A stretch of DNA of 64,000 nucleotides from Onthophagus taurus (Eukaryota > Arthropoda > Insecta > Coleoptera > Scarabaeidae). Below the pieces are notes generated by a model. It made no database searches, was not told the DNA's origin, and was given only the letters and a program-made list of their open reading frames with translations. The DNA lies in contig NW_027248941.1 of NCBI RefSeq assembly GCF_036711975.1, positions 434,001 to 498,000 of the forward strand, given 5' to 3'. Both the position numbers and the translations under genes were made by a program. Shown here piece after piece: positions 1-64,000 of the stretch; the stretch's first letter is position 1, and every line of letters begins with the position of its first letter.

Positions 1-905
1 GTAAAATGAATCAACTTACAAATATTTTTAAATTAACATAAAAAAGTTAGGTTATGTCCGAAACTTCATTCCGAGATAAAAATCGTTTCGTGACGTCTAA
101 AATTAGTTTAAGCAAACAGTTAGGATGTTCAAAAATGTTTCTTTTGGTTGAAATCACCTTTCTTTTGTAAAAATTAATAATTTTTGTTACGAAACTTTTC
201 TAAATGTCAAAAATACGATTAATACGGAGAATAACCACGAGAGGGAGGTGATAAAAAAAATTTTATTAATAAATTTAAAATAATTCATACAAATTTAATA
301 AAAATTATGATTATATTCAAAAAAATCGATGATTTTCGATTTAATTAAGCGTTAATATAACAAAAATTCAATAAAAAGTTATTAAAAAATAATTAATTAA
401 TGTTTATAAATGTCACTAGATGGCGCTACCTCCTACGCGTCTTTTTCAAGCGACATTTTTGACATTTCATTAAAAAAAATGATTTAACTCATTTTGCGTT
501 AGAAATAAAACTAAAACTAGAAATTCTTGGGTTATGATAACCTCAAAATTTCTAGTTTTAGTTTTATTTCTTATTTCATCGGTAGAAAAGTACGAAAATT
601 TTGCGAGTAAAATAATTTTGTGTTTAAAAGTTTTCAACCCTGCCGTTACCATGGTGATTTATCAACAAACACCGACATCTTTAATTAAAAACCACTTGTT
701 GCGTCAAGAGAAAGTTTATCACGATTATTTTAAACAATTTTCGCATTAAATTTGAAGACGCACGGCTAAACCCGATATTTTTTAGTTCTAGGTCTAGTGT
801 TAGTTCTAGTTTTAGTTAAAAAATATATAACATAGTAATATTTTATGCTAACTAGCGCTACCTACTACTGCCACTAAAACTAGAGATTCTAGTGTAATAT
901 CAAAT
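1..905 (+). repeat. Family A interspersed repeat, long copy
   Basis: This is a composite copy of the commonest repeat in the window. In order it holds the module containing 'GTTAGGTTATGTCCGAAAC' (about 45-75), an AT-rich stretch, the motif CACTAGATGGCGCTA (414-428), a hairpin whose arms read roughly AAACTAAAACTAGAAATT (about 500-575), and the module 'CCGTTACCATGGTGATTT' (about 643-660). From 750 to 905 it decays into related fragments. The same order returns at 21.6-22.3 kb and, inverted, at 59.6-60.7 kb. A short open frame across the hairpin is repeat-derived and I do not count it as a gene. Confidence 0.75.
413..428 (+). promoter_or_regulatory. CTCF-like core motif carried by a family A repeat
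   Basis: TCACTAGATGGCGCTA is seen here. Bases 413-426 match 13 of 14 positions of the vertebrate CTCF core consensus CCASYAGRKGGCRS. The same core recurs more than 20 times in the window, mostly in family A. Whether the host CTCF protein binds it is inference. Confidence 0.35.
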
Positions 906-1299
906 TATATCGACATGTTGCATTTTACGTGGGACAAAGTAAGTAGTACAACGTGATTTTTTATTTTACTCGCCCAAATTAAAAAATAAAGTATAACTTT
1001 TAATTAATCATTAAATGAAATTAATTTTTTTAAGATTTCCCCCCCTGGAATTGCCAACGCGAACCACAACAAACCAAACCTGTCAGATGTCAAACGTCAA
1101 AGTAAAATTAACCAAATTTTAACCGATTTCGAAGAAAGATTTAATTACAAAATGTATAATCCATTATATAACCCTTTTTTACATTTCAAGTAAGTTGTTT
1201 CAAACGATAATTCAACTCAAAAATAAGTCTAATTCTTTTTTTTTAATTTTTAGGTTAAGTTCACTCAGATTATAATCAATTAAAAGCGATTAAAACAAG
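906..1299 (+). promoter_or_regulatory. Promoter and 5' UTR of the SLC17-type gene
   Basis: This stretch is outside recognisable repeat. A likely 5' UTR intron runs 1190-1253 (donor GTAAGT after TTTCAA, acceptor TTTTTAG). An ATG at 1152 would read through that junction and stop after about 19 codons, so it is at most a short upstream ORF. No TATA box or other core element stands out. Confidence 0.4.
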
Positions 1300-2624
1300 A
1301 TGGTTCGTTTATATTGGTTTTCGCGTACATCGCGGATCGTCGCGTTATGTTCCGCCGCCAATTTCATAAACAGCGCCGATCGTGTGATAATGCCCATAGC
1401 GATCATCCCAATGACCGATGAATTTCACTGGACGTTACACGAACAAGGCTGGATATTATCCGCGTTCGCTTTCGGTTATTTCACCTCACAATTATTGGGG
1501 AGTTGTTCCGCGTCGAAATTGGGTGCAAAAAACGTGTTAATTTTTAGCGTTTTATTATGGAGTATCGCAACGTTTATCACGCCGCTTTTAGCGCATAGTT
1601 TCGCGGGTTTAGTGATTTGTAGGATCGTTTTAGGATTTGCTGAAGGGTTAGGATTGCCCACAATTTTTCATTTATTCGCTCATACGATTCCGGTTGAGGA
1701 GAGATCAAGAGCTTTTGGGTATTTAATCGCTTGCGGATCGGTTGGACAAACCGTCGCTTCTGTGGTAAGTTTAAAAATTTAATTTAACCTAAAAAATTAA
1801 TTTATTTTTAATTTTAGATGTGCCCCCATCTTTTGTGGCAATCCTCGTTTTATTTATTTGGATCTTTGGGATTTATATGGGTCGTTTTGTGGGGTTTATT
1901 TTACCCCGAACGAGCTTTAGGAAACGTCGATGACACTCTCCCGCTTCATAGCGCGCCTCAACAACACAAAACGCCCCTAAACCCATCAAAATCGCCGTTT
2001 AAATCGACCAATGACATCAAATGGCATCACTTTTTACTTTCAAAACCGTTATGGGCGATTTATGTGGCGCATTTTTCGATGAATTGGTGCACTTACATCA
2101 TAATGCAATGGTTGCCTACTTATTTGTCGCGAAATTTAGGCGCAAACAGCCACAGTATAAGTTTAACGGCGATTCCTTACATTTTCAACTCCTTATTTAG
2201 CATAGCAAGTGGCCATTTTGCTGATAATTTATTACAAACTAAAAATTGGAGCGTTTTGAACGTACGAAGATTAATGACGTGCATTGGGCTGGTGGGGCCT
2301 GGCTTGTTTTTGGCCATTTTTTGTTTAGTTGACGATTTGTTGTTGGCGGTTATTTTGGTGAGCATTTCAATGGGTTTGAGTGCTGCGAATTCGGCGGGAC
2401 ATTTGAGTAATCACGTGGATGTGGCCCCAAATCATTCAGGGACGACTTTTGCCATTTCAAACACTTTGGCAACCGTGCCGGGGGTTTTGTGCGGTCCGGT
2501 GACGGCTCATTTGGTTGTTCGATACGGTATGAGGTGGGCCCCCGTGTTTTTGTTGGCGATGGCGATTAATTTGAGTGGGGCGGGGGTTTATTTTCGATAC
2601 GGAAAAGCCACTCAAGTGATTTAA
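1300..2624 (+). CDS. SLC17-family MFS anion/nucleotide transporter (VNUT-like)
   Basis: The CDS joins 1300-1764 and 1818-2624 and gives 423 residues. The single intron has GTAAGT and TTTTAG ends and falls between codons. The protein is hydrophobic throughout with about 12 expected membrane helices. The N-terminal helix pair contains ADRVIMPIAIIPM and the loop RADAR-like order expected of MFS carriers; after the intron comes LLWQSSFYLFGSLGFIWVVLW-type sequence, aligned by eye with the 'WQSIFYFSGGL' stretch of SLC17A9. SLC17A9 loads ATP into secretory vesicles, and other SLC17 members carry phosphate, sialate or glutamate, so the substrate here is inferred. The start is the first ATG after the leader intron, with a good context (AAGATGG). 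It is convergent with HGH1. I am confident of the family, less so of the subfamily. Confidence 0.85.
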
Positions 2625-3760
2625 TAAACTTTTTAGAGTCTTAGAAACTCATTTTAAGATTAACTTTTAAGTGAGATTACTTATAGAATTAAAGTACGAA
2701 TTACTTAGGGTGTTGTGAGTATCAAATATAAGTTTATTTTTAAACGAGATAAGTTGTTTTAATTCTCTATACCTGTCAATGTCAAATTTTTAGGGATTTT
2801 ATTGGTATTACCAACTGCAGCTAACTTTACGTCAAATTCTAAAAAAAAAATAACCTCAAAAATGATCGATTTCATTAAAATTTTAACAAAATTAATTAAA
2901 CATAACTCGATATCATTTTCTAACACATCAAATTTCTAATTTTAGTTTTATAATTCTAACACAAACTAAGTTAAATACTTTTTTTTTAATTAAAACGTCA
3001 AAATACATGTCATTTGAAAGTGAGGTTAGGTTATGTTATTAAAGTGAGGTTACGAATCTTCCAAGTACCAACACGGCCGTTTTCAGACGCTACAACATTA
3101 AGAAACTTCAGTTCTTGGGGGCGGCCGACGTCTTCGAAGTCGGCCGAGTTCACTTTTTGTTACAAAGTATATACAATAACAACAAATTCATTAAAAAAGT
3201 TTAATGTACTTACTCTGCCGTAAAAATTGTGATTCAGCTTCAATTAATGCGAAAATTGTTTAAAATAATCGTGATTATTTTGATAAAACTTTCTCTTGAC
3301 GCAACAAGTGGTTTTTATTCAAAGATGTCGGCGCTTGTTGATAAATCACCATGGTAACGGCAGGGTTGAAAACTTTTAAACGCGAAATTATTTTAATCAA
3401 AAAAAATTTCATAGATTTTTCTGCCGATGTAACAAGAAATAAAACTAAAACTAGATAAGACGCACGGCATAATCCGAAAATTTCTAGTTTTAGTTTTATT
3501 TCTAACGCAAAATCAGTTAAATAAAATTTTTTTAATGAAACGTCAAAAAATGACACTTGATAAAGACGCATAGGAAATAGCGCCATCTGTTGCGAATTTG
3601 TCGCACATTTGTAACTATCTTATCATATCAATATTTTAACGTAATTTAAAACCACGAGAAACGCGAATTACTTTTTTTATAACGCAAAACTATAAAAACT
3701 ATAATCTAATAAATAATAACTATAAAACTAGACATTTTCTAGGTAAAATCGTTTTTGACA
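2625..3760 (-). repeat. 3' flank of the transporter gene followed by an inverted family A copy
   Basis: The first 250 bp look like ordinary AT-rich 3' flank. From about 2,990 family A modules appear: 'GGCGGCCGACGTCTTCG' (about 3,121), the ATTAAT...CACCATGGTAACGGC module reversed (about 3,240-3,370), the hairpin (about 3,435-3,505) and AGCGCCATCTGTTGC (3,579-3,593). An open frame on the minus strand here (3,275-3,586) is encoded by the repeat. Confidence 0.65.
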
Positions 3761-4290
3761 GAAGTATTTTGAGGTTAATTTATTTCAACGCGAGCGATTT
3801 AATAACACTAAATTTGTTTTAAAGTAACAACAAATACTTAATAAGGTTTTAATTAAGATTATAATGCATTAATATCTTTAAATTTAATCAATTAATAAAA
3901 AGAACTCACCTTTTTTAAAAGACGCTGTCACTTTGTGTCACTTTTAATAACTTTTATTGCCAACCCTAAAAAATTAAATTAAAATTGTTGGAAAAAAATT
4001 TCCTTTTAAATTTATTAAAAATAAGTTAAAATTTCATTAAAATAATTTAAAATTTAAAGTCGAACTCACCTTTTCCTGGTGACGCTGTCAATTTTGAGTT
4101 TTAATAAAATTTAATACCAACCAAAAAAAAATTTAATTACTAATAAATCAGTTATAAAAGAAAAATTTAGCATTTAAAGATTCTGAATTAAATTTATAAC
4201 GCATTACATCAAAATTTGAGGGATAAATAGTATAAATATATTGTTAATATTCACAATTCGTTTTTAACTTAAAGCAATTGTATAAAAATT
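3761..4290. other. Intergenic stretch with a two-copy direct repeat
   Basis: Two related segments start near 3,902 and 4,064. Both contain AACTCACCTTTT followed by GACGCTGTCA and a 'TGCCAACC/TACCAACC' tail. Read on the minus strand each contains AAAAGGTGAGTT, a strong 5' splice-site match. I see no gene attached. The rest is AT-rich and probably includes the HGH1 3' UTR. Confidence 0.4.
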
Positions 4291-5487
4291 CTAGTTAATT
4301 TCGTCCAATTTGATTTTAAGATCCTCTGGAATGTTAACATCTTTAAGATTATCCGCGTTAATTTCCTCTTCCGTCCTTATTAAAATATCCACACAATTTT
4401 CACATGCCAACAATACTTTTGGACTTTTCTCCCACTTATGAAGCTCTCTTAATACAACATAAGCATTATTATCTCTAATAAATTTCCTATTTTCTTTTAA
4501 AGCGCACAATTGATTCAAAGATTCCAACAAAACACATCTAAAACACCAATTAAAATAATTACAATCATTAACTAATTTAATAAATAAAAAATCGAAACTA
4601 ACCGAACCTCCTCATCTTGATCTCGTTCTTTCGCTTCATCCAAAAATTGCAATTCCACCGGGAATTTTTCGTTATCTTCCTCGTCGTATTCAGCCCCATC
4701 CATTAATGGCAACAAAAGTTTGGTTAAAATTTCGAATTCTTCGCTCAACAACCATTTGTGACGTTCAACATCAAAACAACAATTTTTTAAGATTCCAGCA
4801 ACGCCGCGTCGCCTCACATCGGATTTTTTAAACGTCAAAAATGACGTTAAATCCTCTAAAAGATCCGAATTTTCGAATAAAATATCTCTAAATCGTTTCG
4901 ATTGGGATAAATTTAAAAAAACCGATGCCAAATAATCCAAATTTGAACCTTTTCGATTATAATCGGGCGTTGAGAAAATCCTGACCAGCTTTTCAAGCGA
5001 ATATGGTGAAGATAACATTAAATCGAGCACTTTTTCAATGTGAGTATCATCTCGAGTCAAATTGGCCAAAATCATGCAATTTTCGTCGGAAATTTCGCTA
5101 GTTTCATCAGAAATAAACCCCAGAGTTGTTTCGACTATATTTTTTGGTGACTTTAATAGCATAGAGTCGTTTCGTAAGTCTAAATTCAATAAAATCTCAA
5201 TTGACGTTTCCATTGAGGTTATGTTTACTAATGTTTGTGCAGCATTTTTTGATATCTTTGCGGTGTTATCGTGCAAAAGTGTTATGAGGCTCACTAAAAC
5301 CTTTTCGGATTTAATTAGTGTTGTAATACCATCGTTAGTTGCAGTTAAACCTAAAAAAAAATGTATAAATTAGATTTTTTTTAGGTTATGTTTGGGTTAT
5401 ACCCAATATTTGTTGAGATGCTAAGTGTTTTAAATCGGTTCTTGCTCCTAATTGTAAAAAACGCACTAATTCATCGATTTCGTTCAT
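4291..5487 (-). CDS. HGH1: HGH1 homologue, armadillo-fold cochaperone
   Basis: Three exons (5403-5487, 4603-5350, 4291-4537) give 359 residues; the human protein is about 390. All junctions are GT-AG and keep frame. HGH1/FAM203 proteins are cytosolic armadillo-repeat adaptors that help TRiC fold elongation factor eEF2. The diagnostic stretch is RRRGVAGILKNCCF (about residues 206-219), followed by ELQFLDEAKERDQDEEVR and the C-terminal AYVVLRELHKWE, all standard landmarks of the family. The N-terminus MNEIDELVRFLQLGART comes from a small first exon recovered by splicing. It is convergent with the transporter upstream on the + strand and lies in the same direction as, and 325 bp downstream of, the pickpocket gene. 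Confidence 0.93.
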
Positions 5488-5560
5488 TTTTAAGCTTAAA
5501 ATTAAACGTTTTTAATTTAAAACGATTTCAAATAATAATCCGCATGGATATTTTGACAGT

Positions 5561-5730
5561 TGACGTTATCACGTTATGACAATCATGAAGTTAGTTATTA
5601 ACTTATTTTTATTACTTTATTTATGTAATTATTAATAATTTTTGTAATTATAAGTAATTATTAAAGGGTTTTATGAGAAAATAATAAATTAATTCAATAA
5701 CGCACAATAAATTAGCGCCGATAAATAAGT
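5561..5730 (-). pseudogene. Tandem partial copy of the last pickpocket exon
   Basis: This 170-bp unit is directly repeated at 5731-5901, where the second copy covers most of the real terminal ppk exon and its 3' flank. Read on the minus strand this copy still encodes FIGANLLCVIELIYYFLIKPF and ends at a stop codon. It lacks the splice acceptor and the preceding STGGTAG segment, so it cannot replace the real exon as it stands. It is a fragment left by a local duplication. It lies just upstream of the HGH1 start and may overlap the HGH1 promoter. Confidence 0.75.
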
Positions 5731-5811
5731 TGACGTTACCACGTTATGACAACATGAAGTTAGTTATAAATTTATTTTTACTCCTGTATTTAATTATTAA
5801 TAATTTTTGAT

Positions 5812-7574
5812 TTAAACATTTTTAATGTAATTATTAAATGGTTTTATGAGAAAATAATAAATTAATTCAACAAGGCACAATAAACTAGCGCCGATAAATA
5901 ATCCAGCGGTGCCACCCGTAGAAACTAAAATCGAAAACTTCTAACCTTAAAAAATTTAAAAAAATCTTATTTTTTACCGACTAAACCCAATTTATCCTTT
6001 AAAACGTTCCTTTTGTATCGTTCGCTCGGCAACCGATCCAAACTCACCTCGACTACCGCATAATCGTTATCAATCCTAAAAAATTTCACGATTACCAACC
6101 AAAATCAAAATTATTTAAACATCGTTTAACTTCTTTTTGGTATCTCGAACAATTTTCAAATCGGATTCAGTACAACTAGGCAAACAATCGCAAATTAATC
6201 CGGTCTTATTCGACCACGGCGATTTTAAAATCGACAGTTCGTTGTAATTATCGCTCAAACATTTCAACTGGGCGGGGGTACATCTTAAATCAAAGGCTAA
6301 AACGCACTACATTAACACAAAAAATATAAACAAAACGTTCAAAAATACGCGTGTTTGGTACTAAGTGGTGAGCGCAACCGCATTTTTTAATTTGAGCCGA
6401 TTTTCGGCATTGCACGCAGCACACGCTGTAACTATAACGAAGATTAACGTCGATTTCGTCCGTTTCGTCCAAGAATTTGCAGTTTCTTTGAGATACATCA
6501 ACGTTTTTAACCTACAAAACGAATTATTTTTTTTATTTTTAGGTTAGAATCGTTTTTGAGGTTATTTTTTAACCTCTTTGACGTTTTCGATTTCATTCAA
6601 AGCGATTAATCGTTTGTATTTTACGTTTGGGGTTATTTGGATCGTTTCCATTTGGGAAGTGGTCAAACTGGGGACTTCTTCTTTACCCAAAATGTATAAC
6701 TAAAACGTTAATAACAATGAAAAAAGTTTTTTTAAAGTATTTTTTACATTTGCGTAACCGTGAATCTCAAAACGGAATTCACCGGGACCTTGGTTATGAT
6801 TAGAAATCATTTTTACATCATTTTTCCTTAAATTGATTATAAATTATTTAAAAAAAGATAAATAATGCGAATTTACTCGGTTTGTAATGAATTTATGGCG
6901 AAACATTCACCAAATTCGGTTGAAACTTTCGCAAAATCCCCGCAACAATTAAATTTTCTCCGATTCCATTCGCAATTTTTAACGATTTCCTCGCATTTGC
7001 TTCGAACCAATCGATTAATCTCTTCGAAATTCTTTTTTAAGCACGCCGGGTTGGATTTGTCGCAAATTTGTAGTGTATAGAACGATAAGCCTTTATAAAA
7101 AACGATTTCCTTGATGATTTCGTCTAAATTATAATCCCTCGGGTCACCGTAAGTCCTAAAAATGAAACATTTTTAACTACGAATTAAGATTAAGACGCGA
7201 ACTTATCGGCAAATGATGAGATTTTCTTTGCATTATCGCTTTCGCAGATAAAGATTGCGGGGAACGATGTATTCCAGTCTAAATAATTCGTTTCAACCCC
7301 AAAACTGATCGAATTGTGTTGATAATCGTCTAAAGTCGCTTCGATTAAAAGGATCGAGGAGTACCAACTGAGCACGCAACAAATAAACCAAAAAACCCTA
7401 GGAGATTAAATGAAATAAAATACAAATTCGTTTAAGATTTTTTTATAAATACTTTTCGGACCAATGCAATCGAGTTTGTGCTAAAAATTTTAATCCGTGG
7501 AACGAGGAATTTAATAAATAATCTTTTAAAACCTCCCCAAAATTTCCAAGTATCTTTGACAGTTGTAATGACAT
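5812..7574 (-). CDS. Pickpocket-family DEG/ENaC sodium channel subunit
   Basis: Nine exons (7453-7574, 7197-7397, 6877-7155, 6748-6826, 6574-6699, 6349-6511, 6131-6296, 5978-6075, 5812-5924) join in frame to 448 residues. Pickpocket proteins are trimeric amiloride-sensitive cation channels of sensory neurons and epithelia. Landmarks in order: SSFHGLKFLAQ and WSEKVFWFICC leading into the first membrane helix; FPAIFICES; the NCEWNRRKFNCCGDF cysteine cluster; GECFAINS; KEEVPSL; VSQRNC; YSYSVCCVQCRKSAQIKKCG; CTPAQLKCL; CDCLPSCTESD; LPSERYKR; and VSTGGTAGLFIGAS with the G-x-S selectivity filter at residues 423-425 before the second helix (LLCLVELIYYFLIKPF). Introns are 46-81 bp. The exon 6 to 7 junction has an alternative (donor at CTTA, acceptor at TGTAG); the chosen one gives the conserved spacing. 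It is slightly shorter than most fly paralogues. I do not assign a specific ppk number. Confidence 0.9.
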
Positions 7575-7799
7575 GACTTTAAAACCTTTAAACGATGATT
7601 ATTGTTTGAAACGAACGTTATTATTGAAAGCGTGTGAAATAAAACACCCCTTTTGTTACATTATGTTGAATATTAAATAAGCTTCGTGGGCGTAATCGTT
7701 TAAATATCGATTTGTAATGAAATGTCAACAAAAAAAAATTAGGTTAGAATTTTGACAGTTCATTAATATTTAATTGATGACATGATGAGAAGATAGTTA

Positions 7800-8066
7800 C
7801 AAACGTGTATATTTAGATTTTTTGCGATAGATGGCGCTCTCACCTATGCGTTTTTATCTAGTATCATTTTTTGACGTTTCATTAAAAAAAATATTTAACT
7901 GATTTTGCATTAGAAATAAAACTAAAACTATAAATTTTGAGGTTATAAATTTCTAGTTTTAGTTTTATTTCTTATTAGATCGACAGAAAAGTTTATGAAA
8001 ATGTTGTAAATAGAATTTTTTGTTTAAAAGTTTTTGACATGCCGTTACCATGGTGATTTATTCCAT
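7800..8066 (+). repeat. Family A repeat, short copy
   Basis: It carries GATAGATGGCGCTC (7,826-7,839), the TTGACGTTTCATTAAA link, the hairpin (about 7,912-7,972) and the module GCCGTTACCATGGTGATTTA (about 8,040-8,060). It ends sharply where ABHD11 3' flank begins. The 7,575-7,800 stretch before it is the ppk 5' flank, with no clear element. Confidence 0.7.
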
Positions 8067-8192
8067 TTTGACATTTATGTGTCAAAGTTTGAGGTTATGT
8101 TTTTATTTTATAATTTTTTTACTCAAATAAAGTAATTAATTAAAATCTATATTATAAAAAAAATTGCTCATGAATTAAATTAAAATTTAAAT
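8067..8192 (-). other. ABHD11 3' UTR segment, source of two displaced copies
   Basis: This 3' flank, including TTTGACATTTATGTGTCAAA and an AATAAA-like signal at 8102-8107 on the minus strand, reappears inverted just downstream of pelle (16.64-16.76 kb) and again in the first MFSD14 intron (20.34-20.48 kb). Confidence 0.65.
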
Positions 8193-9195
8193 TCAAGTTC
8201 CATCTAAATATTTGGTGCAAAACTCAATAAATTCCTTCGGCTTCTCCGTATGCACATTATGTCCGGCTCCTTCGATATAAATCAAGTTGTAATTAGGGAA
8301 GTGGGCTTTAATTGACGGTTCCTCCTCTTTACTATAAAAATCGAGCTAAATCAAATGCTTTTTTAACACCAACGACTTATTACGTCACATAATCCGATTC
8401 ACTTCCAGCAATAAACAAAACAGGCTTTTCGAATTTTCCTTTTAATTCGGGAAAATCAATAACTTTATGTACGTTTTGTTGCAACACTTTATAATTACAT
8501 TTCCACTTGTAACTAAAACACAATTTAAAAAAAGCGTTTTAATCATAATTAAGTTTTAACCTTCCGTTTGGAGCTGAAATCAAATTCATTAATAAAAACT
8601 CTCGAGTTTCTTTAGATTTTATTTTCGATTTGAGTTGTTTCTCAACGATATTTCGAGCCGTGGCTCGATCAACGTTTTGTGGCAACTTAATTTTTGTTAG
8701 AGTGGTCAAAATGTGTTCGACCCATTTCACACGTTGGTATTTAACGGGGGCGATATCAACCACAATTAAATGCTGCACCTTTTCCGGCTAAAACGAAATT
8801 ATTTAATTTAACGAATTAAATAAGAATATTTTCCTCACAAAAAGTAAAGCGTATCTCATCGCGACTTTCCCACCCATCGAGTGTCCTAAAAAACTAACTT
8901 TGTCTCCAAATTTTTCGATTTCTATGAATCCTTTTAAATCTTCCGTCATCAAATCGTAGTTGTGGTCATTCAAATTTGGGCTATCGCCGTGATTTCTTAA
9001 ATCAATCGCTATTATATCTCTTTTCAACTTTAAATTGGTCGATAATTTCTTGCACGTGCTGTTCCAGTTTGTTTTGGAGCCAAATAAACCGTGTAAAACT
9101 ACAATTGGGGTTGTTTTCGGTGAAGGTGGCACTTCCGGTTTGTAAACTGTGAATGACAGTCGGAGCGAGGTTTGCATTAATACTTTTTGGGCCAT
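8193..9195 (-). CDS. Abhd11: ABHD11-type alpha/beta hydrolase
   Basis: Four exons (8839-9195, 8561-8787, 8384-8512, 8193-8331) encode 283 residues, the usual length. ABHD11 is a serine hydrolase of mitochondria in mammals, with reported activity on diacylglycerols and a role with 2-oxoglutarate dehydrogenase. Seen here: the oxyanion motif VVLHGLFGSKTNW (33-45), the conserved IAIDLRNHGDSP (63-73), the nucleophile elbow FLGHSMGG with Ser106, and EGAGHNVHTEKP with the likely catalytic His262. Asp235 in AGSESDYVT may complete the triad. The start is an ATG in the first exon; I see no strong transit peptide beyond the short basic N-terminus. Its 5' end and its 3' UTR both have broken copies elsewhere in the window. 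Confidence 0.92.
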
Positions 9196-9570
9196 TCTTC
9201 GTCTAATTAAACTATTTTTTATTTATTTATTCTTTAATAATAATTAATTTGAGTTTTATTTTAAAAATCCTATAAAATTATAAACTTTGACATTGACATA
9301 TTTAGAAAAAATCGCCATCTAGTGGCAAAAAAATTTATTAGAGAAAATAACTAATTTTTATTTATAATAAATAAAATATTTATTTAGTGATTAGTTTTTT
9401 TCTTTATTTATTCGGCAATAATAATCATTTTGAGTGATTATTTCAAAAATCCTATAAAATTACGAACTTTAATATTGAAATAATTAATTAGCAAAAACGC
9501 CATCTATCGGCGAAAAATTACACATTTTTGCAATTTTTACCCATTTTAATGCAATTAACGCATAATTGGA
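9196..9570. repeat. ABHD11 5' flank with a tandem second copy
   Basis: The segment about 9,225-9,335 is repeated at about 9,410-9,515. Both contain AAAAATCCTATAAAATTA followed by a CGCCATCTA core (9,312-9,325 and about 9,497-9,510). The first core, read on the minus strand, is CCACTAGATGGCGA, 13 of 14 to the CTCF consensus. These cores lie in gene-flank sequence and not in family A. Confidence 0.6.
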
Positions 9571-9574
9571 GATC

Positions 9575-9945
9575 GTTTTCATGCTTTGTACTCTAAAAAT
9601 GTTTTATTTAGTATATATAAAGTAATTAAAGGATATTTACTTTTAATCCAAAATCGTAAATATATCCAAAAATTTATTATTCTCACCACTTTTCGTTTTG
9701 ATCTAATAAAATACATAGTTAGGTTCGTCCATTGTAAGACAATAAATAAATATAAATCGATTCTTTCATTATTAACAAATATTGTTAAAAATATTATTAA
9801 GTTAGGTTCGGTTTTTATGACGTTTCTAATTTCTTGTTAATTTGACACGACAGTTGGCAATGACAGTAATAACACAGGTTATGTTAAGCGAATTGGGTAC
9901 CCCAAAATAATGAAAACGAACGTTTTAATGTAATTTAATGGTATA
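9575..9945 (-). pseudogene. Broken copy of pelle exon 1 and promoter, unit 1
   Basis: On the minus strand from 9,769 the frame begins MKESIYIYLLSYNGRT, close to the real pelle start MEESIYIYLLPYNERT, then meets a stop. The flanking donor region and the upstream stretch with 'GGCAATGACAGTAA' and 'AAAATAATGAAAACGAACG' match the pelle promoter at 18.83-18.92 kb. It has no intact frame and no kinase part. Confidence 0.75.
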
Positions 9946-9949
9946 TGGT

Positions 9950-10075
9950 CTTTTCAATTTTAAATTGGTAGTTAATTTTGTGCACATGAGTTAAATAAAC
10001 CGTGTAAAATTAGAATTGGGGTTGTTTAAAATTACGAATGTTTGACATAATTAGTAAGAGCGCCATCTATCGAGA
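9950..10075 (-). pseudogene. ABHD11 exon 1 fragment and 5' flank, unit 1
   Basis: The stretch includes AAATAAACCGTGTAAAAT and AATTGGGGTTGTTT, matching ABHD11 exon 1 near 9,084-9,115, then joins a gene-flank CGCCATCTATCG core. It directly abuts the pelle promoter copy, an order not found at the intact loci. Confidence 0.65.
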
Positions 10076-10176
10076 AAAAAATTATTAGAGAAAATTATTA
10101 GTTTTTAATTATTTATGATAAATAAAATGTTTAAATGAGTTAATTTAGGCTCGAGATAAAGTAAATCTTTACCTTG

Positions 10177-10830
10177 TTAAATAGTCAGTTGCGATTTACA
10201 TCCAAAAGATTTGAAAGCATTGCTGTATTCCGGAGAAGTTCCCCCAAGTAAGCTGATTGGAGTAATATTAAACGCGTTAACTTCGTTGAGGTACTTTGTG
10301 CTCAAATAAGTTATCATCCCTTGTATTGGTTTTAATTGGTTCCAAAAATTCTTCAACTTTCTTAAGGTTGTCCATTTTATTCTCGACATTACTAAAATTA
10401 TCATTTCAACTTTTGATTTGGCCACTTTGTTGTTTTTCATGCTTGGTACGCTAAAAATATTTGATTTAATATGATATATAAAGTAATTAAAGGATATTTA
10501 CTTGTAACCTAAAGTCGTAAATATTATTAAGTGAGGTTAGGTTTTTATGACACTTCTAATATCATCATATTAGACCATAGATATTAACCACTTTTCGTTT
10601 TAATCCGATAAAATACATAGCTTGGTTCGTTCATTGTAAGACAATAAGTAAATATAAATAAATCCTTTCATTTTTAATAAATATTATTAAGTTAGGTTTT
10701 TATGACGTTTCTAATTTTTTGTTAGTTTGACACAACAGTTGGCAATGACAGTAACAACACAGGTTATGTTGGGTGAATTGTGGCTCAAAAATAATGAAAA
10801 TGAACGTTTTTATGCAATTTAAAGGTATGT
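10177..10830 (-). pseudogene. Broken copy of pelle exon 2, exon 1 and promoter, unit 2
   Basis: 10,177-10,440 resembles pelle exon 2: minus-strand KVAKSKVEM and the KLKNFWNQLKPI region parallel KVSDSKIGI and VKKVEEFLKPI, with an internal loss. 10,480-10,671 resembles exon 1 (YIYLLSYNERTKLCIL) and then stops. 10,672-10,830 resembles the pelle promoter. It is not expected to make a kinase. Confidence 0.7.
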
Positions 10831-10960
10831 GGTCTTTTCAATTTAAAATTGGTACTTAATTTTTTACATGCGAGTTAAATAAACCGTGTAAAATTAAAAT
10901 TGGGGTGTTTAAATTACGAATTATATTGACGTTTAGTGAGAGCGCCATCTATCGAGAAAA
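10831..10960 (-). pseudogene. ABHD11 exon 1 fragment and 5' flank, unit 2
   Basis: It repeats the unit 1 junction: AAATAAACCGTGTAAAAT, then AATTGGGGTG, then an AGCGCCATCTATCG core at about 10,940. The offset from unit 1 is about 875-890 bp, so both come from a tandem duplication of an already fused segment. Confidence 0.65.
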
Positions 10961-11454
10961 AAATTGTTAATTTTAAATTATTTATAACAAATAAAATGTT
11001 TAAATAAGTTAAAATTAAACGGGAAAACTTCTTTCATTTAACTTTATTTTACTCCCATTATAATAATCATTACTTTCTTTTCATTTTCCTTAATACTAAT
11101 TCACAATATACAACGACGCGTGCTTTCTCTTTAAATTTAGGCTATTATACAATTACAAAGATTCTTATTCCTTATTTTTATTCAATTTAACCCACTTTAT
11201 TTCTAAACTTAATAATTAATAAATCAAAGAAACAACTTATCACATTTACATTTTAAAAAATTACAATTAATTTTACTACAAAGTTTACAAACAAAAAGAA
11301 AATAAAATAAAAATAGCTGTATTTATTTAATTATTGTTAATCGTTATTTAATTATATCTAAATATGTATACGATTTAAAAAAAATCTCCCCAATTTTTCA
11401 TCAAAAAAACAAATTTCGCAAAAAAACCTAACCTCAAAAAAAGAAAAACATTTC
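10961..11454 (-). other. Rab7 3' UTR and intergenic AT-rich DNA
   Basis: Very AT-rich sequence downstream of Rab7 on the minus strand. No repeat family, open frame or RNA gene is recognisable. It probably contains the Rab7 3' UTR. Confidence 0.4.
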
Positions 11455-12425
<971 letters not shown>

Positions 12426-13079
12426 ACACTACTTGACAGCTTACAATGACAAGACTTGTTAAAAATGGCCGATCCCTATTTTTATGAACGTACTCGAAAT
12501 ACGGATACGTTCGAAAAAACGTACCTATTCGACGATGTTTTACATTAAAATAACTTAGAATTGTTGTTGTAGTTATAATTATTGTATTAATCACGTTCTT
12601 AATATATATAGTGACTAATTCTTGATAAGAATTATATTGATATTTACATTTTGATTTAAACGCCATCTCTCAAAAAAACTTTATACTAATCATTGGGGTC
12701 AATTTTAATTTTATTTTGTATTTATCTCTTTCTAATTTATCATTCTGTTTGGTTATTTGCATTATTTTTTTTATTATTAACCCATATTTTGATTCATTAC
12801 ACATTTAATATTACAACAAATTTTTGATATCAACACAATAGTTGAAGCGCCATCTATCAATAGATAATTTAACCTCAATATATAGAGAGCGCCTCTTAAA
12901 CATTGAGGTTACATTTAATTTTTTATTTATAATTTATCTTCCTTCTTAGTTATTAACCCACTTCTTGATTAATTGCACATTTAACTTTAATATCAACACC
13001 TTAACATCAAGAAAAGGTATTCACAATTAATAATCTAATTAAAAAAAGTTTATTTTATAATAGTACATTTCATAATACT
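12426..13079 (-). other. Intergenic DNA and Pen-2 3' UTR
   Basis: AT-rich. A degenerate duplication links about 12,755-12,840 to 12,945-13,010 (shared TTATTAACCCA, ATTGCACATTTAA and ATATCAACAC). An AGCGCCATCTATCA core lies at about 12,846. No coding region is supported. Confidence 0.4.
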
Positions 13080-13493
13080 TTAAGCTCTTCCTAAAGGTGT
13101 AATAAACGAGATGTAATCGCCCCAAATGCCCCAATCCGCTCGATTCATCTGATAAATAACAATCCAAGTCGTAATGATTATAAACCAAGTTAAAGCTCCG
13201 ATTCCTGAATAAATCACGTCTAAAAAACGATAAATTTTGATTTGGTTCATCACTGAACATTGAGTATACTCACAGCGTTTAATTTGAGCCTGCTCATTGT
13301 ATTTATCTTTGCGAAAGGCTTCGTTAAAGAACCAAATCGCGTTTACAGCCCAAACAAAGGGTAAGAGAGCGAATCCAGCTACAAGAAATGACTTAAATAG
13401 TACAATTTAATGAATTTAATAATTTTTGTTACCTTTAAAGTAATATCGACACAAATTAAGTTTCTTTTCGTTGGAATATTTGGATAAATCCAT
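13080..13493 (-). CDS. pen-2: Gamma-secretase subunit PEN-2
   Basis: Exons 13433-13493, 13274-13378 and 13080-13219 join to exactly 101 residues, the length of human PEN-2. PEN-2 is the membrane subunit that triggers presenilin endoproteolysis in the gamma-secretase complex, needed for Notch cleavage. Landmarks seen: EKKLNLCRYYFKAGFALLPF, WAVNAIWFFNEAF, EQAQIKRYV, WIVIYQMNRADWG, and the C-terminal DYISFITPLG that the complex needs. Two membrane segments are visible. Introns are 54 bp, GT-AG. It is head to head with RpL6, with 269 bp between the two start codons. Confidence 0.97.
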
Positions 13494-13762
13494 TTTCTAC
13501 GAAATCAGCCCTGTTTTGACACTTCACTTTTTAGGTTGGTATTAAAAATTTGCTTTTCTCTAAAAATCTTATTTATAATTAAGTTAAGCAATAAAAGATT
13601 ATTAAGAATCTAATCTTTATGTTGTAAACACTTAAAATCTAGTTAAAAGTAACTTTAATTGTGTAATTGATTTAATTCAATTAGGTTGGTAATGAAATTT
13701 GGGGATATTTTGCGTAGCCGAATCATAACAGTGAAGTTCGCTCTCTTTTTATGCGAGTCAAC
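13494..13762 (+). promoter_or_regulatory. Shared Pen-2/RpL6 promoter with a TOP tract
   Basis: The short gap between two divergent starts must hold both promoters. CTCTCTTTTT at 13,741-13,750 fits the 5' terminal oligopyrimidine tract of ribosomal protein mRNAs and places the RpL6 cap near 13,741. An ATG at 13,751 is in frame with RpL6 but lies directly after the tract, so the next ATG, in a better context, is preferred. Confidence 0.6.
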
Positions 13763-14960
13763 ATGGCTGACGCAAAAACGCAGAAGGTAAGTCCGAAAGA
13801 AATCTCGTTTTTCCTCGATAATCCTAAAGAAATAAAACCCAATCGTGACAAGAATTTAATCCTTATAATTCGTTTTGTTATTTTTAATCCATCTTTTTCG
13901 ATTTTCCCCATAAATTTGGTGTTTACCATCAAAGATGTGAACCTAACCTCAAAAACTTTTCGACCCGATTAATTTCCAAGTTATTTTTTAATGATGATCT
14001 TCATTTGAAGCCTTAGGACACTTCAGAATTAATATAAAGTGTTGATAAAATCAATCTGATATTGAAAAAAATCGTTTAAAAAAAAAGTGAGGTTATGTGA
14101 GAAAAGTGTCAAATTAATAATTGTGTTTTTAGATGTCGGAGAAGAGTAAAGAAGTGAAAAAGCCGGGAAAACCCCGCAATTACGACCTGGGAAACGGAAT
14201 TTATCGGTTTTCCCGAACTCGTATGTACCATAAAAAAGCAATTTATAAATTTTTGGGGAAAAAAGTCGCTCCGAAAAAACCCAAAACGAAAACCCAACAA
14301 TTCGCTGAAAAACCAATTGGTGGCGAGAAAAATGGCGGAAAACGCGTTGTTAGAACCGTGAGAAAACGCGCATATTACGCGACACAAGATAAGTAAGTAA
14401 AATAAATTTTTTTTAAATCCTAATCTAACCAAAATCTTAAAAATTTTAGAATTTTACCCAGAAACTCCCGCGGACGTTCTTTCTCCCAACACAAACGCAA
14501 TTTGCGCTCATCTCTTCAACCGGGAACTATCTTAATAGTTTTGGCCGGCCCCCACAAAGGAAAACGAGTCGTCCTTTTAAAACAACTCTTCTCTGGGATG
14601 TTATTAGTTACTGGTCCATTTAAAATAAATGGATGTCCCATGAGGAGGATGCACCCAAATTACGTGATTGCCACACAAACGAGGGTGGATTTGGGCTCTT
14701 TCAAACTTAATGATAGCATTGATGATGAATATTTTAAGCGCGAAAGGAAGCGTAGGCCGAAAAAGGAAGAAGGCGACATTTTTGCTACCAAAAAGGCTGG
14801 TTATAAACCAACCGATCAAAGGAAATCCGATCAGAAGATTGTTGATAAACAAGTTATTGATGCGATTAAGAAAAATGCAGACAAGAAGTTGTTGTTTGCT
14901 TATTTAGCTACTATGTTTGGGTTGAGATCCTCCCAATATCCCCATAGGATGAAGTTTTAG
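13763..14960 (+). CDS. RpL6: 60S ribosomal protein L6 (eL6)
   Basis: Exons 13763-13786, 14133-14392 and 14450-14960 encode 264 residues. The protein is a structural part of the large cytosolic subunit. Visible family stretches: PRNYDLGNGIYRFSRTRMYHKK, the KOW-like PGTILIVLAGPHKGKRVV, LLVTGPFKINGCPMRR, HPNYVIATQTRVDLG, and the C-terminal LATMFGLRSSQYPHRMKF. The N-terminus is lysine-rich. The first coding exon is only eight codons, as in many ribosomal protein genes, and the leader starts with a TOP tract, so growth-dependent translational control is expected. Intron 1 (346 bp) is the longest and holds a possible snoRNA. AATAAA follows at 15,019. Confidence 0.97.
13985..14065 (+). ncRNA. Candidate box C/D snoRNA in RpL6 intron 1
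   Basis: ATGATGA (13,991-13,997) fits box C and CTGA (14,056-14,059) fits box D at a normal spacing. A run of T before box C can pair with the run of A after box D, giving a weak terminal stem. Ribosomal protein introns often host such RNAs. I could not find a convincing internal D' box or a guide match, so this is only a candidate. Confidence 0.25.
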
Positions 14961-15018
14961 GGTTATTTTTAAGCGATTTCTGTTTATTTTTTAATTCAAT
15001 TAAAGATTTTGAATTTGA

Positions 15019-15024
15019 AATAAA
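15019..15024 (+). terminator. RpL6 polyadenylation signal
   Basis: AATAAA lies 59 bp after the RpL6 stop codon, in a T-rich context, and is the first canonical signal. Confidence 0.65.
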
Positions 15025-15109
15025 TGGTTTAAGTTTATTTTTATTAATTAATTTTTATTGAATCAATTCGATTAATCCCTATTTTCCAAATTGATCCATT
15101 TCAATGATT

Positions 15110-16620
15110 TAAAAAAATTGAAATAAAGCCACGAAACGATTTTTATCTTGGAATGAAGTTTCAGACATAACCTAGCTTTTTTAGGTCGATTTAAAAATAT
15201 TTGTAAGTTGATTTATTTTATATAAAATTTAATTTAATCACTATTTGAATCATTTTAGATCATTCACGCGTCAAAGACGCACGGTATAACCAAAAATTTC
15301 TAGTTTTTGGACAAGTTAAACAGTCCTTGAAAAAGTTAGGTTAGGTTGAGAAAAATGCGCAGCATATTTTTTACAGCCCAATAACAACTAATTCGTTACA
15401 AAAATTAAATGTACTTACTCCGCTTTAAAAATGGGATATTTTAACTTCATTTAATTCGAAAATTGTTTAATATAATTGTTATAAAACTTTCTCTTGATGC
15501 AACAAGTGATTTTTTTTAAACATGTCGGTGCTTATTGATAAATTACCATGGTAACGGCAGGGTTGAAAACTTTCAAACAAAAAAATATTTTAGTTGCTAC
15601 ATTTTCGTAGATTTTTCTGCCGATGGAATAAGAAAGTTTTATTTCTAGAACTAGAAATTTTCGAGTTACGCCGTTAGTTTTAGTTTTATTTCTAACACGT
15701 CTAACGCAAAATGAGTTAAATACATTTTTTTAATGAAACGTCAAAAAAGCGCCATCTATTGGCAAAAGGTACTTTCTCGTCATGTCAAATATTTTTACGT
15801 AATTTAAAACCACGAAAAAGCGAATTACTATTTAACTTTTTTTATAACGTAAAACGTGTACAAGTGACTACAACGAGCTTCTTTTTAGTTTTATTTCTAA
15901 AACTGGGTGAGTTAAATAAAATTTTTTAATAAAAAGTCAAAAAAATGACATTTGAAAAAGTGAGGTTAGATTGTGTTGGAAAAGTGTGATTAAGAATTCT
16001 CAACATCACTTTCTAGCACAAGTTTAAACTAACACGGCCGTTTTCGAAGACATCGGCCGCCCCCGGCCATGGCGGGCGCTAAAATATTGAAAACCTTGAG
16101 TTGGATCTCTACTCGCATTTGTGAGAATGAACATTTCGTGCTCTCGGGGGCGGCCGATGTCTTCGAAAACGGCCGTGTTAGTTTAAAACTGTGCTGGGAA
16201 ATGTGTTATTTTTGTTTATTTATTTGTTCGTCCCAACCTCACTTTTCCAATTAAACCTAACCTCACATTTTTTGACGTTCCATTTAAAAAAAATTTATTG
16301 TACTCACTTAGTGCGTCCTCAAAGATTTTTTTTCATATTAGCGATTCATAAGAAGCGATCTCGCAAAGGTATCTCTTATATCTGTTGTAACCTTACTTTT
16401 TCAACCAAATCTAGCGTCTTTGACGCACGGCATAACCTCAAAATTTCTAGTTTTAGTTTTATTTCAAACGCAAAATAAGTTAAATAAATTTTTTTAATGA
16501 AACGTCAAAAATGACACTTGATAAAAACGCATAGGAGATAGCGCCATCTGTTGGAAAAAGTCTAAAAATGTGCGTTTGTTAATTTAAAACCACGAGAAAC
16601 GCGAATTTAAAAATTATTGA
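15110..16620 (-). repeat. Composite of family A copies between RpL6 and pelle
   Basis: Reversed modules occur in order: the 'CAGACATAACCTAGC' end (about 15,160), 'CAAAGACGCACGG' hairpin part (15,270), the CACCATGGTAACGGC-like module (about 15,540-15,560), a second hairpin, AGCGCCATCTATTGG (15,749) and AACCACGAAAAAGCG. A second set follows a family B element and ends with AGCGCCATCTGTTGG (16,538) and AACCACGAGAAACGCG. Several insertions are nested. Confidence 0.7.
16015..16195. mobile_element. Family B MITE, complete copy
   Basis: A 181-bp element begins AGCACAAGTTTAAACTAACA and ends with its inverted partner TGTTAGTTTAAAACTGTGCT. The arms continue inward through CGGCCGTTTTCGAAGACATC, giving inverted termini of about 48 bp. 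The loop contains TCTACTCGCATTTGTGAGAA. It has no coding capacity, so it would depend on a transposase elsewhere. Confidence 0.8.
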
Positions 16621-16634
16621 ACTTAAATTGTAAA

Positions 16635-16768
16635 TTTTAATTTAATTTATAAGCAATTTTTTATAATACAGATTTTAATATAACTTTATTCGAGTGCAAA
16701 AATTAATATCATAAAATAAAAACATAACCTCAAACTTTGACACATAAATGTCAAAATAAAAAAATTAA
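16635..16768 (+). other. Displaced copy of the ABHD11 3' end used as pelle 3' flank
   Basis: The reverse complement of this segment matches ABHD11 3' UTR at 8,067-8,200, including the TTTGACACATAAATGTCAAA inverted motif and 'ATAATACAGATTTTAATAT'. It abuts the pelle stop codon, so pelle transcripts probably end in ABHD11-derived antisense sequence. Confidence 0.6.
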
Positions 16769-18409
16769 TTAAATCTCTTCTAAAGCGATTAACGCCTCGA
16801 CCATTTCGGGTCTTTCCCTAGGACACTGCTCAGTGCATCTTTTCCCAATATTAATTAACCCCAAAAAATATTTCTCACAATTTTCTAATCGTGCATCTCG
16901 TAGCTCCACAATATCTTTATCATAGAGTACAACATGATCTTTTAAGAAGCGATTTTTTCTCCTTTCCGAATACGAACTCAACCCCGTGGCCAATTCAAAC
17001 AGAACAATCCCAAAACTGTAAGTGTCAACTTTCGTCGATAATTTCCCCCCACGCAAATACTCATCAGGTAAATATGGCTTAGTTCCTTGTAAATGACTAA
17101 TGGTTAAATGGGTTTTATCACCAACACTTGGTCCTTTTCTTGCAAGCCCAAAATCACCGATTCGGGGGGTGTCATTTTCATCTAATAAAATATTAGCCGG
17201 TTTGATATCGCCGTGAATCAAAGGTTCTCTTGATGTTGTATGCAAAAATTGAATCCCTCTAAAAGAAAATAATCATAACAACAAATATAAATTTGCGTAA
17301 TTAATGTTTTTATTATCACCGAGCTGATCCAATCGCAATTTTTAACCTAGATTCCCAATTTAAAGCATCATTAATTCGAATCCTACGCTCTAAAGATCCC
17401 CCAGACATGTATTGATAGATTAAACAGTTGTGGGGACCATCAAAACTGAACCCGTAAAGCGGTAAAATGTTATCGTGTCGATATGCATTTAAACTATTTA
17501 ATTCTGTGACTGTTTGCCGAACGGGATTCATTGGGGATTGAGATCCTTTCTCCTCAATGCGTTTAATAGCAACTTTAGTACATTTCCAAGTGCCTAAAAT
17601 CAATAAATAATTAAATTAAGATAAAAAATGACAGATTAAAAGTGAGGTTATGTATTTTGACATTTAAGACATTTAGGTTATGTATTTATAACCTCACTTT
17701 ATTAAAAATTATTTAATTAAATGCCTTTAAAAACGATTCCGAACCCTCCTTTTCCTAAGATATGACCCGGATTCCAATTATCAGTGGATTTTTGTAATTC
17801 TTCATAGGTTATGTGAGGAATTCCCGAATCGGCGATGTACGATATATCGGATTTTGCGGAAAATGCTGAATTATTGAGTCTTTTCGGAATTGGGGATCGT
17901 TGAGGTGGTTTTTGGTCGGAAAAATTATCATCCCTCGTTTCGATATTAATCGGTTTTAAGAATTCTTCGACTTTTTTAACGTTATCCGTTTTATTCTCGA
18001 TATTATTAAAGTTATCAATTCCAATTTTTGAATCGGACACTTTGTTAATTTGTTTAACATCTTTTTTCCGCATTAAACGGTGGAATTTATCCGGGACGTA
18101 ACTTTGCAAAACTTCCATTGCTCCCAAAAATTGCATTCGGCTTAATAAAACAAATAATTCGGTTATTTTATGGTTTTGTTTCCCCCATAAAGTCAATAAG
18201 TGATCTGAAGGGGATTTTTCACGCTTCGTACTCTAAAAATGATTTATTTAATACTAATTAAGCGATTAAAGGAGATTTACTTGTATCACAAAATCATCGT
18301 AACCCATCAATTTTGCTAATAATTCCCATTTTTCGTTTTGATCTAATAAGATACATAGTTTGGTTCGTTCGTTATAAGGTAATAAATAGATATAAATCGA
18401 TTCTTCCAT
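16769..18409 (-). CDS. pll: Pelle/IRAK-type serine-threonine kinase
   Basis: Exons 18281-18409, 17725-18232, 17320-17593 and 16769-17258 encode 466 residues. Pelle is the kinase of Toll signalling: its death domain binds Tube and MyD88, and it acts upstream of Cactus degradation. The death domain covers about 1-100 (YIYLLPYNERTKLC, DHLLTLWG, ELFVLLSRMQFLGAMEVLQ). A Ser/Asn-rich linker follows. The kinase domain has LGKGGFGIVFKG (202-213), Lys223 in VAIKRI, the HGDIKPANILL loop with Asp321 (His-Gly-Asp, as usual in this family) and DFG at 339-341. The intron after exon 2 starts with GC, not GT (AAAG|GCATTT), the only arrangement that keeps GFKG-TWK in frame; other introns are GT-AG. It is head to head with MFSD14. 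Fragments of its 5' end lie at 9.6-10.8 kb. Confidence 0.93.
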
Positions 18410-18962
18410 TATTAATGAGTTAATTATTAATAAAAGTATTATTAAGTTAGGTTAGATTTTTGACGTTTTAATTGTCAATTTTTTATGTTTTATATTTCTT
18501 TTTAATTTATTAAATTAAAAATATAATTTGTTGTAGTTTCTATTTTAAAAAAGATTAATACGACTCAAATTAATAAATAAAAACGAACTATTTTCTTAAT
18601 AACAAATAAAGAATAACAACTAATTTCACACTAGTGCTCCAAACGTCATTTCGACGAATATGGTTTTGTGATTTTAAAAGATAAATTTACGTATAATTTT
18701 TTATTTTGTATTGATCGTGATTCACGTTATTGGAGATATCTAGAAACGATAACGCGGAAATCGTACGAACTGGATTACGTGTCTGTGGAATGTTGGGTGA
18801 TCATCGGGCGGGGATTTTTCTTTTTCGTTTAGGATAGTTGGCAAAACTGGCAATAACAGCAACCAGCTCAGGTTATGGTAGGCAAATTGCGGACCCGAAA
18901 ATAATGAAAACGAACGGTTTTAATGCGGTTTAAAAGTGCGTGATCGGTGTGGTTCGGTTACG
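18410..18962. promoter_or_regulatory. Divergent promoter region of pelle and MFSD14
   Basis: 552 bp separate the two start codons. The stretch around 18,840-18,925 ('GGCAATAACAGC', 'AAAATAATGAAAACGAACGG') is the part copied into the pelle relics at 9.8-9.9 and 10.7-10.8 kb. No TATA box was recognised. Confidence 0.5.
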
Positions 18963-21900
18963 ATGAAGACGAAATCGTCGAAAAGAGTCGCCGGGATAAT
19001 CATCCGTGGCCGGAAATCTATCGTCAAGGACTCGGTGGTTACTGTAAGTTTTGACAGCTCAACAATTTTTCGATTATTTTACAACGAAATTTTTAATCAT
19101 CGTTACATTTTAGAAATTACAATATATTTTTACTATCTACGGCTTTTGATTGACGGTTTGTTAGATAAAAAAGTCGAAATTTTCATGGTACGCGTTAATA
19201 GGGCAATTCGAGGGGCTTATCTCGAAACAAAAAAAACGAAACTTTACCTTTTATCTAGATTAAATGAGATTTGATAGCGACGATTCAATGGTGAATGGCT
19301 CGTCGTGAATATTATGTGTTGGTTTGTTGCGTACTATGTATGCAAAAAGTACTTTTGGTACCCAGTTAGGTACCGGAGAATGTACAGAAAATGTATTCTT
19401 GTAAGTCAATTTTTCTTTTAAAAACGATGATTAATTATTTATTTATAATATGCGAACAAATAGAGCAATTCTTATCTGTTTCATTTGAAACATTTCGTGA
19501 CTAGGCATTAAAAAAATAGATATACTTACATTATGAATTATATTTCAAGTACTTTACAAATATTTGTTCATTGTTTAAGTAATTAGTTTTGAAGTAGTAA
19601 ATTAATTCGACTTAATCATTACATTATTTGATTTATAACCTCAAAATTTATTTGACATTTAAATTATAACCTCAAAATAGATAGGCAACCACACATACAC
19701 ATAACCTCAAAATGTAAAATTTGACATAACTTTTTAATTTATTTATTTATTTTTTAATTATTTTACTCAGTGCGTTTTCGAAGATTTTCTTTCATATTAG
19801 CGATTCATAAGAAGCGATCTCTTATATCTGTTGTAACCTTACTTTTTCAACCAAACCTAACCTCACTTTTTCAACCAAAAATTAAAATTATTTTACTCAC
19901 TCAGTGCGTTGTCGAAGATTTTCTTTCATATTGGCGATTCATAAGAAGCGATGTTTGCTATCTCCTATATCTGTTGTAAAAAAGTAGTTTTTCAACCTAA
20001 CCTAACCTTACTTTTTCAAGTGACATTTTTCACAACCGTTACTGCCGATGGAATAAGAAATAAAACTAAAACTAGAAATTTTAGGGTTATGCCGTGCGTC
20101 GAAGACGGCTCAAAATTTCTAGTTTTAGTTTTATTTCTAACGCAAATTCAGTTAAATAAATCTTTTTAAATGAAACGTCAAAAAATGACACTTGACAAAG
20201 ACGAATAAACTCCCTAGATCTAGGGACTTTAAAAACGAATAGGAGATAGCGCCATCTGTTGCGGAAAAGTCTAAAAATGTACGTTTGTTAATTTAAAACC
20301 ACGAGAAACGCGAATTAAAAAATTATTGAACTTAAATTGTAAATTTTAATCTAATTTATAAGCAATTGTTTATAATACAGATTTTAATATAACTTTATTT
20401 GAATAAAAAAATTAATATTATAAAATAAAAAGATAACCTCAAACTTTGACACATAAATGTCAAAATAAAAAATCTTTCAAAGCGAAATTCCTTTACAAAT
20501 ATTAATTAATTGTTTAAGTAAGTTTTCAAGTACTAAATTAATTCGACTTAATCCCTAAATTATTTGATTTATAACCTCAAAATAACTCCAAAACCTGACC
20601 AAATAGGCAACCAAACACACACATAACTTCAAAATGTCAAATATAACATTATAACATAACTTTTTTAATTATTTTTATTTATTTATTTCTTTTTCAGACC
20701 TCTGGTTTTGGTTTACCCAGCTTATATCACGCCCTTGTAGTAATATTCTTGGAATTTTTCGCATGGGGATTACTAACGATGCCGGTTATTTCTGTCCTAA
20801 ACACAACATTTCCTGATCACACGTTTTTAATGAACGGCTTGGTGATGGGGATAAAAGGAATTCTATCGTTTTTAAGCGCCCCGTTAGTGGGGGCCCTTTC
20901 GGACGTCTGCGGACGCAAATTGTTCCTTTTGATTACCGTATTCTTCACGTGCCTGCCAATTCCGCTAATGACGATCAACAGTTTTTGGTTCTTCGCCATG
21001 ATTAGTATTTCTGGAGTGTTTGCGGTCACTTTTAGCGTAGTTTTCGCCTACGTAGCCGATGTCACCGATGAAAAGGAACGCTCCTTGGCTTACGGTTTGG
21101 TTAGTGCTACTTTCGCGGCTAGTATGGTTATCTCGCCGGCTTTGGGGGCTTATTTAATGGAACGGTGGTCGATGACGGTCGTAGTCGCTTTGGCTACTGC
21201 TATTGCAATATTGGATGTATTTTTTATTTTAGTCGCTGTACCTGAAAGTTTACCCGAAAAGGTAAATACTTTATTTTTAATTTAATAATAATTTTAATTA
21301 TAATTTTTAATGTTTTAGGTTCGTGTCTCTCCAATTAGTTGGGAACAAGCTGATCCTTTCGCTTCGTTAAGAAACGTCGGCCAAGACCCAACGATTTTGT
21401 TGTTGTGTATCGCCGTTTTTCTCTCCTATTTACCGGAAGCGGGGCAATATAGTTGCATATTCGTCTATTTGAAACTAGTGATGGGTTGGCGATCGTCGAC
21501 CGTTGCCGTTTTTGTGGGTCTTGTCGGACTTCTTGCCGTATTAACACAAGTTTGCCTAGGTAAATCAAAATTACACTATTTTTTTACAATTTTATATAAT
21601 GAAACGAGATAACTCACTGCTTAAAATCGTACTCGTTTTTTTAAATTGACATAAAAAAGTTAGGTTATGTCTGAAACTTCATTCCGAGATAAAAATCGTT
21701 TCGTGGCGTCTAAAATTGGTTTAAGCAAACAGTTAGGATGTTCGAAAATGTTTCTTTTGGTTGAATCGCACCTTTCTTTTGTAAAAATTAATAATTTGTT
21801 ACGAAATTTTTCTAAATGTCAAAAATACGATTAATACGGAGAATAACCACGAGATGGGGGGTGATAAAAAAAATTTTATTAATAAATTTAAATAAAAATA

Positions 21901-22963
21901 AAAATTTAATAAAAAATAGTTTTATATTAAAAAAAATCGATGATTTTCAATTTAATTAAACGTTAATATAACAAAAATTCAATAAAAAGTTATTAAAGAA
22001 AAATTTTATTAATGTTTATAAATTTCACTAGATGGCGCTACTTCCTATGCGTCTTTTTGATGTGACATTTTGCGTTAGAAATAAAACTAAAACTAGAAAT
22101 TTTGAGGTTAATTAACCCAAAAATTTCTAGTTTTAGTTTTATTTCTTATTACATCGACAGAAAAGTCTACGAAAATGTTGTGATTTAAATAATTTTTTGT
22201 TTAAAAGTTTTTTTCCTGCCGTTACCATGGTGATTAGTCAATACACGCCGACATCTTTAAAAAAAACTATTTAAACGTCAAATTACATAATTCGATGAGT
22301 TATTCACGTTTCTTACACTAAATTATAACTAATATTGTTTTTTTTAGGAATACTTATGAAAAATCTCGGTTGTAAACACACGATAATGTTAGGTTTACTA
22401 TTCGAAATGTTGCAATTGTTGTGGTACGGTTTTGGGACGACCACGTGGATGATGTGGGCGGCGGGAGTTTTAGCCTCGATGAGTTCGATCACGTATCCGG
22501 CGATATCGGCGTTCGTCTCGATACACAGCACCCCGGACCGACAAGGAGTCGTACAGGGGATGGTGACGGGAATGCGAGGGTTATGTAACGGCTTAGGACC
22601 CGCAATGTTCGGGTTAATCTTTTACATTTTCCACGTGGATCTCAACGAAGAAAACGACGTCAAAACAACCAGCCCGACCGATATCAAATTTGAGTCGTAT
22701 TCACAGGTAATAACAAAAAAGTTAGATGTAATAATAATTTTAAAAACAATTTTTTTTAGTTGGTTCCGGGTCCGCCGTTTGTATTTGGTGCGTTCCTAGT
22801 CATTTGTGCGTTGCTTGTAGCGTCGTTTATACCGACGAAGCACACGCCTGATTCAGGTATTCCTTTAGATACTATGTACGAGATCGAAAAGGGGCACAAA
22901 GTGGCCGGAACTTTAAGTCCGTTAATACCGAACAGTCGGCTAGAGAATGCGGCCGTTTTGTAA
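18963..22963 (+). CDS. MFSD14: MFSD14/HIAT1 major facilitator protein
   Basis: Exons 18963-19043, 20698-21261, 21319-21559, 22348-22706 and 22760-22963 encode 482 residues, all introns GT-AG. MFSD14/HIAT1 proteins are 12-helix carriers of Golgi or endosomal membranes with no settled substrate. The match to the vertebrate protein is very strong by eye: FLEFFAWGLL, FLMNGLVMGIKGILSFLSAP, GALSDVCGRK, VFAVTFSVVFAYVADVTDE, YGLVSATFAAS, ILVAVPESLPEK, ISWEQADPFASL, FLSYLPEAGQYS, MMWAAGVLASMSSITYPA, GMRGLCNGLGPAMFG and PGPPFVFGAF. The N-terminal exon (MKTKSSKRVAG...) is basic. Introns 1 and 3 carry repeat insertions; the rest are short. Confidence 0.96.
19548..20690 (+). repeat. Insertion in MFSD14 intron 1 between 200-bp direct repeats
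   Basis: About 19,548-19,745 and 20,488-20,690 are related direct copies (shared TTAATTCGACTTAATC, TTTGATTTATAACCTC, 'TAGGCAACCA' and CATAACTTTTT). Between them lie two tandem copies of a family A part (with TTTCATATTAGCGATTCATA, near 19,790 and 19,925), a hairpin, an AGCGCCATCTGTTGC core (20,249) and a stretch that matches the 3' flank of pelle, 16.5-16.77 kb. Confidence 0.6.
21645..22300 (+). repeat. Family A long copy in MFSD14 intron 3
   Basis: This copy closely follows the order of the copy at the left edge of the window: GTTAGGTTATGTCTGAAACT, the AT-rich middle with 'CACGAGATGGGGGGTG', CACTAGATGGCGCTA (22,026-22,040), the hairpin and GCCGTTACCATGGTGATT. It explains why this intron is 788 bp while its neighbours are about 55 bp. 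Confidence 0.75.
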
Positions 22964-24415
22964 TAATAATAGTAATTAATAATAATAATCGTCGTAATTT
23001 TTGGGGAACGGATTATGATGAGATGATGTGACAGTTGACGTTTGACAGTTGACATTTTTTTAATTGAATTTTTTTAAAAAAACGGAAAAGTAATCAACGA
23101 GTTTGAATTTGAAAGAGAGGTGCGTATTAATTATTATTATTATTTTCTGTTCCGCGGTATTATTGTGATAAGTGTAAAGAATATTTCCGTAGGATGTATT
23201 TATTTTTGTATAGTTGGTAAGGCGTCGTCGGTGATTCCTCTTTTTTTGATTTTTTTCCTTTTTACTCGTCTTATTGCTTGGTTTTTACGATAAACTCAAG
23301 GTCACCTACGTTTTAAAGATACAAAGGATTCAAAATAAAGAAGTTTTAGTGTACTTAAAAAGAATTATAAAACGAAAATGTCAATTTTAAATGATTTTTT
23401 TATTTTTTAAATAATTTTTTTGAAGAAAAATGTTCCGCAAAGCGATTATTCCTGCCTAAATAAACGTAATTAAGTGCACACAATAAGTATTTAAAATTAA
23501 AAAAAAAATAAAGGGTCGGCAACTTAACAAAAAAAATTACTAAGCATTTTTTAAAACGTCACATTTACAATAATTCGATCACGACGTGACTCTAAACGTT
23601 TAATGAAAAAGAAAGAATCGATTAATTAATGAAATAACGTTTAAAATTAATCGTCTATAAAAAAAAATCGTTAATAAACAAATTAAGTACTTTACACAAA
23701 GCACATTTGCGAGGAAAAAAATCACTAAATCAAATTAAACCAAGAATTAAAACCAAAAAAATAATGCTTTGCTCCCTAAATTTCTTTGCACACACGTTAA
23801 AAAGAGATTTTTTTCGTTTTTAGACGTTTTTATAACCTAAAAAATAAAAAAAAAACGCGTGTGTAGAGTTGTTCTCAATTAGGGTGGGCTTTAGAAACAA
23901 AAAAGCTAAAAAAGGATACAAAGTAGGCCTTAAAAAGAAGTATTTTCTATTTTCTACCTTTAATTCTTGTTGAAATAGAGTGTTTTTTTTTTTTTGAATG
24001 CATTTCCGGGGGGCTCCGCACAAATAAAAAAAATATTTCGTTTTTTAAACCGGTCTCTAAACAATGTTTTTATTTGTTATTTATTCGGGATAAATAATAA
24101 TCAATTATTAATTATAATTAATGTACAAAGTACGCGTTAAAAGTGTTAAGAGAAAACGGGTCAGCCGGTTTTAAACGATTTATTTTATTAAAATCCTTTT
24201 TGGATCGCTACACTAATTCCAATCGTTCCCTATCGTTTTTTTTTCCTCCTTGGATTTCCGATTTCCCAAGTCCCCAAATCCAATTAATTGATAAAACACT
24301 TGTTTTTTTCGCCCATAATTAGTTTGTAAGCGTAGACGATGTAATGTTACAAGTTGCAGATGAGATAATGTATATTAAGAGGAAACATAAATGTTTATTT
24401 AAATTAAAAGTGATT
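22964..24415 (+). other. MFSD14 3' UTR and unique AT-rich DNA
   Basis: No repeat family and no supported gene. AATAAA-type signals occur at 23,334-23,339 and about 23,507. The minus-strand open frames here are low-complexity and have no coding character. Confidence 0.4.
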
Positions 24416-25860
24416 TTTCTCAACCTAACCTAAGTTTTTTAAATGACGTTTTATTAAAAAAATTTTTTTTTTCGAAGTTTCCAATCCTGCCGTTACCATG
24501 GTGATTTATCAATAAGCACCGACATCTTTAAAAAATTGTTGTGTTTAGAGAAAGTTTTATCATTATTGTTAAATAATTGTTAAATGGAGCTAAAAGATTC
24601 ATTTTTAAGACAGAGTAAGTACTTTAAATGTTATTTAAATCATCCAGTGTGTTAAGGATTTCTAATCTCACTTTCTTAACACAACCTAACCTCACTTTTT
24701 CAAATGACTTTTTTTTGACGTTTCATTAAAACTAAAAATCTTGTCGATTGATAAGAAGCCCTCTCGTTTGAAACAGCTATAAAAAGTAAACTCGGTCGAC
24801 TTCGAAGACGTCGGCCGCCCCCCGAAGGCACGAAATGTCTATTCTGATAAATACGAGTAGAGATCCAACTCAAGGATTTCAATGTTTTAATGTTCGCGAT
24901 GGCCGGGGGCGGCCGATGTCTTCGAAAACGGCCGTGTTAGTTTAAAGCTGTGTTGGAAAATGATGTGGATTCCTAATCTCACTTTCTTAACACAACCTAA
25001 CCTCACTTTTTTCAAAAGAAATTTTTTTGACGTTTCATTAAAAAAATTTTAATTCACGCAGTTTTAGAAATAACATTAATAAGACATTTGCGTCATAGAA
25101 GTTCGTTTTAGTCACTAGTACACGTTTTACGTTATAAAAAAGAAATCAAATTGTAATTTGAGTTTTTCGTGGTTTCAAATTGCGTTTGAATATTTGACAT
25201 GATGAGAAGATAGTTGCAAACGTACATTTTTAGACTTTTCCCGACAGATGGCGTTACTTGTTATGCGTCTTTTTCAAGTGACATTAATTTGTTGACGTTT
25301 CATTAAATAAAAATTTAACTCCCTTTTGCGTTAGAAATAAAATTAAAATTAGAAATTTTGAGGTTATGCCTCAAAATCGCTTGAAACAACCACAAAGTGT
25401 TAGCTTTTAGTGTTCGCGATGACCGGGGACGGCCGATTTTCTCGAAAACGGGCGAGTTTGTTTTGTACAAAACCTAATTTCTAACCTGTGTGAATAACAA
25501 CCAACATTTAAAACGTTTCTATTCCTTTTTATTACATTTTTCTCAACATAACCTCACTTTACTAGCGACTTTATTATGACATTTCATTAAATCGCCGTTA
25601 CCATAGTTTTTGAGCATAACCTGAAAATTTTTAGTTATAATTTTATTTCTTATTATACCAAAAATGAAACTTACGAACGTTTTTTCATCGTTTATTTTTT
25701 ATGTTTAAGAAATGTAAATCTTATGTGACAGTAAAAAAGATAACTTTAATATAATTAATGTCGAAAATTTTTTGTTTCAAAGTTTTCAACTTGCCGTTAC
25801 CATGGTGATTTCTTAACAGAGGCGGCCATTATTAGAAAAACTAAGTTTGTGACTTAAAAC
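24416..25860. repeat. Nested family A and B block between MFSD14 and Testin
   Basis: Modules: GCCGTTACCATGGTGATTTA (about 24,490), an exon-like ATGGAGCTAAAAG...CAGAGTAAGTAC (24,584-24,622), a family B copy with one altered arm (24,790-24,955), CAGATGGCGTTACT (25,245), and two further CATGG modules near 25,610 and 25,800. The right part is degenerate. Confidence 0.65.
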
Positions 25861-26196
25861 ATTTTTATTTTGAGCTTAAAGTTTAATTTTTAAGGTAACT
25901 ACTTTTATAATAATTAAAATCGAATTCTAATTCGAGTTATTTATGATTTAGGATCGGAATTCGGCTTTGTGAAACGTTTTCTTGGAAAAAGTGAGTAAAA
26001 AACTTCGTTTTTGGTAAAATACGTTTTATTAGAATAGACATATAAAAATTGCACTTACAAAAAATATTTTTTATCAATATTATCTTATCTACGTACAAAA
26101 TGCAAGACACAATAGTAAAATGGCACTTATTTGCTTTCAATTCCCCTTACAGAAAATAGGCACAACATCAGTCTTGTTTTCATTTTTTGATTATCA

Positions 26197-29100
26197 TCAT
26201 TGATCATTTCCAAGGCAAACCCCTGAGCAATACAACTTATCATTTCTCAACAACAACTTGGCATTTAAAAGCGGTTTGGTGCAAACGTGACACCGGAAAC
26301 AGCCGTCATGGGCATGGAAATGCAATCCTTTCAAGGTGGCCCCCGGTTCGTCCGGTTTGATAACTTTAAAGCAAGCGGCGCATTTGGACGCCCTCACAGT
26401 TTCGTAACAACTCAAACAAATCGGTTGCGACTCCTCCATCACATAATTAGACCCCGCCAACGGCGTATCGCACTCGAAACAACAAAAATGTTTAACATGA
26501 AACGTTGCGTTCTCCGCCAAACAATACTCCTTAACAAAAATCAATTCGTCGCAAGCCATACAACGCGGAATCCCTTTAATTTTCGCGTAATCCCTCCCGC
26601 AATAAATTTGATCGGAATCTTTATCATAAAAATAAAGCAAATCGGCCAAATTTTGGTTACACCCGTAACACCGGAAACAATTTGAGTGAAACGAAGCGTT
26701 CGCTCGATCGATTTGAACCACAATCGAGTCATTTTCGAAGAGTTTCTTGCAATGATGACAAGATTGAGGGTTTTGATTTGGAATGAAATGATTTTTAGGT
26801 TCCTCTAGGTGATTGTTATCGTGGTGGATTTGGGCCGATTTGATTTTATTTTCGTATTCGATGTCTTTAATTCCCCCTACGGTTACGTGGTGGGGTTCTA
26901 AATTTTCTTCGGGAACGCTTGAGAATGCATTTTCTGGGATTAAATGTTTGTTTGGAGTTGGTGGGGGGAGTTTTAATTGTTGTTTTAGCCCGTTGGGGCC
27001 TACGATGTATGCGTCGTTGTTGGGGGGTAACATGTAGGTTTTTCCATCGGGGGATTCGACGAAGTTTTCGTCTTCTTTGTTGACGGGGAATTTAATTCCT
27101 TGGGTTGTTTCGACGTAGTTGTTACCGAGAGGGTCCGTGAAGAATCTTGGATCTTGTTTTGGACTGAAATAAAAATGTTATTTAATTTAGATAATAATAA
27201 TTTAAATTTTATTTAATATTTAAAGCGTCTTTATTCGTTTTTATTATATTTTTTCGACATAACCTCACTTTTACTGGGGATTTTTTTATTTTAACGTTTA
27301 GTAAATTTTTTTTAAGTCACCAACCTGCCGTTGCCATGGTGATATGTCAATAAGCGCAGACATCTTTAAAAAATTATTTGTGGAGTCAAGAAAATGTTTT
27401 ATAAACGTTTTATTAACGATTATATTAAACAATTTTAAACATTAAATGAAGCGAAAAGATCTGTTTTAAGGTAAGGTAAATAAATTAAAGTTTTTTTGAT
27501 AAATTACTTGAAATAAAAAATTTACCTTTTTCTCCACCTAACCTTACTTTTTCAAGTGACGTTTCATTTAACGATTTATTAAAAAAATTTTTATTTAACT
27601 CACCTGGGGGTAGAAATAAAACTAAAACTAGAAATTTTAGGGTTATGCCGTGCGTCTTGACGCAGTTTTAGTTTTATTTCTTATTACACCAAAAATTAAA
27701 CTTAGGAACTTTTTATTTGGACGTTTATTAAATTTTTTTAAGTCACCAACCTGCCGTTGCCATGGTGATTTGTCAATAAGCGCAGACATCTTAAAAAAAT
27801 TTGTTGTCAAGAGAAAGTTTTATTAACGATTATATTAAACAATTTTAAACATTAAATGAAGCGAAAAGATCCGTTTTAAGGTTTTAAAGATCCGTTTTTA
27901 AAGCAGAGTAAGTAGTTTTTTTTTAAACGTCAAAATACAATGTCATTTGAAAGTGAGGTTAGGTTGTGTTGTTAAAGTGAGGTCAACATCATTTTCTTTG
28001 ACGCACGGCATAACCTCAAAAATTTCTAGTTCTAACGCAAAATGATGTGAAATGCATCTTTTTTTTTGTTAAAACGTCAACATACAATGTTATTTGAAAG
28101 TGAGGTTGGGAATCTTCAACGTTCATTTTTGAGTACAAATACGCCGTTTTCTTGGGGGCGGCCGACGTTTTCGAAGTCACTTTTTCGTCTTGACACCAAA
28201 ATTAAAACTTAGGAACTTTTGATTTTGACGTTTATTAAATTTTTTTTACTTCACTAAAATAATTTTTTGTTTAAAAGTTTTCAACCCTGCCGTTACCATG
28301 GTGATTGGTCAATAAACACCGACATCTTTAAAAAAGTCACTTGTTGCATCAAGATAAAGTTTTTTATGATAATTATCACGATTATATTAATCAATTTTTG
28401 CATAAAATGAAGCTGAAAGGACCGTTTTTAAAGCAAAGTGAGTACAATCAATTTTTGTAACGAATTAGCTTTGTAAAAAATATGTTGTTCATTTTTCTCA
28501 ACCTAACCTAACTTATATTTAAATCATCCAGCGTTAGAAAAAGTGAGATTAAGTTGTGTTTCTCAGTTTTAGTGAAATATAAAACGTCACTTGTAAAACT
28601 GAGGTTATGTTGATACAAATATTTATTTCATAAAAAAAGACTAAAAATTCTAACCTTATTATTGAGTTATCATCCTTCTGGGATGTATTTAAGGGGTAAG
28701 TTTCCTTATTTTTATTAACCCCATAAATCCGCCCATCTGGTCCAATGGCTAAATTAGAATTTCTTGGATCTGGAATGTATTTTTTTCCATTTGAGTCCCT
28801 TAAAAAGCGTTCCCCGGATGGCGATGTAATAAATTTATCCTCTGGAAGAAAATATTTTTCATTCTTTGGTCCAATTACGTATTTATCATCATAAGGATCG
28901 GGATAAAAAACATTCCCATCAGCGTCCATTAAAAAGCGCTCTCCATTCGGACCACGCGCGAATCGAGCATCTTCCGAGTCTACAGGAAATAAATTTCCTT
29001 TTGGGTCAACTAAAAATCGATCACCTTGTTGGGAAATCGCGTAATTCTCGTCGATAGGATCGGGAATGAATTTTTTGCCGTTTTTTTCAATGAATCGATC

Positions 29101-32100
29101 CCCGTTTGCTGATGTTTGATATTTCGGGGTTGCTAATTTGTATTCTTTTCCTGATGATGGATCGAAAAGGTTTCCATTGGGTTGTTTAAATAATTTTTTG
29201 TCGTCATCGTTGAAAACAAATTTATTTCCGTTGTTATCTTCGAATAATCGCCCATCTTCGGGGGAGATTTTGTAAAAATTACCTTGAGGATCTAAAATGT
29301 GTTTATCACCATTAGGACCGATTAATATATTATCGTCTTTAGCTGAAGGATGATATTTTAACCCATACGGAGTCTCGAGGAATCTCTCCCCGTTTTTAAA
29401 CGTTTTAAATTTATCTTTGGGGATTTTGATGCGTTGTCCATCCGGGCCGATAACGTGATTTGGGTTGTTTGGATCCTCGTAGAATTTTTCTCCGTTGGGG
29501 GCTAACATAAATTTTTTTCCTGAGTCGTCTAAAAATCTTGCGTCTTTATCGCTTACTGGGAACACTTCTCCTTTGGGTGAAACAAAAAAGCGTTTTCCTT
29601 TGGGGTTAATTGCGTAGTTATCGTTGAATTGGCTCGGAACGCATCGCTCTTTGTTTTGATTTAGGACGTATCTTTCGCCGGTGGGGCCGGTTTTGTATCT
29701 ATCTTCAGGTAAGTAATATTTGACACCATCTTCACCTAATTGGAATTAAAAAAATTAATTAAAATTAGGTAATGAAATAAATGTTAACACTTTAATTTGA
29801 AAAATTTTTCATTTAAATCAAATGATGTATTTACTAGTTATATCCCATACTTTTGTTCCACCCTGTATAATACAGAGGACAAACCTTTTTTTCTTATTGT
29901 TTTATAATAAAAAAGTTACTGTCTCGGCAGCACGGTTGCCGAGGCTTGTTATGATATATCATTACATGCATATTATTCGCCAATTTTTAAACAGCCCCTG
30001 TATATACAGGGTCGCTGATATGTTTGGAAACGGTCGATAATCTTCTAAAGTAAGATAGCTAGCGAAAAATGTTAAGATACAAAAGTTTTAGTGTTTTTTA
30101 AAATTATTACAATAAAGACAAATTAAGTATACAGGTAAGTCAAAAAGTTATGACGTAACAAGGTTACGTTTTCTTTAATGGAACATCCTGTATATTATTC
30201 CATGTTTCAGTTCATCTCAAAATTATAAACAAAATTCATGTTGTAAGAAAAACTTTCAAAGGTAACTTGATAAGTTATGATCATAAACGACTAAAACATT
30301 TTTGTGTAATTTATGAGTGATTTTTAAAGTTCAATATCTCGAAAACGGTTAACTTTAGCTTTATGACGTGCTACATGAATTTTGTTTAGAATTTCGAGAT
30401 GAACCGAAATATGAAATAATATACAGGGTGTTCCATTAAAGAAAACGTAACTTTGTTTCGTCATAACTTTTTGACTGACCCTGTATAGTTAATTATTTTT
30501 TTGTAATAGATTGTAATAGATTCCATACATATCAGCAACCTGTATAATACGGAACACAAACTTTTTCTTATTGTTTTATAATATAACTATTGCCTCGGCC
30601 GCACGGCTGCCTCGGCTTGTAATAATACATCATTACTACAAAGAAACTTTTTCTTATTGCTTTATAAGGAAAAAAGCCACTGCCTCGGCTTGTAATGATG
30701 CATCATTACTGCAAAGAAACCGTTTCTTATTGCTTTATTAGAAAAAAGCCACTGCCTCGGCTTGTAATAATACATCATTACTGTAAAGCAATCTTTTCTC
30801 ATTGATTTATTAGAAAAAAAAGGCCACTGCCTCGGCAACACGACTACCTTGGCTTGTAATAATATATTAATAATGAACAAAAACCTATCCTTATTGCTTC
30901 CTAGCGAAAAAACGGCTGCCTCGGCCTCTAAATATGTATAAAGTATGGAAGACAAACCTTCTCCTATTGTTTTACATATGATAAAAAAGTTACTGCCTCA
31001 GCAGCACGGCTTCCTCGGCTTGTGAAAACATATTATTGCTGTAAAGAAACCTTTCTTTTATAATAAAAAAGCTACTGCCTCGGCTTGTCATAAAGCATTA
31101 TTACTACAAAGAAACCTTTTCTTATTGCTTTATAAGGAAAAAAGCCACTGCCTCAACAGCTTAGTTGCCTCGGATTGTAATGATATATCATTACTGCAAA
31201 GAAACTTTTTCTTATTGCTTTATCAGGAAAACACGCTACTGCCTCGGCTTGTAATAATACATCATTACTACAAAGAAACTTTTTCTTATTGGTTTATTAG
31301 GAAAAGAAGCCACTGCCTCGGCTTGTAATGATACATCATTACTGCACAGAAACCTCTTCTTATTGCTTTATAAAGAAAAAAGCCACTGCCTCGGTTTGTA
31401 ATAATATATTAATAATAAACAAAAACCTTTCCTTATTGCTTCATAGCGAAAACCCCACTGCCTCGGCCTCTTAATATGTATACAGGGTGATTCACATAAA
31501 AACCGAACTCGGCTATGAAATTGTACGTCAAACTTGACAAATAGGTTATAAAGTTAATTGATTTTTTAGTTTTGCTTACTGTTTATGTAAACGTCAAGGC
31601 TTTATAACCTATTTGTGAAGTTTGACGTACAATTTCACAGCCGAGTACTCTATAATAAAAAAGCTATTGCCTCGGCTTGTTTAAATAAAAAATTTATTTT
31701 TTTTCAACCTAACCTAACTTTCCCAAGTGAAATTTTGGGGTTTCCAATTGCGTTAGAATATTTGACATGATGAGAAGATAGTTACGAACGTATATTTTTA
31801 GACATTTTCCGACAGATTGCGCTACCTGCTATGCAGTTTTTTTTAAATGACATTTCTGACGTTTCGTTAAAAAAAATTTATTTAATTCATTTTGCATTAG
31901 AAATAAAACTAAAACTAAAAATTTTAGGGTAATAACCTCAAAATTTCTAGTTTTAGTTTTATTTCTTATTACATCGGCAGAAAAGTGAAAATTTTGTGTT
32001 TAAAAGTTTTCAACCCTGCCGTTACCATGGTGATTTGTCAATAAGGACCGACATCTTTAAAAAAATCACTTGTTGCATCAAGATAAAGTTTTGTAATAAT

Positions 32101-35100
32101 TATCGCGATTATATTAAACAATTTTCGCATTAAATGAAGTTGAAAGGTCCGTTTTTAAGACAGAGTAAGTACATTTAATTTTTGTAACGAATTAGTTGTT
32201 AAAAATTATGTTGTGCTTTTTTCTCAACCTAACCTAACTTTTTCAAGGACTATTTTAACTCGTCCAAAAACTAGAAATTTTAGTTTTTAAACGCCTTTGA
32301 CGCGCGAATAATCTAAAATGATTCAAGTTGCGATTAAATTAAATTTTAAATAAAATGAATCGACATATTTGAAATTGACATAAAAAAGTTAGGTTATGTC
32401 TGAAACTTCATTCCGAGATAAAAATCGTCTAAAATTGGTTTAAGCAAACGATTTGGATCACCAAAAATGTCTTTAATTGTTTATTTCGGTTGAATTGCAA
32501 ATTGAAATTTTTTTAAATGTCAAAATAACTATACTCTGTTTTTAAACCAGGAGGAGTATTTTAAATTTGTCACCAGATTGACCTTGCACGTGATTGGTTG
32601 AATGCGAGGAAGGTCCACACACAGGCAATTTTGAATTTTGAATTTGAAGGTTAGGTAATTGATAATTCGACAGTTTCGTGTCATTATTGTATATTTTGTG
32701 TTCTTAAACCCTTTTTTATTATATTTTGAAACAAATACACTCATAACTTCAATGTTAATTTGTATGTATAGTGTTGACGTTAACAAACGAAAATAAATAC
32801 AATAATAAGTAAATAAATAAATAATAATTATTAATTTAAATTTACCGCCAAAATATCTAGTGATATTTTCTGGTGATTTTTCCCAGTGTAAATCTGACTT
32901 TCGCGTTTACTCCTCCTCGTTTAAAAACAGCGTATAGTTCTAGTGCAAGTGTTAGTTCTAGTTTTAATTGTTATTCAGCGCTAAGTTATATATTTTTAAG
33001 TTTCGGGTTTAGCCCTGTGTCTTCAGACGCTGAATGTTAGGTAAGGTTAGTTTTGTTTACAAACATTAATTATACCATGAAGTATTCTTTGGCAATTAGT
33101 AATGGCAATTATAGCGTGAAGTTTTCTTTTGTAATGTCAATTATAGCGTGAAGGAATGTTAGGTAAGGTTAGTTTTGTTTACAAACATTAATTATACCAT
33201 GAAGTTTTCTTTGGCAATTAGTAATGGCAATTATAGCGTGAAGTTTTCTTTTGTAATGTCAATTATAGCGTGAAGGAATGTTAGGTAAGGTTAGTTTTGT
33301 TTACAAACATTAATTATACCATGAAGTATTCTTTGGCAATTTGTAATGGCAATTATAGCGTGAAGTAAATAAATAAATAATAATAATTAATTTAAATTTA
33401 CCGCCAAAATATCTAGTGATATTTTCTGGTGATTTTTCCTAGTGTAAATCTGACTTTCGCGTTTACTCCTCCTGGTTTAAAAACAGAGTATAGATGGGGG
33501 TGACAAAAAAGATTTAATTAACAAATTTGAAATCATTTAATAAAAATTATCTTTGTATTTAAAAAAATCGATGATTTTCGATTTAATTTAACGTTAATAT
33601 AACAAAAATTCAATAAAAAGTTATTGAACAATATTAATTAATGTTAATAAAATTCACTAGATGACGCTATCTCCTACGCGTCTTTTTCAAGTGACTTTGA
33701 CGTTTCATTAAAAAAAACATTTAACTCATTTTGAGTTAGAAATAAAACTAAAACTAGAAATTTGGAGGTTAATTTCTAGTTTTAGCTTTATTTCTTATTT
33801 CATCGGCAGAAAAGTATTAAATATAAATTTTGCGATAAAATAATTTTTCGTTTAAAAGTTTTCAACCCTGCCGTTACCATGGTGATTTATCAACAAGCAC
33901 GGACATCTTTAAAAAAAATCACTTGTTGCATTAAGATAAAGTTTTATAATAATAATCGTGATTATATTAATTAATTTTCGCATTAAATGAAGCTGAAAGG
34001 TCCATTTTTAAGGCAGAGTAAGTACATTCAATTTTTTGACGCATGACATAACCTCAAAAATTTCTAGTTTTACACCAAAAATGAAACTTACGAACTTACC
34101 TGTTACACAATTATCATCCAAACGATCTTTCTTATAAACCTTCCCATCAGGATCAAAAAATATCCTATCATTATTCTTATTAACCCCAAATCGTCCATCC
34201 TGTTTATCAACGGGATAAATTTCGCCATCAGGGCCGATTAAAAAGCGTTCATTACGCGGCCCCAAAGCGTATCGATCATCTTTCGGGTCCACTTTAAGCG
34301 GTTGATCGGTGTTTACGCCAGAAATGAGTTTTTCCCCATTGGGAGTTGTGTTGAAATAATTTTTTGGTACAAAATATTTCTTCTTATCCGGGCCAATAAC
34401 GTAACGATCATCAATATCGGAATAAAACACTTCTCCTTTAGGTCCCAAACAGATTTTATTCCCCATTGCATCCCTCCCGAAACGTTTATCCTTTGGATCG
34501 ACCGGAAATAATTCATTATTAGCCCCAATTAAGTACTTTTCACCATTCGGCCCAACAGCTCGTCTTTCTTGAATGGGGTCCGCGTAATATTTAATTCCAT
34601 TTTCGCCTTTTAAATAACGAACCCCTCCAGGTTCGCTTTCGAATAGATCCTCGCCGATGTAATGTCGATCGTTTAATTCGCCTATAACGTAATTTGGATC
34701 GTTTGGATCTTGGTGAAAAAGATTTCCGGTGGGGCCCATTAAAAATTTTGAATTATTTTTCGGGTCGATTAAGAATCGGCCGTCTTTGTTATCGATTTTG
34801 TATAAATTCCCATCGTTTCCAACTCGGTATCGCTCCCCTCGTGGTCCTAAACAGTAACGATCGTCGTTGGGATCCGCGAAAAATTTTTGGTTATCTCCAG
34901 ATCCTGTTAAAAAGCGTTCGCCGTAATCGGATGTGTCATATCTGTCGTCGGGGAAAACGAATTTTTCACCATTTGGGCCGATTAAAACGTTTCTATCGTT
35001 GGGATCTTGAACGTAACGTTCGTTTTTGGGGCCCAACAAAAATTTTGTGCCATCTTCAACTGCTAAACGACCGTCGTTGATGTCAATGGGGTATCGTTTT

Positions 35101-38100
35101 CCTTGGGTGTCAACGATGAAACGTTTTCCTTCGCAGTTTCTTACGTATCGGTCATTATCTGGTTCGGCAAAAAAAATTTCCTAAAAAAAAAATGGAAATT
35201 ATACTCTATTTTTTAATTCGTTTTCAAAAAGAAGGGAAATTACGGCGTATAAATGATTAAGTTGGTAATGAACTGTCAAAATTGACGTTTAAAATACAAA
35301 GATGACATATAAATAATGAAGTTGGCAACTAAACGTCAAAAATAGACGTTTAAAATACAAAAATGACGTATAAATAATGAAGTTGGCAACTAAATGTCAA
35401 AATTAGTTTGTTATTTCAAAAAATAATTTGTTAATATTAAATGTTGAGTAGATTTTTTAAAATTAAATGTTAAAAGGCGAAAGCAATTTTCGAAAAATTT
35501 TGATTTTTATTATTTTTGGGGGTTCAGTTAGGGGAATTTTTTGGGTTGGTATTAATTTTTTTAATTGACACAATTTACTTGTCGCTATAAACTAATTGTG
35601 CATTTTAATGAAATTTAAATTAATCTAAATCGTTTAAAAAGACGATTATTATGAAATTATTGATTTGAAACATTCAAATTAATAAATTAATTATAATTCG
35701 GTTAATAAACAAGAAAAGTGAGGTTAAGTCGTTTGTTGACTTTTAATTGACGTTTCAACATTAATTAATTTATTACAAGAAAATTAATTAATAAATTAAA
35801 CAAGGTAAGGATAGTAGATAGTTGAGTTAGATATTAAGATAGTTTATATCAATCTTTCTAGTCTAACCTAAGTTTTTATTTTGACATTTCATTAAAAAAA
35901 ACAACATAACCTAAGATTTTCAAATGACATTTAAGTGGTGTTACCATGGTACTTCATCACGTACACAATAAAATTGTGTAAATAAAGCGATTCCTTTTAG
36001 TTTTTAATTAATTGTTAATAATAATAAGCCGAAATTAATGTATTAAGCAATTTTCGAAAAATTTTGATTTTTATTATTTTTGGGGGTTCAGTTGGGGGAA
36101 TTTTTTGGGTTGGTATTAATTTTTTTAATTGACACAATTTACTTGTCGCTATAAACTAATTGTGCGTTTTAATGAAATTTAAATTAATCTAAATCGTTTA
36201 AAAAGACGATTATTATTAAATTATTGATTTGAAACATTCAAATTAATAAATTAATTATAATTCGGTTAAAAAACAAGAAAAGTGAGGTTATGTCGTTTGT
36301 TGACTTTTAATTGACGTTTCAACATTAATTTATTACAAGAAAATTAATTAATAAATTAAACAAGGTAAGGATAGTAGATAGTTGAGTTAGATATTAAGAT
36401 AGTTTATATCAATCTTTCTAGTCTAACCTAAGTTTTTATTTTGATATTTCATTAAAAAAAAATCAATATAACCTATGATTTTCAAATGACATTTAAGTGG
36501 TGTTACCATGGTACTTCATCACATACACAATAAAATTGTGTAAATAAAGCGATTCCTTTTAGTTTTTAATTAATTGTTAATAATAATAAGCCGAAATTAA
36601 TGTATTAAGTAATTTTCGAAAAACTTTGATTTTTATTATTTTTGGGGGTTCAGTTAGGGGAATTTTTTGGGTTGGTATTAATTTTTTTGATTGACACAAT
36701 TTACTTGTCGCTATAAACTAATTGTGCATTTTAATGAAATTAAAATTAATCTAAATCGTTTAAAAAGACGATTATTATTAAATTATTGATTTGAAACATT
36801 CAAATTAATAAATTAATTATAATTCGGTTAAAAAACAAGAAAAGTGAGGTTATGTCGTTTGTTGACTTTTACTTGACGTTTCAAAATTAATTTATTACAA
36901 GAAAATTAATTAATAAATTAAACAAGGTAAGCATAGAGTTTATATCAATCTTTTTAGTCTAATCTAAGTTTTATTTTGACGTTACATTAAAAAAAAATCA
37001 ACATAACCTAAGATTTCAAATGACATTTAAGTGGTGTTACCATGGCAACAGCAATTTACCACATTAAATCTGTCAACTTCAAAATAAATTAATTAAAATC
37101 TCACCTTATTATTTTTATCTTCTTGATATCTTTGCCCTTTTGGGTTAACCTCAAACTTTTCATTAGGCACAAAACATTTTTCCCCATCCTTTAAAACAAA
37201 TCGATTATCTTCGGGGTCTTCATAATACTTTTCTCCATTAGCCCCAATTAATAAACGTTCTCCTTTGGGGCCGATCGCGTATCTTCCATCTTTAGAATCG
37301 ACGTAAAAGCGTTCCCCGCTTGGGGATTGCACCAAAAGTTCTCCATTTGGGCCGGAATAATATATACTGTTGGTACAAACAGGAAGTCGTTCGCCGTTTG
37401 GAGCGATGACGCAGATTTGTTCGCGAAATCCCAAAGGTAAACGATTAACATCTTCGATCGTGCGATTATTTGGATGGAGAATTGTGGCGAAAACGGGTTG
37501 GGCACCCCCGACCGGGTAACTATTTTCTAATCGGGCGTTTGGAGTAAAAGGGATTTTTACGTAAGGCGTTGGTGAGGCGAATTTTTCGTTTACACAACTC
37601 GAAATGAAGGGAATTTTATCTTGTATTTTAGGATAAACTGGATAAACTTTGTCTTCTTCTCGATTGGTGACTCGATTTGGTGTAAAAACTGGGAGGTTTT
37701 TGACATTTTCTGGGTAATCTTCATCAATATTTAATCGATTAAAATCGTTATTTAAATTTCTTAATGGTTTTACATTCAAAATCGTTGATTTAACATCTTC
37801 TGTTGTTGAATAATTTGGATGGAACTTATCAGAAACTAAGTTTCTGTTAACAGGGGTTTTATCAAAATTTAAATGAACAATTTGCCCAACTCCAACAATA
37901 TTCTTCTTTATATTAGCCACATAATCATTCATTAATTTAACTTCATCCTCTGTTAATGAATCACATAAACTTGGATCAATATCGTGTAAAGGAATTTGCT
38001 TTTGAAGGAGTTGTTTTCGTTCTTGAGCAGCTGCTGAACCCTTTACAGGGAGTAATTCATCAGGGAGGGTTTTTAAATACTTTTCTATGGCTTCTTTTTG

Positions 38101-38542
38101 CCCTTTTGGTGTCCATTCTAACTCAATTTCTTCTTTTTTACCTGGTAACACTACAAAACATCACATTAAAACATTTTTTTAGTATTAAATAATCATTTTT
38201 TACCAATTTTGTTGCACTTATTTGGTTTACTTCCAAGTAATTGGAACTGAGCATATCCATAAATATCATCATCTTGGACATCATGGCTTTCTTTTCCACA
38301 TTTGCAATTTTTGCAAATTTTTCGCCAAAAATGTAAATCTAACCCTAAAAAATAAAAAACGCTTTATTTATAACGATTGTTTAAGTTAATTTTTGCTTTT
38401 TACCTGGGCAATCGTTCTTGCAATTCAAACACGGGGATCCCGCTCCAGTTTCGTGCCCCAATTTCGCTTTTAATCGGCGTTCGCGCTTCGCTTCCAGCTC
38501 TCTTAACCAATTCGGGGCGTCGGGGGATGGTTCTTCGGTCAT
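26197..38542 (-). CDS. Tes: Giant Testin: PET and three LIM domains split by a repeat array
   Basis: Exons 38404-38542, 38204-38344, 37105-38150, 34100-35180, 28655-29735 and 26197-27163 join in frame to 1,484 residues; human Testin has 421. Testin binds zyxin, Mena and actin at focal adhesions. N-terminus: [18 protein letters not shown] and [15 protein letters not shown] domain: [49 protein letters not shown] (to about residue 190). C-terminus: three LIM domains from Cys1298, with [20 protein letters not shown] and [20 protein letters not shown], which identify Testin rather than Prickle. Between them, residues about 342-1,225 are acidic, Gly/Asp/Pro-rich units of the type GPNGEKY..DP.D.RY.IGP. 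They form a higher-order repeat of about 96-98 residues, marked by the K-Y-F-x-P-x-D-x-F-x-T motif near 418, 515, 614, 710, 808, 904, 1000, 1096 and 1204. The array spans four exons. Frame is open throughout, so it looks functional. Confidence 0.9.
27220..28545 (+). repeat. Family A copies in the last Testin intron
   Basis: Three partial copies lie in tandem. The CCATGGTGAT module occurs near 27,337, 27,758 and 28,297. Between the first two is a hairpin. After the third comes an exon-like stretch ATGAAGCTGAAAGGACCG with donor GTGAGT (28,408-28,444). All run in the same direction, antisense to Testin. Confidence 0.7.
29870..31470 (+). repeat. Minisatellite of about 73 bp in Testin intron 4
   Basis: The unit contains GCCACTGCCTCGGCTTGTAA, ATACATCATTACTACAAAG and AACCTTTTCTTATTGCTTTA. 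Roughly 15 copies of variable length run from about 30,540 to 31,470, with an outlying copy at 29,870-29,970. Some units carry an extra 'CAGCACGGCTGCC' segment. The array is interrupted by a MITE at 30,130-30,485. Confidence 0.75.
30130..30485. mobile_element. Mariner-like MITE with TA target duplication
   Basis: The ends read TACAGGTAAGTCAAAAAGTT and, inverted, TACAGGGTCAGTCAAAAAGT. The arms match for about 115 bp, through GTTACGTTTTCTTTAATGGA and AAACAAAATTCATGT. TA flanks both ends (30,128-30,129 and 30,486-30,487), as in Tc1/mariner insertions. The element is 356 bp and has no transposase. Confidence 0.75.
31480..31650. mobile_element. Small hairpin element, MITE-like
   Basis: CTCGGCTATGAAATTGTACG near 31,508 is inverted as CGTACAATTTCACAGCCGAG near 31,626, with the arms continuing through the 'AAATAGGTTATAAAG' region. 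The arms are about 50 bp with a loop of about 45 bp. No clear target duplication is visible. Confidence 0.6.
31690..32310 (+). repeat. Family A copy in Testin intron 4
   Basis: It starts in 'ACATGATGAGAAGATAGTTAC', has an altered core CAGATTGCGCTACCTGC, a hairpin at about 31,900-31,970, GCCGTTACCATGGTGATTTG (about 32,018) and the exon-like ATGAAGTTGAAAGGTCCG with donor GTAAGT (32,134-32,170). Confidence 0.7.
32529..33493. mobile_element. DNA transposon remnant with perfect 30-bp inverted termini
   Basis: Left end CTATACTCTGTTTTTAAACC is matched without error over 30 bp by the inverted right end. The right-terminal 130-150 bp also occurs internally (about 32,790-32,939), so the element has a duplicated right end flanking a minisatellite. 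No transposase frame is present. No target-site duplication is obvious. Confidence 0.7.
33032..33363 (+). repeat. Three-copy 122-bp tandem repeat inside the transposon
   Basis: Units start at 33,032, 33,154 and 33,276 with GAATGTTAGGTAAGGTTAGT. Each contains ATTATACCATGAAGT and two 'CAATTATAGCGTGAAG' segments. Units are nearly identical, which implies recent amplification. Confidence 0.85.
35251..35402 (+). repeat. Short tandem repeat in Testin intron 3
   Basis: Two and a half units of about 62 bp contain TAAATAATGAAGTTGGCAAC and GACGTTTAAAATACAAA. It lies between exon 4 and the longer tandem repeat that follows. Confidence 0.7.
35481..37046 (+). repeat. Three tandem copies of a 563-bp unit in Testin intron 3
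   Basis: Units start at 35,481, 36,045 and 36,607 (spacing 564 and 562 bp) with AAGCAATTTTCGAAAAA; the third is cut short near 37,046. Each contains TTTTTGGGGGTTCAGTT, GTCGCTATAAACTAATTGTG and GTGGTGTTACCATGG. Copies are very similar. The unit is unlike family A apart from the CCATGG tail. Confidence 0.85.
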
Positions 38543-38939
38543 TTTGTCGTTATTGTTGTAAAATTAACACATAATCACAACAAGTATTCATCATGTGACT
38601 CATTACTCCGACATTTATTTATACCTAACCTCAAAAGCGGACCCCACCTATCATCGATTTAAAAAGAGAGGGAAGATGACGTTTTAAACGGTTTAGAGTG
38701 AGACGGAAGTAATTGACCGCAAAATGTGGGTTTTTGTACGTGATGATCTCATTTTATATTTTATAATCAACTTTAGATAAGGTTTATTTGAGAATTAAAT
38801 ATGTATTTTGGTGATTTAGATAAGCAAAACAAACACATTTTTGAATTGGAATGTTAAAATAACTTCAATCATAAATGACGTTTCTGTCAATTAATTTTTT
38901 AACGTTTTTAAAATTAACTCGTAGATTTGCGTTATTATT
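38543..38939 (-). promoter_or_regulatory. Testin 5' flank
   Basis: About 400 bp of non-repeat sequence upstream of the Testin start should hold its promoter and leader. No specific element was recognised. Confidence 0.35.
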
Positions 38940-39502
38940 TTATTTTTCAGATATTATTGATGTTATGCGTATTTGGGTTATTATAAATAAATAAATACGT
39001 TTGCTAAAAGTAAAAATATCGCGAAGAAAACTGTGATTTATTAGTATCGGAACGAAGTGCGCTTCTTTACCGACCAAAACAAAACTAACCTTTAAAACGT
39101 GCGCAACAAGTGATTAAAAGGAAGTTTCGTAAAATATTTGTCTAAATTTCTAGTTTTAGTTTTATTTCTAACTCAAATTGAGTTAAATAAATTATTTTTA
39201 ATAAAACGTCAAAAATGTCACTTAAAAAAGATGCACAGGAGGTAGCGCCATCTGTCGGAAAAAGTCCAAAAATGTACGTTTGTTTCAAATATTCTAACGC
39301 AATTTGAAACCACGAAAAACGCAAATTACTATTTGATTTTTTTTTATAACGTAAAATGTGTACGACTAACTAAAATAACGTAAATTATTTTTTAATTTTA
39401 TTTCTAAATCTGTTTGAGACAAAAATTTTTAGTGAAACGTCAAAAAAAAGTCATTTGAAAAAGTGGGGTTAGGTTGTGTTAAAATAGGGAGATTATCATT
39501 TT
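38940..39502 (-). repeat. Family A copy, reversed
   Basis: It contains TTTCTAGTTTTAGTTTTATT (39,149), AGCGCCATCTGTCGG (39,246-39,260), AACCACGAAAAACGC and the 'ATAACGTAAAATGTG' end. A family B element follows directly. Confidence 0.65.
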
Positions 39503-39664
39503 CTTGTTAAAACAACACGGCCGTTTTCGAAGACATCGGCCGCCCCCGGACATGCGGACGCTGAAACATGAAAACATCTACTCGCATTTGTAAGAATGAA
39601 CATTTCGTGCCCTCGCGGGCGGCCGATGTCTTCGAAAACGGCCGTGTTAGTTTAAAACTGTGCT
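39503..39664. mobile_element. Family B MITE
   Basis: The arms AACACGGCCGTTTTCGAAGA and the inverted TCTTCGAAAACGGCCGTGTT flank a loop with 'CTACTCGCATTTGTAAGAA'. The outer few bases of the left arm differ from the consensus. Confidence 0.75.
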
Positions 39665-42600
39665 GGGAAATGTGTTATTTTTGTTTATCATTCCTATATT
39701 CGTCCTAACCTCACTTTTTCAAGTGACATTTTTTGACGTTTCATTAAAAAAAAAAGTTAATTTACTCACTCAATGCGCCTTCGTCGATTTTGTTTCATAT
39801 TTGCGATTAAGAAAAATGGATAAAATCCCCCGGCCATCACGTATGTCAAGACATTCAGAACTTTGAGTTGGATCTCTACTTTCAATTTGAGTAAGTAGAT
39901 ATTTCGTGTTCTCGGGGGCGGCCGACGTCTTCGAGTTTACTTTTTATAGCTGTTTCAAGCAAGATGGGTTCTTATAAATCGCCAAAAATATTCCAAAGGG
40001 GATTAGTGAAGTGAGGTTAAGTCGTAAAAGTGAGATTGGAACTTACATAAGAATAACCGGCTTTACTGCTGATGTTATAAAAACTAAAACTAGAAATTTT
40101 GAGGTTATTTGAGTATTTCTAGTTTTATTTTTAACGCAAAATGAGTTAAATACATTTTTTTAATGAAACGTCAAAAATGTCACTTAAAAAAGACGCATAT
40201 GAGGTAGCGCCATCTATTGGAAAAAGTCTAAAAATGTACGTAACTATCCTAATTATGAACGTATCCTAATTATTTGACGTTTACAGTAATATCGTAACCT
40301 CAAATGCTAAAAAATCAATTTATGTCTTGTTATTATCAAAAATAATTTTAAAGAAAAAGCGTGCACATTTTAAAGAATTTTGTAGTATATTGAACAGCCT
40401 CATTCCGCTAAATATGACTAAAAGTCAGAATTTTCAATTGGTAGAGATCACTGCAATTTAACGTACTTTACGTCATATAGATGGCGTTTGTATATTCTTA
40501 TAGAAACATATTATGCGTTCGGGTATAAAAATGGAGCTCGTTGCAGCCCACTGGCAGTTTGGGTTACCAACAAAAACAGGATGGAAGGATATGGCCCCCA
40601 TTGAAGCCTAATTGTGCGCCCTTTTTAGGGCTTGGAGCGGTTTGCATCGTGTGGTGCTCCTAGCAAGGAGTATCGCACACTACCGGTAAGTATGGGCCCT
40701 AAAGTGTCCTACGTTGGAACCTCCACCGATCCTATAAATCCCGGTGTGTCAACCCCATACCCGGTAATTCAGCATCCTCAAGCGTAAGGTTGTACTTCCG
40801 CGATCCCCACAGAAGGGTGCTATTTTGCCCGTGATTGGTTCTTGGACGGCGATTTCGTTCTGGGATTGGTCACCTTAGTGTTTGTTGTTACTGTTTGGTA
40901 TAAAAGGATTCAACTGCACTGTCACCCCATACCAACTTCGGAGTCCGATCGACCGGCCACGCCTACTCTTGAGCTGGACTTAACATTGTGTTCAGATTTC
41001 TTTCGATGCTTACTGGTGTGTATCAGGTATTATAAGAGAGAAACGGTTAAATGGGGAATGTGCAGAATTCAATGCTCACAACAAATCATATTTAAATTCA
41101 TCCAGACTTTTTTCGTTGTTGAGATATTTTGAAAAATTTGCTGATTCAATTTTTTCTAATAACTCGATAACGCCTAATGCAACTCTGCTTTACATTCTTA
41201 AGACACTTTTTTGAGACTAGCTGTTTGGCCAGAACATATCATCGATATTCATTTGTTTCCAAATTATTAGCACCGACTTTTGTTTCGTTCTCAAAAACGA
41301 AAAAAGTCAGAGTGAATTTAAATATGATTTGTTGCGAGCATTGAAATTCTGCGAAACATTCTCCATTTAACCGTTTCTCTATCTCTTATTATATCTCTCA
41401 TAATATACCAATAATGGTGAGCATCGTCAAGGCCCGTCAAGTTCACCGTTCACCGTTTGGTGAGCATCGAAATCTGGACACACTGTATTAGTCCAGCTTA
41501 AGAGTAGGCGTGGCCGGTCGATCGGACTCCAAAGTTGGTATGGACAGTGGCGAACTGCCCTTTTATGCCAAAGAATAAATTCCTAAAGAACCAATCCCAG
41601 AACGGCATCGCCGTCCGACCTGTCACGGGTAAAACAGCACCCTGGAAGTAAACAAAAACCTTACGCTTCCAACGCAGGGTGTGGAATTTTACCGGGTATG
41701 GATGGGGTTGACACACCGCACACGGAGGGATTTATAGGATCTGGGAGGTTCCAACGCAGGAGGATACCTTGGGGTCTATCTATACTCACCTAGTATGCGA
41801 TAGTCCTTGCTAGGAACACCACAAGATGCGAACGTTCCTTTCGTAATCGGCATTTTCGCCGATTGAACTACTGTCCCTTAGGACCAACCCTAAAAAGGGC
41901 ACAATTAAGTTTCGATAGAAACCATATCTTCCAACTCTCTCCGTATACGTTGACACCTTCTCTTCCTTCCATCCAGTTGGTGTTGGTAACCTAAACTGCC
42001 AGCGGGTTGCAACGAGCTCCATTCTTATACCCGAACGCATAATATGTTTCTATAAGAATATACAAACGCCATCTATATGACGTAAAGTACGTTAAATTGC
42101 AGTGATCTCTACCAATTGAAAATTCAGATTTTTAGTCATATTTGATTTAGCGGAATGATATATGGCTGTTCAATATACTACAAAATTTTTTAGAATGTGC
42201 CCACTTTCTTTAAAATTATTTTTAATAATAACAAGACATAAATTGATTTTTTAGCATTTGAGTTTACGATATTATTGTAAACGTCAAATAATTAGGATAC
42301 GTTCATAATTAGGATAGTTACGAACGTACATTCTTAGACTTTCCGATAGATGGCGCTACGTCATATGCGTCTTTTTTTAAGTATCATTTCGAGGTTTCGT
42401 TAAAATGTATTTCACTCATTTTGCGTTAAAAATAAAACTAGAAATACTCAAATAACCTCAACATTTCTAGTTTTAGTTTTTATAACATCAGCAGTAAAGC
42501 CGGTAATTCTTAAGTAAGTTCCAATCTCACTTTTACAACTTAACCTCACTTCACTAATCTCCTTTATAACATTTTAGCGATTTATAAGAACCCATCTTGC

Positions 42601-42900
42601 TTGAAACAGCTACAAAAAGTAAACTCCCGAGAACATGAAATATCTACTTACTCAAATTGCGAGTGGAGATCCAACTCAAAGTTCTGAATGTCATTTCATC
42701 CATCTTTCTGATCCGCTTCAGTTCTTTTGAAGCGCTAATATGAAACAAAATCGACGAAGACGCATTAAGTGAGTAAAATTAATGAAACATCAAAATATGT
42801 CACTTGAAAAAGTGAGGTTAGGACGAATATAAGAATGATACACATTTCCCAGCACAGTTTTAAACTAACACGGCCGTTTTCGAAGACATCGGCCGCCCCG
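39655..42900. repeat. Large palindrome of about 3.2 kb
   Basis: Left arm about 39,655-41,118 and right arm about 41,298-42,900 are inverted copies with a spacer near 180 bp. Checkpoints: GGAGCTCGTTGCA (40,532) against TGCAACGAGCTCC (about 42,008); GACCGGCCACGCC (40,951) against GGCGTGGCCGGTC (41,507); AGAGAAACGGTTAAATGG (41,036) against CCATTTAACCGTTTCTC (41,364). The outer thirds are family A in opposite directions; the inner 2 kb (40,250-42,318) is richer in G and C and is not seen elsewhere in the window. Arms differ by many substitutions and small indels. Short open frames in it are not conserved between the arms. Confidence 0.8.
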
Positions 42901-43350
42901 GCCCCATCGCGGGCTTTGAACATGAAAACCGCATTTGTGAGAATGAACTATTTCAACGAGGCTATTTCAAACGAGGTGGGTTCCTATAAATCGATAAAAT
43001 GTTATAAAGGGGATTAATGAAGTGAGGTTAAGTTGGGAAAATGGGGTTGGGATGTATATAAGATAAATAACAAACAGAAATCTTCTTTATTATTATTACT
43101 GGCTTTACTGCTGATGTTATAAGAAATAAAACTAGAAATTTTGAGGTTAACATAAATAAATAACCCTAAAATTTCTAGTTTTAGTTTTAAACGCAAAATG
43201 ATTAAATACATTTTTTTTAACGAAACGTCAAAAATATCACTTAAAAAAGCGCCATCTGTCGAAAAACGTTCAAAACTGTACGTTCGTAACTATCTTCTCA
43301 TCATGTCACTTAACCTCAAAATTTCTAGTTTTATTCCTAACGTTAAGATA
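42851..43350 (-). repeat. Family B half-element and family A copy
   Basis: 42,851-42,945 is one arm and part of the loop of family B, starting AGCACAGTTTTAAACTAACA. It then passes into family A with a hairpin (about 43,125-43,190) and AGCGCCATCTGTCG (43,250-43,263). Confidence 0.65.
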
Positions 43351-43801
43351 AATACAATTTTTTAGTGCACAGTTGGATAACGGTGTAGGAGGAAAAATAA
43401 ATATGAGGTAAGAAAGATATCGATATATTTAATTAACTTTTTTTCTTATACAACTAAACGTTATTCTTTGTTAATTAAAAATACAAAATAGCGAGTTTTG
43501 CGTACAAAAATATGGCGTTAAGATTAATAATAATAAACTATCTCTCTATCAACTAAAAAATGATATAAAAATCATTTATTCATTTATATTTTTACTCAAA
43601 CACTTTTATTTGTTCCACATATATGTATCAATTAATAAAATGATATGATTTGATGGTAGGAGATTCAAAATGAGAAATATAAAAAAAAATCATACAAAAA
43701 AATAGTAAATAGGAAACAGAAATCGTCATAGGAATAAAAAAAATTTAAATTGAGCAAAAAAAGCACATTAATAATCTTATTTCTCCTTATTTTAACCCCG
43801 A
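43351..43801 (-). other. Septin 1 3' UTR and flank
   Basis: AT-rich DNA downstream of the septin stop codon. No repeat or gene is recognised. Confidence 0.4.
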
Positions 43802-44999
43802 TTATTGGTGTTGTTGCATTTTAGCTTGCATTGCAGCCAACATCTCTTGCATTCTTTTTAATTCTGCCTCTTTTTCCTGTAAAATACGGTCTTTTTCGTT
43901 TACAGTTCCACCAACTTTCTCTTCAATAATCCTAATAACACCAAAAAATTAATTTTAATCTTAATAAAAACAATAATAACTTACGTAGCGCGTTTTGGGA
44001 CTGCATTTCCTTTCGCCAACCTCTCCGAACGATAATTTTCATAATGAACCTGTTGAGTAATCTCTTGCAAATCTTGCATATGCGTAATAAGCATCGTTCT
44101 CAACTTAATAAAATCACAATGTTCAGGATTTTCAACTTCAACAACCCCCCACGGATATAATCTCCCTCTAACTTTCCTCCCTCGCACCTCCATCAAAGTA
44201 TTAGCCCCACAAACAGCGAATGGTACGGCTTGTTTAAGTTGTTTAACTTGTTCTTTGTACTCTTCGTCTTCGTCCGAATCACATTCTGGTAAAGAATATA
44301 TTCGAATTCCGTTTGCGGCGATTTCGTCTAAAACGGTTTTTTTTAATTTTTGCATTTCTTTTCGTGTTAAAACGTCTGCTTTGGCAATAACCGGGACTAT
44401 ATTGACTTTGTTATGGAGTTGTTTCATAAATTCGATATCTAAAGGCTTTAATCCGTGCCCAAATGGAGAAATGAAATAAAAACAACAATGGATACGATTA
44501 TCCATGATGTTTTTGCGATTTAACCCGGATTCATCGCGTAAAAATCGCTCGAATTGGTCATCGATGTATCGAATTATTTCTGTAAAACAATCTGTGTTGT
44601 CGATTGCGTCTCCAAATCCGGGGGTATCAACCACTGTTAAGCGTAATTTAACCCCTCGTTCTTCTATTTCGACCGTTGAGGGTTCTAATTTAACCGTTTG
44701 TTTGCTTTTTTCGATTGCGTCGGGGACAACTCGCTCCGGATACAAATCGGTTAAGAATAAAGCGTTAACCAACGTGGATTTACCCAACCCGGATTCTCCG
44801 ACTACCATTAAGGTAAATTCGAATCCTTTTTTAACCGATTTGCGGTGGACTTGGTTGGGTAAATTTGCGAATCCGACGTAACCCGGAGTCTCTAAATTGG
44901 GGAACTATAAGGTAAAAAATGATTTCGTGACAAAGAAACGAACGAAAATGGTTAAAGAAATTCGATTAAACTTACGTTTTTAAGCGTGTCGTTGGACAT
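43802..44999 (-). CDS. Septin1: Septin, Septin 1 type
   Basis: Exons 44976-44999, 43985-44904 and 43802-43931 encode 357 residues, close to fly Sep1 (361). Septins are GTP-binding proteins that polymerise into filaments at the cell cortex and cleavage furrow. Seen: [20 protein letters not shown], the polybasic [11 protein letters not shown]-loop GESGLGKST (44-52), [39 protein letters not shown], and the septin unique element [19 protein letters not shown]. The last exon encodes a C-terminal coiled coil ([20 protein letters not shown]). The near-identity to fly Sep1 around [11 protein letters not shown] supports the subgroup. Introns are 52-71 bp. Confidence 0.95.
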
Positions 45000-45411
45000 C
45001 GTTAGGATTTTAACGAAATAGGAACGATTTTCACTCAATTTTAAGCGAAATTTAAAGGTTGTTTACTTTTTGGTTAACACTTTTAATGACAGGGCACCAT
45101 TTTGAATTTATGCATCATACCAACCTTATCTGAGTGACGGATAAAGTTGGTATGTCAACAAGGCGTGGTTTCCGCTTTAATTTTAATTATATAAAATAAC
45201 TTTTTTTTATTAGTTCTATTTGTTATTATTAGCTAATTCAATTTTTTTATGGTTTTTAATTAAAATGAAAACAATTTGATAAATATTTTAATGCCGAAAA
45301 GTTAATTTTATTTTCATAAAATTTTAGCGACATCTATGAGGCATTAACCCAACTACTTTTATTTGTAATTTAAAAATCTTTTCTTTTATTTTCTCTTAAC
45401 TTCCAAAAATA
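45000..45411 (-). promoter_or_regulatory. Septin 1 5' flank
   Basis: It holds the septin promoter and leader. 'TAGCGACATCTATGAGGCAT' at about 45,326 recurs at 49.2 and 51.0 kb, so part of it may be repeat. Nothing else is recognised. Confidence 0.35.
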
Positions 45412-46760
45412 ACACAGTTTTGAATTAACACGGCCGTTTTCGAAGACATCGGCCGCCCCCGAGAACACAAAATGTTCATTCTCACTAATGCATAGTTTTA
45501 AATTACGTTAAAATGTTGATATGATAAGAAGGTAGTTACAAACGTACATTTTTAGACTTTTTACAACAGATGGCGCTATCTCCTATGCGTCTTTGTTAAG
45601 TGTCACTTTTTGACGTTTCATTACGAAATAGTTAATTAACTGATTTTGCGTTAGAAATAAAACTAAAACTAGAAATTTTGAGGTTATAACGTTTTTGACG
45701 CACGGCATAACCTGAACATTTCTAGTTTTAGTTTTATCTCTTATTACATCTGCAGAAAAAGTGAGGTTAAAAATAAAACGTCAAAATGAAATGTCACTTT
45801 CCTTAATTTTAATTAATTATCCATTCACTCTGTCTTAAAATCCGTTATGGCCGAGGGCGGCCGATGTCTTCGAAAACGGCCGTGTTGGTTTAAAGCTGTA
45901 CTGAAAAATAACAAAGATTTAAGTTTGTTATCTACCTTATATGCGTCCTAACCTGACTTTTTCAACCCAACCTAACCTCACTTTTTCAAGTGACATTTTT
46001 TGAGGTTTCATTAAAGAAAATTTGATTTAATTTAGCGTTAGTTTTAGTTTTATTTCTGACGCTGGACGATTTAAATAAAAGTTAGGTTAGGTTGAGAAAA
46101 ATGAACAACATAATTTTTCAAGCGCAATAATAACCAATTCGTTACAAAAATTGAATGTACTTACTCTGCCTTAAAAACGGATCCTCCAACTTCATTTAAT
46201 GCCCAAATTGATTAATATAATCGCGATAATTATTATAAAACTTTATCTTGATGCAACAAGTGATTTTTTTAAAGATGTCGGTGCTTATTGACAAATCACC
46301 ATGGTAACGGCAGGGTTGAAAACTTTTAAACGAAAAATTATTTTAGTCGCAAAATTTTCGTACACAAATGCCGATTGAATAAGAAATAAAACGTCTTAGA
46401 CGCACGGCATAACCTCAAAATTTCTAGTTTTAGTTTTATTTCTAACACAAAATGAGTTAAGTACATTTTTTGACACTTAAAAAAGACGCACCTAGCGTAG
46501 CGCCATCTGTCGGAAAAAAAAGTATAAAAATAACTAACGTAACTATCTTCTCATCATGTCAAATATGCTAAAGCAATTTCAAACCACGAAAATCGCTAAT
46601 TATTATTTGATTTCTTTTTTATAGCGTAAAATTTATACGAGTAACTAAAATGACGTAAAATTCTTTTTAGTTTTATTTCTAAACCTAGAAAGTGTGAGAC
46701 AAAATTTTTTAGTGAAACGTCAAAAAAGAACGTCATTTGAAAAAGTGAGGTTAGGTTGTG
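45412..46760. repeat. Family B element split by family A, then a long reversed family A copy
   Basis: The two arms of one family B element lie at 45,412-45,490 and 45,846-45,902. Between them sits a family A copy with CAGATGGCGCTATC (45,569) and a hairpin. From 46,080 a reversed copy runs through GTACTTACTCTGCC (46,157), CACCATGGTAACGGC (about 46,299), a hairpin and AGCGCCATCTGTCGG (46,498). Confidence 0.7.
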
Positions 46761-47303
46761 TCAATATTAAACACCTTTTTTGTCTGGATTTTAATAATAA
46801 ATGATTTTTATTGAACCCTTTTTGTACAAAAGCACAAAAATAAACTTTTAAACGTACAAAACCTAAGATAACATTTGTAGAAAAAAAAAATTAACATTTT
46901 AAGGTTATGTTTTATCGAAATAATAATGATTAGCTACAAAAAGTGATCACAACAAGTTTATTTCCAAAACAATTATTACTCTGCCTTAAGGAAGCACCTA
47001 AACTTATCATTTTTCATCGAAATAAATCTCAATTCGAGACAAAAATGCACAACTCCTTTTTAACTAGAAACGATTATATAAAAATAAATACTCTTTCATT
47101 TACTATAATCTACGTTATATATTTTTTTTTTTCATTAAATTATGACTTAACGATTAATACTATAAAAATCAAAAAAAAGATAACCTCATTTTAACCTAAA
47201 AATTCAAAAAAAAAATTCAAATAATAAGGTTATGTTTTGAATTTGCACTTTTAATTTGATTTAATTAATGGAATATATTAATTATGAGCACCAAATTTAA
47301 TAA
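46761..47303 (-). other. whacked 3' UTR and AT-rich flank
   Basis: The sequence is AT-rich with no repeat module. Open frames here are low-complexity; none resembles a protein. It probably includes the whacked 3' UTR. Confidence 0.4.
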
Positions 47304-48335
47304 TTATTTACTGGAATCGTGTTTTTGATTCTTCATTTTCATAGTTTGGCGAACATGTTCCACTTCAAAATCCCTCTCTGTTAAATTCAGCTTATTTATA
47401 TGAAAAATAAGGTACTCTTCTGTTAAAACGTGCTCGGGGGGGTTCCGCAACAACTGCAACGTCTCGTACAACCCCGGGCACTTCTTTCTTTGCTCGTGCT
47501 TCCCCAAACACCCAATTAAAATAACCAGCGCCGTTTTAAACAGGACTTTAACCCCCTCGCAAAGAAAAACGTCCCAAATCCTCAATAAAGTATCCCAGGG
47601 TAAGGTACGTGTAAAAGCGCATAAAAACCACTCGGTGCAATACAACATTGGTTCGGCGTTAACTTTTTTTAAATGTTTATAACTTGGCATGGAGAGTTTT
47701 TTTAATAATGCTTGTAAAATTAGGCCATCTCTTTGTACGATTTCCATGGATGGGGAGTAATAATCTTGGAGGTATTTATCAGAGATCCTCACCAAACACC
47801 AAAATGCTTGAATTGAAGGCATATGCATCAATAAAAAAGCTGCCACGGGAGCTTGAGCTTGACAATAACCAGCCGAAGGATTATAAACAGTGTACGCTTT
47901 TAAAACATTAAATAATTCTTGTTGGCCCGGCTTTTCCTCAGAAATAAACATCTCGTGATAAGGGAATTGTCGGTGCAAATCCTTTTTGATTTCATCCAAA
48001 CATTTCACATCTCCACTTTCTCGAATCAACTCTTCGTACTTATCCGGGTGTTTATCCAACAAAATCTTTCCCCCACACAAATACAACCAAGCCCTTGGTC
48101 GTATCGACATTGGAATACCTTTATAACAACGATTCCTCAACTTCTTATAATCCTTAATCGTGTAATACTCCCATTTGGATAACATGCTAAGCCATTTGTG
48201 TTCTCTCCTAATCACCGTTTCGGGGGTCGGCGTTTCTTTCGTCCCGTTCAAGATTTTCGACTCATCTTTCAAAAAACCGTACCTATCTACGGAACAAATC
48301 GAGGAAACTTCACTTTCAGCGGAGGCACCAGCCAT
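47304..48335 (-). CDS. wkd: TBC1D10-type RabGAP (whacked)
   Basis: A single uninterrupted exon encodes 343 residues. TBC1D10 proteins stimulate GTP hydrolysis by Rab35 and Rab27; fly whacked acts on Rab35 in tracheal tube growth. The TBC domain covers about 70-285. Visible: YKGIPMSIRPRAWLYLCGG, the dual-finger motifs IKKDLHR with Arg122 and YCQAQ with Gln159, CTEWFLCAFTRTLPW, LRIWDVFLCEG and LVILIGCLG. Both catalytic residues are present, so it should be active. The short N-terminus EDRYGFL-like segment (SVDRYGFLKDE) is also typical. Being intronless is unusual beside its neighbours, but no poly-A tract or target duplication suggests retroposition. It is divergent from the small gene at 48.8 kb. 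Confidence 0.93.
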   Translation of the reverse strand: MAGASAESEVSSICSVDRYGFLKDESKILNGTKETPTPETVIRREHKWLSMLSKWEYYTIKDYKKLRNRCYKGIPMSIRPRAWLYLCGGKILLDKHPDKYEELIRESGDVKCLDEIKKDLHRQFPYHEMFISEEKPGQQELFNVLKAYTVYNPSAGYCQAQAPVAAFLLMHMPSIQAFWCLVRISDKYLQDYYSPSMEIVQRDGLILQALLKKLSMPSYKHLKKVNAEPMLYCTEWFLCAFTRTLPWDTLLRIWDVFLCEGVKVLFKTALVILIGCLGKHEQRKKCPGLYETLQLLRNPPEHVLTEEYLIFHINKLNLTERDFEVEHVRQTMKMKNQKHDSSK

Positions 48336-48822
48336 GTTTTTCCGATTTAGGCGGATATTGTCAAAGGATGTTTAACTCAACGATTCTTGTTGCGTTCATT
48401 TCGTTCGTTTACGGTCCATTTCATTAAAATTTAGGCGAAACGACGCCCGTATTAAGGAAAACTTTGTTTGTTTTCGTCGTTTTTCTACGTCGCTATTTGG
48501 GTGAGGTTCACATTTGACATTTGACATTTCTCAATTAACACACGTGAAGTTAACCACGATTATAATAAACATTCATTTTTACAAGAATTAATTTTTAAAC
48601 ATTGTTAAAATTAACTATTTCTTGTACAATAACAAAAAAGATCATTAATTAAGCGATTAATTTTAATTAAATCAAATTAAAATCGATTTAAAAAATTATG
48701 TGTTGTGAAACATTGGCAGTTGTTTAATGTGAAGTTAGCGAGTAAAATTGTAAGTTTTTTATATTAAAAAAATATGTATTATTTAAAAAATTTTCGAATT
48801 TGTGGATAAAATCGGGTTTAAA
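48336..48822. promoter_or_regulatory. Divergent promoter region of whacked and the small acidic gene
   Basis: 487 bp separate the start codons. No repeat module is present. A segment near 48,690-48,760 (ATTATGTGTTGTGAAACATT) is copied at about 50,150-50,230 within a repeat block. Confidence 0.45.
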
Positions 48823-49136
48823 ATGACTACGCCCGATGAAAACGAAAATGTGCCACTACCTGTCCCGGTTAGTTAAAAACGTCAAAAACATAACCTTAAC
48901 TTGTTAATAATTATTAATTAATTTCAATAACAGGGGTTTTGTTGCAGACAAAAAAGACGGGGTTTATGAAATTGGACGGTACGCATATGCAGAACGATAG
49001 TATCGGCACGTCTGGGAGTGAAATAACGGCTACTTCAGATGAATCGAGTTCCGACGTCGAAATGAGGAGTATAATGAACGATGCCGACGATGAAAAATCG
49101 ATTGAGAATGCGGGTAACTTAAAAAAGAAAGTCTAA
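48823..49136 (+). CDS. Small acidic serine-rich protein, unrecognised
   Basis: Exons 48823-48867 and 48948-49136 encode 77 residues. I do not recognise it. The start ATG is in context AAAATGAC; the intron is GT-AG with a TTGCAG acceptor, and a nearer AG would give an early stop. The protein begins MTTPDENENVPLPVPTKK and has a Ser/Asp/Glu-rich middle (TATSDESSSDVEMRSIMND) and a lysine-rich end (NLKKKV). There is no membrane segment or signal peptide, and it looks disordered, with several casein-kinase-2-like sites. The shared promoter with whacked and clean splicing argue for a real gene; the exact gene model is uncertain. Confidence 0.55.
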
Positions 49137-51050
49137 ATTGAAAATTACAACTAAATAATAACAAAGTAATTTTTAAATTATTTAAAATAAAAATGGTTAA
49201 GTTGACGTTTCATAGATGTCGCTAAAATTTGGTGTAATAAAATTTATTTTTTAAAAATTAAAAAAAATCTTTTAAATTGTTTTTTGCTATTAAAAACTAC
49301 AAAAAAGAAATAATGAATTAATTCGAAATAATAAAACGATTTATTTTAATTACTTAAAATTAAGAAAACTTTTTTATCAACATAACCTCACTTTTACAAG
49401 TGACATTTCATTTTGACTTTTATGTTTTACTAAAACTAACTTACTTTTTGTGGCTGTTTTAAGTGAAATTAGTTCTTCTGAATCGCTGATATGAAAGAAA
49501 ATCGTCGAAGACGTGCTGAGTAAGTAAAATAAATCTTTTTTTTAACGAAACCTCAAAAAATGTCACTTTGAAAAGTGAGGTTAAAATAACACATTTCCGG
49601 CCGCCCCCAAGAGCACGAAATGTTAATTTTCACAAATGTGAGTAAAGATCAAACCTTGATTTCAATGTTTCAGCGCCCGCGATAGCCGGGGGCGGCCGAT
49701 GTCTTCGAAAACGGCCGTGTTGTTTTTAAACTGTGCTAGAAAATGATATTGAGGATCTAATCTCACTTTGCCAATACAACCTAACCTCACTTTTTCAAAT
49801 GACATTTTTTTGATGTTTCACGTTTCATAAAAAAACTTTTAATTTACTCAGTTTCGGAGATAAAACTAAAAAGAAATTTGCGTCATACAAGTTCGTTTTA
49901 GTCACTCATTTTACGTTATAAAAAAATCAAATAAAAATTCGCGTATCTCGTGGTTTTAAATTACATTGAAATTTTTTGAAATTTTCCGACAGATGGCGTT
50001 ACCATGTGCGTCTTTTTTAAGTGACATTTTTGATGTTTCATTAAAAAAAATGTATTTAACTTATCTTCCGTTAGAAATAAAACTAAAAATTTTGAGGTTA
50101 TGCCGTACGTCAAAGACATAATCACGGCATAATCAAATTAAAGTCGATTTAAAAGATTATGTGTTGTCAAACATTGACAGTTATTTAATGTGAAGTTAGC
50201 GAGTAAACAGCGAGTAAATTTGTAAGTTTTTTATACTTTTTATTATTATGTTTGTGATATTTCGTATTTTGTGGGCGGCCGACGTCTTCGAAGTCGGCCG
50301 AGTTTACTTTTTGTGGCTATTTTAAGCGAAATGTAAGTAAAATAATTTTTTTTTTAACAAAACGTCAAAATATGTCACTTGGAAAAGTGAGGTTGGAACG
50401 AATATAAGATAGATAAACAAATATAACACATATCCCGGCAAAGTTTTAAACTTACACGGCCGTTTTCGAAGACATCGGCCGCCCCCGAGGACACGAAATG
50501 TTCATTTTCATAAATGCGAGTTACGAGCGTACCTTTTTAGACTTTTTCCGACAGATGGCGCTACCTCCTACGCATCTTTTTCAAGTGACATTTTTGACGT
50601 TTCGTTAAAAAATGTATTTAAATCACTTTGCGTTAGAAATAAAATTAAAACTAGAAATTTTGAGGCATAGCCCGATAATTTCTAGTTTTAGTTTTATTTC
50701 TTTTTAAATCGGCAGAAAAGTACGAAAATTTTGCGATTAAAATAATTTTTCGTTTAAAAGTTTTCAACCCTGCCGTTACCATGGTGATATATCATTAGTC
50801 AACGACATCTTTTAAAAACATCACTTGTTGCATCAAGAACAAGTTTTATAATAATTATCGCGATTATAGTGATCAATTTTGGTATTAAATGAAGCTGGAG
50901 GGACCGTTTTTAAGGCAGAGTAAGTACAATCAATTTTTGTATCGAACTAGTTTTAGTTTTTTTTTACATCTGCAGAAAAAGTGAGGTTAAGAATAAAACG
51001 TCAAAATTATAAAAGTGGGGTTGTTTCGATACTAGCGACATCTATGAGGC
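49137..51050. repeat. Nested family A and B block between the small gene and ZIP9
   Basis: 49,137-49,370 is unique AT-rich flank. Then come a family B copy with a shortened left arm (49,585-49,738), CAGATGGCGTTACC (49,990), a copied piece of the whacked promoter (about 50,150-50,230), 'GGCGGCCGACGTCTTCG' (50,274), a family B half (50,435-50,520), CAGATGGCGCTACC (50,553), a hairpin, GCCGTTACCATGGTGATATA and the exon-like ATGAAGCTGGAGGGACCG with donor GTAAGT (50,889-50,926). Confidence 0.65.
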
Positions 51051-51464
51051 ATCAACTTAACCATTTTTATTTTTAATAATTTAAAAATTATTTTATTTAT
51101 ATAATTTTGTTGTAATTTTTAATTTAGGGTCTCTTTTTTAAGTTAATATCCGCATGTCGAATTGATTTTTTATCACCCGCCACATCATTATTTGGATTAA
51201 AACGAAAACATAACCTTAAAATGTCAAAAAAAATTTCATAAAAAATCGTTTATTATTAAAATCCAGACCAATATTAATATTAACATTATTTTTTGTTCTA
51301 ATCGTCTTCATTTACGATACAATTATATACAATATACAAAAAATATAAATATTTACATTGTTCAATTTTAAAAGTAATACTTTTTTCAATTAATTTTAAC
51401 CCTAATATAAAGCATACAATTTTAAAATTAATTTCTTTTGATAACCTACAAGTTATTTAATAAA
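51051..51464 (-). other. ZIP9 3' UTR and flank
   Basis: AT-rich sequence downstream of ZIP9 on the minus strand. No repeat or gene is recognised. Confidence 0.4.
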
Positions 51465-52436
51465 TTAGTGGTGATGCCCGATCGATAAAACCAACGGCAT
51501 CAAACACCCCAACACCAAAATCAACAATTCGCCGAATTTCAACCCTTTCGAACCGATATTTACCACGTTCGCTTCGACGTTTTGTAATTTCGAGTAGTTG
51601 TGGTGAACGTTTTGGGTTAATTCCGCCAAAACATGAACCGTAGCGACGTAAAGAAACGTCCCGGCCGAAAATAACATCGCAATCCCTACAAAAATTTAAT
51701 TAATAATCGAAATATTTCAAATTAATTCTTTAACCTGTTCCGTTCATCGAAGTTAAAGTCTCCTTTTGCTCCTTTCCGATCCCAAAGTACGTTAAAAGCG
51801 TTAATAGAGGAGCCGCGGATGAAAAAATCAATAAATGTTTCCTAATTCGTTGCCTTTCGATCCCTTCGTGCAATAAAAATGTAACTAATCCAAAAGCTGC
51901 GGGGGCTTTGTGTAGCATAATTGCTAAAAATACGATTATTTCGACGTCGGCATGACTTGTGGTGGCTGCAGCACCCAAGGCGACTCCATCAGCTGCTGCA
52001 TGCACCACTAAACCAACGGTGGCGGTGATATTTCGTTCTGAAGGGTTTAAATGTTCGTTCCGATTTTGCGAAATTTGATCCACTAATAGCATAAAAACGA
52101 ATCCGAGTACTAAACTAATTCCAATCACGGAAAAAGGGTCGTTATGTTGCGTTGGTTGAGACACCGTGGGGGTTATTTCGTGGTTATCGAAGGTTAAAGC
52201 ACGAACTCCTTCTGGAATTATCACCGCTAAAGCTGTTCCGACTAAAAGGCCTGCCCCTAACACTGTAATTCTTTTTAATTTCTCCTAAAACAATAAAATT
52301 AATCGTTTAATAAGGGCTTAAATTGATTGGGATTGGTTACCTCGGAAAAACTAAAAAATAACGGAATCGATCCGGCTAAATAACTCCCAATTAACATTAC
52401 AATAACTAAAGAGATTAACATTCCTGTTTCTTCCAT
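51465..52436 (-). CDS. SLC39A9: ZIP9-type zinc transporter (SLC39A9)
   Basis: Exons 52341-52436, 51735-52284 and 51465-51685 encode 288 residues (human 307). ZIP9 moves zinc from the secretory pathway into the cytosol. Landmarks: [51 protein letters not shown] and [15 protein letters not shown] (the helix 4 and 5 metal-binding motifs), [29 protein letters not shown] and the C-terminal [15 protein letters not shown]. The histidine-rich loop of the human protein is reduced to TQHND. About eight membrane helices are expected. Introns are about 50 bp. Confidence 0.95.
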
Positions 52437-52984
52437 TGTTGAATGTGTGAATACGTGGATTTAGTTAAAAATTTGTTGATCAATCACTTTGGGTAACCTT
52501 AAAATGAGCCACGTTTGCAATTTAAGCGAAAAATTATTAAAAACGTCAACAAAATTTAATAACTTAATCGCGGTTAAATCTTCAAAGATTTATCTCATCG
52601 TGTTTAATAACATCGACACGATTTTATCTTAAAAACTCGTCTTTATTTGCGATTACACCGTTAGAAGAGAGGTTATGGATTTTTTTGACAACGCAACACA
52701 AATTACTTTTATATCGTTTTTTAGCGAATCTTTTTGTGGCTTCAATTCGATTTTAAATCTAATTTGGGAGTCATTTTTAATGAAATTATCTCCAAAAATT
52801 ACAAATTTATTGAAAAAAACTTGGTATAACAAAAATTTAGGTTATGTTTTATTTTATATACGTCACTTTGACGTTTATTACAACTTAGTAAAAATAAAAA
52901 CACTAAAAATGATATTTTTCGTACTAAAATTTAAAAATCATCGGTTTTTAAATTAAAATAACGTACGTATAAAAAATATAAAAT
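52437..52984. other. ZIP9 5' flank
   Basis: Non-repeat DNA with the ZIP9 promoter. A 93-codon plus-strand open frame (52,675-52,956) is AT-driven (rich in F, I, K, N, L) with no recognisable family, so it is not called a gene. Confidence 0.4.
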
Positions 52985-53640
52985 ATTGTGCCGTTATTTC
53001 TAGTTTTAGTTTTATTTCTAAAGCAAAATGAGTTAAATTTTTTTTTAATGAAACGTCAAAAAATGACAAAAAAGACGCATAGGAGATAACGCCATCTTAC
53101 GGAAAAATCTAAAAGTGTACGTTTGTAACTACCTTCTCATCATGTCAATTATTTTAACGTAATTTAAAACCACGAAAAACGTGAATTATTATTTGATTTT
53201 TTTATAACGTAAGATGAGTGATTAAAATGAACTTCTATGACGCAAATTTCTTCTTAGTTTTATCTCTAAAACTGGGTGAGTTACTTTTTTTTAATGAAGC
53301 GTTAAAAATGTCATTTGAAAAAGTGAGGTTAGGTCATTTTCTAGCACAGTTTTAAACTAACACGGCCGTTTTCGAAGACATCGGCCGCCTCCAAGAGCAC
53401 GAAGTGTTAGTTTTCACAAATGTGGGTAAAGATGAAACCTTGATTTCAATGTTTTAGCGTCCGCGAAGGCCGGGGGCGGCCGATGTCTTCGAAAACGGCC
53501 GTGTTAGTTTAAAACTGTGCTAAGAAATGTCTTATTTTTGTTTATCGATCTTATATTCGTGCCAACCTCACTTTTTTAAACCAACATAACCTCACTTTTC
53601 AAAGTGACATTTTTTGACGTATCATTAGTCAGGTTGAAAA
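52985..53640. repeat. Family A copy with an adjoining complete family B MITE
   Basis: Family A part: TTTCTAGTTTTAGTTTTATT, AACGCCATCTTACGG (53,089), AACCACGAAAAACG. Family B part at 53,343-53,521 (179 bp): AGCACAGTTTTAAACTAACA to its inverted end, loop with 'GTTAGTTTTCACAAATGTG'. Confidence 0.75.
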
Positions 53641-54426
53641 ACTTAACAAAAAATTATTTTATTCACAACATTTTCGTAACTTTTCTGCCTATATAATAAG
53701 ATTAATAAGAATAGTCAAAATTTTTAAATATCAATACCAACCTTAATTTCTAATTTTTTTTATTATATTTTTGTTTTTATCACATATTTTAAGACATTTT
53801 ATAAAAATTAAGAATATATCAAAATGACATTGACATTTCAAACCGGAAGTTGCTTATATCTTGAGTAATATTGGAATTAAACGTATCAAGTTTGGGCTCA
53901 GTTTAAAGGATTAAATTAATTGACATAACAAATATGTCAAAATTGAGGTTGACATTTTACACCTGAAGTTAGTAATCATATAATAGACAAATGGACAACT
54001 TCATGGTGTTCATTCATGATGTATTCTTTATTAAAAAACCTTTAAAATGTTTAAAAAACATTTGCCTTGAATGTTTTTAGTTCTAACACAAAACCTAGAA
54101 ATATCTAGGGACTTTTCGAGGTGCCGCCAACTTCAAACGAATCGACATTATTCTGTCAAAGATAAATCATAACCTAAAAAAATAATTTTGTGGGTTTATT
54201 TTGAATAAAACTAATTTATTTCTTACATTTAACAATAAAATACACCATAAAATGCGTTTTGGTCACATTCAATTACATAATACAATATAGTAGTAATTAA
54301 TAAGATTAATAAATACATATTTTATCAGTTAACCTCACTTTTCCCTAATTTAATAAATGCTTAGTATCTTAACATCAACATTAATTTGGAGAAATATATT
54401 TTTGGTAATGGGAAGAAATTTATTTC
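53641..54426 (-). other. Pis 3' UTR and flank
   Basis: AT-rich DNA downstream of Pis. No clear repeat module or gene; a short 'CTAGAAATATCTAGGGAC' inverted motif lies at about 54,095. Confidence 0.35.
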
Positions 54427-55198
54427 TTAATTAGTTTTCTCTCGCAGAGCTTTTCGCTCGTTTATATCGATAATCGATAAATTTTTAGCAGCCACGATGC
54501 AATGCAAAATCGAGATTAAAGCCTTCGCAATCGCTACGGGGGCCGACAAAAATATTCCAATTCGAATTAAAGAGGTGTCCATCACTAAAATTCACCAAAA
54601 TTAATCAAATTATCTAACAAAATTAAGAATCTCACCAAGTGGCCCCTCTGTGAAATACAACAAATACAACAAAGCATAAAATAACTCATTTCCAGCACAC
54701 ATAAAGAACAAAACTTTTCTATCGGTGTAATAAAGCCTCATAATTGGGTGCGAGGACATATCGACGAATTTATGACTGGTTTTTCCTTGCAATAACGACG
54801 TGTGGAGGTAAATCCAATGACAAGGGATATCAACACTCATTGAAATTAAGAACCAAAACATAAATCGTGGGTAGAAATGAGCCAAAACAGCACAAAGACA
54901 CATTGTACCACACCGATCGGTTAATTGATCCAAAATAGCGCCGAATTTAGTCGATTGATTGAAATGTCTTGCAGCATGACCATCAACTGCATCTAATAAC
55001 GCAGATGTAACATAACAAGTCGTGGCTATGATGTAATTAGTAGGCATGAAATAAAATGAGATAATCGCTAGGATTACTCTTAAAAATCCTAAAAAATTAA
55101 ATCATGTTATTAAAAAGGTATTAAACGAGTTAATTAATTAATTAATTACCTATGATGTTGGGGTAAAATAAAAAGATATTTTCCTCGATCTCAGACAT
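54427..55198 (-). CDS. Pis: Phosphatidylinositol synthase (CDIPT)
   Basis: Exons 55150-55198, 54636-55088 and 54427-54584 encode 219 residues (human 213). The enzyme makes phosphatidylinositol from CDP-diacylglycerol and inositol in the ER. The CDP-alcohol phosphotransferase motif is complete: Asp49, Asp52-Gly53, Ala56-Arg57, Gly66, Asp70 and Asp74 in DAVDGHAARHF and FGAILDQLTDR. FYPNIIGFLRV at the N-terminus, SMSVDIPCHWI, SHPIMRLYYTDRKVLF and the C-terminal AAKNLSIIDINER are family landmarks. All introns are GT-AG. It is head to head with the long gene to its right. Confidence 0.96.
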
Positions 55199-56005
55199 GG
55201 TGAACTCGGACTATTTTTAATTGAATTTTATTACTTCTACGGTATCTTTCGTCCAATCCCGTTTTATGTTTTATTGATTTTATTGCGTTGACAGCTTGGT
55301 ATTGTTATTATTTTAGAGTAATAAGATAAATTGTTTAAATAAAAACTGATTTAAAAGATGAAGAAAAATGTTTACGTCAAAGTGACGTTTAATAAAAAAT
55401 TAAATTTTAGGTTATAAATATTTATAAATTTTATTTAATTAGAGATATTAATGTTTAATTAATTTATATTTGTATTTGTGTGAATTAATTGATTAAAAAA
55501 TTGATTTGTAATAATTAATTTTAGTTAAAAAAGATTGTTTAAATTATTTTTTTTATTTGTAAGTTGGTACTAAATTATTTTTATTTATTTTTTTTTTGAT
55601 TTAATTAATTTTGGTTTTATTTTGATTAATTTGATTAAATTTGATTTTAAAAATGTAATAATAATAATAATTATTGTTATAATTAAGCGTGGGTTGTTAT
55701 TAAAGAAACGATAATAATTTAAGTTGGTAATAACGGTGTCAAATTCGACCCCAGTCGGTCGTCGCAAGATGTCGTTGCGTACGCGTTCCCTTTTTGCGCA
55801 CTGAATACACTGAAAAAGAGCAATGGCGGACGCGGAAAATGAGTTTTGCGTGTGATTCGAGGCCCCAAACTCGCGAAATCAAAGCGTCATCGTTGCGGTG
55901 CGTCGGGGTGTATTAGCCCCCGACGATGGGACGGCGACTTTGAATGGTCGAGTCTTTGTGCTGACGACGATCAACCGACGACGTTGTTATAGAAGAACGG
56001 TTTAA
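55199..56005 (+). promoter_or_regulatory. Divergent promoter and long CpG-rich leader
   Basis: From about 55,745 base composition changes to clearly GC- and CpG-rich sequence, in contrast with the rest of the window. An 11-codon upstream ORF, ending in TGA, runs 55,823-55,855 and begins in GCAATGGCGGAC, which resembles a YY1/Pho-type AATGGCGG site. The leader before the long CDS is therefore at least 180 nt. Confidence 0.5.
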
Positions 56006-59000
56006 ATGATGCCCCCGTCGCCGGACAACGACGGCCCTCCGAAGGCCCCCGATAAGGACGACGACAAGCGGGGGCCCAACTCTTCGGATAACAATCGTAA
56101 ACCGGCTGACGACCCCAATAAGGTACGTTCCAGATTTTGTAAAAAGGGAGTTTTCGAAGGACTTCCGCGACCAGCTGATTCAAACGTTTCTTTTTGATCC
56201 GGATCGGGTTTTTATCCATTGATTTGATCTCGGGGAAGTTGTGCGAAAATGGCTGCCTTTATGTTGACGTATTTTTGGTCTATGTTTTTAGCACAAACAT
56301 TAGATTCAGTTTTATCCCGATAAATAATAATAAAATTCATTAATAATTAAAATAACTCATCAAATCAAATCATTTTAATCGTTCATAAATCAATTTTAAT
56401 CCAAAAATTTTTAAATAAATTAAATGACACACCAAAAAAAGCGAACTAACCTCACTTTATCTCGCCATTTTATTTAATTCTAACCTCAATTTTCAGCAAG
56501 AAACCGATTTTTACAATTTAAACGAAAAAGATTTAAAACACCTGTTGGATGAGGCGATAAGTTACAAGTCCCCGAAAGATCGTGAGGGGAAAAGCGAGCT
56601 TTTCAACGTAAGTTTTATTTTTAATCAACATAACCTAAATTTTGAGTCAAATTTTTTTTTAAGAATCTCTTAACTGACGCTGAGAATGAATTAAGAAACG
56701 CTCGCGCGACTAGCGCAAGTGGCCCCGAAACTGTGCGCCACTACAACAAACGCGCCACGAAACGCCATGGAAAAGGTGGGAGAAAAGCAAATTCCATCTC
56801 TGAGAACTTAACCCACAGTGGGAGCTTAAATAATCTCACTAAAGAAGATTTATTCGAGGAAACCGTAAGGCAACGATTAAAGAAAACAGTTAGTTCTCGC
56901 CAAACGGAAGGAGGTTAAAAATTAATCATTTTATTAATAAATTTTGTTTAATATTTGATTTGATTTAGGGAGTTTACCTTGTAACGTCAACGTAGGAGCT
57001 TTCGATCAATACCTTGATGATTTTCGCCCAATGCGAGAATTAACTGAAGTGAAATTGATCCCTGATGAGCGAAAAAAGAATGAAAGTGATGTAATTGAGT
57101 CGTTTACGGCGGCTTTAAAGACGAAAAAGTCCCAAAAAATAAGCAGTAATTAAAAAAAAAAACAATTTAAATTAATTGTGGTTAATTGAGGTAATTTTTG
57201 CTTAGATGTTGATGATCGAATCCCAATTTTGGATAATTTACCCACTGTTGATGTGGTTGAATACAAAAAATCGTCTGAGACAACAATCAGTAATAGTTTT
57301 CTACCTGTTAATTTCTCTGCGAGTTTGGCAGCTTATAATGGGCGTGTACACAGAGAGGAAAAGGTAAAAAAAATGTTATGATTTGATAATGATTATCGCC
57401 AAAAATGTTTTGATTTGGAAAGAATTTAAATTACAAATTCTTATCGTGTTAATACTAAATAACACCAATAGTTTACAAACGTTTCGCGTTACTCATGCGA
57501 TAATAAATAAATAAATCATTTGTAATAGAAATTTAGTAGTTTGCGCCTCGTCAAAGTCTTATGTCGTTAATTCCGAGTTTACCGCGGGTTATTTTCGATT
57601 ATCTCGTCAATAAGATGATCGTCTTGTTTGTAAGTTTTCGTTTTGTCGTGGCCTCTTGTTTCCTCTTTTTATTTATTTGTTATAGGACGAGACGCGTCCG
57701 ACGACCGTTGTTAACTTTCCTAGTAACATTTTGCCGTTGATTTGTACGCAGAAAGTGGACGAGAATTGTAACGCCGTCACCCAACAGCAACAGCACCAAC
57801 AGCAGCAGCACCAACAACCCAACGATGGCCGAAAAAAGACCAAAAAGCGACCGATGGAGAAGAATGTTACCGTCTTAGAATCCTCAAAAGTAAGTTTTAG
57901 GTTAACTTTATTAAATTTTTGTGATTATTGGTTAATCACCATGGTAACGGCAGGAAAAAAACTTTGAAACAAAAAATTATTAAATTATTTTAAAATTAAT
58001 GAAACGTCAAAAAATGACACTTGAAAAAGACATAGGAGATAACGCCATCTTACGGGAAAAGTCTAAAAATGCACGTAATTTAAAACTACGAGAAACGCGA
58101 ATTATTATTTGATTTTTTTTTATAACGTAAAATGAGTGACCAAAACGAACTTCTATGAAGCAAATTTCTTTTTAGTTTTATTTCTAAAACTGAGTGAGTT
58201 AAAATTTTTTTAATGAAACGTCAAAAAAAAATCATTTAGAAAAGTGAGGTTAGGTTGTGTTGGAAAAGTCATCATTTTCTAGCACAGTTTTAAACTAACA
58301 CGGCCGTTTTCGAAGACATCGGCCGCCCCACGACGCCAAAACATTGAAATCAAAGTTTGATTTTTACTCGCATTTGTGAAAATGAACATTTCGTGCTCTC
58401 GCGGGCGGCCGATGTCTTCGAAAACGGCCGTGTTGGTTTAAAACTGTGCTGGAAAATGTGTTATTTTTGTTTATCTATCTTATATTCGTCTCAACCTCAC
58501 TTTTCCAACCTAACCTCACTTTTTCAAATGACATCTTTGACGTTTCATTAAAAAAAAATTATTTACTCACTCAATGCGTCTTCGACGATTTTCTTTCATA
58601 TTAGCGATTCGTAAGAAGCCATCTGGCTTAAAACAGTTACAAAAAGTCAAAGACGCACGGCATAACCTCAAAATATTTAGTTTTATTTCTGTTTATAATG
58701 AAACGTCAAAAAATGACACTTGAAAAAGACGTGTAGGAGGTAGCGCCATCTGTCGGAAAAAGGCTAAAAAGGTACGTTCGTGCCTACCTTCTCATCATGT
58801 CAAATATTTCAACGTAATTTAAAACCGCGAATTATTATTTGATTTTTTTCATAACGTAAAATGAGTGATTAAAACGAACTTGTATGACGCAAATTTCTTT
58901 AATTTCTTCTCTTCATTTTTTTAATGAAAAGTAAAAAAAAATGTCATTTGAAAAAGTGAGGTTAGGTTGGGTTGGATTACAGATATCATTAGACATCTTC

Positions 59001-62000
59001 TGGACAGTTTTTAACGACTATTGAAATAATTAGAAAGCTTCTGGTCACTTTTCGACAAGTATAGGAATCATTAGAAACTATGTAGACACTTTTGGACGTC
59101 TTTTAAAATCTTCTGTCAATCTTTATAATTATCCAGAAAGCGTTTAGATACTTTTTTATATTCATGGCAATTTTTAACTACTATAGAAATCATTAAATAC
59201 CTTCTAGATACGTTTTGACGATTATAGAAATCATTAGAAAACTTCTCGGGGCGGTCGACGTCTTCGAAGTCGGCCGAGTTTACTTTTTGTAGCTGTTTCA
59301 AGCGAGATGGCTTCTTATGAATTGCCAAGATTTTTTTAAATGAAACGTCAAAAGATGACACTTAAGAAAGTTAGGTTAGGTTGCTTCTTGAATCGTTCAG
59401 ACAAGAATCCAGAATCTTTAGTTGTGCGCACATTCCATATTTAAGCAATGTTTTAATCAGAATTTGAGGTATTATAACCTCAAATTGTGTGTTGTTAACA
59501 GTTGGTATGATTAACAGGGAATTTTGTTATATACAGTTTTGAAATCACTTTATGTCACATTGACGTTTACACTTTCGACATTCAAAGAACTTCACGTTCA
59601 ATTAACGTTAAAAGAATTATCGTAAACTTTTCTGCCGATGGAATAAGAAATAAAACTAGAAATTTTTTAATTTTTATTGATAACGCAAAATGAGTTAAAT
59701 TCCTTTTTTTGTAAATGAAACGTTAAAAAGTGTCACTTGAAAAAGACGCAGGAGGTAGCGCCATCTAGCGAAATTTATAAACATTAATTAATTTTTTTTA
59801 ATAACTTTTTATTAAATTTTTGTTATATTAACGCTTAATTAAATCGAAAATCATCGATAATCATTTCTTTAATTAAAATTTTTTTTGTTTTTCGTGGTTA
59901 TTCCTCATTAATCGTACTTTTGACATTTACAATAATTTCGTAACAAAAATTAATTTTTACAAAAAAAAGGTGCAATTCAACCGAAATAAACAATTAAAGA
60001 CATTTTTGATCATCCAAATCGTTTGCTTAAACCAATTTTAGACGATTCTTATCTCGGAATGAAGTTTCAGACATAACCTAACTTTTTTATGTCAATTTAA
60101 AAATTTTTTTAAGTCAATTCATTTTACATAAAATTTAATTTAATCACTATTTGAATCATTTTAGATTATTCACGCGTCAAAGACGCACGGCGTATCCTAA
60201 ATTTCTAGTTTTTGGACGAGTTAAATAGTCCTTCAAAAAGTTAGGTTAGGTTGAGAAATAACAACTAATTCGTTACAAAAATTGAATGTACTTACTTTAC
60301 CTTAGAAATACGATCTTTCAGCTTCATTTAATGCGAAAATTGTTTAATATAATTATTATAAAACGTTCTTTTGATGCAACAAGTGATTTTTTTAAAGATG
60401 TCGGTGCTTATTGATTAATCACCATGGTAACGGCAGGGTTGAAAACTTTTAAACAAAAAATTATTTTAGTCGCAAAATTTTTATCGACTTTTCTGTCGAT
60501 GGGATTTGAAATAAAACTAAAACTAGAAATTTTGCGTCTTTGACGCACGGCATAACCTCAAAATTTCTAGTTTTAGTTTTATTTCTAACTCAAAATGGGT
60601 TAAATCATTTATTTTGATGAAACGTCAAAGTCACTTCAAAAAGACGCCATCTAGTGAAATTTCTTAACATTAATTAATTTTTAGGTTACCGGCCACCGTT
60701 CGGATATAATCGATGATGTGGATAAATTGATCGATTTTATAGCAGGAAACGACGTTCGCAAAGAAAAAGCGAACAAACAGAATGTCCCGAACAAGAAGAA
60801 CCTTCAAAAGCACCACTTGGCTTCGTTCGATGACGCAAAAGCGACAAAGAAACAACGCGCTCGCACATCCAAACCAAAAACGGGCTCGAATTTGCAAAAA
60901 AGCAATTCACTGGAAGAGATTTCAACAACAAAAATCGAAGATTTCTCGTTCGAAAACGACGTGGTGGTTTTGAGACAACCAAAAGGAGATCGCCCCAGAG
61001 AGCGTCGATCTTGGGGAAATTCAGAAGTAATCGATTTAAATGAAATTAATTTAGTATTAATGCCGTTTTGTTTTAGCCCGTTCAAGTTCAAACGTTGTAT
61101 ACAAACGCTTCGGCCGAGAATTTAGAAACTGCCGATTTCCGGGTGGTGACTAAAAAGAAAAAGAGTAAAAAGCAGCGTAGAAATTCGTTGAGTAGTCGTA
61201 AAACGTACCGCGAGGAAACGTCGAACGAATTGACTCGGGTCCCAAGTCCCGAGCCGAGAAGGAAATCGGCCATTTCCGTGCCGCATAGTGAAAAATCGAA
61301 CGATTCCTCGGACGCGGATTCGGTACATTCGCTCCCCGTGGACGCCACAACGAATTTATCGCGGGAAATTCACGACGATGACTCTAATTTTCCCATTTCT
61401 TACGCCGATATCGCTAAAAACGCCAATAATTTCGTTTTATGTGCCCCAAGCGGTGGGAATAGTGTTAATAATATTAATATTAATAATAATAACGGTGTTA
61501 GTAATAAGAGTATTAAAAAAGAGAAACAAAATTCAACGGAAATCGTTGATTCCGATAAAATTAAGGTTAAAAAAGAGGAGGAAAATCGATGTTTTAAAAA
61601 GGAAACTCGAAAAGATGTCGTCGTGGTGGAAGAAAAAGTTGTAACTAATTTAAATTCGGTTAATTATAGCCAAAACTTTCCTTCGATCGTTTCGAAAATT
61701 GAAGTGGGTAAAATCAAGGCGAATCCGATTGCGGAAATCCAAACGTGGCCGGCCATCCCAAACAACGGAAACGGCAATAAAAACAATTTAAACGTTAAAA
61801 ATTCGATTTCGAAACAAAAAAACATTCAAAATCATTATAAAAATACTAAAAACACTAAAATCATCGAGAAAAACTCTAATTCGGAGAATAATTCTTTTGT
61901 GTACACCACCGGTTACGTGCCGATTAATATCCAAGATGTGCGCTCGCTTGAGAAACAATTTAAAAGTACCGCGAAGTTGTATGTGGACGCGAATCAACCC

Positions 62001-62334
62001 AACGTTTCAGTTCAACAACAACAAAAAGTGCAACAAACTGTTTCTGTACAGTGTGAGTTACAAAAAAGAGATGACACGTCAGCTTCTGTAAGGACTATTA
62101 TTGATGGGCGAAACCCAAATAGTAACAATAATAATCATCATAATAATCGACCAGCTGTGGTTATGTTGAGTGGAGCTACCGAGGATGTTTCTGGAATTAC
62201 GTTCGGATTCGACTTCGAGCAGCTCCTCTCGAACGACGTTTGCGCCGATTTTATGGCACGATACGTGCCCCCAAGATGTAATGATGTCGGGAAAAGTTTT
62301 AATTTGGATAAAATTGTTAATTTTATTGGAATAG
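56006..62334 (+). CDS. Long Q/N-rich disordered protein, unrecognised, 3' end outside window
   Basis: Eight exons (56006-56122, 56497-56607, 56664-56913, 56969-57145, 57206-57363, 57686-57889, 60685-61026, 61077-62334) join in frame to 872 residues; a donor ATAG|GTAAGT at 62,335 shows that it continues. I cannot name it. It begins MMPPSPDNDGPPKAPDKDDD, is charged and mostly disordered, and has a Gln/His tract near 57,782, Asn-rich runs in the last exon, and basic stretches such as KKKKSKKQRR that look like nuclear localisation signals. Possibly ordered blocks: EKDLKHLLDEAISY, DDVDKLIDFIAGND, FPISYADIAKNA, NFPSIVSKIEVGK and, at the end, ITFGFDFEQLLSNDVCADFM. A regulatory or RNA-related role is only a guess. 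Intron 6 (57,890-60,684) is swollen by repeats, and the last intron by a satellite. Confidence 0.75.
57930..58980 (-). repeat. Family A copies around a complete family B MITE
   Basis: A truncated CACCATGGTAACGGC module at 57,939, AACGCCATCTTACGG (58,042), AACTACGAGAAACGCG, then family B at 58,280-58,450 (171 bp), then a second set with AGCGCCATCTGTCGG (58,743). All lie in intron 6 of the long gene. Confidence 0.7.
58985..59250 (+). repeat. Degenerate short tandem repeat
   Basis: About five diverged units of 50-60 bp share 'ACTATAGAAATCATTAGAAA', 'CTTCTGGACA' and 'ACTTTTTGACG'-like parts. They are much more diverged than the other tandem arrays here. Confidence 0.55.
59250..60670 (-). repeat. 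Family A long copy, reversed
   Basis: Starts with 'GGTCGACGTCTTCGAAGTC'; then AGCGCCATCTAGCG (59,758), the AT-rich middle, GAAGTTTCAGACATAACCTA (60,061), GTACTTACTTTACC (60,290), CACCATGGTAACGGC (60,419), the hairpin, and a second core GACGCCATCTAGTG (60,643). The element ends 15-30 bp from the acceptor of exon 7, so it nearly touches the splice site. Confidence 0.75.
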
Positions 62335-62439
62335 GTAAGTAATTTCAAATTTTTAATCGAAACATAACCTAACTTTTGATAATTTGTCAAAAAATAATTT
62401 TAATTTAAATCAAATTAATTAATTTTTTTAAATTTTTGT

Positions 62440-64000
62440 GTTTTATTAGATTAAAAACGATTCGATTTATTTAATTAATTAACTTATTTTAAATTAAAAC
62501 TTACAAAAAAAATCGTTTTTAAATAACTTTTTAGCTCCATCTATTGGTTGTATTAATAAACGTCATTTAATGACGTTTAAATTTGAGATTAATTTTATTT
62601 TGTGCTTTAATTTAGCAATTTCGAATCAATTTTTTTAAACTTTTTCTTTAATTGATACAAAACGATTCGATTTATTTATTAATTAATTAATTTTAAATTA
62701 TGATAAAAGAAAAAATCGTTTTTGAATCACTATTTAGCTCCATCTATTGGTTGTCTTAATAACTGTCAGTTAATGACGTTTAATATTGGGGAGAATTTTA
62801 TTTTGTGTTTTAATTTAGCAATTTAAAACTTAATTTTTTTAAATTGTTGTTTTATTTGGTACAAAACGATTCGATTTATTTATTAATTAATTAATTTTAA
62901 ATTATGATAAAAAAAAAAATCGTTTTTGAATCATTATTTAGCTCCATCTATTGGTCGTATTAATAACTGTCAGTTAATGACGTTTAAAATTGGGGTTAAT
63001 TTCATTTTGTGTTTTAATTTAGCAATTTAAAAATTAATTTTTTTAAATTGTTGTTTTATTTGGTACAAAACGATTCGATTTATTTCATTAATTAATTCAT
63101 TTTAAATTAAAAATTTTAAAAGAACGTTTTTAAACAACTTTTTAGCTCCATCTATTGGTTGTATTAATAAACGTCAGTTAATGACGTTTGAATTTGTGGT
63201 TAATTTTATTTTGTGTTTTAATTTAGCAACCTCAAATCAATTTTTTTAAATTTTTGATTTATTAGATACAAAACGATTCGATTTATTTCATTAATTAATT
63301 CATTTTAAAGTAAAATTTAAAAATATCGTTTTTAAATAACTTTAGCTCCATCTATTGGTTGTATTAATAAACGTCAGTTAATGACGTTTAAATTTGAGGT
63401 TAATTTTATTTTATGTTTTAATTTGGCAATTTCAAATTAATTTTTTTTTTAATCTTGGTTTTATTAGAGTCAAAATGATTCGATTTATTTAATTAATTAA
63501 TTTATTTTAAGTAAATGTTAAAAAAATCGAAATTAAATAACTTTTTAACTCCATCTATTGGTTGTATTAATAAACGGCACTTAATGATGCTTAAATTTGA
63601 CATTAATTTCATTTTGTGTTTCAATTTAGCAATTTCGTATGATTTTTTTTTTAATTTTTGTGTTAATTGACACAAAATACTCGATTTATTTAATTAATTA
63701 ATTTATTTTAAATTAAAATTTTAAAAAATCGTTTTTAAATAACTTGTTAACTCCATCTATTGGTTGTATTAATAACTGTCAGTTAATGACGTTTAAAATT
63801 GGGGTTAATTTCATTTTATGTTTTAATTCAGCAATTTCAAATTAATTTTTTTTAAATTTCGGTTTTATTTCGTACAAAATGTTTCGATTTATATAATTAA
63901 TTAATTTGTATAAAATTAAAATTTAAAAAAAAACTCTTAACTCCATCTATTGGTTGTATTAATAACTGTAATTGGGGTTAATTTTATTTTGTGTTTTAAT
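62440..64000 (+). repeat. 203-bp satellite array, running off the window
   Basis: Eight units are marked by CTCCATCTATTGG at 62,535, 62,738, 62,942, 63,146, 63,346, 63,549, 63,751 and 63,941 (spacing 190-204 bp). Each unit also has ACAAAACGATTCGATTTATT, TTAATTAATTAATTT, 'GTCAGTTAATGACGTT' and 'TGTGTTTTAATTTAGCAATT'. On the minus strand the marker reads CCAATAGATGGAGC, 12 of 14 to the CTCF core. The array begins about 100 bp after exon 8 of the long gene. Confidence 0.9.

What the first reader, a model, noticed from the sequence alone, without database searches (positions are those of the whole stretch)
26197..38542. Testin orthologue expanded threefold by an array of ~96-residue repeats between PET and LIM domains
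Seen: six exons join in one frame to 1,484 residues, with a PET domain and three LIM domains that are clearly Testin, separated by about 880 residues of GPNGE/DP-D-RY-type units with nine regularly spaced anchors. Known: human Testin is 421 residues, and its PET and LIM halves fold onto each other. Inference: the array would act as an acidic spacer, possibly a tension-bearing or calcium-binding linker. The motif is not one I can assign to a known domain.
Basis: partly seen in the sequence, partly recalled or inferred. Interest (0 to 1): 0.8.

Follow-up and report, generated by a model that had tools for sequence, protein, structure and literature searches.

The report
Beetle Testin with giant beta-repeat linker
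A dung beetle's version of the cell-adhesion protein Testin carries about 90 tiny nine-residue repeats between its two working halves, predicted to fold into a long chain of beta-strands, which may turn a compact self-locking protein into a long tether.

Summary
Six minus-strand exons join in frame to 1,484 residues (PET, three LIMs), identical to an NCBI Onthophagus taurus protein. Residues 343-1226 are repeats, but the basic unit is nine residues, roughly [DG]-P-[NKD]-[GDN]-E-[RK]-[FY]-[LV]-[IV] (z 13), grouped in 97-residue superunits of ten nonapeptides plus seven residues. Superunits are 22-41% identical and pN is below pS in 21 of 21 pairs: old and maintained. AlphaFold2 gives all-beta models (pLDDT 88 and 90); fold searches found only local likeness among the rows shown. 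The array's profile matches 0 of 129 other Testin-like proteins; a protein search limited by length returned only the gene itself. Linkers in such proteins vary widely (64-1,333 residues), and three other beetle-type Testins have different turn-plus-strand arrays. The calcium idea is not supported; 'acidic' only weakly. Best reading: a long beta-hairpin-repeat tether that weakens PET-LIM self-closure. Function is inferred; no transcript was seen.

The parts
38404..38542 (-). Exon 1: start codon and Cys-rich N-terminus (residues 1-46)
   Evidence: ORF, GT donor; identical to NCBI protein P0001
38204..38344 (-). Exon 2 (residues 47-93)
   Evidence: AG/GT boundaries, phase 1-1
37105..38150 (-). 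Exon 3 (residues 94-442): PET domain and first repeats
   Evidence: Pfam PF06297 E 5.8e-22 on the whole protein
37879..38136 (-). PET domain core (residues 99-184)
   Evidence: Pfam PF06297
37105..37404 (-). Start of the nonapeptide array (residues 343-442)
   Evidence: segmentation; superunit profile 93.4 bits, positions 17-96
34100..35180 (-). Exon 4, 1,081 nt (residues 443-802), wholly repeat array
   Evidence: four superunit hits of 99-126 bits
34635..34931 (-). Superunit residues 526-624
34347..34634 (-). Superunit residues 625-720
28655..29735 (-). Exon 5, 1,081 nt (residues 803-1162), wholly repeat array
   Evidence: superunit hits of 131, 110 and 135 bits and partial ones of 53.5 and 4.8
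29401..29688 (-). Superunit residues 819-914
   Evidence: modelled
29113..29400 (-). Superunit residues 915-1010
   Evidence: modelled
28825..29112 (-). Superunit residues 1011-1106
   Evidence: modelled (pLDDT 90.2)
26974..27163 (-). End of the array (residues 1163-1226), weakest part
   Evidence: 46.7 bits
26197..27163 (-). Exon 6 (residues 1163-1484 and stop)
26200..26760 (-). Three LIM domains (from residue 1298)
   Evidence: Pfam PF00412, three stretches

Best explanation
It is the Testin gene of the dung beetle Onthophagus taurus. Its PET-LIM linker has become a folded repeat rod: each nonapeptide is one beta-turn ([DG]-P-[ND]-G) plus one strand (E-[RK]-[FY]-[LV]-[IV]), ten of these and a 7-residue irregularity make a 97-residue superunit, and eight to ten superunits (some partial) run in tandem. 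Shown: gene structure, periodicity, long maintenance. Predicted: all-beta fold with a strand about every nine residues. Inferred: consecutive strands form antiparallel hairpins (a beta-meander), giving a rod of up to about 45 nm if the sheet stays open. Inferred function: in human Testin the PET region binds LIM1-2 and keeps the LIMs off strained actin; holding the two ends tens of nanometres apart should weaken closure in cis and favour an open or trans-dimeric, long-reach scaffold at actin-rich adhesion sites, with hairpins able to give way under load.
For: Gene model and identity with the NCBI protein. Skipping exons 4, 5 or 4+5 breaks frame. Periodicity. Superunit pairs at 22-41% residue identity with pN<pS in 21 of 21. 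Models with pLDDT 88.4/pTM 0.63 (288 residues) and 90.2/pTM 0.77 (96 residues), strands and turns, no helix. CPAP TCP domain: single-layer meander of ~20 strands, type I turns, often PDG (PMC3776556, passages), ~9.2 nm long (PMC5366329, passages). Testin PET-LIM1-2 binding and PET inhibition of LIM-actin binding (PMC5436826, abstract, introduction and passages; PMC12157626, abstract and passages). P0019, the tree neighbour of O. taurus (99/91, 84/89), has PET, a 1,333-residue linker and LIMs in a protein predicted from a 5,882-nt contig, which leaves little room for introns; that it is a transcript is my inference.
Confidence: 0.5

Rival explanations
1. The linker is a permissive region in insect Testin that fills by repeat slippage; the array folds or not, but its identity hardly matters (near-neutral filler).
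For: Linker length 64-1,333 in 129 Testin-like proteins; strong but different periods in 8 of 129 (9, 23, 38, 43, 44, 45, 104, 104); O. taurus and its tree neighbour P0019 have arrays that do not match each other (hhalign probability 0.8%).
Against: Superunits are old (22-41% identity) yet pN<pS in 21 of 21 pairs and 720 codons stay open; confident models.
Confidence: 0.25
2. The array is a multivalent binding sheet: regularly placed F/Y (64 of 87 units at position 7) grip proline-rich partners, as the CPAP TCP sheet grips STIL.
Against: That match is weak (rmsd 9.6 over 75 residues); the superunit profile does not list CPAP among its 22 PDB sequence matches and Tcp10_C does not appear in the Pfam scans; partners unknown.
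Confidence: 0.15
3. The model wrongly joins two or three genes, or most transcripts leave the array out.
For: Introns of 1.9, 4.4 and 1.5 kb flank the array exons; the exon-5 donor reads GTTAGA, which to my recollection is an unusual donor; no cDNA was available.
Against: Dropping exon 4, 5 or both shifts frame; the NCBI model is identical, though it may be a prediction too; P0019 carries PET, array and LIM in one protein.
Confidence: 0.06
4. Calcium-binding linker like RTX beta-rolls or EF-hands.
For: Nine-residue period and many D/N/G, as in RTX (recalled).
Against: 0 GGxGxD, 0 relaxed RTX, 0 EF-like loops, 0 DxDxDG in 884 residues; R, K or N at position 6 in 68 of 87 units.
Confidence: 0.03

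Closest known systems
Testin (TES), human and other animals
   Same: PET followed by three LIM domains; sits among beetle Testins in a tree of 50 rows
   Different: About 1,100 residues between PET and LIM1, against roughly 34 in human (residues 200-233, inferred from the construct boundaries)
CPAP/SAS-4 TCP10 (G-box) domain
   Same: Turns rich in P-[DN]-G, all-beta; best VIA match of the 288-residue model
Beta-propellers of PQQ type (designed Cake/Scone, 3hxj)
   Same: DGxxY strand rhythm; profile E-value 4.4e-12 for Cake9, summed over eight weak stretches of 6-9 bits
   Different: Stretches 40 residues apart in that match, not 97; TMq at most 0.30 in the 50 rows shown
Other beetle-type Testin arrays (P0019; Nicrophorus P0018; Anthonomus P0012)
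   Same: Same place in the same protein; short turn-plus-strand units with D/P/G turns
   Different: Main periods 23, 8 and 43; the O. taurus superunit profile matches none
RTX nonapeptide beta-roll
   Same: Nine-residue period (recalled for RTX)
   Different: No GGxGxD

Membership tests
Testin (TES) | PET domain then three LIM domains | tested here: met
   PF06297 E 5.8e-22; PF00412 three stretches E 2e-25
Testin (TES) | Groups with Testins rather than other PET-LIM proteins | tested here: inconclusive
   Sits inside the beetle Testin tree of 50 rows, but no Prickle or Etes outgroup was included
Testin (TES) | PET-LIM1-2 binding and self-inhibition | not testable with these tools
   Known for human Testin (PMC5436826, PMC12157626; passages)
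CPAP TCP10/G-box | Tcp10_C sequence profile | tested here: not met
   Not listed in Pfam scans of exon translations, 8 superunit rows or the whole protein up to E 1, 10 and 1
CPAP TCP10/G-box | Free-standing single-layer meander fold | tested here: inconclusive
Beta-propeller | Closed ring of four-stranded blades | tested here: inconclusive
   Foldseek TMq at most 0.30 in the 50 rows shown; VIA matches of 31-44 residues only
RTX beta-roll | GGxGxD calcium motif | tested here: not met
   0 in the 884-residue array
EF-hand | D-x-[DNS]-x-[DNSG] calcium loop | tested here: not met
   0 by pattern; no EF-hand family among the six listed for the whole protein

The most novel reading that the evidence does not exclude
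A new beta-repeat fold: about 90 consecutive nine-residue hairpin strands form one very long natural beta-meander, about 45 nm, and convert a LIM protein from a self-locking clasp into an extended tether; several beetle lineages have independently put unrelated turn-plus-strand arrays in the same place.
Probability: 0.3. Interest if true: 0.82.

Novelty: new variant of a known kind. Interest (0 to 1): 0.6.

Why it matters
Human Testin's switch depends on its PET and LIM halves touching each other. A natural version with a repeat array of nearly 900 residues between them tests how far apart the halves can be before the clasp fails. The array is also a compact source of a turn-plus-strand repeat, useful for protein design and for the question whether free-standing beta-meanders, which the 2013 CPAP paper called unique among natural proteins (PMC3776556, passage), are more common. 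Different arrays at the same site in several beetles suggest that this linker is a repeated testing ground for new repeat proteins.

Tried and rejected

Limits: the turn-motif patterns were written after seeing the sequences they detect; each of the four proteins is picked up by one of two patterns, not by both. In one search the linker start was set at residue 200 for 77 of 129 proteins, so linker lengths are approximate; 1 of 130 (P0118) was left out. An earlier pass failed to parse most non-beetle rows, so its periodicity columns cover only part of the set. The protein search covers only proteins of about 816-2,597 residues that share exact words, and only the 7,990 candidates sharing most words were scored. 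Nonapeptide segmentation was fitted to this protein; 2 of 87 placements score below zero. Alignments A1, A3 and A4 were dropped before modelling because rows sharing sequence were pulled out of register.

Full report
Observation. The gene lies on the minus strand. Six exons, all five introns GT...AG, join to 4,455 nt and 1,484 residues. Pfam places PET at 99-184 and three LIM stretches at the C-terminal end. A protein of Onthophagus taurus in NCBI/UniRef is identical over its whole length, so a separate annotation joined the same exons. This shows agreement between gene models, not a transcript. Dropping exon 4, exon 5 or both shifts the frame, with the first stop at residue 467, 857 or 456, so simple skipping cannot give a short Testin with LIM domains. 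Dropping exons 3 and 4 together keeps frame but removes nearly all of PET.

What repeats. The autocorrelation peak of the linker is at 9 residues (z 13.4), then 18 (13.1), 97 (10.9) and 27 (10.0). Iterative segmentation places 87 nonapeptides between residues 343 and 1226, two of them with scores below zero; position counts are P 48, G 46, R/K 57 and F/Y 64 of 87 at positions 2, 4, 6 and 7. A 7-residue insert recurs every 96-99 residues, so that ten nonapeptides plus seven make a superunit. Seven complete superunits (residues 429-1106) were compared; pairwise identity is 22-41%, and pN is below pS in 21 of 21 pairs, with pS near saturation. The array is therefore old and has kept its protein pattern. 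Its 884 residues carry 149 acidic and 133 basic residues and no tryptophan.

Relatives. One search gave 49 proteins of 816-1,711 residues, each with PET and LIM in its precomputed Pfam list, and extended the set to 130 different proteins; the named ones are insects. Two of the 130 lack one of the two domains in that list (P0050, P0118). The superunit profile scores 976 bits on the O. taurus protein and nothing significant on the other 129 (best E 0.47). Searching with the array alone returned only the gene itself among 7,990 scored candidates. Linkers in 129 of 130 run from 64 to 1,333 residues with a median of 398 (start set at residue 200 for 77 of them). Eight of 129 have a strong period (z>8), among them two isoforms of one wasp; four of 129 are rich in one of two turn-plus-strand patterns: O. 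taurus, Nicrophorus (P0018), Anthonomus (P0012) and the unnamed P0019. These patterns were chosen after the fact. In one search six further rows, four of them named mosquitoes, show 3-4 motif copies with z of 5-9, and Ceutorhynchus 4 copies with z 5.1, which I take as too few to call an array. P0019 falls beside O. taurus (99/91 in a tree of 50 rows; 84/89 in one of 20 rows), on a long branch of 1.14; it holds 52 placements of a 23-residue unit, 40 of them above 20 bits, reading roughly EPILDxNGxPILDxNGxPLYKEx, which does not match the O. taurus superunit. The simplest reading is separate origins at one permissive site, but very fast divergence of one ancestral array cannot be excluded.

How it may work. 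In human Testin, residues 52-233 with the PET domain bind LIM1-2, both flanks of PET are needed, and the protein also forms an antiparallel dimer (PMC5436826, abstract, introduction and passages). The PET domain keeps the LIMs off strained actin filaments (PMC12157626, abstract and passages; the original report is cited there and was not read). In O. taurus the chain between these partners grows from about 34 to about 1,100 residues. CPAP's TCP domain shows that a single-layer meander with type I, often PDG, turns can stand alone (PMC3776556, passages), about 20 strands in about 9.2 nm (PMC5366329, passages). At that rise, 90-95 strands would reach about 41-44 nm if the sheet is open; a curled sheet would be shorter. 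A rod of that kind would make closure in cis less likely and favour open or head-to-tail dimeric forms. This step is inference. The chief rival is that the linker is a permissive region without a specific task.

Verdict. It is a Testin with a repeat array that matched nothing in the searches made here: a new variant of a known kind, with a fair chance of a new repeat fold.

Noticed in passing
Anthonomus grandis Testin P0012 (not in the window), linker residues about 668-699 and two more stretches: The boll weevil Testin linker scores Pfam DUF4585 (PF15232) at E 1.9e-19, with DPxTGKY hairpin-like units.
   Followed up: no
window 27325, 27751, 28287, 32016, 33868 and 11 other places: A dispersed element containing CTGCCGTTRCCATGGTGAT occurs 16 times in the window (up to 3 mismatches allowed) against 0 expected; five copies lie in introns 4 and 5 of this gene. 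Probably a small mobile element (inference).
   Followed up: partly
window 62417-63931: A 204-bp tandem satellite, about 7.5 copies.
   Followed up: no
window 30607-31467 and 33032-33366: Intron 4 holds a 72-74-bp tandem array and a 122-bp array of 2.7 copies with 98% matches.
   Followed up: no
window 35330-36755: Intron 3 holds three 300-nt copies spaced about 563 nt apart, two of them 97% alike and the third 65%.
   Followed up: no
exon 4 34100-35180 and exon 5 28655-29735: Both wholly repeat-bearing exons are exactly 1,081 nt although they start at different superunit positions.
   Followed up: partly
window 1818-55101: Ten of the 28 longer open frames were scanned: MFS transporters (two), DUF383, an alpha/beta hydrolase, a Ras-family GTPase, ribosomal protein L6e, a kinase, a septin, a Rab-GAP TBC protein and a CDP-alcohol phosphatidyltransferase, which looks like an ordinary gene neighbourhood.
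   Followed up: partly
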